Assembly: GCA_021734645.1 (NCBI GenBank)
Contig: JAIPIQ010000004.1
Coordinates: 1 to 39,581, forward strand
Direction: 5' to 3'
Source: Fidelibacterota bacterium
GTDB lineage: Bacteria > Verrucomicrobiota > Kiritimatiellia > JAIPIQ01
Length of the DNA stretch: 39,581 bases
Below the pieces are notes generated by a model. That model worked only from the letters and a program-made list of their open reading frames with translations. It did no database searches and had not been told where the DNA came from. The position numbers and the translations under genes are program-made. Below, piece after piece: positions 1 through 39,581 of this stretch. Position 1 is the first letter of the stretch. Every line of letters begins with the position of its first letter.

Positions 1-3000
1 GCCTTGACACAATGCCGCCGCTCGCCCAGATAGGGTTCGGTCAAGACCAGATCGCAGCCGGTCAGTCGCCCCACTGCTTCGAGATGCGGCTCCTCCACGC
101 CGCAGACCAGCAGGGTGGCCCCGGCCTTGACCTGCGCGCTCACCCCCGTCACAAGGGCTTCCGCTGCGTGCGGGCCGTCTATGATCAGGACATTCGCGCC
201 CGCAATGGCGTCCTGCCGGACCAGGCCGACCTGATCAAGGCAGGCTTCCAGTTCGGGCGCCACCTGCACAGCGCACCGCCCGCCGGGCTCGGCCTGGTAG
301 GCGGCCAGATAGGCGATGATATTACCGAGCAGTCCGTGGGCGGCGGGCTCGCGGTCAAGGTCATCCAGTTTCAGCGCGGTGACCACCGCAAGTCCGGCGC
401 CGATCATGCGCTCATAAAGCGCGGCGCCCATACCATCCTTGTTGCCGGCCAACACCACCCGGTAGTTGCAGCGCTCCGGCAATTCCAGGATGCCGCGGCT
501 CGAGCCCCCGCGCCAGAAGCTCAAATCCTGCTGATCCACTCCTTCCAGCAGGCGGTGCCGCGGCCCGTTGAAGGGAATCAACGCGGTCGGCGCCGCGCGG
601 CCGCGCCACTCGATGCTGGCCAACCAGAAAGGCAAGCCCTCCTCCGGGACCCGATGTTGATACAGCCCCGCGCCCGTCACGATGGACAAGTCCGGCACGC
701 CGCCGACCCGCGTCTCGAGCGCGCCATAGGGCCGCCCCGCGCGCAAGCTCGTCACTTCCCGCCATTCGAGGGATGCCGGCGAAAACGCGGGCGCGCCCCC
801 CCGACCCAGCGCAAAGGCGCACGCCTCGTCGGACACAAACCAGCAGCCCTGGGCGTCACGCACCAACAGACCCACCTGGCGGTTGAACAGCCGGGCGGCT
901 CCCCGTGCCAACTGCTCGATATCGCGCAGCGGGGTCTGATACCGCAGCCGGAGCAGCCCTTCCTCGAAATGCGCCAGGGGCTGGTCAAACAGGGCGAACA
1001 CATAGGCGCCCGGTTCTGTCACGCGGTTGAATTCGAGCTGGCCCGCCAGCCCGTAGGTGGGGCTCATTGTCTCCGGTTGATTCAGCCGAATTTCCCCGGT
1101 CTGCGTCCAGCCATACCACACACAGCCGTTGGCCGACCTGAGGCCCCGATCCGGAGACAAGCCCCCGTTGGCCGTGGTAAAATCATCCATGATCCGGTTT
1201 TGGGGCGACAGCCCCTGCGCCGCGCCAGCCAGGCAGCACAAGGCCCGGCCACCACGCTCGATCCAAGCCCGCACATCCGCCCGCGCGAGCGCCCCCGGCT
1301 CGGCCAGCAGAAGGTCGCAATCGGGGATGCCACTCTCGCAGCGCGCGACCGCCACACCCGCCCGTTCCAATGCGACGGTCTCCGTATCCCCCAGCGCGCC
1401 GATTCGCGCCGCGGGGTGGCGCACCCGAGGGAATATCTTTCCGAGCCGCTCGTCCCGGTACCCCGGCGCGCCCCGGTAGCGGAACTCGCGCACGAGCCGC
1501 ACCGGGGTGGCGTGCGCCACGGCCGGAAACGAGAAGCGGCAGACCACGTTTTCCATGATCCGCCCGGGGGCTAGCTCGAGCGGCTGACCCTTCTCGCTCA
1601 AGGCCTCGCCCGCGAGCGTTTCGACCCGGCAAACCAGTTCGTCGGCCAGGCGCAGATCATCATAGATAATCCGCGCCGACGCTTCCCATTCCGCGTCGGC
1701 GAAGAAAGTGCGCTCGTCGCGATCGTCGAAAAAGCGCACCGGGCGCATGAAAGGGGCAAAGAGGGCAAAGCCCGGGTTCGGCTCAAGGGCCGGCAGGGTC
1801 GGATCCCAGGGATTGACCGGCGAAGCAACCGGGCGCACATGCTTGTGCTTGATGCCCGGTCCGCCCAGATCGTCGTGGCGCAGCTCCAGCAATTGATTGT
1901 TGTTCGTCGGCTGCCAACGGAAGAAATTGTAGGACAGGTCCCAGGGGATGAAGCCGCTGACCCGGTGGAGTTCGCCGTTGAACAGCTTGCCCTCGTGGTG
2001 CAGCAGAATATCCCTCAGGATCTGATCATGACCGTCGTGCCACAAACCGGTGGCGTAGTCCTGGGCCTGCGCTTCGTAGCCCGAGGTTCCATTATCGAGT
2101 GGCCGATCGTGCGCCCAGACGCTGCCCAACTCATCCCAGAGCATCGGCTTGTCGGGTCCATAACGTTGCCAGTCCTCGAAGACCGTCACGGGCGCATAGT
2201 GATGCCCGCAAAGATCACCGTGCCGCGATTCGAGGCTGAAGTCGGAAGCAAAAACCGGGCGCGTCAGGTCGAAGCGCTTGGCGTGGGCGATCATTTCCGG
2301 TTTCTCGCCGCCGCCACGCCAGCGCAGCTCATTGGAAACGCTCCAGATAATGACCGAGGGATGATTGCGCTGAGCCTTGATCAAGCGCTCGAGGTGACCC
2401 TGCCAGATGACCGGATCCGCCGGCACCTGGAAATGGCAGACCGCCTCGGCTTCGAGCAGCATCCCCAACTCGTCGGCAACTTCGTAGAGCTCGCGATGCT
2501 TCGGGCTGTCATGCAGGCGCATGAAATTCACGCCCAGGGCGCGCAGATTCCCCAGCCAGGTTTCCATATAGGCGCGCGTGCCCTGGATATCGCCGAAATA
2601 ATGCCCCCCGTGCCCGCGCAGGAACAGTTCACGCCCGTTCAGATACAGGTGGGGTCCGTGCCACGTGACTTCGCGGAAGCCGAAGCGAAGCCGCAGGTGA
2701 TCCAGCACGCCGCCCTGTGCGTCCAGCAGTCGGACATGCACATGATAGAGGTGCGGATCGTGCGGAAACCAGAGCCGCGGATTGCTCCAGGGCGCGGACA
2801 AGCTGAAGAGGGCGCGCGCACCGGCCGCCAACCGGTGCGACTGCGCACTCCCGAAGCGTTTCGCCACCGAGCCGTCCGGACCCGTGACGACACACTCGAT
2901 GGCGAAGACCGCCTCCGTGCCAAGACCGTTCTCGACCGGAATTTCGCAAACGATCTCGCCGCGCGCGACGGAGGTTTTCACGAACGGATCATTGCCAACG

Positions 3001-3491
3001 GCCACCCAGGGGCGCGCCTTCAGGAAGGTGTCCTGCCAGAAGCCGCGCCGGTGGGTGCCATAATCGTCAAAGAGATCATTCGGGCGGTCACTGACCCGAA
3101 CCTCGATGATGTTCTCGCCCACGATCAGCGCCGCGTTCAAGGGAAACTCAAACGGGGTATAGCCATCGTGCCATTCCCCGATTTTTTCTCCATTTAGCAG
3201 AAATTCAGAGTGATGCGCACAGGCATACCCGCCAAACCGAAGGTCCAGACCTTGCATCTCATCCGGCACCAGGAACGATCTGCGGTAGACCGCGGCTTTG
3301 CCTTCCCAAACCCTGGGATAGTCAAAGCAATCCCACTGCGCCCCGCCCCAGCTCTGCCGCACGCCCGCGTACGCGCCCGGCACCCGGATGCTCGTCCATT
3401 CGGCATCGGCCGCGCTGCGAAACGCCCACACCCCGTTGAGGGAGATCTCCCCCCGCCCGGCGGCCGCTGACGGCCTCTCCCGCTTTCGCAT
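1..3491 (-). CDS. Glycoside hydrolase family 2 protein, 3' end outside the window
   Basis: This is one open frame of 1163 codons that runs off the left edge without a stop. It starts at ATG 3491, in frame with a typical GH2 sugar-binding start (ISLNGVWAFR). A beta-sandwich domain comes first, then an immunoglobulin-like domain, then the TIM barrel with the RGHGGHYFGD and LGVNFMRLHD blocks. The acid/base Glu is about residue 388 in WSVSNELRW and the likely nucleophile is Glu 454 in LWDELGS. GH2 enzymes are retaining glycosidases (beta-galactosidase, beta-glucuronidase, beta-mannosidase and relatives); the substrate cannot be read here. About 600 further residues follow the barrel. They end in a Rossmann-like stretch (LLVCGVEEP) that may be a glutamine-amidotransferase-like domain. 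No signal peptide is seen at the chosen start. The start overlaps the stop of the small ORF upstream by one base (TGATG). Family is certain, specificity unknown. Confidence 0.9.
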   Translation of the reverse strand, partial: MRKRERPSAAAGRGEISLNGVWAFRSAADAEWTSIRVPGAYAGVRQSWGGAQWDCFDYPRVWEGKAAVYRRSFLVPDEMQGLDLRFGGYACAHHSEFLLNGEKIGEWHDGYTPFEFPLNAALIVGENIIEVRVSDRPNDLFDDYGTHRRGFWQDTFLKARPWVAVGNDPFVKTSVARGEIVCEIPVENGLGTEAVFAIECVVTGPDGSVAKRFGSAQSHRLAAGARALFSLSAPWSNPRLWFPHDPHLYHVHVRLLDAQGGVLDHLRLRFGFREVTWHGPHLYLNGRELFLRGHGGHYFGDIQGTRAYMETWLGNLRALGVNFMRLHDSPKHRELYEVADELGMLLEAEAVCHFQVPADPVIWQGHLERLIKAQRNHPSVIIWSVSNELRWRGGGEKPEMIAHAKRFDLTRPVFASDFSLESRHGDLCGHHYAPVTVFEDWQRYGPDKPMLWDELGSVWAHDRPLDNGTSGYEAQAQDYATGLWHDGHDQILRDILLHHEGKLFNGELHRVSGFIPWDLSYNFFRWQPTNNNQLLELRHDDLGGPGIKHKHVRPVASPVNPWDPTLPALEPNPGFALFAPFMRPVRFFDDRDERTFFADAEWEASARIIYDDLRLADELVCRVETLAGEALSEKGQPLELAPGRIMENVVCRFSFPAVAHATPVRLVREFRYRGAPGYRDERLGKIFPRVRHPAARIGALGDTETVALERAGVAVARCESGIPDCDLLLAEPGALARADVRAWIERGGRALCCLAGAAQGLSPQNRIMDDFTTANGGLSPDRGLRSANGCVWYGWTQTGEIRLNQPETMSPTYGLAGQLEFNRVTEPGAYVFALFDQPLAHFEEGLLRLRYQTPLRDIEQLARGAARLFNRQVGLLVRDAQGCWFVSDEACAFALGRGGAPAFSPASLEWREVTSLRAGRPYGALETRVGGVPDLSIVTGAGLYQHRVPEEGLPFWLASIEWRGRAAPTALIPFNGPRHRLLEGVDQQDLSFWRGGSSRGILELPERCNYRVVLAGNKDGMGAALYERMIGAGLAVVTALKLDDLDREPAAHGLLGNIIAYLAAYQAEPGGRCAVQVAPELEACLDQVGLVRQDAIAGANVLIIDGPHAAEALVTGVSAQVKAGATLLVCGVEEPHLEAVGRLTGCDLVLTEPYLGERRHCVK

Positions 3492-3664
3492 CAGCGCGCG
3501 CCCTCGGGAACGACAACGCGTTCCGGCGCAGTGGACAGATAGGGCCAGGCATCGCCACCCAAAGAGGCAACAATCCACTGACGAGGCCGACCTTCCCCAT
3601 CTCTGAAAGACTCGATCAACAGCAATTGCATCGTATTCTTTAAGCGCTTGGCTCTGAAGTCCAT
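3491..3664 (-). CDS. Small ORF coupled to the GH2 gene, possible transposase N-terminal remnant
   Basis: A 57-codon frame (46 codons from the inner ATG at 3631) ends in TGA that overlaps the GH2 ATG by one base. The translation includes LLLIESFRDGEGRPRQ followed by WIVASLGG. This resembles the N-terminal strand pair of IS1634-like DDE transposases (VESYR..GKPRQR...LG). It is then cut off after about 20 more residues with no catalytic part. The predicted promoter at 3671-3699 would start RNA at about 3664, so only the inner ATG may be usable. It could be a fossil of an insertion sequence, a leader peptide that couples translation into the glycosidase, or chance. The resemblance is from memory of the family, not from a search. 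Confidence 0.3.
   Translation of the reverse strand: MDFRAKRLKNTMQLLLIESFRDGEGRPRQWIVASLGGDAWPYLSTAPERVVVPEGAR
3642..3649. promoter_or_regulatory. Possible LacI-family operator core (AAGCGCTT)
   Basis: An 8-bp perfect palindrome AAGCGCTT lies about 15-22 bases downstream of the predicted start of transcription of the GH2 transcript. Palindromes with a central CG and this core are common in LacI-family operators. The flanks add no further symmetry, so support is modest. Confidence 0.3.
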
Positions 3665-3963
3665 GTTGGCATATTCAGGATGAATCGCCGTCCTGTCAAG
3701 CCCTGGTCAAATAATCAGGCACTGCAAAACGCCCCCCCCCAACGCCAAGGGTATCTTGCATGTTTCCCCCAAATATGGCCGATAGGAATTCAAGGATACG
3801 CATATTCTCAGCACACATTGGGGCGCCTGGCCGCGCCCGCCGACAGCCAGGCATCCGGTGGACGACCACGGCGACGACTACGGATTACCCATCACAGGGT
3901 TGAAAATCGGCCGGGAGGGGGTAGGTTGAAGTTGACAATCTGACAATCCCGGAAAGGGCTTTC
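3665..3963. other. Divergent intergenic region between GH2 and cupin genes
   Basis: This 299-bp stretch holds the GH2 promoter on the minus strand and a run of nine C at 3732-3740. A plus-strand frame at 3680-3943 is open but has no ribosome site and no recognisable protein features, so I do not call it. A TTGACA lies just upstream of the cupin start, too close to the ATG for a normal promoter and leader. Confidence 0.5.
3671..3699 (-). promoter_or_regulatory. Sigma-70-type promoter of the GH2 transcript
   Basis: On the minus strand a perfect TTGACA (3699-3694) is followed after 17 bases by GAATAT (3676-3671). Transcription would begin near 3664, upstream of the GH2 start at 3491. Confidence 0.5.
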
Positions 3964-4317
3964 ATGAATCAGCCAGCAGACTATCGCGGCCGCCCGTTGC
4001 GGCTTGAAAACGAGATTGACTATGCGCCGGACGCCATCGTCAGCAAGACGCTGCTCAAGAATCCGGCGGGGAACCTGACCCTGTTTGCCTTCGATGCCGG
4101 GCAGGAGTTGAGCGAGCATACCTCGCCCTATGATGCGGTGTTGCAAGTGGTCAGCGGCCAGGCGCAGGTGGAGATCGCCGGCGAGCCGCGGGAGATTTCC
4201 GCGGGCCAATGGATCATCATGCCGGCCAATATCCCGCATAATGTCGTGGCGGCCGAACGGTTCAAGATGCTGCTGGTCATGATTCGCGGCCGACCGCCCG
4301 AAGCGCCGCCGGCGTGA
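3964..4317 (+). CDS. Small cupin-domain protein
   Basis: The 117-residue product is a single-domain cupin. The first cupin motif is seen around residues 45-68 (GQELSEHTSPYDAVLQVVSG). The second is around residues 83-95 (GQWIIMPANIPHNVV). The metal site looks reduced: His is present in EHTSP and IPHN, but the second His of the usual HxH is absent. Stand-alone cupins of this size bind metal or small molecules and often act as stress or sugar-related accessory proteins; no substrate can be assigned. The ATG is preceded by a GGAAAGGG ribosome site about 6 bases away. It has no close operon partner upstream, and the next gene has its own promoter at 4420-4448. Confidence 0.85.
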   Translation: MNQPADYRGRPLRLENEIDYAPDAIVSKTLLKNPAGNLTLFAFDAGQELSEHTSPYDAVLQVVSGQAQVEIAGEPREISAGQWIIMPANIPHNVVAAERFKMLLVMIRGRPPEAPPA

Positions 4318-4419
4318 TCCGCCAGCGGCGGTGGGGGAGTGTTCAGTGATTACTGCTCTACCTCATGCCGTCAACTTTACTGGCCCGCTCCCGCCAGGCG
4401 CTGCCGGTTCATTTTCTTC

Positions 4420-4448
4420 TTGGCGGCCGGGCGCGGTGGGGCTATTTT
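4420..4448 (+). promoter_or_regulatory. Promoter of the outer-membrane protein gene
   Basis: TTGGCG (4420-4425) and TATTTT (4443-4448) are separated by 17 bases. A good AAGGAG ribosome site follows at about 4466-4471, 6 bases before the ATG at 4478. The same TTGGCG -35 is seen in the tRNA-Leu promoter at 28555. Confidence 0.45.
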
Positions 4449-4477
4449 TTACCGAACACTGAATCAAGGAGTCTGCC

Positions 4478-5512
4478 ATGCCCGCAAAATGCCTGCTGTG
4501 CCTATTCGTCATTGTTTCCCTGCTGTTGCCCTTGTCCGCGCAAAGCCAGCGTCTCGCTTTGGATGCGCCCGTGCCGGCCAACGCGCAAGCCACCGCCGTG
4601 GTCGCAGCACCCGCGACCCTGCCGCCCCCGCCGACCGCCCGGCAGTTTCGTGTCTGGTCCGGCCTGGGTATGTCGGCCGGCGACGTCACCTATCAGATCG
4701 GCGGCAACATCAAGATGGGCGGGGAGTCCATGCGGATGCATTTCCCGATCAGCGAGCTCGAGTTCCCCATGGACGTGGCCCTGGTGACCCTGGGTGCGGG
4801 CCTCCAATTGCCAAGCGGCTGGGAGTGGTTGGGCGAGCTGGGCATGAACCTGAGCGATCCGTCCTCGAAGATGAAGGACAGCGATTGGACGATTCCCCAT
4901 GCGCCGAGGGTCAAGACGATTTATTCCGAGAGTGACGCGGATTTGGATGCCTTCACGCTGGATGCGCGCGGGCGGCGCTGGTTTTACCGTCGGCAGGATG
5001 CCAGCGGCATGCGCTGGGCGCTGGGCGCGGGGGCTGGCCTCTATTACGCCAAGTACGAATGGGAAGCCTACAATGTGGACCAATGGTATCCCCAGGAGCC
5101 TTGGCGCGCACATTTCCGCCATGCGGGCGTGGGCATCACCTATGAAGCCACGGTCTTGATGCCCTATGTCGAGTTGGCCGGCCAGCTTGAGCGCGGCCCC
5201 TGGCACATGACCTTCTCCCTCGGCCTTTCGCCCTACACCCAGGTCGAGGACGTGGATGATCATGTACTGCGTTCCATTCGCGCCGAAACCGATGCCGACG
5301 GCACCGGCTTCAAAATGGAATTCGACGTGCGCTACGCCTTCAGCGCCAACTGGCAGGCCTTCGGCCGCCTGAACCTGCTGGGCTTCAGCGTGGACGGCAC
5401 CGAGAAGGACCATGTCTATGCCGGACCCGACGCCGGGAATCGCTGGGAGATTGACCACGAAATCGAAAGTCGGCAGACCCAACTGGTCGCCGGCATCACC
5501 CGCTCCTGGTAA
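4478..5512 (+). CDS. Exported protein, probable outer-membrane beta-barrel
   Basis: The 344-residue product begins with a clear signal peptide (MPAKCLLCLFVIVSLLLPLSA, cleaved near AQSQ). A short Ala/Pro-rich linker follows, then alternating hydrophobic and polar stretches rich in Gly, Tyr and Trp (GAGAGLYYAKYEWEAY, WHMTFSLGLSPYTQ). The C-terminus ends with an aromatic residue (ITRSW), which is usual for outer-membrane barrels. No family could be named. Length and pattern fit an OmpA-like or OmpW-like porin, or a related barrel of unknown role. It has its own promoter at 4420-4448 and a strong AAGGAG ribosome site. A GC-rich hairpin follows the stop at 5525-5539. Confidence 0.7.
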   Translation: MPAKCLLCLFVIVSLLLPLSAQSQRLALDAPVPANAQATAVVAAPATLPPPPTARQFRVWSGLGMSAGDVTYQIGGNIKMGGESMRMHFPISELEFPMDVALVTLGAGLQLPSGWEWLGELGMNLSDPSSKMKDSDWTIPHAPRVKTIYSESDADLDAFTLDARGRRWFYRRQDASGMRWALGAGAGLYYAKYEWEAYNVDQWYPQEPWRAHFRHAGVGITYEATVLMPYVELAGQLERGPWHMTFSLGLSPYTQVEDVDDHVLRSIRAETDADGTGFKMEFDVRYAFSANWQAFGRLNLLGFSVDGTEKDHVYAGPDAGNRWEIDHEIESRQTQLVAGITRSW

Positions 5513-5524
5513 GGCCGGCCGCCG

Positions 5525-5539
5525 TTACCGCGGCGGTAA
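5525..5539. repeat. Short perfect inverted repeat after the outer-membrane protein gene
   Basis: TTACCGC-G-GCGGTAA forms a perfect dyad directly after the TAA of the upstream gene. There is no T tract, so it may be a 3' stabilising hairpin rather than a true terminator. Confidence 0.4.
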
Positions 5540-5588
5540 GGCCGCGGCGCTGCCGTCGCGGATGAAAGTGCGGGAAGCGTATATGACT

Positions 5589-5725
5589 GCAGAGGCGCTT
5601 GCAAAACCTCCTGTTCATCGGTCGGGACGGAGCCCGACCCTCCAGAAATCAGTTCAAGACACGCGCGGTTCAAATGGAGGGACGACCTCCGTGTCGTCCG
5701 CAGGAGGTTTCGCAAGAGCCTCTGC
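5589..5725. repeat. 137-bp nested palindromic element (MITE- or REP-like) in the thiE leader
   Basis: The outer 25-base arms (5589-5613 and 5701-5725) are inverted copies with two mismatches. Inside are a second pairing (CCCTCCA at 5638-5644 with TGGAGGG at 5675-5681) and two hairpins. These are GGTCGGG/CCCGACC at 5620-5639 and GGACGAC/GTCGTCC at 5680-5699. The whole unit can fold into a cruciform-like branched structure. Its right arm ends one base before the thiE ATG. The AGGAGG in the right arm (5702-5707) pairs with CCTCCT in the left arm. It is not recognised as a thiamine riboswitch. Confidence 0.7.
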
Positions 5726-5726
5726 A

Positions 5727-6350
5727 ATGAACGGTTATTATTTCATCACCGAGTCGGCCCTGAGCCGGGCCGGCGTCATGAGCGATACGGCCAACGCGCT
5801 GAAAGCCGGGACGAATGTCGTGCAATATCGGCGGAAGACCGGCTCATCGGCGGCCTTGTATGCGGAAGCGCTGGCCTTGAAGGCCCTGTGCCGCCACGCC
5901 CTGTTCATCGTCAACGACCACATAGATATCGCGTTGGCGGTTGACGCCGACGGCGTGCATATTGGCAGCGACGACTTGCCGTTGCCGGTTGTCCGCGGGC
6001 TGCTCAAGCCCGGAAAGGTCATTGGGGCGACGGTCCGCAATTGGGAGGAGGCCGCCAGGGCGGTGGATGAAGGCGCCGATTATCTGGGGGTCGGCCCCAT
6101 TTTTGCCACCATGACCAAGCAGGACGCGGGCCGCCCCGTGGGCCTGGACCTGCTTCAGAAGATCAAACGAGCCTACTCGTTGCCGCTGGTGGCGATCGGG
6201 GGCATCACACTGGCCAATGCCCGCGAGGTGATCGCCGCGGGGGCCGACATGATCTGCGCCCTCAGTGCGGTCGTTGGCGCCCCGGACGTCGCGCAAGCCG
6301 TCCGGGATTTTCAGGGGCTGTTTGCCGCCAATGAAGAGATAACCGGTTGA
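5727..6350 (+). CDS. thiE: Thiamine-phosphate synthase
   Basis: The 207-residue product joins the pyrimidine diphosphate and thiazole phosphate to give thiamine phosphate. It shows the TIM-barrel signature of the family. QYRRK (phosphate and pyrimidine site) is near residue 33. LFIVNDHIDIALAVDADGVHIGSDDLP is the Asp/Mg region near residues 57-83. GADYLGVGPIFATMTKQD is near residues 115-132, and VAIGGI closes the barrel. The start at 5727 gives the usual family length. The frame is also open upstream, with an in-frame ATG at 5583 preceded by GGGAAG, so a 48-residue extension encoded by the palindromic element cannot be excluded. No other thiamine gene is near. The stop lies one base from the hydA stop on the other strand. 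Confidence 0.93.
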   Translation: MNGYYFITESALSRAGVMSDTANALKAGTNVVQYRRKTGSSAALYAEALALKALCRHALFIVNDHIDIALAVDADGVHIGSDDLPLPVVRGLLKPGKVIGATVRNWEEAARAVDEGADYLGVGPIFATMTKQDAGRPVGLDLLQKIKRAYSLPLVAIGGITLANAREVIAAGADMICALSAVVGAPDVAQAVRDFQGLFAANEEITG

Positions 6351-6351
6351 T

Positions 6352-8124
6352 TCAGACCTTGGCGCGGCCGGCGTATTTGGTGTGGAGCAGTTCGTGGGAG
6401 GTATGGCTGCCGGGGGTTTTGAGGAAGTCCTGGTAGATTTTCTTGATCTGCTCGTTTTCGTGGGACTTTCGGAGGGTTTTGCCTTCGTCCTCGGCATAGA
6501 TGGCCGCGATGCGTTTGAGGCGCACGCTGTCGTCGGTGAAGCGGGGTTGTCCGCCGCCGCCGATGCAGCCGCCGGGGCAGGTCATCACTTCGACGAAGTG
6601 ATAGGGTGCTTCGCCGCGCTTGAGGGCTTCGAGGACTTTCCGGGCGTTGCTCAGGCCATGGGCGACGGCGACCTTGACTTCGACGCCTTCGAGGAAGGCC
6701 CATTCGGGCAGCAGGTTTTCGAGTTTGAGGGTGGCCTCCTTGACGCCGTCGAGCCCGGCGACGGCGGTCAGGTGCAGGTTCTTTACGGGCAGCTCGCGCC
6801 CGGAAATGAGTTCGTAGACCGTGCGCAGGGCGGCTTCCATCACGCCACCGGTATTGGCGAAGATATCGGCCGCGCCGGAGGACAGTCCCAGGGGATCGTC
6901 CATCTGGCCATCGGGCAGGTTGCGGAACTCGATGCCGGCCTGGTCAATCATGCGGCCCAGCTCGCGGGTGGTCAGCACGTAATCCACGTCCTGCACGCCG
7001 CTGGAATTCATTTCGGGCCGTTGGGCCTCGAATTTCTTGGCGGTGCAGGGCATGACGGAAACCACGACCATATTCTCGGGTTTGCAGCCGATTTTCTGGG
7101 CGTAATAGGTTTTGGCCACGGCGCCGAACATTTGTTGGGGCGACTTGCAGCTCGAGAGATTGGGCAGGTATTGGGGATAGTAGTATTCGGCGAACTTGAT
7201 CCAGCCGGGGCTGCAACTGGTGAACATGGGCAGGGCCACGGGTTCCTTCTCGACCAGGGCCTTTTTCAGGCGCAGCAGCAGCTCCGTCCCTTCCTCCATG
7301 ATGGTCAGGTCGGCCGTGAAATTCGTATCGAAGACGCCATCGAAGCCCAGGCGGCGCAGGGCGGTGACCATTTTGCCGGTCACGAGGGTGCCGGGTTCAT
7401 AATCGAAACACTCGCCGAGGGCCGCGCGAATGGCCGGCGCGGTCTGGACCACGACCACTTTGGTGGGATCTTCGATGGCTTTCCACACCTCGTCAATGTG
7501 GCTGCGCTCGGTAATGGCGCCCACGGGGCAGACCGCCGCGCACTGGCCGCACTGCACGCAGGCCACGCCATCGAGATCCTGGGTGAAAGCCGGGCCGATG
7601 ACCGTATCGAATCCCCGGCCCTGGGGAAAGAGCGCGCCCACACCCTGCATCTCGCCGCAGACCGTGACGCACCGGCGGCATTTGATGCACTTGGCATTGT
7701 CGCGAATCAGCGCCGGCGTGCTTTCGTCGCGGGCAGCCTTGGCCCGGACCCCTTCGTAGGGCACCCGCTCGATGCCCAGCTCGTGGGCCAACTCACGCAG
7801 CTCGCAGTCCTCGTTGCGGTCGCAAACCTGGCAATCGCCGTCGTGCTCGCTCAGCAGCAACTGCACGACCTGCCGCCGGGCCGCGCGCACGCGCCCGCTG
7901 TGGGTCTTGACGACCATGTTGGGGGCCAACACCGTGGCACAGGCCGCCATGAGGGTCCGGGCGCCCTCGACCTCGACCAGACAGACCCGGCAGGCGCCCA
8001 GGGGCGGCTTGCCTTCGAGGTGGCACAGGGTCGGGATCCGGATGCCCAGCCCGCGGGCCGCTTCCAGGATGGTGGTACCGGCCGGTACGGTGGTTTTCTC
8101 GCCGTTGAGGGTGACTTCGATCAT
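6352..8124 (-). CDS. hydA: [FeFe]-hydrogenase catalytic subunit of a trimeric NAD(P)-linked enzyme
   Basis: The 590-residue product carries, in order, a plant-type [2Fe-2S] domain (Cys 34, 45, 48, 62), a His-Cys3 [4Fe-4S] site (His 94, Cys 98, 101, 107), two [4Fe-4S] ferredoxin motifs (Cys 146-156 and 189-199), the H-cluster domain and a C-terminal small-subunit-like segment (SHENEQIKKIYQDFL). H-cluster motifs are TSCSPGW (302-308), MPCTAKK (358-364) and EVMTCPGGCIGGGGQP (512-527). In the first motif the usual second Cys is Ser. Together with HydB and HydC it would make H2 from NAD(P)H plus reduced ferredoxin, or run in reverse; bifurcation is inferred from the subunit set. ATG 8124 overlaps the hydB stop (ATGA), and the N-terminus from it matches the ferredoxin fold, so I prefer it to the longer frame from 8166. 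The accessory maturases HydE, HydF and HydG are not in the window. Confidence 0.95.
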   Translation of the reverse strand: MIEVTLNGEKTTVPAGTTILEAARGLGIRIPTLCHLEGKPPLGACRVCLVEVEGARTLMAACATVLAPNMVVKTHSGRVRAARRQVVQLLLSEHDGDCQVCDRNEDCELRELAHELGIERVPYEGVRAKAARDESTPALIRDNAKCIKCRRCVTVCGEMQGVGALFPQGRGFDTVIGPAFTQDLDGVACVQCGQCAAVCPVGAITERSHIDEVWKAIEDPTKVVVVQTAPAIRAALGECFDYEPGTLVTGKMVTALRRLGFDGVFDTNFTADLTIMEEGTELLLRLKKALVEKEPVALPMFTSCSPGWIKFAEYYYPQYLPNLSSCKSPQQMFGAVAKTYYAQKIGCKPENMVVVSVMPCTAKKFEAQRPEMNSSGVQDVDYVLTTRELGRMIDQAGIEFRNLPDGQMDDPLGLSSGAADIFANTGGVMEAALRTVYELISGRELPVKNLHLTAVAGLDGVKEATLKLENLLPEWAFLEGVEVKVAVAHGLSNARKVLEALKRGEAPYHFVEVMTCPGGCIGGGGQPRFTDDSVRLKRIAAIYAEDEGKTLRKSHENEQIKKIYQDFLKTPGSHTSHELLHTKYAGRAKV

Positions 8125-11100
8125 GACTGTTTCTCCGTTCCGCAAGGGGACTTGCCGTAATCGCACCGCAGGCAGCGGCGCGCCTGGCGCACGGCGGCGG
8201 CTTCATTCCAGGGCTGTTCAACTTCCGCAAAGTTATGGCGGCGGCGTTCGAGGGGGATGGTATTGAGTCCTTCGCGCCGGTAGGGCACGGGATCGGCGTC
8301 GGGATCGTAGTCCGTCGCCACCGCCTGCTCCCGCTGCCAGAAGGCGTGGTTCGCGCCCGTGAGGGCCTCGTCAATCGCCACGGCCACGCGCTCGCCGTCG
8401 GCGATGGCGCTGACCACGGACCAGGGTCCGGTGGCGGCGTCGCCGCCCGCGTAAATCCAGGGCACGGACGTCCGGCCGGTGACCGGATCGGCCTTGATCC
8501 AGCCGTTGCCGGTCATTTCGAGCCCGAGGCCGGGATCGAGCGCCTTGGCATCCAGCCGCTGGCCGATGGCCAGGATCACCTGGTCGCAGTCGAGCACGAA
8601 GTATTCATCGCTGCTGGCTTCGGGGCGGCGGCGACCGGTGCGGTCGAAATCGCCCAGGGTCATGGCCCGGCACTTCACGCCGCTGGCGGCCCCGTCGGCA
8701 TCCACCACGATTTCCTCGGGGGCGGCCAGGGTTTTGAGTTCGACGCCCTCCTGAAGGGCCTCCTCGATCTCCTCGGCATAGGCGGGCATTTCCTCGCGGG
8801 TGCGGCGGTAGAGCACGGTCACGCTCTCGGCGCCGAGGCGCAGGGCGGTCCGGGCGGCGTCAATGGCGGCATTGCCGCCGCCGATGACTGCCACGCGCTT
8901 GCCGATGGGCACGGATCCGCGCAGATTATAGCGCCGCAGGAATTCCATGGCCTCGGTCACGCCCCGGGCCTTGCTGCCCGGAATATCCAGCCCGATGCCC
9001 CGGGGCGCCCCCACGGCCAGGAACACCGCTTCGTAGCCCTCGTCCCGCAGGCTCGCCAGGGTGAAATCCCGGCCCAGCGCCTTTTCGGTCACCAGGTCCA
9101 CGCCCAGGCCCTCGATCATGCGCACCTCGCGGGCCAGCTCCTCGCGCGGCAGACGATAGGCCGGAATGGCCTGCACCAGCATGCCCCCCGGCCGCGGCTC
9201 CGCCTCGAAGACCCGTGGCTTGTAGCCCAGGCGCGCCAGGAAATAGGCGCCAGCCAGCCCGGCCGGCCCGGCCCCCACAATCGCGATCTTCCGGCCGGCG
9301 TTGACCTCATTCTCGCGCACCTCGGGCACCTGGATGGTCACTTCCTGATCCACCATGAAGCGCTTCACGCCCCGGATGGCCACGCTGTCGTCCAGGCTCG
9401 CCCGGCGGCATTTTTCCTCGCAGGTATGAAAACAGACGCGCGCGCAGACCGACGCGAAGGGATTGCGTTCGCGGTGGAGTTTCAGCGCCTCGGCGTAGCG
9501 TTTTTCGCCCACGAGCGAGACGAAGCCGGGCACATCCACGTGGGCCGGGCAGGCCGTCTGGCAGGGCGCGCGCACCAGGGCGGCGCAGACCCCCGCGTCG
9601 CACTGGCGGTCGCGGATATGGCGAATGTACTCCTCGCGGAAATGCCGAAGGGTCGAGAGCACGGGATTCGGCGCGGTCTGGCCGAGGCCGCACAGGGAGG
9701 ACTCCTTGATGAAGTGGCCCAACTCCTCGAGCTGGTCGAGATCTTCCATGCGCCCCTGACCGCCGCAAATGCGTTCGAGAATCTCGAGCATGCGCTTGGT
9801 GCCCACGCGGCAGGGCACGCATTTGCCGCAGGATTCCTCCTGGACGAACTCGATGAAGAAGCGGGCCACATCCACCATACAGGTGTCTTCATCCATCACG
9901 ATCAGCCCGCCGGAGCCCATGATGGCGCCGAGCTCGGCCAGGGGTTCGTAATCCAGGGGCACATTCAGGTGCTGCTTGGGAATGCACCCGCCGGAGGGGC
10001 CGCCGATCTGGGCGGCCTTGAACGGCTTGTTGTTGCGGATGCCGCCGCCCAGGTCGTAGATGATTTCGCCCAGGGGCATGCCGATGGGCACCTCGACCAG
10101 GCCGGTGTTGCGCACGGCGCCGGCCAGGGCGAACACCTTCGTGCCCTTGCTCGCGGGCGTACCGTGGCTGGCGTACCAATCCGCGCCGCGCAGCAGAATC
10201 GCCGGCACATTGGCATAGGTTTCCACATTGTTCAGGACCGTCGGACAATCCCAGAGGCCCTTCTGGGCCGGGAAGGGCGGGCGCGGGCGCGGCTCACCGC
10301 GCTTGCCCTCGATCGAGGCGATCAGGGCGGTTTCCTCGCCGCAGACGAACGCGCCGGAACCCATGCGGATTTCCAGATCAAAATCAAAGGTCGTGCCCAG
10401 GATGCCCGCGCCCAGCAGCCCGTACTGCCGGGCCTGCTCGATGGCCCGTTCGAGCCGCGCCACCGCCAGGGGGTATTCGGCGCGCACGTACACGTAGCCC
10501 TGGTTCGCGCCCACCGTGTAGGCCGCGATCGCCATGCCCTCGATCACGCTGTGGGGATCACCTTCGAGCACACTGCGGTCCATGTAGGCGCCCGGATCGC
10601 CCTCGTCCGCGTTGCAGAGCACATACTTCTGCGTCCCCTCGGCATGGCGCGTGAAATTCCACTTCAGCCAGGTCGGGAAACCGGCCCCGCCCCGCCCGCG
10701 CAGCCCCGAGCGTTCCATCTCCTTGATCACCGCTTCCGAATCCATCTCCGTCAGCACCCGGGCCAGGCCCTGGTAGCCGTCGCGGGCGATGTACTCTTCG
10801 ATCTGCTCGGGATCAATCCAGCCGCAGTTGCGCAGCACAATCGGCACCTGGCGCTTGAAAAACGGCAGTTCCGCGCGCTGGGCGCTGGCCTTTTCCCCGT
10901 GGGCATCCCGCACCACCAACCGCTCGACGGTTTCGCCGTTGAGCACATGCTTGGCGATGATATCCCCCGCGTCCTCGGGCTTGACGCCCTGGTAGAAAGT
11001 CTGGTCCGCGCCCATGAGCAGCACCGGCCCGGCCACGCAGGGGCCCATGCAACCCGTGCAGACCACTTCGACCCGTTCGGTCAGGTTGCGGGACTTGATT

Positions 11101-11282
11101 TCTTCGAGCAGGGCATCCCGCACGGCGCCGGCGCCGGAGGCGATGCAACTGCCGCCCATGCAGACCAGAATGGGCTGTCGGGCGCCCGTGGCGCGGGCCT
11201 GCATGGCCGCCTGGGCCTGTTGCGCGGCGTGTTGCAACGCCGCCGGATTCGCAATACGCGCGACTGCTTTCGTAATCATCAT
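8121..11282 (-). CDS. hydB: HydB diaphorase subunit fused to a GltD/NfnB-like FAD oxidoreductase
   Basis: This 1053-residue fusion has a thioredoxin-like [2Fe-2S] domain at residues 35-125 (Cys 41, 46, 75 and 78 or 82). A NuoF-like FMN/NADH domain follows (RGRGGAGFPTW at 195-205), then an SLBB-like segment and the NADH_4Fe-4S site (Cys 485, 488, 491, 531). From about 555 the protein changes to the small subunit of glutamate synthase. Cysteines 561, 566, 574, 578 and 613, 617, 621, 625 would hold two [4Fe-4S] clusters. An FAD Rossmann motif (VGAGPAGLAG near 669) and an NADPH motif (VIGGGNAAIDAA near 799, then YRRTREEMPA) follow. A C-terminal CLRC pair ends it. A plain HydB would end near residue 560-600. 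The extra flavin domain suggests the complex may also use NADPH or act like NfnB; that is inference. ATGA overlaps link it to hydC and hydA. Confidence 0.93.
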   Translation of the reverse strand: MMITKAVARIANPAALQHAAQQAQAAMQARATGARQPILVCMGGSCIASGAGAVRDALLEEIKSRNLTERVEVVCTGCMGPCVAGPVLLMGADQTFYQGVKPEDAGDIIAKHVLNGETVERLVVRDAHGEKASAQRAELPFFKRQVPIVLRNCGWIDPEQIEEYIARDGYQGLARVLTEMDSEAVIKEMERSGLRGRGGAGFPTWLKWNFTRHAEGTQKYVLCNADEGDPGAYMDRSVLEGDPHSVIEGMAIAAYTVGANQGYVYVRAEYPLAVARLERAIEQARQYGLLGAGILGTTFDFDLEIRMGSGAFVCGEETALIASIEGKRGEPRPRPPFPAQKGLWDCPTVLNNVETYANVPAILLRGADWYASHGTPASKGTKVFALAGAVRNTGLVEVPIGMPLGEIIYDLGGGIRNNKPFKAAQIGGPSGGCIPKQHLNVPLDYEPLAELGAIMGSGGLIVMDEDTCMVDVARFFIEFVQEESCGKCVPCRVGTKRMLEILERICGGQGRMEDLDQLEELGHFIKESSLCGLGQTAPNPVLSTLRHFREEYIRHIRDRQCDAGVCAALVRAPCQTACPAHVDVPGFVSLVGEKRYAEALKLHRERNPFASVCARVCFHTCEEKCRRASLDDSVAIRGVKRFMVDQEVTIQVPEVRENEVNAGRKIAIVGAGPAGLAGAYFLARLGYKPRVFEAEPRPGGMLVQAIPAYRLPREELAREVRMIEGLGVDLVTEKALGRDFTLASLRDEGYEAVFLAVGAPRGIGLDIPGSKARGVTEAMEFLRRYNLRGSVPIGKRVAVIGGGNAAIDAARTALRLGAESVTVLYRRTREEMPAYAEEIEEALQEGVELKTLAAPEEIVVDADGAASGVKCRAMTLGDFDRTGRRRPEASSDEYFVLDCDQVILAIGQRLDAKALDPGLGLEMTGNGWIKADPVTGRTSVPWIYAGGDAATGPWSVVSAIADGERVAVAIDEALTGANHAFWQREQAVATDYDPDADPVPYRREGLNTIPLERRRHNFAEVEQPWNEAAAVRQARRCLRCDYGKSPCGTEKQS

Positions 11283-11821
11283 GCCACCTCGGCTTGGGCG
11301 GCCTCATCGGCGGCCGCATACGCTTTCAATAACTCGCCCACCCGCGCGGGCTTGACGCGCTGATGCACGTCGTCATTCACCATAATCACCGGCGCCAACC
11401 CGCAGGCCCCGAAACACCGGCCCACTTCGAGCGAAAAATTGCGGTCGGCCGTGGTCTGGCCGACTTCAATCGCCAGATGCTTTTTGATGGCCTCGAGGAC
11501 TTCCTTGCCGCCCCGCACATAGCAGGCCGTGCCCAGGCAGACCCGCACGAGGCACTTGCCCCGGGGCTGGGTCGAAAAAAACGAATAGAAGGTCACCACG
11601 CCGGTGACCTCGCTGTAGGGCTTGTCGAAGAGCTCGCTGATGCGCCGCATGGCCTCATCCGGCAGATAGCCGATCAACTTCTGGGTCAGTTGCAGGGCCG
11701 GAATCAGCCCGCCGGGCTTGCCGATATAATCAGCCAGCAATTCATCCAGCCGGGCGATCAGGGCGGCTTCCGCCTCCGCCTCACCGACGCCCGCCTGGCA
11801 TGCGCATGTAGTTGTCGCCAT
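11279..11821 (-). CDS. hydC: NuoE-like [2Fe-2S] subunit of the hydrogenase
   Basis: The 180-residue product is a NuoE-type thioredoxin-fold protein. It has an N-terminal helical region (IPALQLTQKLIGYLPDEAMRRISE), the TGVVTFYSFF segment, and [2Fe-2S] ligands Cys 95, 100, 136 and 140 (CLGTAC and CFGAC). In trimeric [FeFe]-hydrogenases it pairs with the NuoF-like subunit and passes electrons between flavin and iron-sulfur clusters. It is the first gene of the hydC-hydB-hydA operon; its stop overlaps the hydB start (ATGA). The ATG at 11821 has AAGGA about 10 bases upstream. A small hairpin at 11878-11892 and a weak TTGACT-based promoter lie upstream. Confidence 0.94.
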   Translation of the reverse strand: MATTTCACQAGVGEAEAEAALIARLDELLADYIGKPGGLIPALQLTQKLIGYLPDEAMRRISELFDKPYSEVTGVVTFYSFFSTQPRGKCLVRVCLGTACYVRGGKEVLEAIKKHLAIEVGQTTADRNFSLEVGRCFGACGLAPVIMVNDDVHQRVKPARVGELLKAYAAADEAAQAEVA

Positions 11822-11877
11822 ACTCGTTCAATCCTTTCCGTGTGGAGCCGCCCAGCCCCCCCCCAAGGCAGCAAGTC

Positions 11878-11892
11878 CGGGCAAGATGCCCG
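11878..11892. repeat. Hairpin in the hydC leader
   Basis: CGGGCA-AGA-TGCCCG is a perfect 6-bp stem with a 3-base loop, about 60 bases before the hydC start. It could be a leader structure or a regulator site. A TTGACT lies upstream on the minus strand, but the matching -10 is poor. A run of nine C at 11856-11864 is between the hairpin and the gene. Confidence 0.3.
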
Positions 11893-11981
11893 AGAACCCA
11901 ACCCAAGTCAAAACTTTTCGGAGGCCATTTTTTTACAGTTGCGTTCGGGAGAACCCTGGCGTAGGGTAGCGCTAGTTTGAG

Positions 11982-12070
11982 GCCGAAGTGGCGAAACTGG
12001 CAGACGCACTGGACTCAAAATCCAGCGGTGCTTACACACCGTGTGGGTTCGAATCCCACCTTCGGCACCA
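11982..12070 (+). tRNA. tRNA-Leu(CAA), with encoded CCA
   Basis: The acceptor stem GCCGAAG pairs with CTTCGGC, followed by A and an encoded CCA. The anticodon arm CTGGA-CTCAAAA-TCCAG gives anticodon CAA, reading UUG. A long variable arm (class II) and GTGGG-TTCGAAT-CCCAC T arm are present. The next gene begins 10 bases downstream. Confidence 0.97.
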
Positions 12071-12080
12071 GTCTTTTCTC

Positions 12081-12905
12081 ATGGATACTCCCCTGCCATT
12101 CGATAGTCACACGCATACGTGGCTGTGCAAGCACGCCCACGGGACACCGGCGGACTATGCCCGCATGGCACGGGCGCGCGGCCTGCCCGGCATTTACGTC
12201 ACCGACCATGTGCCCACCCCCAATGCGTTTCAGGGCGAGGTGCGCATGACCAACGAGCAGTTCACGCAATACTTGGACATGGTGGCCGCCGCCCAGGCCG
12301 AATTCGGCGCCGCGTACTGCCGGCTGGGCATCGAGGCGGATTACTATCCCGGCTGCGAGGACTGGCTGCCGGACTGGCTGGCGGCGCAGCCCTTCGATCT
12401 GGTGCTGGGCTCCATCCACTATGTCACGGGCTGGAATGTCATGGGCCAACCGCCGCCGACGGAGGACACCGCCGCGCTCTGGCGCGATTATTTCGCGCAG
12501 GTGGCCACGTTGGCCCGCACGGGGTGGTATGACGTCGTGGCTCACCTGGATGTGCCCAAGCGCTGGCGGGCGGCCCTGCCGGCCGATTGGATTACGACCC
12601 TGGCGGGACCGGCGCTCGAGGCCCTGGCGGCCAATGACATGGCCGTCGAGCTGAATACGTCCGGCTTCCGGCATCCCATCAACGAGATCTATCCGGCAGC
12701 GGATCTGCTGGCGGCGCTCCGCGCGCGTGGCATCGGCATTGTCTTCGGCTCGGATGCCCACCACCCCGAGCAGGTCGGGACTGGTTTTCAGCGCGCTCTG
12801 GCCCTGGCCCGCGCCGTCGGCTATCGCGAGTACCGCGTCTATCGCCAACGAACCTATACGCTCGAACCGCTGGCCCGGCCGGCGCCCCCGCCGCCCGGGA
12901 TCTAG
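12081..12905 (+). CDS. hisK: PHP-domain histidinol-phosphatase (HisK type)
   Basis: The 274-residue product is a metal-dependent PHP phosphatase. The first metal motif is DSHTHTWLCKHAHG at residues 8-21. A second is YVTDHVP near 38, a third is LGIEADYY near 82-89, then LVLGSIHYV, DVVAHLDVPKR and the final GSDAHHP near 231. This pattern and length match HisK-type histidinol phosphatases, which release phosphate in the second-last step of histidine synthesis; a different sugar phosphate cannot be ruled out. The start at 12081 is required because the first HxH lies just inside it. There is no ribosome site: only 10 bases separate the tRNA-Leu CCA end from the ATG. The gene therefore seems to share the tRNA transcript and become almost leaderless after tRNA processing. 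Confidence 0.85.
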   Translation: MDTPLPFDSHTHTWLCKHAHGTPADYARMARARGLPGIYVTDHVPTPNAFQGEVRMTNEQFTQYLDMVAAAQAEFGAAYCRLGIEADYYPGCEDWLPDWLAAQPFDLVLGSIHYVTGWNVMGQPPPTEDTAALWRDYFAQVATLARTGWYDVVAHLDVPKRWRAALPADWITTLAGPALEALAANDMAVELNTSGFRHPINEIYPAADLLAALRARGIGIVFGSDAHHPEQVGTGFQRALALARAVGYREYRVYRQRTYTLEPLARPAPPPPGI

Positions 12906-12924
12906 CCCGCCTCAGGGCGCCCGG
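12888..12924. repeat. 37-bp direct repeat, copy 1
   Basis: This copy spans the last codons and stop of the PHP gene. It matches 13485-13521 at 34 of 37 positions in the same orientation. The two copies frame the low-GC, gene-poor stretch between. Confidence 0.75.
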
Positions 12925-13508
12925 TTCCGGGTTGGTCCTTCGGGGTTTTTGTAGGGATCATTTACTGCGTAATGTGCGGAATGAATGGAAAGATGGGTGT
13001 GTAGGAGTAGGTGTAGGAGTTCGTGGGGATAAACGCTCTCGCCGTTCCTCAATGCCCGCCCTGAATCGCAGATCCCGCCGCCGGTGCTTCGCGGGGATTG
13101 GCGCGAGGGCGCGCTGGATGAGGGAAGAAATCCGTACTCGTACACGTACTCCTACACTCGAATCTCTTGGAGGGGGGCGGGATGTTGGTTCTGCTCTTGA
13201 GCGATTCCTCGGATAGGTTTCGATGGAAGGCTATCGCGTAAGCGTATCCGAGCAAGGGTGGCGATTAAGTGTCGACGGTTAAGCGTTGCGATTAAGAGTT
13301 GGCCGCGCACGAACTGTTTCGTGAACTGCCTCGTAAACTCCGACGGTATAACTCCATCGTAATCTTTGCCGTACACTTCATCGAGCCGGGGGGCACGGGA
13401 TCCCACTTCATCGCCACATTTTATATCGAAACCGACAAGGCTCGCGAGAAAGATTGACGGACACAAATATGGGTCCCCAATGCCCCGCCGCCCGGGACCT
13501 AACCCGCC
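12906..13508. other. 603-bp gene-poor region between convergent genes
   Basis: Base composition falls to roughly 50-55 percent GC by eye, against about 65 percent around it. It holds an inverted repeat (12999-13157), repeated CGATTAAG/GTTAAGC words near 13262-13300, and the second 37-bp direct repeat. Short frames exist on both strands but none has a ribosome site plus a recognisable motif. It may be the remnant of an inserted segment. I see no functional gene. Confidence 0.5.
12999..13157. repeat. 22-bp inverted repeat around a 115-bp core
   Basis: The left arm at 12999-13020 and the right arm at 13136-13157 are inverted copies with 20 of 22 matches. Both are built from GTAGGAGT/ACTCCTAC words. 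They sit inside the 37-bp direct repeats, so the region has the look of an inserted or expanded repeat unit. Confidence 0.6.
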
Positions 13509-13521
13509 TCAGGGCGTCCGG
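13485..13521. repeat. 37-bp direct repeat, copy 2
   Basis: Same orientation as 12888-12924, three mismatches. It spans the stop and last codons of the htrA-like gene on the minus strand. Confidence 0.75.
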
Positions 13522-14561
13522 CTGGCCCGCAGCAGCACCTCGCGCGGTTCCCCGCCCCGCAGCACCTTGAGGCGGATATCGCGCCGGGCCTGGCTGTGCA
13601 GCACCGCGCGCTGCACCTCGAGCATGCGCCCGACCGGCCGCTGATTGACCTCGATGATAATGTCGCCGGCCACGAGTCCCGCCGCGGCAGCCGGCGTCCC
13701 TGCCAGTACTTCGTTGATGACCACCGCCGCCGGCCGGTTGACCAGCCGCAGGGCGGTGGGCGCATCCAGTTCCGCCAGGGACACCCCGATCCGGGGCGGC
13801 TGGTAATCGCCTTTGGCAATCAACGCCTGGGCGATTTCCACCGCCAAATTCGCGGGCACCGCAAACCCAATGCCGATGTTGCCCGTGGCGAACGGCCCGG
13901 CCGTCTTGATGGCATTGTTCATGCCGATCATTTCCCCCTGCACGTTCACCAGGGGGCCCCCGCTGTTGCCCGGATTGATCGAGGCATCCGTTTGAATGAA
14001 ATCCTCGTAGGGCAACAGCCCCACGCTGCGCCCCTTCTGGCTGACAATGCCCAGGGTGACGCTGCTGTCCAGACTGAAAGGCGACCCCACCGCAATCGCA
14101 AACTGGCCCACCCGCACCTGATCGGAATCCGCCGCCGTGATCGGCTGCAGCGGCCGCTCCGGATCCGGCTCGATCCGCAACACCGCCAGATCGCTGGCTT
14201 CGTCGTACCCCACCAGCGTCGCCGGATACGCCGTGCCGTCGTGCAGCGCCACCTCGACCTCGTCCACCTGCCGCACCACATGATAACACGTCAGAATGTG
14301 CCCCTCCGTATCCAGAATACTGCCCGAGCCAATCCCCGCCCGCCGACCACTCGGCACCCGGAAAATCCGGCGGCTGAAATAATCCCGCGCCAACTGATAT
14401 TCCTGATTCTCCGTGCGGACCACCACCACCGACGGCATCACCCGCTCAACCGCATCCGCGATTTCCTCGCCAAACTCCGCCAAGCGCGGCGCCGCCGCCG
14501 CCACCCCGATACCCGCCACCCAGAGCAGGCCCGCCAACCCGTATCGCCTGTATGTTTTCAT
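13509..14561 (-). CDS. HtrA/DegP-type secreted serine protease with one PDZ domain
   Basis: The 350-residue product starts with a signal peptide (MKTYRRYGLAGLLWVAGIGV, cleavage near AAAA-PRL). The trypsin-like domain shows the catalytic His in ILTCYHVV, Asp in EASDLAVLRI and Ser in NPGNSGGPL. One PDZ domain fills the C-terminal 90 residues (IGVSLAELDA...AAAGLVAGDIIIEVNQRPVGRML). HtrA proteases degrade or refold damaged proteins in the envelope. The family often has two PDZ domains; this one has one, like DegS, but with a cleavable-looking signal rather than an obvious retained anchor. ATG 14561 is chosen because it begins the signal peptide; a TTG upstream lacks a ribosome site. It is divergent from the sugar ABC operon and convergent with the PHP gene. 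Confidence 0.9.
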   Translation of the reverse strand: MKTYRRYGLAGLLWVAGIGVAAAAPRLAEFGEEIADAVERVMPSVVVVRTENQEYQLARDYFSRRIFRVPSGRRAGIGSGSILDTEGHILTCYHVVRQVDEVEVALHDGTAYPATLVGYDEASDLAVLRIEPDPERPLQPITAADSDQVRVGQFAIAVGSPFSLDSSVTLGIVSQKGRSVGLLPYEDFIQTDASINPGNSGGPLVNVQGEMIGMNNAIKTAGPFATGNIGIGFAVPANLAVEIAQALIAKGDYQPPRIGVSLAELDAPTALRLVNRPAAVVINEVLAGTPAAAAGLVAGDIIIEVNQRPVGRMLEVQRAVLHSQARRDIRLKVLRGGEPREVLLRASRTP

Positions 14562-14624
14562 ACTCAAATATGACCGCCCCCGCCCGGAAATGTTCAATGT
14601 TCAGGCGCCCGCGCGCCGGAGGGG

Positions 14625-14652
14625 TTGACAAACCGCGCGCATCTGGTAGAAA
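14625..14652 (+). promoter_or_regulatory. Promoter of the sugar ABC operon
   Basis: A perfect TTGACA (14625-14630) is followed after 16 bases by TAGAAA (14647-14652). The start of transcription would fall about 14659-14661, on the edge of the palindromic operator. Confidence 0.6.
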
Positions 14653-14660
14653 GCCATCCT

Positions 14661-14679
14661 GTTCGCAACAGTTGCGAAC
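14661..14679. promoter_or_regulatory. Perfect 19-bp operator palindrome at the ABC operon start
   Basis: GTTCGCAAC-A-GTTGCGAAC is a perfect 9-1-9 dyad directly downstream of the -10 box, where a bound repressor would block transcription. Odd-length palindromes with central CG-rich halves fit LacI-family operators, and a lacI-type gene lies downstream at 19580. The link between the two is inference. Confidence 0.6.
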
Positions 14680-14699
14680 AAAGGAAGGCGCGGGCGCGG

Positions 14700-17564
14700 A
14701 TGCAAACCGAGCAGAATGGACGGGACAAGCGGGATTGGAGCGTCGGGGGCCGCGCGTGGCGGCGGGCCGGGTGGGCGGCGCTGCTGCTGGCGGCGCTGGT
14801 CTGGGGGGCGGGCGGCGCGCGGGCGGCGGCCGAAGCGGCGGACGAGGAGCTGGTCACCTTTACGGTGGAGGGGTTGCCGGGGCCTACGGATATGTCGGTG
14901 CCGGGGATGGCCGAGCGGGCGGTGGTGCGCGCCTTTCTGCGGCGGTATCCCCAGTACCGGATCGAGCCGTTCCTGATGCCTGCGATCGGGCATTCGGCCA
15001 TGGATTCCGGGCCGTTGATGGGGATTGCGGCGGGCGTGCCGCCCAACGCGGTGCGCATGTACTTCCGCATGAGTTCCACGTATATCGAGCATGGTTTTCT
15101 GGAACCGCTGGAGGAATTGCTGGCGCGGGTGCAGAGTGACGACCCCGGCCTGCGCGAGGCGGATGAGGAGGGCCGTTGGCTGACTCAGCCCCCGCCCGCG
15201 GAGGTGGCCTACTGGCGGGACCAGATTCTGGCGCGCGTGCCGCGGCCCGTCTGGCCAGTCATCTACCGGGAGGCTGGCGCCGCCAAGCGGGGCCTGTCGT
15301 CGGGCAAGCATATCTGGGCCATGCCCACGCGGGTCACCGTCAAGGCGCTGGTGTACCGCAAGGATATTTTTCAGGAGGCGGGACTGGACCCGGAACGGCC
15401 GCCCCAGACCTGGGACGAGGTGCTGGCGTATGCCCGGGCCATCCGCGCCCGGACGAACCGGCACGGCATTTTCATCCCCGCCGGGGAACTGATCAGTTGG
15501 GGATTTTATGATTACCTGATCGCGGACGGGGGGCGCTTTGTCGAGCAGGTCGCACCCGGCCGCTGGCGGGCCGCCTTCCATTCCCCGGAGATCGCCGAAG
15601 CGATTTACTTCCTCTGCCGCCTGGCCAACGAATCCTATGAAGTTGACGGCCAGACCTATACGGGCGCCGCGTTGCTGACCGCCACCGTCGAGGGCCGGCA
15701 ACTATTCAAGCAAGGGCAAGTGGGGATGACGACCACCTCGCTGGATTTAGACCGCATGACCGACATCAACCCGGAGACCACCGGTTTGGCGCCCGCGCCC
15801 CGCTCCCCCAAGGGCAACCGGGGCAGCGAATTGAACGCCCTCATGTATGGCGTCTTCAGCCAGATCACGCCGGCCCAGCGCCTGGCCGTCATGCGTTACA
15901 TCTGGTTCATTACCGGCGAGGAAGCCCAGGCGCTGCGCACGGAAATCTTCGTCAACAACGGGTTCGGCCATTTCGTCAATCCAGACTTGCTCGAGCGCTT
16001 CGGCTATCACGACGTGCTGCGCCGGGTGCCCCCGGCCTGGCGGGAAACCATAACCGCGGCCATGGAAAGCGGCGTGCCCGAGCCGTACGGCCAGAATACC
16101 CAGTTCATCTACGAATCCGTGTCCGCCCCCATCAACTGGGCCCTGCGGCAACCGTTGCTGGCGCTGCCGAAAGCGGTCGCCCTTGAGCGTATTCGCGAAC
16201 AACTCGCCGAGGCGGCCTGGCGCGTGGACCGTTTCATGCTGGGGGAGCTGTCCGCCAGCGAGTGGCGGCGGCGGCGCTGGATCGGCGGCGCCACGCTGGC
16301 CGTCATCATGACGTTGTTCGCGCTGTGCCTGGTCTTCGTCTGGAAGGCGTTTTCGGCTCAGGAGCGCCTGCTGGGCGACCGCCCGCACCTATGGCGCTTC
16401 CGGGTGGCCTACTGCATGATCGCGCCGGCCCTGCTGGTCGTGGTCTTCTGGCAGTACCTGCCCAAGCTGCTGGGCATGCCCCTGGCGCTTTTCAACTACG
16501 AACTGGTCCTGCCCAGTACGTTCGTGGGCATAGACAACTTCGCCACCGTGCTCTACGACGCCCGCTTCTGGCGCTCCCTCTGGAACACATTCTATTATGC
16601 CGCCCTGGTGGTCGGCCTCGGCTTCTGGCCCCCGATCCTGGTCGCGGTCCTGCTCGATGAAGTCCCCACCGATTTCTTCAAGTACTTCTTCCGCACCATT
16701 TTCTACCTGCCCATGATCGTCAGTGGCGTGATCATGATCTTCCTCTGGCTGCAACTGTTCAATCCCGCGGAAACCGGTTATCTGAATCAGGCCCTGTTGT
16801 CCCTCAACCGCCTCGGCCCGGTGGGGGCCACCCTGGTGCGGCTGCTCGGGCTCGGCTTGTGGTTCAGCTTCATCGGGGTCTTGCTGGCGGTGGTCTTTCA
16901 CTTGCGCGAGCTGACCTGGCCGGTGCGCGGCGCCGTGCTGGTTTTCGCCCTGGCGCTGCTGGGGGCGACCCTCTGGCCGCTGGTCAAGGCCTGGCGGGGG
17001 CCGACGGCCCTGGTGATCGATGCCCTGCATCTCGAAGCGTCCCAGGTGCGCGGATTCAACGGCGTGCGCGGTCTGCTGGCCGGCCTGATCGGGCGGTTTG
17101 ATCTGAAGCCCCTGGGCTGGGTGCAGGATCCCGGCCTGGCCATGTTGTGCGTGGTGATTCCCGGCGTCTGGGCCACCTCCGGTCCCGGCTGCATCATCTA
17201 CCTGGCCGCGCTCAAAACCGTGCCCTCGGACCTGGTCGAGGCCGCCACCATGGACGGCGCCAGCCTCCTCCAGAAGGTCAGCTATATCACCCTGCCGCGC
17301 ATCAAGTTCCTGATCCTGATTCAGTTGGTGGGCGCGGTGGTCGGCGCCATGCAGGGCGGCACCAACTTCATCCTGGCCATGACCGGCGGCGGACCCGACG
17401 GAGCAACACGCATCCTGGGCATGGATATTTTCCAGCGTTCGTTCATGGAGCTGAATTACGGCATCGGGGCGGCCATGGCCTGGATTCTGGGGGCGCTGGT
17501 CATCGGGTTGACCTCGATCCAACTGCGCCGCGTATCCAAAACCGAATTCGCCAACAAACAATGA
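14700..17564 (+). CDS. Sugar-binding protein fused to a MalF-type ABC permease
   Basis: This 954-residue protein joins two parts normally made as separate proteins. A signal-anchor-like segment lies at residues 21-42 (WAALLLAALVWGAGGARA). A family 1 extracellular solute-binding domain fills about 43-520, with MPTRVTVKALVYRKDIFQEAGLDPERPPQTWDEVLAYARAI as its typical core. From about 525 six or more membrane segments form a MalF-like permease, starting WIGGATLAVIMTLFALCLVF. The ATPase-docking EAA loop is EAATMDGASLLQKVSYITLP near residue 847. A soluble insert of roughly 100 residues sits between membrane segments around 740-820. It would capture and import a sugar or oligosaccharide. No ATPase gene follows. 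ATG 14700 has AAGGAAGG upstream and a LacI-type operator before it. The second permease starts 33 bases after its stop. Confidence 0.9.
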   Translation: MQTEQNGRDKRDWSVGGRAWRRAGWAALLLAALVWGAGGARAAAEAADEELVTFTVEGLPGPTDMSVPGMAERAVVRAFLRRYPQYRIEPFLMPAIGHSAMDSGPLMGIAAGVPPNAVRMYFRMSSTYIEHGFLEPLEELLARVQSDDPGLREADEEGRWLTQPPPAEVAYWRDQILARVPRPVWPVIYREAGAAKRGLSSGKHIWAMPTRVTVKALVYRKDIFQEAGLDPERPPQTWDEVLAYARAIRARTNRHGIFIPAGELISWGFYDYLIADGGRFVEQVAPGRWRAAFHSPEIAEAIYFLCRLANESYEVDGQTYTGAALLTATVEGRQLFKQGQVGMTTTSLDLDRMTDINPETTGLAPAPRSPKGNRGSELNALMYGVFSQITPAQRLAVMRYIWFITGEEAQALRTEIFVNNGFGHFVNPDLLERFGYHDVLRRVPPAWRETITAAMESGVPEPYGQNTQFIYESVSAPINWALRQPLLALPKAVALERIREQLAEAAWRVDRFMLGELSASEWRRRRWIGGATLAVIMTLFALCLVFVWKAFSAQERLLGDRPHLWRFRVAYCMIAPALLVVVFWQYLPKLLGMPLALFNYELVLPSTFVGIDNFATVLYDARFWRSLWNTFYYAALVVGLGFWPPILVAVLLDEVPTDFFKYFFRTIFYLPMIVSGVIMIFLWLQLFNPAETGYLNQALLSLNRLGPVGATLVRLLGLGLWFSFIGVLLAVVFHLRELTWPVRGAVLVFALALLGATLWPLVKAWRGPTALVIDALHLEASQVRGFNGVRGLLAGLIGRFDLKPLGWVQDPGLAMLCVVIPGVWATSGPGCIIYLAALKTVPSDLVEAATMDGASLLQKVSYITLPRIKFLILIQLVGAVVGAMQGGTNFILAMTGGGPDGATRILGMDIFQRSFMELNYGIGAAMAWILGALVIGLTSIQLRRVSKTEFANKQ

Positions 17565-17596
17565 CCCGCCTTCCATAACCGGTAAGGAGCGACCTG

Positions 17597-19471
17597 ATGT
17601 CCATTTTAACCACGGTGGAAGCCCAGAGCCCCAAGGGGCGCCTTTTTCAGGCGGTGGTCTTCCTGCTGCTGATTGCGGGCGGCATTACGATGGTCTATCC
17701 CTTCGTCCTGATGGTCTCCGGCGCCCTGCGCAGTGAAATGGATGTTGCCAGTATGACGGCGGTCCCCGAGTATTTGCACGAAGACACCATGCTGGCCCGC
17801 AAGTTTCTGGAAGCCAAATACAATTTCAGCGTCGCGACCATGAACCGCGCGCGCCTGTCCCAGGGCTATGATTTTGCCCAGGTGGCCGTCCCTTTGCCCC
17901 CCGATCCGGCCCGCGTGGCCGCCCTGACCCGCTTCGTGGCCCAAGTCGAGATCCCGGACCACTGGTGGACGCTGGGCGGCACCCTGCTCTACCGCCAGGG
18001 ATCCACCCGGACCCTCCGGGAACTGCAGGCCCGCATCCGCGCACGCTACGATGATGATCTGGGCGCCCTGGCCGAGGATCTCGGCGCCCCCGTGCGCCAA
18101 TGGCGCCTCGTGCAGGTGATGCCCCCGGTCTGGACCGATGTGCGGCAGGCCTTCAGCAACAGTTCCCTGTTTCAAGAGTACTTTGCCCTGCTGCGCGAAA
18201 AGCCGCTGGCCTATCGGGCGTTCAGCACGCCCACCGGCAACTATCTCGAAAATATCATCTATCCCAACTACGGCCAATCCTCCGTGGACGCCTACAATGC
18301 GGCCCACCGCCGCGCTCTGACGTCCTTCGCCGACTTGCACCTCCCCCGCACCCTCCCCCCGCCCGACCAACCGCGCGCCCGCCAGGAATGGATTGATCAT
18401 GCCCGCACCATGCTCCATCCCGCCTTCATCCGCGTCGCGCAGCCCGCCCCCGTATTCCAAGACTTCCTGCGGGCGCGCCACCCCACCATCGCCGCGCTGA
18501 ACGAGCGCTGGCAGACCGCCTACACCGATTTCACGGAAATCGAAATGCCGGGCGAAAAAGAATGGCTGGCCGGCGGCCGCCGCCGGGACTACGACGCCTT
18601 TCTGGCCACCCGCCCGCCCGAAGAATTGTACCTCGTGGGGCCGGAGTACGCCTGGCAGGACTGGCTGCAAGCCGCGTATGGCTCCCTGACCGCCCTCAAC
18701 GCGGATTTCGGGACGGCGTACACCGACTGGGCGGAATGCCCGTTGCCGATTGACCATGCCGAGGCCGCGTTCGTCCTGGCCAACCGGGGCGTCCTGCGCC
18801 GCGAACTGGCCGCCAACAATTTCGTCAATGTGCTGGTCGCCGTCCTCCTGGAGGGCCGCCCCTTCATGAATACCGTCATTTATGTCGTGCTGGCCCTGAT
18901 TCTGGCCCTGACCCTGCAACCCCTGGCGGCCTATGCCCTCTCGCGCTTCTCCCCGCCCCATACCTGGCACATCATCCTGCTGTTCATGGCCGTCATGTCG
19001 TTCCCCCCCATGGTGGGCATGATCCCCCAGTTCCTGATCCTGCGCAAACTGAACCTCATGAACACCTTCGTGGCGTTGCTCCTGCCCGTGATCGTCAACG
19101 GCTACCTGATCTTCCTCCTCAAGGGCTTCTTCGATTCCCTGCCCAAACACCTCTACGACGCCGCCATGATTGACGGCGCCTCGGAACTGCGCATCTTCTG
19201 GGAAATCACCATGTCCATGAGCAAACCCATCCTGGCCGTGGCCGCCCTGCGCGTCTTCAACAACGTCTGGATGTCCTTCATGTATCCCCTGCTGGTGGCG
19301 CCGGACGAAAAAATGCAGATCCTGGCCGTCTGGCTCTACCAGTACCAGCGCCTGGCCGGCACCCCCATGGTCTTCGCCTCGATCCTGATCACCAGCATCC
19401 CCACCCTCGTGATCTTCATGTTCGCCCAACGCATCATCATGCGCGGCATCGCCGTGCCCGTGGAAAAATAG
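17597..19471 (+). CDS. MalG-type ABC permease with a very large periplasmic insert
   Basis: The 624-residue protein is about twice the usual MalG length. Membrane segment 1 is at residues 17-40 (FQAVVFLLLIAGGITMVYPFVLMVSGAL). The next starts only at about 424 (TVIYVVLALILALTLQPLAAYAL). Four or five membrane segments and the EAA loop (DAAMIDGASELRIFWEI near 521) complete the permease. Residues 50-415 form a soluble insert facing outward. It holds up to four imperfect copies of a motif like Y..L..LN..W.TAYTDF.EI.MP, at about 150-178, 222-252, 290-318 and 355-383. Similar short motifs occur in GH42-type glycosidases, from memory. The insert may contact the fused binding domain of the partner permease or the substrate. 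AAGGAG lies 7 bases before the ATG. The gene is in the same operon as the upstream fusion. Confidence 0.9.
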   Translation: MSILTTVEAQSPKGRLFQAVVFLLLIAGGITMVYPFVLMVSGALRSEMDVASMTAVPEYLHEDTMLARKFLEAKYNFSVATMNRARLSQGYDFAQVAVPLPPDPARVAALTRFVAQVEIPDHWWTLGGTLLYRQGSTRTLRELQARIRARYDDDLGALAEDLGAPVRQWRLVQVMPPVWTDVRQAFSNSSLFQEYFALLREKPLAYRAFSTPTGNYLENIIYPNYGQSSVDAYNAAHRRALTSFADLHLPRTLPPPDQPRARQEWIDHARTMLHPAFIRVAQPAPVFQDFLRARHPTIAALNERWQTAYTDFTEIEMPGEKEWLAGGRRRDYDAFLATRPPEELYLVGPEYAWQDWLQAAYGSLTALNADFGTAYTDWAECPLPIDHAEAAFVLANRGVLRRELAANNFVNVLVAVLLEGRPFMNTVIYVVLALILALTLQPLAAYALSRFSPPHTWHIILLFMAVMSFPPMVGMIPQFLILRKLNLMNTFVALLLPVIVNGYLIFLLKGFFDSLPKHLYDAAMIDGASELRIFWEITMSMSKPILAVAALRVFNNVWMSFMYPLLVAPDEKMQILAVWLYQYQRLAGTPMVFASILITSIPTLVIFMFAQRIIMRGIAVPVEK

Positions 19472-19480
19472 GCGCCAGCC

Positions 19481-19498
19481 ATCAAGCATCCGCTTGAT
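19481..19498 (+). terminator. Hairpin after the second permease gene
   Basis: ATCAAGC-ATCC-GCTTGAT is a perfect 7-bp stem with a 4-base loop, 10 bases after the permease stop. There is no T tract, so it may stabilise the 3' end rather than terminate. Confidence 0.35.
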
Positions 19499-19529
19499 TC
19501 CGCAACTCATCTATGGCACACAAACAACG

Positions 19530-19550
19530 GTTATCCGCGGCGGCGATAAC
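19530..19550. promoter_or_regulatory. Operator-like dyad upstream of the lacI-type gene
   Basis: A 21-bp dyad has outer arms GTTATC and GATAAC, with a partly symmetric GC-rich centre. It ends about 30 bases before the regulator start. It suggests autoregulation, but its sequence differs from the operator at 14661. Confidence 0.4.
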
Positions 19551-19579
19551 GCCTGAAACCGAACTGCGAGGGAAATGCA

Positions 19580-20599
19580 ATGGCCGGCAAGAAGCCCAGT
19601 GATGAATTGAATTTACGCCTGTTGGCCCGCACCCTGGGCGTGAACGTTTCCACCGTGTCCCGCGCCTTGGCCGGCAAACCGGGCGTCAGTCCCGCCCGGG
19701 CGCGGCAGGTCACGGAACTGGCCGCCTCCCTGGGGTACCGGCCCCGGCCCTACCGGGAAAAGTATGCCAACTGCATTGGCCTGATTGTCCCGGTCCACCA
19801 CCAATTGGTGGAAGATTACCTGATGAAGCTGATTACGCTGACGATCATCGAGGCGGACCGCCACGGCAAGCATGTGCACCTGGACTTCCTCCGCTACGAC
19901 GCCCGGCCGGCCCGCCTGCCGGCCGTCGTGCGCGAGAATCGCGTGGACGGCGTATGCCTGGCCGGCTCTTTCCCGGCCCGCTTCCATGCCGCCATGCGGC
20001 AGCATTGCCAGGCCGTGGTCTCCCTGAGCGAGACGATCGAACGCACAGGCAACGACAGCGTCCTCGCGTCCTCGCGCGAGGCCACCCGCGAGCTGGTCCG
20101 CGGACTGGCGGCCATGGGCCATCGCCGGATCGGCCTCGTGCTGACCGACCCGGCCTTCCCCTCCATGCGCCACAGGAAAGAGGCCTATCTCGCGGAATGC
20201 CACGCCGGCGGTCTCCCCCTCCACAAGGCCTGGTTGGTCGAGGGCGTTTCGGCGGCGCAGCAGGGCGGACAGGAAGCCGTCCGCCGTTACCTGCACGCGC
20301 GGCAACTGCCCACCGCCATTATCTTCGGTAACGACCAGATGGCCATGGGCGGAGCGTTCGAGCTGGCGCGCAGCGGCTACCGGATTCCCGAGGACGTCAG
20401 CATTGCCGGTTACAACAATACCGAGGCCATGCAGGAATTGTCGCCCGCCCTCACCAGCATCGACAACCAGGCCGAGGAAATTGTCCGCCAGGGTATGGAC
20501 CTGCTGATGGACCGCATCGCCCACCCGGGCGGACCGCCCCGCCAGATCGTCCTGCAGAACCAGGTCCACTGGCGCGCCAGCACCGCCCCCCTTGTTTGA
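19580..20599 (+). CDS. LacI-family transcriptional regulator
   Basis: The 339-residue product has the N-terminal helix-turn-helix and hinge helix (NLRLLARTLGVNVSTVSRAL followed by YRPRP). A periplasmic-binding-protein-like effector domain follows (IGLIVPVHH, GVCLAGSF, HRRIGLVLTDP, AIIFGNDQMAMGGAFELARSGYRIPEDVSIAGYNN). LacI-type proteins bind palindromic operators and let go, or bind, when a sugar or sugar phosphate is present. GAGGG lies 7 bases before the ATG. It sits between the ABC importer and the aminotransferase-oxidoreductase genes. Palindromes before both of those units make it their likely local regulator. Confidence 0.93.
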   Translation: MAGKKPSDELNLRLLARTLGVNVSTVSRALAGKPGVSPARARQVTELAASLGYRPRPYREKYANCIGLIVPVHHQLVEDYLMKLITLTIIEADRHGKHVHLDFLRYDARPARLPAVVRENRVDGVCLAGSFPARFHAAMRQHCQAVVSLSETIERTGNDSVLASSREATRELVRGLAAMGHRRIGLVLTDPAFPSMRHRKEAYLAECHAGGLPLHKAWLVEGVSAAQQGGQEAVRRYLHARQLPTAIIFGNDQMAMGGAFELARSGYRIPEDVSIAGYNNTEAMQELSPALTSIDNQAEEIVRQGMDLLMDRIAHPGGPPRQIVLQNQVHWRASTAPLV

Positions 20600-20632
20600 G
20601 CGCCCAGGTGTCAGCAGGATAAACTTTACCGC

Positions 20633-20661
20633 TTGACACGGCGTGGCGTCCAATGTTAGAT
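20633..20661 (+). promoter_or_regulatory. Promoter of the aminotransferase gene
   Basis: A perfect TTGACA (20633-20638) and TTAGAT (20656-20661) with a 17-base spacer. The -10 lies inside the left arm of the inverted repeat at 20654-20678. Confidence 0.55.
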
Positions 20662-20678
20662 CCGCACACACTCTAACA
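20654..20678. promoter_or_regulatory. Inverted repeat overlapping the aminotransferase promoter
   Basis: TGTTAGA at 20654-20660 and TCTAACA at 20672-20678 are perfect 7-bp arms with an 11-base gap. The left arm covers the -10 box, so a bound regulator should block transcription. The wide gap fits regulators that contact two neighbouring major grooves. Confidence 0.45.
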
Positions 20679-20703
20679 AATATCAACATAAGGAGTCAGA
20701 GCG

Positions 20704-22080
20704 ATGGCCAGACCAAGTGGACCGGATTATTGGGCGCATGTGGATTTGAACCGCTATCCGCAGATGGTGACGGAGGCCCCGGGGCCGGAATCAAAAAAAA
20801 TGCACGCGCGCTGCACGAAGTATTTCAAGGGGCTGAGCGGCCAGGTGAAGCTGTTCCCGGTGGCCTTCGAATCCGGCCACGGCTGCATATTGCGCGACGT
20901 GGACGGCAATGCCTACATTGATTTTTCATCGGGCATCTATGTCACCACGCTGGGGCATTGCCATCCGAAGGTGACCGAGGCCGTCCAACAGGCCGCCGGG
21001 CAACTGATGAACGCCCACGACTTCACCACGCCCATCAAAACCCGGCTGGTGGAAAAGCTGGCCGAGATTCTGCCGGGCGATCTGAACGGGTTTCAGTTCT
21101 ACGACTCGGGCACGACGGCGGTCGAGGCGGGCCAGCGGGTGCTGCGCGCGGCCACCAAGCAGCACGAGATGATCTCCTGTTTCTATGATTACCACGGCAA
21201 GACCTACGGCGGCGTCTCCCTGGGCCACATCCGCTCGACCGTGTACGGGCCGGCCCGCATGCCCGGCGCCCACATGGTGCCCCGCCCCGATGTCTACCGG
21301 CCGATCTGGAAAAAGCCCGACGGCACGATTGACACGGACCAGTACATCGCTTTTTACGAGGAATACCTCGACAAGGGCACCTGCGGCCAGGTGGCCGGCT
21401 TCGTGCTCGAGCCCATCCAGGGCTGGGGCGGTTCGGTCATGCCCCCCGATGATTTCTTCCCGAAGCTGCGGGCCTTGTGCGACAAACACAAGCTCCTGCT
21501 CATGATTGACGAAGTGCTGACCAGCATGGCCCGCACGGGCAAGTACCTGTGCATGGAGCACTGGAACGTCGTGCCGGATATTGTCACCATCGGCAAGGGC
21601 TTCGGCAACGGCTTCCCGGTGACCTGCGTGGCCGTGCGCGAACCCTACAAGGAGAGCTTCGAGTCCATCTCCGCCTCGAGTTCCTACGGCGGCAATCCCA
21701 TGGCCTGCGCGGCGGCGCTGGCCAGCATCGAAGCCATCGAGGCGGAGCAACTCAACGAGCGCTCCGCTTGGCTGGGCGAGGTGGCCAACAAGCGGATGCA
21801 GCGAATGCTCACCGAGCACAAGATCGTGGGCGATGTGCGCGCCAAGGGCTGCCTGATGGGCATCGAGCTGGTCAAGGACAAAGCCACCAAGGAGCCTTTC
21901 GACAAGGCGGGCGCCCTGGTTTATCAAAAAGCCTTTGCCAAGGGCCTGGCCTGGATTCCGGCCGGACACATCCTGCGCATGAGCCCCCCCGTGGTCATGG
22001 AGGAGGACGTCCTGCTTAAAGGCCTCGAAATCATTGACGAAGCCATCGGCGAAACCGCCCGTGAGCTCGGCTACGCCTGA
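20704..22080 (+). CDS. Class III aminotransferase
   Basis: The 458-residue PLP enzyme shows the class III pattern. GCILRDVDGNAYIDFSSGIYVTTLGHCHP comes at about 60-88. YDSGTTAVEAGQRVLRAAT binds the PLP phosphate. LLMIDEVLTSMARTG near 263-277 has the Asp that contacts the pyridine nitrogen. IVTIGKGFGNGFP has the Schiff-base Lys near 300. The closest named relatives by eye are 4-aminobutyrate and ornithine-type aminotransferases. The N-terminal 50 residues (YWAHVDLNRYPQMVTEAPGPESKKM) are unlike those of standard GabT. The context (sugar importer, LacI, Gfo/Idh oxidoreductase) suggests a substrate from an amino sugar, aminocyclitol or related compound. That is inference. AAGGAG precedes the ATG. 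Confidence 0.9.
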   Translation: MARPSGPDYWAHVDLNRYPQMVTEAPGPESKKMHARCTKYFKGLSGQVKLFPVAFESGHGCILRDVDGNAYIDFSSGIYVTTLGHCHPKVTEAVQQAAGQLMNAHDFTTPIKTRLVEKLAEILPGDLNGFQFYDSGTTAVEAGQRVLRAATKQHEMISCFYDYHGKTYGGVSLGHIRSTVYGPARMPGAHMVPRPDVYRPIWKKPDGTIDTDQYIAFYEEYLDKGTCGQVAGFVLEPIQGWGGSVMPPDDFFPKLRALCDKHKLLLMIDEVLTSMARTGKYLCMEHWNVVPDIVTIGKGFGNGFPVTCVAVREPYKESFESISASSSYGGNPMACAAALASIEAIEAEQLNERSAWLGEVANKRMQRMLTEHKIVGDVRAKGCLMGIELVKDKATKEPFDKAGALVYQKAFAKGLAWIPAGHILRMSPPVVMEEDVLLKGLEIIDEAIGETARELGYA

Positions 22081-22139
22081 TGCGCGCCGGACGGCCGCGA
22101 CCGGCCCCTTGACAACCTGAACTGAATCCTGGGAGAACT

Positions 22140-23303
22140 ATGAAGACATACCGTTTTGGCATTATTGGCGCGGGCCTGATGGGCCGTGAATTCGCCAGCG
22201 CGGCCGCGCGTTGGTGCCACCTGACCGACCTGGACGCCCGCCCCGAGCTGGTGGCCGTCTGCGACATGAACCCCGCCCTGTTTCCCTGGTACACCGGCCA
22301 CTTCCCCTCCGTCCGGCAAACCACCACCGCGTACCAGGAACTGCTGGCCAACCCGGCAGTCGAGGCCGTCTACGTCGCCGTCCCCCATAACCTGCATCAA
22401 CAGGTCTACTGCGATGTCCTGGCCGCCGACAAACACCTCATGGGCGAAAAACCCTTCGGAATTGACCTGCCCGCCTGCGAGGCGATCATCGCCGCCACGC
22501 GGCAACGGCCGGATCAGCTCGTGCGCTGCTCCTCGGAATCGCCGTTCTTTCCGGCGCTGCAGCAGCTCTGCGGGTATATCGAGCAGGGCGCCTTCGGCCG
22601 CCTGATCGAAGTCAACACGGGCTTTCTGCATTCCAGCGACCTCGATCAGGACAAACCCATCAACTGGAAGCGCCGCATTGAGTTCAATGGCGAATACGGG
22701 GTCATGGGCGACCTGGGCATGCATGCCTGCCATGTGGTCTTCCGCGCGGGCTGGCAACCCCGCAACGTGCGCGCCCTCCTCAGCGATATCGTGAAGGAAC
22801 GACCCGATGGCCAGGGCGGCCGCGCGCCCTGCAAGACCTGGGACAACGCGACCCTCCTGTGTGAAACCCTGGATCCCCGGACGAGCGAGCCCTTCCCCTG
22901 GACCCTGAAACTCCAGCGCATCGCCCCCGGCCAGAAGAACAACTGGTACGTCGAGGTGTTGGGCACGCAGCTTTCCGCGCGCTGGTCGAGCGTCCAGGCC
23001 GATGTCCTGGAAGTCATGGAATACCACCCGGGCGTCCCCCAGGCATGGCAACAGATCCAAACCGGCTACGATACCGCGTTCAAAACCATCACCGGCGGCA
23101 TCTTCCAGTTCGGCTTCACCGACTCGATCCAGCAGATGTGGGCCGCCTATCTCCACGAACTGGCCCACGGCCAGCCGAAGAAACCGTTCGCGGGCTGCGT
23201 GACGCCGGACGAAGCCCTCCTGAGCCATCAGCTCTTCACGGCCGCCCTCGAATCCCAACGCCGCGCCGCCACCGTCGCCCTGGCCACCGACATTGCGTCT
23301 TGA
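22140..23303 (+). CDS. Gfo/Idh/MocA-family NAD(P)-dependent oxidoreductase
   Basis: The 387-residue product begins with a Rossmann fold (FGIIGAGLMGREF, residues 6-18). It has VAVPHNLHQQ near 80 and the family motif GEKPFGIDLPACEAI near 102-116, including the conserved EKP. The C-terminal alpha/beta domain carries GVMGDLGMHACHVVF near 185-199, where the His is the likely catalytic residue. These enzymes oxidise or reduce sugars, inositols and their phosphates or nucleotides. It follows the aminotransferase by 59 bases with GGGAG as ribosome site and is probably co-transcribed with it. The specific substrate is unknown. Confidence 0.9.
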   Translation: MKTYRFGIIGAGLMGREFASAAARWCHLTDLDARPELVAVCDMNPALFPWYTGHFPSVRQTTTAYQELLANPAVEAVYVAVPHNLHQQVYCDVLAADKHLMGEKPFGIDLPACEAIIAATRQRPDQLVRCSSESPFFPALQQLCGYIEQGAFGRLIEVNTGFLHSSDLDQDKPINWKRRIEFNGEYGVMGDLGMHACHVVFRAGWQPRNVRALLSDIVKERPDGQGGRAPCKTWDNATLLCETLDPRTSEPFPWTLKLQRIAPGQKNNWYVEVLGTQLSARWSSVQADVLEVMEYHPGVPQAWQQIQTGYDTAFKTITGGIFQFGFTDSIQQMWAAYLHELAHGQPKKPFAGCVTPDEALLSHQLFTAALESQRRAATVALATDIAS

Positions 23304-23327
23304 CGCCACCGCTGCGCCCTTTATGCT
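23300..23327 (+). promoter_or_regulatory. Possible internal promoter before the nucleotidyltransferase gene
   Basis: TTGACG (23300-23305) and TATGCT (23322-23327) with 16 bases between. It overlaps the oxidoreductase stop codon. It would give the following genes an independent start. Confidence 0.4.
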
Positions 23328-23367
23328 GGCCAGCGAGGTGTGAGTCAGCACCAGGGAGACGCGGATT

Positions 23368-24276
23368 ATGGCACTGACATTGGTGGTTTTGGCAGCGGGT
23401 ATGGGCAGCCGGTACGGCGGCTTGAAGCAGTTGGACGCCATGGGACCCAACGGCGAGACGATCATGGACTACTCGCTGTTCGACGCCCAACGCGCCGGCT
23501 TTGACCGCTTTGTCTTCGTAATCCGGCGCCACATGGAAGCCGCCTTCCGCGAACAGATTCTGAGCCGGTTGCCCGCCGCCTATGACACGGATCTGGCCTT
23601 TCAGGAACTCGACCAGGTGCCCGATGGCTTTTTCACGCCGGCGGAGCGGGTCAAGCCCTGGGGCACCGCCCACGCCGTGCTGGCGGCCGCCGAACAGGTC
23701 CACGGCCCGTTTACCGTGATCAACGCCGACGATTTCTACGGCGCGGGATGCTTCCGGACCGCAGCGGAATTCTTCGCCGCCCGGCCGCCGGCGACGAAGG
23801 TCCACGAATATGCCATTGTGGGCTACACCCTGCGCGACACGCTCTCGCCCCACGGCTCGGTGGCCCGCGGCGTCTGCCGGGCCGACGCGGCCGGCGATCT
23901 GATTGATATCGAGGAAATGACCGCCATCCACCAGGACGGCCCGGCGGCCTACAATCTCCGGCCCGACGGCGCCCGCCAACCCCTGACCGGCGATGAACCC
24001 GTCTCGATGAACACCTGGGCGTTCGACGATAGTATTTTCCCGCTGTTGCGCCAGTCCTTCGCGCGCTTCCTCAAAGACCACGGCCAGGAGCTGAAATCCG
24101 AGTTTTTCATCCCCATCATTGCCAGGGAATTGGTGTTTACCGGCCAGGCCCGCATCCGGGTGCTGCCCTGCGGCGAACGCTGGTTCGGCGTGACCTACCA
24201 GGAAGACAAACCCACCACCCAGGCCCGCATCCGCGAACTGATCGCCGCCGGGACCTATCCCACGCCCTTGTGGTAA
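23368..24276 (+). CDS. Sugar-phosphate nucleotidyltransferase family protein
   Basis: The 302-residue product starts with the nucleotidyltransferase signature LVVLAAGMGSRYGGLKQLDAMGPNGETIMDYSLFDA (residues 5-39), in which the Arg and Lys bind the NTP phosphates. The metal-binding Asp pair is in VINADDFYG near 114-122. It has no hexapeptide-repeat tail. The usual reaction makes an NDP-sugar from NTP and sugar-1-phosphate. This short, early-branching type, with RYGGLKQ and Gly-Thr-Ala-His at WGTAHAV, is often only annotated as NTP transferase, and its substrate is not known to me. A GGGAG ribosome site is 9-10 bases before the ATG. purB follows 13 bases after the stop. Confidence 0.85.
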   Translation: MALTLVVLAAGMGSRYGGLKQLDAMGPNGETIMDYSLFDAQRAGFDRFVFVIRRHMEAAFREQILSRLPAAYDTDLAFQELDQVPDGFFTPAERVKPWGTAHAVLAAAEQVHGPFTVINADDFYGAGCFRTAAEFFAARPPATKVHEYAIVGYTLRDTLSPHGSVARGVCRADAAGDLIDIEEMTAIHQDGPAAYNLRPDGARQPLTGDEPVSMNTWAFDDSIFPLLRQSFARFLKDHGQELKSEFFIPIIARELVFTGQARIRVLPCGERWFGVTYQEDKPTTQARIRELIAAGTYPTPLW

Positions 24277-24289
24277 ACAGCTGGCGGTC

Positions 24290-25714
24290 ATGACCGAAAT
24301 CACGAACATCCTGGCCGAACGCTACGCCACGGCCGCCCTCACCGCCATCTGGTCCCCCACCGGCAAAGTCCGCCTCGAACGCGAATTGTGGCTGGCGGTC
24401 CTCAAGGCCCAGCGAGAACTCGGCCTGCCCATCGCCGCTGAAGATATCGCCGCCTACGAAGCAGTCATTGATCGGATTGACCTCGAGGATATCGCCCGCC
24501 GCGAGCGCCAGACCCGCCACGACGTCAAGGCCCGCCTCGAAGCATTCTGCGCCCTTGCGGGCCGCGAACTGCTGCACCAGGGCATGACCAGCCGGGATCT
24601 GACCGAAAACGTCGAGCAGCTCCAGGTGCGGCGGTCGCTCGCCGCCATCCGCGTCAAGGGCGGCGCCACCCTGGCGGCCTTTGCGGCGGTCGCGGCCACC
24701 CAGCGCGATCTCCCGCTCACGGCCCGGACCCATAACGTGCCGGCCCAGATGACGACCGCCGGCAAGCGCTGGGCCCAATTCGGCGCCGAGCTGTTACGCG
24801 CCCTGCGGCGGCTCGACGCCCTCCTGGCCGACTATCCCCTGCGCGGACTCAAGGGCGCCGTCGGCACGCAAATGGATGAGCTGACCTTGTTCGCGGGCGA
24901 CGCGGAGCGGGTGGCCGCCCTCGAAGACGCGGTCCGGCGGCATTTGGGCTTCGCGGAATGCCTCGATTGCGTCGGCCAGGTGTATCCGCGCAGTCTGGAT
25001 TTTGAGGTGGTCGCGGCACTGTATCAATTGGGCGCGGCCCCGGCGAGTTTCGCCCGCACCCTGCGCTTGATGGCCGGCCAGGAGTTGGCCAGCGAGGGCT
25101 TTGCCAAGGGCCAGGTCGGTTCCTCCGCCATGCCCCATAAAGTCAATAGCCGCAGTTGCGAACGGATTGACGGCCTGCACGTGATTCTGCGCGGCCACGT
25201 CACCATGGCCGCCGCCCTGGCCGGCGACCAGTGGAATGAAGGCGATGTCTCCTGCTCCGTCGTCCGCCGGGTCGTCCTGACCGATAGCTTCCTGGCACTG
25301 GACGGCCTTTTCGAAACCACCCTGACCGTCCTCGGGCAAATGCAGGTTTCCCCCGCCGCCCTGGCGGCTGAATGCGCCCGCTATGCGCCTTTCCTGGCCA
25401 CCACGACGGTTCTGATGGAGGCCGTCCGGCGCGGCGTCGGCCGCGAAACCGCCCACGAAGCCATCAAGACCCACGCCGTGGCCGTGGCCCAGGGATTGCG
25501 CGAAGGCACGTTGACGGAAAACGATCTGCTCGAACGCCTGGCGCGCGAACCGCGCCTGGCACTCGCGCGCGACACCCTGCAGGCCCTCTTTGCCCAGGCC
25601 CAACGCGATACCGGCCGGGCCGGACCGCAGGTGGATGCGTTTGTCCAGGCCGCCGACGCCTGGCTGACCGACTGCCCCGCAGCCCGCGCCTACCAGCCCG
25701 GCGCCATCCTCTAA
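24290..25714 (+). CDS. purB: Adenylosuccinate lyase
   Basis: The 474-residue product belongs to the fumarase/aspartase superfamily. It has the signature GSSAMPHKVNS near residue 282, the flexible catalytic loop, plus TSRDLTENVEQL near 100 and TARTHNVPAQMTT near 145 with the catalytic His. The enzyme releases fumarate from SAICAR and from adenylosuccinate in purine synthesis. Length and motifs match the longer, animal-like PurB branch. It overlaps nothing, and starts 13 bases after the nucleotidyltransferase, so the two are probably co-transcribed; a functional link is not evident. A run of nine C follows the gene, just before the transposase-like gene. Confidence 0.93.
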   Translation: MTEITNILAERYATAALTAIWSPTGKVRLERELWLAVLKAQRELGLPIAAEDIAAYEAVIDRIDLEDIARRERQTRHDVKARLEAFCALAGRELLHQGMTSRDLTENVEQLQVRRSLAAIRVKGGATLAAFAAVAATQRDLPLTARTHNVPAQMTTAGKRWAQFGAELLRALRRLDALLADYPLRGLKGAVGTQMDELTLFAGDAERVAALEDAVRRHLGFAECLDCVGQVYPRSLDFEVVAALYQLGAAPASFARTLRLMAGQELASEGFAKGQVGSSAMPHKVNSRSCERIDGLHVILRGHVTMAAALAGDQWNEGDVSCSVVRRVVLTDSFLALDGLFETTLTVLGQMQVSPAALAAECARYAPFLATTTVLMEAVRRGVGRETAHEAIKTHAVAVAQGLREGTLTENDLLERLAREPRLALARDTLQALFAQAQRDTGRAGPQVDAFVQAADAWLTDCPAARAYQPGAIL

Positions 25715-26094
25715 CCCGAGCACGAGGCCCGCCCCCCCCCATGAGCCGCACCGGCATGCACCAGCGCTGCTGGGAACATGACTACTGCGCGCCCTGCTTC
25801 TACATGATCACCCTGGTAACCCAGCCGCGGCGGGAATGCCTGGGTAAACTGTGTACCCCACCAGACGCGCCGCCCCACATCGAACGATCCGGCCTCGGCC
25901 AGGTGGTGCTCGAAGTGTGGCAGCGCACCTCCACCATCTACCCCGGCGTGGAAGCATGCGAAGCCGTCGTTATGCCCGACCATTTTCACGGCCTCCTGCG
26001 AGTGAAGGAACGTTTGCCTCGCCCCATGGGCCACCTGGTGAAGGCGTTCAAGCGCGTGAGCACGAACGAAGGCCGCAGCCACGGGCTCCTTGGC

Positions 26095-26157
26095 GGCAGC
26101 AGGGGGCCGGCCCGCGGCAGCAACGGGCCGGCACGCGGCAGCAAGGGGCTGCTGCCG
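26095..26157 (+). repeat. Three tandem 21-bp repeats inside the transposase-like gene
   Basis: Units at 26095-26115, 26116-26136 and 26137-26157 each begin GGCAGCA and keep the reading frame (GSRGPAR, GSNGPAR, GSKGLLP). They sit just before the premature stop and look like a lineage-specific expansion. Confidence 0.75.
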
Positions 26158-26187
26158 CAACCAAACTGGGCAGCAGCCCCTGCTGCC
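26137..26187. repeat. Strong GC-rich hairpin inside the transposase-like gene
   Basis: Arms at 26137-26156 and 26168-26187 pair over 19 bp with one bulged base around an 11-base loop. The hairpin lies 30 bases upstream of the in-frame TAA and resembles a REP-type palindrome. Confidence 0.65.
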
Positions 26188-26786
26188 GGCCCCTCCTCCC
26201 TCTGGCAACCCGGCTTTTAAGACAGCATCCTCCTGCGCCGCGGGCAACTCAAAGCCATGGTGAATTACATCGCCGACAACCCCCGCCGGCTGGCCGCCAA
26301 GCGGGCCAACCCGGAGCTGTTCACCGTCGTCACCCGGCGCGAAATCGCCCCGGGCCGCGCCTGCGCCATGATCGGAAACCGCTTCCTCCTCGAACACCCG
26401 TTGAAACGCCAAATCCAAATCTCACGCCACATCCCGCCCGCGGCGCTTCAATCAAAAAAGGAAGAACTCCTCTATGCGGCCCAACATGGCGCCGTGCCCA
26501 TTTCCCCCTGCATCAGCCCCGGCGAAAAAGAAATCGCCCGCGCCCTCCTGGCCGTCGGCGCCCCCCTGATCGTGCTTCTGGAAAACGGCTTCCCACCCGG
26601 CTATAAACCGCCCGGCCGGTACTTCGACGCCTGTGCGCAGGGACGCCTGCTCCTGCTCGCGCCGTTTCCCTACCACCGCCAAAGACGTCCCATCACCCGT
26701 GCCCAGTGCCTGGCCCTCAATGACTGGGCGGCCGCGGTTGCTGGGGCCACTGGTCCCCGGCCTTGACTTGACAACCGGCACCGACC

Positions 26787-28418
26787 CTACCGACGTTTCG
26801 ACCGGAACGTACCGGGGCGCCACAGGCCATGAAGGCGCCTGGTGGTCATAGCGCGTCCCCAGGCCGCCACAAGCGGCAGATAGCCCAGCAAGGCGGCGCA
26901 GAAGCCGAACCAATCGCCCCAGCGACTGTACAGGGTCAAGGGCGCCTGGGGCGGACGCGGGCGCACAGGCACCACGCGAAAACCCGCCACGCGCCGTTCA
27001 CCGGCGGCATCGGTCAACAGATCATGCAGGCGCCCGGCCGCGTCAATGCCGCCGCTCATGCCGGTGTTCGCGGCGCGCACGGTCGGGATCCGGTTTTCGA
27101 TGCTGCGAAAAACCCCGTGCGACAAATGCTGGACGGCGGCCGCGGCGGGATCAAACCAGGCATCGTTGGTTTGGTTGATCAACACCTGGGCGCCGGCGCG
27201 CACAGCGCGGCGCGCCAGCCAGGGCACGGTGTCTTCGAAACAGATCAACACGCAGAACGTGAAGTCGTGTCCCGGCAGGCGCATGGGCACGGGATCGCGC
27301 CCCGCGCTGAAACTTTCGGGGATGGGCGCCAACCGCCGCAGCCAGGGCAGCCACCGTTCACCCGGCATGTATTCGCCGAAGAGCACCAGGTGCTGTTTAT
27401 CGTAGACCGCCGCCAGCGCCCCATCCGGCAGCACCAGCAGCGAGCTGTTGTAGTAGTGGACGCCCCCCGCGCCGCTGCCGTCGCTCTCGACTGTCCCCAC
27501 CAGCAAGGGCGTACCCTCGGCCGCCAGCGAACGCACCAGACTGGCGCTGGCGGGATCAACACGGACCTCATCCGGCACCGCCGTCTCCGGCCAGACGATC
27601 AGCGCCGGCGCGAGACGGGCCGCCAGACGCGTCCAGGTCTCGAGGGTGCGGTAAATCAAATCAAAATGTGCGGGGCTCCATTTTTCGACCTGGGGGATGT
27701 TGGGCTGGACCACGGCGATCGAGACATCGCCACCCGCGGGGGGCTGCGCGGCCAGGAGACGCGCGCCGCCGCGCTGGGCGGCCGCCAGCGTGATCAGCAA
27801 CACCAGCAGTTCCGGCTGCCCGCGCGCCCGGCCACCGGCGCGCCAACGCAGGATCAGGGCCGCCCAGCCGGCGCAGGCCAAAGCCAGCAAAGCGGATAGG
27901 ACGTACATCCCGCCCCAGCTCGCGTGCTGACAGAGCGCCAATTGCCGGTACTGGCTCACAGCCAGCGGATTCCAGGCAAACCCCGTGAACAACCGTCCCC
28001 GCAAATATTCACTGCCCGCCCAGAGCAACGCAAACCAGCACATGCCGACCAGGTTAGCCCACCCCGAACGCACGCCCCGCCGCCGCGTCCAAACACTCCA
28101 CGCCCAGACCGGCGGAATGAAATACAGGGCGCAATAGGCCGCCAGCGCCAACCAACCCAGGACCGTGACATGCCGAATCCAATGAATGGAAACCAACCAG
28201 AACACCAGCCCCGCCAGCGCCGCCAGCCGTACCGCCTCGCGCGCCCCCCGCCCCGCCGCCGCCAGCAGCAGCGGCGTCAAGGCAATCCACGCCAGCAGGC
28301 GCCACTCGAACGGCGGAAAGGCCAGCGCCAGCGCCAGCCCCGCCAACGACGCCAGCCAGCCCCGCCGGGACAACCCGTAACGCGGCCCCGCCTGCGCTGA
28401 AAAATGATCTGCCGCCAC
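26787..28418 (-). CDS. lnt: Apolipoprotein N-acyltransferase
   Basis: The 543-residue membrane protein has six or so N-terminal hydrophobic helices (LASLAGLALALAFPPF, LLAWIALTPLLLAAAG and so on). A nitrilase-type domain follows, and a last membrane segment is near the end. The catalytic triad is visible as Glu in VWPETAVP, Lys in YDKQHLVLFGEYMPGE and Cys in LICFEDTVP. It adds the third acyl chain to lipoproteins in the inner membrane, which supports a Gram-negative envelope. I take GTG 28418 as start because AGAGG lies just before it; a GTG at 28466 in the same frame has no better support. It is convergent with the transposase-like gene. Confidence 0.93.
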   Translation of the reverse strand: MAADHFSAQAGPRYGLSRRGWLASLAGLALALAFPPFEWRLLAWIALTPLLLAAAGRGAREAVRLAALAGLVFWLVSIHWIRHVTVLGWLALAAYCALYFIPPVWAWSVWTRRRGVRSGWANLVGMCWFALLWAGSEYLRGRLFTGFAWNPLAVSQYRQLALCQHASWGGMYVLSALLALACAGWAALILRWRAGGRARGQPELLVLLITLAAAQRGGARLLAAQPPAGGDVSIAVVQPNIPQVEKWSPAHFDLIYRTLETWTRLAARLAPALIVWPETAVPDEVRVDPASASLVRSLAAEGTPLLVGTVESDGSGAGGVHYYNSSLLVLPDGALAAVYDKQHLVLFGEYMPGERWLPWLRRLAPIPESFSAGRDPVPMRLPGHDFTFCVLICFEDTVPWLARRAVRAGAQVLINQTNDAWFDPAAAAVQHLSHGVFRSIENRIPTVRAANTGMSGGIDAAGRLHDLLTDAAGERRVAGFRVVPVRPRPPQAPLTLYSRWGDWFGFCAALLGYLPLVAAWGRAMTTRRLHGLWRPGTFRSKRR

Positions 28419-28554
28419 GATCCTCTCGCTTCCCTTTGCCCCGGCCACCCAACCGGAATCAACCACCCCGCCCGCCGCTGCCCGTCAGTCGGGCGCCAGT
28501 ATGCGCCCCGCAGGCGGCGGGTCAATCAGATAATCCCCCCTCGAAAAAATGCGC

Positions 28555-28583
28555 TTGGCGGGAGGGCCGGGAGCAGCTATGGT
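28555..28583 (+). promoter_or_regulatory. Promoter of tRNA-Leu(GAG)
   Basis: TTGGCG (28555-28560) and TATGGT (28578-28583) with a 17-base spacer. This places the start of transcription about 30 bases before the mature tRNA. Confidence 0.5.
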
Positions 28584-28620
28584 GTCGAGGCTCGATGTCC
28601 GCCGGACGGCAAGCCTTGTT

Positions 28621-28708
28621 GCACGGGTGGTGAAATGGCAGACACGCTAGGTTGAGGGCCTAGTCCCCGCTTAAGGGGGTGCGGGTTCGACTCCCGCCCC
28701 GTGCACCA
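28621..28708 (+). tRNA. tRNA-Leu(GAG), with encoded CCA
   Basis: Acceptor stem GCACGGG pairs with CCCGTGC, then A and CCA. The anticodon arm CTAGG-TTGAGGG-CCTAG gives anticodon GAG, reading CUC and CUU. A long variable arm (CCCCGC TTAA GGGGG) marks it as class II. It ends 5 bases from the stop of the convergent outer-membrane protein gene. Confidence 0.97.
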
Positions 28709-28713
28709 GGCAG

Positions 28714-29238
28714 TTAAAGCGACAAGCGCAAGAGGGCGGCAAGCATGACGGTATCGCCGCTGACTTTGCGGTCGTCATCTTCCAGATCATCCCACTCTTG
28801 GAAACGGTACTGGGCATTGAGATCGAGGGCCAAGCCGGGCAGGATCTCGATCAATACCCCGGCACGGAGGAAGTAGAAGGGATCGTCCGCGAAGTCGCCG
28901 TCGGCGTAATTCACGCCGATGCCGACGCCCCCATACAGGCCGGTTCCCACCAGCAGGGCGGCCTGCGGGGCATACGACGTCTCCGTCTGTCCCGCAAAGC
29001 CTTCGGGAAAAACTTCCAGGGTCCCTTCAAGCTGGACCAGGTCGCCCAGGGGGAACTGGACGCTGGCCAGCCAGGCCAGGCCATCCTCGTCAATGTCGTC
29101 AATTTTGATGTCATTGACGGCTTTCCAATACTGCGCGCCCGCGCCGATGGTCTGGGCGGTAAGCGTCGGTACGCCTGCGCCCACACACAACAGCACGACC
29201 ACCGCCATCGCCACCAACCGCTGGAAACCCTGCGTCAT
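28714..29238 (-). CDS. Small exported protein, probable outer-membrane beta-barrel
   Basis: The 174-residue product has a signal peptide (LVAMAVVVLLCVGAGVPTLTAQ). Short amphipathic strands follow (IGAGAQYWKAV, WLASVQFPLGDLVQLEGTLEVFP, ALLVGTGLYGGVGIGVNYADG, LALDLNAQYRFQEW, VMLAALLRLSL). This is the pattern of an 8-strand outer-membrane barrel such as OmpX/OmpW-like proteins. No named family is recognised. ATG 29238 is chosen because GGAGG lies 7 bases upstream; the ATG two codons earlier is too close to it. It follows nrdJ by 32 bases on the same strand. Confidence 0.7.
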   Translation of the reverse strand: MTQGFQRLVAMAVVVLLCVGAGVPTLTAQTIGAGAQYWKAVNDIKIDDIDEDGLAWLASVQFPLGDLVQLEGTLEVFPEGFAGQTETSYAPQAALLVGTGLYGGVGIGVNYADGDFADDPFYFLRAGVLIEILPGLALDLNAQYRFQEWDDLEDDDRKVSGDTVMLAALLRLSL

Positions 29239-29270
29239 GACCATACCTCCGGTTTTCAGTTTACTGTCTC

Positions 29271-32189
<2,919 letters not shown>

Positions 32190-32250
32190 TTCCTGTCCCC
32201 TTTATCCTGTTGAATGTCACTGCCTTACGCCACAAACCGCCCTGCCTCAT

Positions 32251-32267
32251 CCCCTAAATATGGTAGT
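32251..32267. promoter_or_regulatory. Possible NrdR box, proximal
   Basis: On the minus strand the core CCATATTTAG resembles the centre of NrdR boxes (CWATATATWG) at 8 of 10 positions. It lies about 62 bases upstream of nrdJ and 40 bases from a second similar box. Confidence 0.3.
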
Positions 32268-32291
32268 AAAAGGCACTGTTGCTATGAATAA

Positions 32292-32308
32292 CCCCATATC
32301 TTGTGGGG
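32292..32308. promoter_or_regulatory. Possible NrdR box, distal
   Basis: On the minus strand CCCCACAAGATATGGGG is a near palindrome whose core CAAGATATGG matches the NrdR centre at 8 of 10 positions. Paired boxes upstream of ribonucleotide reductase genes are the usual NrdR arrangement. The 40-base spacing is close to, but not exactly, four helical turns. Confidence 0.35.
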
Positions 32309-32389
32309 CGCAAGTTTTTTTTGAGCCTTTTTTCCGGCCGCGTGAGCGCCTTATGGGCAACGGCTTACGGCCCGGCCGGGACGGAAGTG

Positions 32390-33751
32390 TCAGCCGACTT
32401 TGTCGTCTTCGGAGTTGGCCGCCCCTATGCTGGTCGCGGGGGGGCGGGTAACGGGAGCGCTGGGGGTCAGCAGAGCAGGGTCGAGAAGCACGCCCTGGCT
32501 GCGCAGTTGGCGCTGCAGTTCCGGTACGGCGATCCGATGCAAGTCACCGCCGGACGCCTGCAAGGCCACCGCCGCGGCAGTGCCGGCGGCCTCGCCACTG
32601 ACCACACAACCAGGGAGGGCGCGGGTGACATCCCAAATGGTCACATCGGCGGCCAGGCACCGCCCGACCGCCAGCAGGTTCACGGTGCGCTCCGCCACCA
32701 GCGCACCCAGCGGGACGGCGTAGACCGGGCCGGCGCGGCGCCAATCGCTGATGAGGCCCACCGTATCATCGAGCCAGGTGTGGCAAACCTGCGCGGCCTG
32801 CATGGCCCGCGGCACGCACAGGCGGCGGGTCATCCGCAAACAGGGCAGCGTGGGCGCCATGACCGGTTCGATTTCCTTCTGGGGATCCCGGGCGCGCAGT
32901 TCATCGAGCTTATGGCGGATCAACCCGCGGGAACCGAGGAGCTGGGCATTGACCTCGCGGGCGTCATCGCCCCGGAAGAAAGGTCCGGCCGCGCCTTCGC
33001 GGGCGCCTTGGGCATGATACCGGTGCGAGAGCGGCGCGCGGACCAGCTCGTCGCCGGTGAGATAGTAGAACCAGCCGGCGAGGACATTCGAATCCAGGGA
33101 TTCGGTCTCTTCCCCGGCCAGGAAACACAGATCGGCATCGCCGGACGCATCAACGAACATTCGCGCGGCCAGCGCGCTGCGGCCGCATTTGTTTTCGACC
33201 AGCACATGGGTCAGGCGCTGCCCCGACTTCAGCACCTGGCACACGCGGGTGTCGTAGAGCACATCCACGCCGGCGGCCAGGGCCCATTCCTCGAGGGCCA
33301 GCCAGTAGGCGCAGGGATTGAAATTCACGCGGTAGCGCACCTGCGCGCGGGCCGCGGGCGAGCCGCCGACTTTCCAGGCCGGGGGGATGCCCTCGAAGTG
33401 TGCGGAGGTTCGCCCGTGCCGGACATCGCGCACGGAGAGCTTGAGCAATTCCTCGGCCAGTCCCGCGCTGACCTGGCGCCCGTGGCCATCGCAGAGGGGC
33501 AGCCAGGTGGTGACCATCCCCAGCGTGGCCAAGCCGCCGAGGGCAAAACTCCGTTCGAGCAGCATGACGCGGGCGCCATTGCGGGCGGCCGCCACCGCCG
33601 CCGCCACGCCACTCAGACCGCCCCCCACCACCAGCACGTCGCAGGCCCGGCGTACCGGCAGGCTGCGAGCCGGCTCACGCACTTGTCCGGCGGGTGGGGC
33701 TTCCGCGCACCGCGCGTCGCCAGCGATCTTTTCCGGGCGCGTCCATTTCAT
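32390..33751 (-). CDS. FAD-dependent oxidoreductase (FAD_oxidored-type)
   Basis: The 453-residue product has an N-terminal FAD-binding Rossmann motif (CDVLVVGGGLSGVAAAVAAARNGARVMLLER, residues 37-67), then GGLATLGMVTTWLP. A second flavin segment is MFVDASGDADLCFLAGEE. A C-terminal FAD motif is LLAVGRCLAADVTIWDVTRALPGCVVSGEAAGTAAAVAL. This is the pattern of the FAD-dependent oxidoreductases common in carbohydrate loci of Verrucomicrobiota, Lentisphaerota and Planctomycetota; their substrates are mostly unknown. No signal peptide is seen. It lies 32 bases downstream of the secreted-protein gene on the same strand and may belong to the sigma-factor operon. Confidence 0.85.
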   Translation of the reverse strand: MKWTRPEKIAGDARCAEAPPAGQVREPARSLPVRRACDVLVVGGGLSGVAAAVAAARNGARVMLLERSFALGGLATLGMVTTWLPLCDGHGRQVSAGLAEELLKLSVRDVRHGRTSAHFEGIPPAWKVGGSPAARAQVRYRVNFNPCAYWLALEEWALAAGVDVLYDTRVCQVLKSGQRLTHVLVENKCGRSALAARMFVDASGDADLCFLAGEETESLDSNVLAGWFYYLTGDELVRAPLSHRYHAQGAREGAAGPFFRGDDAREVNAQLLGSRGLIRHKLDELRARDPQKEIEPVMAPTLPCLRMTRRLCVPRAMQAAQVCHTWLDDTVGLISDWRRAGPVYAVPLGALVAERTVNLLAVGRCLAADVTIWDVTRALPGCVVSGEAAGTAAAVALQASGGDLHRIAVPELQRQLRSQGVLLDPALLTPSAPVTRPPATSIGAANSEDDKVG

Positions 33752-33783
33752 GGCTTGCTCTCTGTTGGCTCGGGTGTGGACAA

Positions 33784-34191
33784 TCAGCGGGTTTGGAGAA
33801 TGAGCATCAGTCGGCCTGTGCCGTCCGGGAAACCGCCCAGGATGATGGGCTGACCCCGGCGCAGGGCCACGACCGTGTTGAGCAGCGTGCGCCCGTCGCG
33901 GGCCACGGAAACGGACAATCGTTCGGCGCCGCCCTGGCAGCGGACTTCGAGGGGGCCCAGGCGCTGGGGCTTGTTCTCCGCGGGCAATCCGACGCGGGTG
34001 GCGCCAAGCAGGGCGAATCCCTGATAGGGTAGATTGGCCCGCAGGAGCCCTGCCACATCGCGCAAGCCCACGGCCACTTCCTGGTTGTCCTGGTGCGCGC
34101 GGGCCAGCCGGATGGTCACTTGGGCGGCGACCTCACCCGCCAGGGGACCGAGCAGCAGTCCGATCCAAAGCCATCCAATCATCTTGCGCAT
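33784..34191 (-). CDS. Exported protein of unknown function next to the anti-sigma gene
   Basis: The 135-residue product has a signal peptide (MRKMIGWLWIGLLLGPLAG, cleaved near EVAAQ) and a single soluble domain rich in short strands (VTIRLARAHQ, NLPYQGFALLGATRVGLP, LGPLEVRCQGGAERLSVSVARDGRTLLNTVVALRRGQPIILGG). No family is recognised. The GGAGG ribosome site lies inside the end of the anti-sigma gene, whose stop is 3 bases before this ATG. The two should therefore be made together, and a role in envelope sensing is a reasonable inference. Confidence 0.75.
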   Translation of the reverse strand: MRKMIGWLWIGLLLGPLAGEVAAQVTIRLARAHQDNQEVAVGLRDVAGLLRANLPYQGFALLGATRVGLPAENKPQRLGPLEVRCQGGAERLSVSVARDGRTLLNTVVALRRGQPIILGGFPDGTGRLMLILQTR

Positions 34192-34194
34192 GGG

Positions 34195-34617
34195 TCAACC
34201 TCCATTGAGCGCGGGCCGCTCATCGGCCACGAGCCAAAGAATCATGCCCTGATGTTGCTCATCCCGCAATATAAAGAATGCCCCGCTCCGCGCGGCGACT
34301 TCGAGCACCTGGCTCGAGGTGGGCGCGGCGGCCAGGCCGGGTGCGGGCGCGGGCCATTGCCACCAGCCTAGCAGCGCCAGCAATAGAGCGGCACAGGCGG
34401 CGACCGCCGCCCATGGGCGGCTCGTGACGGGCCACCAGTGCGGTTCGGCCCAGGCCCGGCGCGCCGCGGGCGGCACGGTGACCGGCGCTTGCCGGGGCAG
34501 GTCGCGGGCCTGCGCCCGGAAGTCAGCCCAGAAGGTATCGGCGGGCGGGGCCGGCGGCAGCTTGTGACTTTGCGCCAGACGCGCCTGCCAAGACGGGCGT
34601 TTCTGTTTCTTTTTCAT
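34195..34617 (-). CDS. Single-pass membrane protein, probable anti-sigma factor
   Basis: The 140-residue product has a basic N-terminus (MKKKQKRPSWQARLAQSHKL) and a cytoplasmic part of about 65 residues. One membrane helix is near 68-86 (WAAVAACAALLLALLGWW). About 50 residues lie outside. Its ATG overlaps the sigma-factor stop (ATGA), which is the classic layout of an ECF sigma and its anti-sigma. There is no zinc-binding HxxxCxxC motif, so the assignment rests on topology and position. Confidence 0.65.
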   Translation of the reverse strand: MKKKQKRPSWQARLAQSHKLPPAPPADTFWADFRAQARDLPRQAPVTVPPAARRAWAEPHWWPVTSRPWAAVAACAALLLALLGWWQWPAPAPGLAAAPTSSQVLEVAARSGAFFILRDEQHQGMILWLVADERPALNGG

Positions 34618-35180
34618 GCGACTGGTTCCTCACGCGGATCGGGGGTCAACAGGGCGCGCAGTTTCCGGCGGGCGTGAAACAGGCGGGACATGACCGTGCC
34701 CTGGGGCAGATCGAGGGCGGCGGCGATCTCGTGGTAGCGCAAGCCGTCCACGTAATGCAGCAGCACGATCTGGCGGTGCAGTTGCGGTAATTGGTCCAGG
34801 GCGCGCCGGACCCAAGCCTGGTCATCCGCGCGCGCGGCGGCCTCAGCCGGACTTTCGGCCTGGTGGTCCACCGTGCGGGGATCATGATCCTCATAGTCCC
34901 CCGCATCGAAGCTTTCGGCGGGCCGCGCCTGCTGGCGCCGCCGCCAGTCCAACGCCCGATTGCGGGCGATTCGGTATAACCAAGTCGCCAGGGCGCTGCG
35001 CCCGTCGAAACCAGGCAACGCCTGCCATGCTTTCAGAAAAGTATCCATTACAATGTCTTCCGCATCCGCCGGACCAACCAGCCGCCACGCGACGGCCCGC
35101 AGTTTGCCCCGCAAGGGCTCGAAAAGCGCCGCAAACGCATCCAGATCGCCCGCGCGGGCTCTGTCCAGCAGCTCATTCAC
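34614..35180 (-). CDS. ECF-type RNA polymerase sigma factor
   Basis: The 188-residue product has region 2 (DAFAALFEPLRGKLRAVAWRL, DAEDIVMDTFLKAWQALPGFDGRSALATWLYRIARNRALDWRRR) and region 4 (LDQLPQLHRQIVLLHYVDGLRYHEIAAALDLPQGTVMSRLFHARRKLRALL). An acidic linker of about 40 residues lies between. ECF factors direct polymerase to stress or envelope promoters until held by an anti-sigma. It overlaps birA upstream and the membrane protein downstream, each by four bases (ATGA). The regulon cannot be read from this window. Confidence 0.93.
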   Translation of the reverse strand: MNELLDRARAGDLDAFAALFEPLRGKLRAVAWRLVGPADAEDIVMDTFLKAWQALPGFDGRSALATWLYRIARNRALDWRRRQQARPAESFDAGDYEDHDPRTVDHQAESPAEAAARADDQAWVRRALDQLPQLHRQIVLLHYVDGLRYHEIAAALDLPQGTVMSRLFHARRKLRALLTPDPREEPVA

Positions 35181-36019
35181 GGTCCGGCCATACTTTCATG
35201 GACGCCCCCCGCCACCGTCCTATTCACCGCCCCGGCCCCAGGCTCGACGATTTCCCCACTCCAAATGGCCTGAACCCGCCCCGGCGCGGTCTCGAGCAAC
35301 AGTTCGCCCGCGGGCCCGTAGCCCGCCACCCGCCCCCGGACAAGATCCGCCCCCTGATGAATCCCGATCGGTTGCCCGAGACTCTGGCTGCGCAGCTCCC
35401 AGGCGACGCGCAGCCCGGCGAACCCCAGGCGCGCCCAACGGGACAGCCACGGCGTCAAGGCCCGCAGCGCCTCTTCGAGTAACGGCGGCAGATCATAAAC
35501 CTGGCCGGTTTCCTCCCGCATGGAAGTGGCGGGCCGGCCAATGGCGGTCAGGGCTTCCGCCTCGAGATTGACATTCAATCCGATCCCCAGGGCCAGGGCC
35601 GCCGGTTCGCCGGGCAAGATCTCCGCCAGGATGCCGCAGATTTTCCGTTCTCCCACCAGGACATCATTGGGCCATTTGGGGCGCGATGGAATCCCGCGGG
35701 CCTGCAACAGGTCATCCACCGCCAAGGCCGCGGCAAGCGTGGCCGCGGCGGCGGGCGGACCGTCCGGCGCCAGCGGCCAGAGCAAAGAAAAACACAGATT
35801 CCGGTTGACGCCCGAAATCCAGGCGCGCCCGTGACGGCCCCGCCCCGCCGTCTGACGACGCGCCGCGAACACAGTCCCCGGCGCCAGATCCGGCCGTTGC
35901 GCCCACCGACGCTTCAACTCAAGCTGGGTGGAATCCACCTCCTCGAGCCAGGTGGGCGCCCACACGATATCCCCCCCCGTCTCTCGATCCGCCGTCACCC
36001 GCACAGTTGGCCACTCGTC
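35177..36019 (-). CDS. birA: Biotin--[acetyl-CoA-carboxylase] ligase
   Basis: The product, about 280 residues, attaches biotin to carrier proteins. It shows the biotinyl-AMP loop GRGRHGRAW near residues 60-68, RPKWPNDVLVGERKICGILAE near 110-130 with the catalytic Lys, and the small C-terminal SH3-like domain (GRVAGYGPAGELLLE). There is no DNA-binding domain, so it is the enzyme-only form. The start is uncertain. GTG 36019 lies 7 bases after the subtilase stop; GTG 36058 would overlap that gene, and GTG 35965 follows a G-rich stretch. The stop overlaps the sigma-factor start (ATGA), tying a housekeeping enzyme to an ECF sigma. Confidence 0.88.
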   Translation of the reverse strand, partial: DEWPTVRVTADRETGGDIVWAPTWLEEVDSTQLELKRRWAQRPDLAPGTVFAARRQTAGRGRHGRAWISGVNRNLCFSLLWPLAPDGPPAAAATLAAALAVDDLLQARGIPSRPKWPNDVLVGERKICGILAEILPGEPAALALGIGLNVNLEAEALTAIGRPATSMREETGQVYDLPPLLEEALRALTPWLSRWARLGFAGLRVAWELRSQSLGQPIGIHQGADLVRGRVAGYGPAGELLLETAPGRVQAIWSGEIVEPGAGAVNRTVAGGVHESMAGP

Positions 36020-36026
36020 CACGAGC

Positions 36027-37448
36027 CTACAGATGCTGACGCCGCCGCGCCCAGGCACAGAGGAAGCCGCCGAACAGGATCAGAACCGCCACCCCCGGCT
36101 CCGGCACAAGCACCCCCGTCCAGGATAACGCGTAATCCGTACTGTCTCCGCCGCTGACCTGCAGCGCATACCGCCCCGACTGCAACTCCGTCTGGTAAAC
36201 ATACTCGACGTTATCCACGGCACTGTCGCTCGACCAGATCAAATCGCCCAGATCAAACCCGCCCGCTCCCACTTCGTACAGCCCTAAGGCCATGTCCGCC
36301 ACGGTGGCCCCGGTGATTGACCAATTCTGACCGACCTGACTGGTCTGTATATTCCGGTTCCAGTTCAACGATGCGGAAAACTCCTCCAGTTTCTTGTCCG
36401 CCTCGACATCAAAGTAATAGAAGCGCAATTGGTTGGTCAGGGCCGTGTCGAAATCCCAACCGCGCACGGCAACCGTGCTGTTGGTGCTGGCCTCCTGGCG
36501 CCCCTCGACCAGAATCAAACCACTGTTGTTGATATTCAGCGCCCCGGCCCCGAAGACTTCATCAATCGGCTGGCTTGCCGTCTGGCTCCAACTCGTCAGG
36601 TTGGTTTTCGTCGCCCCGGCCATGAGCATGGACTTGATGGCGACCGCATTGGTGGCCCGGTTCAGCTCGCTATCGTTCTGCGCCATTTCGAGCAGGAGGG
36701 CCGCCGCCGCGCCCACCACCGGCGTCGAGTAGCTGGTGGCCTGGAACGGGTAGGGTGAAGCCACGATGTCGGGCTTGATGCGGCCGGCCACGTCTCCGAC
36801 CGTGCCATCGCGACTGTGATTGCCGTTGGTCAATCCGACTACAATCGCATTGTAACTGTGGCCACCGAAATCAGGGACTTCGGTACCCGAACCGTTGTTC
36901 AAGCCGACGACGGCTATGGTCTGGTCGCGCTGAATCTGGAAATCGTACCGGCGAATAATTTCCGTGCGCACGGCTTCGGTTTGATTGGTTAGTATCCAGC
37001 TATGATTCTGAATCGAGCGCGACTCGACCAGCGGCGCCCGACTCTGGCCATAGCGTAGAAAACTATTTATCCAATCAGTCGAGTAATAGGAATGAATATT
37101 GTCCACATCCGGCGCGACGCTGGCGGTACCATACAAGGCCCGCCCGACGCGAGTGGCGTGGTCCGACGTCAAAGCCGTGCCCGAGGTCATGACCGTCACG
37201 GTCTTGCCCGCCAGTTCTACATTGTTCGTGTCGGGTACGAAACGATAGACTTCAGCGTAATACCCCTCGACCTGGCTGGCGGTTATCCCATCCCCCGTGG
37301 GCACGGCGATGCTCAGTTGCGCCAGGGAATTGGTGAACGCGCGATAACCGATATCGTCCTTGTAATCGGCCCGGGCCACCGCTGCGGCGACACAACACAC
37401 CGCCACGGTTCCCCAGCCGCGCAGCCCCAAACAACGCCCATTCTTCAT
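36027..37448 (-). CDS. Subtilase-like (S8) secreted protein with PEP-CTERM sorting signal
   Basis: The 473-residue product has a signal peptide (LGLRGWGTVAVCCVAAAVARA). A subtilisin-like domain follows: His 97 in TSDHATRVGRALYG, the oxyanion Asn 148 in QNHSW, and the catalytic Ser 239 in ATSYSTPVVGAAAALL. Where subtilases have Asp in the first block, this protein reads GDGITASQVEG, so Glu 61 seems to replace it. A beta-rich C-terminal domain ends in VPEPGVAVLILFGGFLCAW followed by RRRQ, a canonical PEP-CTERM signal recognised by exosortase. No exosortase is in the window. ATG 37448 begins the signal peptide and has GGAG about 10 bases upstream; a longer frame from 37592 does not. Activity is likely but not certain. 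Confidence 0.85.
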   Translation of the reverse strand: MKNGRCLGLRGWGTVAVCCVAAAVARADYKDDIGYRAFTNSLAQLSIAVPTGDGITASQVEGYYAEVYRFVPDTNNVELAGKTVTVMTSGTALTSDHATRVGRALYGTASVAPDVDNIHSYYSTDWINSFLRYGQSRAPLVESRSIQNHSWILTNQTEAVRTEIIRRYDFQIQRDQTIAVVGLNNGSGTEVPDFGGHSYNAIVVGLTNGNHSRDGTVGDVAGRIKPDIVASPYPFQATSYSTPVVGAAAALLLEMAQNDSELNRATNAVAIKSMLMAGATKTNLTSWSQTASQPIDEVFGAGALNINNSGLILVEGRQEASTNSTVAVRGWDFDTALTNQLRFYYFDVEADKKLEEFSASLNWNRNIQTSQVGQNWSITGATVADMALGLYEVGAGGFDLGDLIWSSDSAVDNVEYVYQTELQSGRYALQVSGGDSTDYALSWTGVLVPEPGVAVLILFGGFLCAWARRRQHL

Positions 37449-37584
37449 AGCACCCGTTCTCCAGTGGCTCATTATGTGCTCACCAGCTACTGATACGCCA
37501 GGGATCTCAATTTTGCAAGCCCCAAATGCCCGATCCGCCAAGGCGCGGCGGAAGCGCCTGCCCCCCTCAATCAGTCGGTCTTGA

Positions 37585-38349
37585 CTACGCATCCGGGCCG
37601 TTACTTGGCGCCCGGGGCGGCATCGGCTCGACGGGCTCTTCGCCGAGGAGTCGGGCCAGGGTCGGTTCCATGGCCTCAGCCCAGAGGCGATAGCCTTCGA
37701 CCGTCAGGTGGACGCCGTCTGCGCGCAGCCCGCGATAGCCCTGCCCCGCCTCGAAAGGAAAACACTCGCGCAGGTCAAGAAAATGGATTGTCTGGCCATC
37801 GGCCCATTCTTTCAACTGCTGATTGACTTCCCGGAGCTTCCTGCCGCGCCCGTCTTCAAGCTGATTGCCGCGCGGGAAGATGCCCAGCAGCAAAATCGTT
37901 GTTTCCGGGAAAAGCGCTTTCGTCTTTTCCACGACCGCTTTCACGCCGGCAACGATTTCTGCCTGCGGTGAGCCGGAGTTGTTGGTGCCGATCATGATGA
38001 CGGCGAGCCGGGGCGCAAGCCCCTGCGTTGTCAGGTGATCCAACCGCCACAAAACATGCTGCGTCCGGTCGCCGCCAATGCCGAGATTGATCGCGTGGCG
38101 ATGGCCGTAGTAATGTGTCCAGATGTTCCGCGGGCGATGTTCCCAGCCCTGCGTGATTGAGTCGCCGATAAACAGCACCGCCGGCGCGGTCCCCGCCGCC
38201 ACAAGCCGTTCGTTCAACAAGGCGTTGCGCTGGTACCACTCATCCCCTTCCCTGGGCACGGGCGTCGTGGAAACAAATTCCGCCGACTGCGCGCGGAAAC
38301 AAATCGCCTGGACGCAGACGAAGCACAACAGGGCCATCCGGTAATTCAT
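37585..38349 (-). CDS. Secreted SGNH/GDSL-family hydrolase
   Basis: The 254-residue product has a signal peptide (MALLCFVCVQAICFRAQSA). The SGNH blocks are Ser in FIGDSITQGW (block I), Gly in NLGIGGDRTQHVLWRL (block II), Asn in VIMIGTNNSG (block III), and the Asp-His pair in LRADGVHLTVEGYRLWAE (block V). Such enzymes are esterases; acetyl-xylan or related carbohydrate esterase activity would suit the sugar-rich context but cannot be shown. ATG 38349 is chosen for AAGGA 8 bases upstream and the signal peptide. The frame stays open further upstream only because it runs through the 31-bp repeats. The gene lies downstream of the inositol monophosphatase on the same strand. Confidence 0.87.
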   Translation of the reverse strand: MNYRMALLCFVCVQAICFRAQSAEFVSTTPVPREGDEWYQRNALLNERLVAAGTAPAVLFIGDSITQGWEHRPRNIWTHYYGHRHAINLGIGGDRTQHVLWRLDHLTTQGLAPRLAVIMIGTNNSGSPQAEIVAGVKAVVEKTKALFPETTILLLGIFPRGNQLEDGRGRKLREVNQQLKEWADGQTIHFLDLRECFPFEAGQGYRGLRADGVHLTVEGYRLWAEAMEPTLARLLGEEPVEPMPPRAPSNGPDA

Positions 38350-38408
38350 TCGATCCATCCTTTCTGCAAAATCATGAGCATTCAAACGTCCGTTCGGCTC
38401 CCCTTGGT

Positions 38409-38552
38409 CATTCCAGCCGCTGTAACGGACGCGCTTTTCCATTCCAGCCGCTGTAATGGGCACGTTTTTCCATTCCAGCCGCTGTAATGGGCACCACATT
38501 TCGTTCCAGCGGCTGTACTGCGCGCCGTTTTTCGTTCCAGCGGCTGGAATGG
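38409..38552. repeat. Five 31-bp tandem units, each with a 19-bp dyad
   Basis: Units begin at 38409, 38440, 38471, 38502 and 38533 with an exact 31-base period. Each starts with a near-palindrome such as CATTCCAGCCGCTGTAATG; the last unit has TTCCAGC-G-GCTGGAA, which is fully symmetric. Most units end in a T-rich spacer. The first three units are most alike; the last two share CGTTCCAGCGGCTG. The period equals about three helical turns, placing all dyads on one face of the DNA. The array fills the gap between the monophosphatase stop and the SGNH gene. Confidence 0.85.
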
Positions 38553-38557
38553 ATACC

Positions 38558-39343
38558 TCAGGAGCCAAAGGGATCCATGAGGGCGCGCAGGGCGGGAAAG
38601 ACGGGGGGGGTGGCGGCCATGAACTGGAGGCATTCGCCGCCGAAGCGGGCCAGGACTTCGGTCTGGGCGCCGGCCTGGCGGGCGATGAGCTGAGCGGCGG
38701 CGATATCCCAATGATAGATGCGGGTCTCGAAATAGCCGTCCACACGGCCCCGGGCCACATGGCAGATATCCAGCGCGGCGGCGCCCATCATGCGCACCTT
38801 GCGCGCGTTCCGGCACAGCGTCTCCATCCGGCGGAAGCCATTGGGATCCGCCTCGATATCCTTGGAATGTCCCGTGCAGATCAGGGCCTGGGACAGGGAA
38901 CGGGTTTCGGCGGGCTTGATGGCCGCGCCATTGCACAAGGCCGGGCGCTCTTGAACCGCCGTGTATAAATCATCCAACTCCGGCGCATACACCACCCCCA
39001 CGACCGCCGCGCCCCGGTACTCCAACGCTACCGACGTACACCACTGGGGCAACCCATGATGGAAGTTGACCGTGCCGTCAATGGGATCTATGACCCACCG
39101 GTAGGGCGAACGGCTCGCCCGCGACCCCTCCTCGCCCAAAATCCCGTGCGCCGGATACCGCCGCGCCACCACCGCCGCCGCCCGCCGCTGGCACTCCCGG
39201 TCCAGCACCAGCTTGACGTCATGCGCATGTACGGCGTCCGTCTCGCCCCGCCGGTGCCGGTTGCGCAGGGCGTGCCGCCCCGCCGCCCGAGCCACCTCGA
39301 CCGCCCCGTCCAACAAATCATCCAGCGCAATGCCCTTTTTCAT
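38558..39343 (-). CDS. suhB: Inositol monophosphatase family protein
   Basis: The 261-residue product has the metal-binding motifs of the family: GILGEEGS near 67-74, the signature WVIDPIDGTVNFHHGLP near 83-99, and YHWDIAAAQLIARQAGA near 213-229. These enzymes use Mg to remove phosphate from inositol-1-phosphate and related compounds. In some bacteria SuhB also helps rRNA synthesis. ATG 39343 has no clear ribosome site. It is divergent from the Fur-family gene. Downstream it runs straight into the 31-bp repeat array, whose last unit touches its stop codon. Confidence 0.9.
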   Translation of the reverse strand: MKKGIALDDLLDGAVEVARAAGRHALRNRHRRGETDAVHAHDVKLVLDRECQRRAAAVVARRYPAHGILGEEGSRASRSPYRWVIDPIDGTVNFHHGLPQWCTSVALEYRGAAVVGVVYAPELDDLYTAVQERPALCNGAAIKPAETRSLSQALICTGHSKDIEADPNGFRRMETLCRNARKVRMMGAAALDICHVARGRVDGYFETRIYHWDIAAAQLIARQAGAQTEVLARFGGECLQFMAATPPVFPALRALMDPFGS

Positions 39344-39406
39344 AAACCATGGCTCTTAGCCCCGTTCCCGCCGGGAGGCGAGCCCAAAAATAATTCACCG
39401 GGGACC

Positions 39407-39434
39407 TTGCGGACTCGAAAACGGGGTGTATACT
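39407..39434 (+). promoter_or_regulatory. Promoter of the Fur-family gene
   Basis: TTGCGG (39407-39412) and TATACT (39429-39434) with 16 bases between. Transcription would begin near 39441, giving a leader of under 20 bases. Confidence 0.5.
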
Positions 39435-39445
39435 ACTGAATAAGA

Positions 39446-39460
39446 ATAATTACTAATTAT
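39446..39460. promoter_or_regulatory. Perfect 7-1-7 Fur/PerR box over the start codon
   Basis: ATAATTA-C-TAATTAT is a perfect 15-bp dyad of the Fur/PerR type. It lies just after the predicted start of transcription and reaches into the ATG at 39459. It is a strong candidate for autorepression. Confidence 0.6.
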
Positions 39461-39581
39461 GAAGAATAGGGCAACACCCACGGAGATTGAGGGGCGCGTG
39501 GCGGATTTTGTGGCCGCCTGCCGCGCCCAGGGCTTGAAGGCCACGCACCAGCGCATGGAAATCCTGCGCGAGCTGGCCGCC
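39459..39581 (+). CDS. Fur/PerR-family regulator, 5' end only
   Basis: Only the first 41 codons are in the window. The segment FVAACRAQGLKATHQRMEILREL matches the first helices of the Fur-family DNA-binding domain (CR..GL..T.QR..IL..L). Fur proteins control iron uptake, and PerR proteins respond to peroxide. The wording of this N-terminus and the AT-rich 7-1-7 box fit PerR somewhat better, but the metal and sensor residues are outside. There is no ribosome site, and the box overlaps the ATG. Confidence 0.85.
   Translation, partial: MKNRATPTEIEGRVADFVAACRAQGLKATHQRMEILRELAA

Follow-up and report, generated by a model that had tools for sequence, protein, structure and literature searches.

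Dispersed extragenic palindromes are usually read as RNA hairpins or as selfish DNA, and the box pairs of NrdR exemplify helically phased tandem operators. REP units, which are 20–40 bp long, occupy convergent and unidirectional gaps between genes, often <20 bp from a 3′ end. Flanking of a RAYT gene is a trait of the GTAG REPs, whereas the CGTC REPs have no dedicated transposase (PMC3733652). DNA-bound proteins can stop RNA polymerase, a process called roadblocking, and it has been suggested that they contribute in this way to setting the limits of transcription units (PMC10310618).

The array described here lies in the window, i.e., the whole stretch of 39,581 nucleotides that was analyzed, which is derived from a MAG (G000; 2.6 Mb, 224 contigs, 69% complete). 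With moderate confidence, we regard it as a member of a lineage-specific, dispersed, REP-like family of gene 3′ ends that consists of phased sites for a dimeric protein and perhaps acts as a transcription boundary. The family occupies the niche of the REPs but bears the marks of a double-stranded site, i.e., arms that do not covary, a strict helical step and spacers that have diverged. If confirmed, it would provide a clean bacterial example of gene ends that are marked by arrays of protein. A first-pass annotation, made from the sequence alone, had stated that no known element came to mind. Consistently, Rfam gave a chance match only and no convincing family, and neither such an element nor its core word was found in the literature searched.

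Dyad units and their spacing

In the window, five 19-bp dyads start at steps of exactly 31 bp between positions 38409 and 38533 (Table 1), as the first-pass annotation had claimed, and Tandem Repeats Finder reports the array at 38409–38552 with a 31-bp period and a score of 139. When up to three mismatches are allowed, TTCCAGCSGCTGKAA has 22 matches in the window against 3.85 expected, and a number of at least 22 was reached in 0 of 100 shuffles. The description of each unit as a near-palindrome with a T-rich spacer stands with two refinements. Most dyads are imperfect at the symmetric pair 5/15, and three of the four window spacers close with a run of four or five T (with C or T as the last base), while spacer 3 ends in ATTT.

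Table 1. Features of the window array and its flanking genes, and examples of a repeat in another genome of the same class (G001)
Feature	Position	Strand	Sequence or remark
Dyad unit 1	38409..38427	+	CATTCCAGCCGCTGTAACG
Spacer 1	38428..38439	+	GACGCGCTTTTC; T-tract at 3′ end
Dyad unit 2	38440..38458	+	CATTCCAGCCGCTGTAATG
Spacer 2	38459..38470	+	GGCACGTTTTTC; with T-tract
Dyad unit 3	38471..38489	+	CATTCCAGCCGCTGTAATG
Spacer 3	38490..38501	+	GGCACCACATTT
Dyad unit 4	38502..38520	+	CGTTCCAGCGGCTGTACTG
Spacer 4	38521..38532	+	CGCGCCGTTTTT; with T-tract
Dyad unit 5	38533..38551	+	CGTTCCAGCGGCTGGAATG; positions 5/15 without mismatch
Inositol monophosphatase family gene	38558..39343	-	Pfam PF00459, E 1.3e-51; window array 3′ of gene end
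SGNH/GDSL hydrolase gene	37585..38349	-	Pfam PF13472, E 3.1e-29; start 59 bp past window array
Repeat examples in G001	C1:16257; C9:8451; others L119, L127, L159-L168		GGAATCGCCGCATGGGGATGCGG

A search of the source genome for dyads at 31-bp steps revealed at least 36 arrays. A first set of 32 arrays with 99 units was aligned in register from stretches around word matches, and those on contigs C146, C158, C182 and C74 were added by BLAST with a consensus array. The step from unit to unit is 31 bp in 63 of 67 cases and 32 bp in the remaining 4, with no other steps, which upholds the fixed, helically phased period that had been proposed; the argument that coding pressure does not explain it is likewise supported. 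A conserved dyad that recurs at a constant helical step, as found here, characterizes phased protein-binding arrays. The arrays of the first set contain 1–5 units (three in 13 arrays, four in 9, a single one in 2), arranged head-to-tail with few exceptions. Outside the arrays, words scoring 14–16 of 19 occur at the frequency seen in shuffled DNA, whereas words scoring at least 17 of 19 were not found; thus, the units are nearly all-or-none.

The consensus unit reads CRTTMCAGC-S-GCTGKAAYG, with CRTTMCAGC as the half-site, followed by 12 bases that end in a T-tract and then C or T. Dyad columns 3, 4, 6, 7, 8, 12, 13 and 14 (TT, CAG and the matching CTG) are invariant in the 99 word-found units, an invariance that is partly conditioned by the use of core words and of a cut-off on the score to gather these units; column 2 is always A or G, and column 5 is always A or C. 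The BLAST-found array on C74 breaks the invariant columns and has a decayed look. The dyad holds 32.6 bits of information, as compared to 0.15–0.34 bits in each of spacer columns 2, 4, 5 and 7. A T-tract is present in 51 of 67 inner spacers versus 1 of 31 left outer flanks.

In CRISPR, which is accompanied by cas genes, variable spacers likewise alternate with repeats that are conserved and partly palindromic. However, the spacers of CRISPR are unique and at least about 20 bp long, whereas those of the dyad arrays measure 12–13 bp and have the T-tract in common, and the arrays comprise 2–5 units at dozens of loci. The box pairs of NrdR resemble them in having dyads at about three helical turns, as for cooperative dimers, but the dyad arrays differ from these in sequence, in having 2–5 sites at at least 36 loci, and in lying at gene ends and not at the promoters of one pathway.

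Spacers are slightly more alike within arrays than between arrays (similarity 0.464 vs. 0.393, p = 0.005), suggesting that some units were born by tandem duplication. This is what neutral tandem satellite DNA would show as well, but the strong divergence of the spacers beside stable dyads and spacing, and the lack of a spectrum of dyad decay, make such an origin highly improbable. The first-pass annotation had expected a neutral satellite to vary freely among strains in unit number and spacing, with no conserved dyad; between the loci of this one genome, the number of units varies from 1 to 5 while spacing and dyad are constant. In the array pair C133/C145, a count by hand gave seven differences in the dyads, five of which are in the variable columns 2, 5, 10 and 18. 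Given these changes, the all-or-none units and the diverged spacers, we favor the view that the dyad is under constraint, with recent spread as the alternative within the one strain covered.

Genomic location and the probable form in which the dyad is read

The arrays lie at the 3′ ends of genes and avoid divergent intergenic regions, a location that the first-pass annotation had not foreseen. Genes around the arrays were called with a simple codon-usage caller for protein genes only. Among 32 arrays, 8 lie in convergent gaps and 1 in a divergent gap (divergent share 1/32 vs. 20/65 of the background gaps, counted from 80 bp upward; p = 0.001). In tandem gaps, 18 arrays point in one direction and 5 in the other (p = 0.011). 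In the preferred orientation, the array follows the stop codon of the upstream gene at a median distance of 21 bp, and the unit closest to the stop codon often has the symmetric TTAC...GTAA form, i.e., with A-T at 5/15, which is found in 17 of 30 last units versus 4 of 30 first units. In the window, dyad unit 5 and the stop codon of the inositol monophosphatase gene lie 6 bp apart. The array on C182 (L187, 2576–2740) starts ~11 bp past the end of a tRNA-Gln gene; it was entered with a gap of 301 bp, since the caller ignores tRNA genes. On C27 (L088, 3744–4970), a ribD reading frame traverses a four-unit array, which lies within its last codons, and the product would thereby gain a repeat-encoded C-terminal tail.

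The neighbors of the arrays include genes for inositol monophosphatase, homocysteine methyltransferase, GH88, ZnuA, an S1-domain protein, Fe hydrogenase, RibD, DAHP synthase, a redoxin and a DeoR regulator. These have no function in common and, therefore, the family is not a regulon. Phased dyads do look like tandem operators, and many arrays in tandem gaps, including that in the window, also stand 15–116 bp ahead of a start codon, which would suit a promoter-acting regulator. However, eight arrays lie between convergent genes, where there is no promoter to control. Together with the avoidance of divergent gaps and the unrelated neighbors, the location at 3′ ends does not fit operators of this kind, which we consider very improbable. 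The outer half of the dyad resembles parS (GTTNCA), the site near the origin that is bound by ParB, but the gene-end location does not suggest a centromere site of this kind.

Nor do the arrays resemble intrinsic terminators, in which a GC-rich stem is directly followed by a U-tract. The T-tract starts ~7 bases past the dyad and, in most arrays, its strand is not the one that the nearest gene would require, and no terminator-like site was found inside the window array. As ~36 arrays could serve a small share of the genes at most, the family is not a general terminator. A candidate terminator formed by a spacer hairpin and a T-run (AACGG-nnn-CCGTT-TTT) was rejected, because its frequency did not exceed that in permutations (p = 0.17).

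The 3′ location and the polarity relative to the upstream gene would also be consistent with an RNA element, i.e., a transcribed array that folds in 3′ UTRs and there serves in mRNA protection or processing, or as the target of an RNA-binding protein. Both strands indeed fold far better than shuffles, with z of -5 to -8, but strong folding is expected of any palindrome. A dyad that is kept for a hairpin should show covariation between its arms, and none is seen. The pairs at positions 2/18 are GC in 42, GT in 26, AC in 19 and AT in 10 cases, which makes the arms independent (Fisher p = 0.82), and G-U is not preferred over A-C on either strand. Positions 5/15 form a C.T mismatch and are thus unpaired in 64 of 99 units. 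Given these arms, and with no Rfam family to match, an RNA element appears quite improbable. Instead, the non-covarying arms, the common mismatch and the helical step point to double-stranded DNA that would be read by a two-fold symmetric protein. The same lack of covariation favors the protein binding proposed in the first-pass annotation over an RNA structure.

We infer that an element comprises, as a rule, 2–5 near-palindromic sites in a row for a two-fold symmetric DNA-binding protein. Since 31, sometimes 32, bp equal three helical turns, bound dimers would be aligned on one face of the DNA, where cooperative binding is plausible, and the T-tract between the units may set the bend or the stiffness of the linker. 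Because the rows come after the stop codon or the tRNA end of unrelated genes, a bound row would most likely mark the end of a transcription unit, either as a roadblock to read-through or an insulator, or as an anchor of local topology; this boundary role is speculative. Phased roadblock arrays that lie at the ends of genes are not known to us as a natural family in bacteria. In its most specific form, the proposal would be that rows of a dedicated dimeric protein, phased at three turns, cap chosen gene and tRNA 3′ ends and, with no need of an RNA hairpin, block read-through or insulate against it. We consider this form unlikely. The proposed mode of action is shared with LacI-type roadblocks, where a bound protein downstream of a gene curbs read-through (PMC10310618).

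Occurrence in other genomes

A GTDB scan, in which exact two-unit words were required and which diverged cousins would therefore escape, gave seven matches, and the 31-bp step was present in one of these alone, L074. At periods of 33–35, the two-unit words were absent from 84,980 GTDB species genomes. There was no match in IMG/VR viral contigs, and the 345 further genomes of the same class gave none either. L074 (JAIPIM010000297.1) is assigned to a 3.4-Mb Candidatus Paceibacterota MAG. However, contig C14 of the source genome begins with the same 108 bases with which L074 ends, and the linked repeats described below are also common to both. A second species was rejected on the basis of the 108-base identity, and L074 probably belongs to this organism or to a very close one and was misbinned. 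The best reading of these searches is that the family is lineage-specific, known from one MAG.

A second family with a 31-bp step was not found in samples of five relatives; these yielded only a repeat of G001 that ends in GTAG and has a step of 30 bp. In this genome, GGAATCGCCGCATGGGGATGCGG is present in at least 61 copies, frequently paired at that step, which lie inside an inverted-repeat frame of GTAGGAGCC...GGCTCCTAC. In contrast to the dyad arrays, both the repeat and the spacer were alike in the two copies read.

Linked repeats and RAYT genes

Several arrays adjoin other dispersed repeats and thus lie in mosaics, like REPs. The inverted repeat CGTCGTCC...GGACGACG precedes the arrays in C8, C133, C145, C155 and L074, and another dispersed inverted repeat, GACGCCCGAC...GTCGGGCGTC, is located upstream of those in C84, C142, C221 and C19. 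On C17, other copies of the CGTCGTCC...GGACGACG repeat stop where the array would begin, and one copy ends in a lone half-dyad, CGTTCCAGC. At least two pairs of arrays appear to be duplicates, i.e., C133/C145, which have similar spacers and a similar upstream repeat, and C221/C19.

The source genome contains two Y1_Tnp genes, on C155 and C168. That on C155 (L104, ~720–1600) is a RAYT-like Y1 transposase gene with CGCGGGGCTCCGCACCCGC-type inverted repeats on both sides, and together these likely constitute a REP system separate from the dyad arrays; the nearest array is ~2.6 kb away. No dyad or array was found near the Y1_Tnp gene of C168 in the stretch examined.

The main rival to a boundary formed by rows of protein is a selfish repeat of the REP/BIME kind, spread by a transposase (RAYT or other) and tolerated at 3′ ends, in which the dyads would be conserved through recent spread or through the sequence need of the transposase. 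Like the GTAG and CGTC superfamilies, the dyads are short, dispersed, many-copy extragenic palindromes near the 3′ ends of upstream genes, in tandem or convergent gaps and intermixed with other repeats, and their niche is close to that of REPs (PMC3733652). The Y1_Tnp genes, the adjoining hairpin repeats and the many-copy repeat of G001 argue in the same direction. Also the copied pairs, the decayed array on C74 and the half-dyad at a repeat end on C17 count against rows of protein. However, the dyad unit of 19 bp is just under the length of REPs and carries no GTAG or CGTC tag, its edges in the aligned arrays being TTTTC followed by CRTT and AAYG followed by G. The compensating stem changes of REPs are not seen either, and the RAYT gene of C155 is flanked by a different repeat. 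Furthermore, the dyads stand in strict 31-bp head-to-tail rows, almost without singletons, and their spacers have diverged while the dyads have not. On this evidence, a selfish repeat seems somewhat unlikely.

Another repeat that is dispersed between genes, ~370 bp in length and with the inverted repeat CGTCGTCGTCC...GGACGACGACG in its interior, was observed in L074 (3714–4086). It is also found on C17, C50, C126, C150, C8 and C155 of the source genome, sometimes with a dyad array directly after it.
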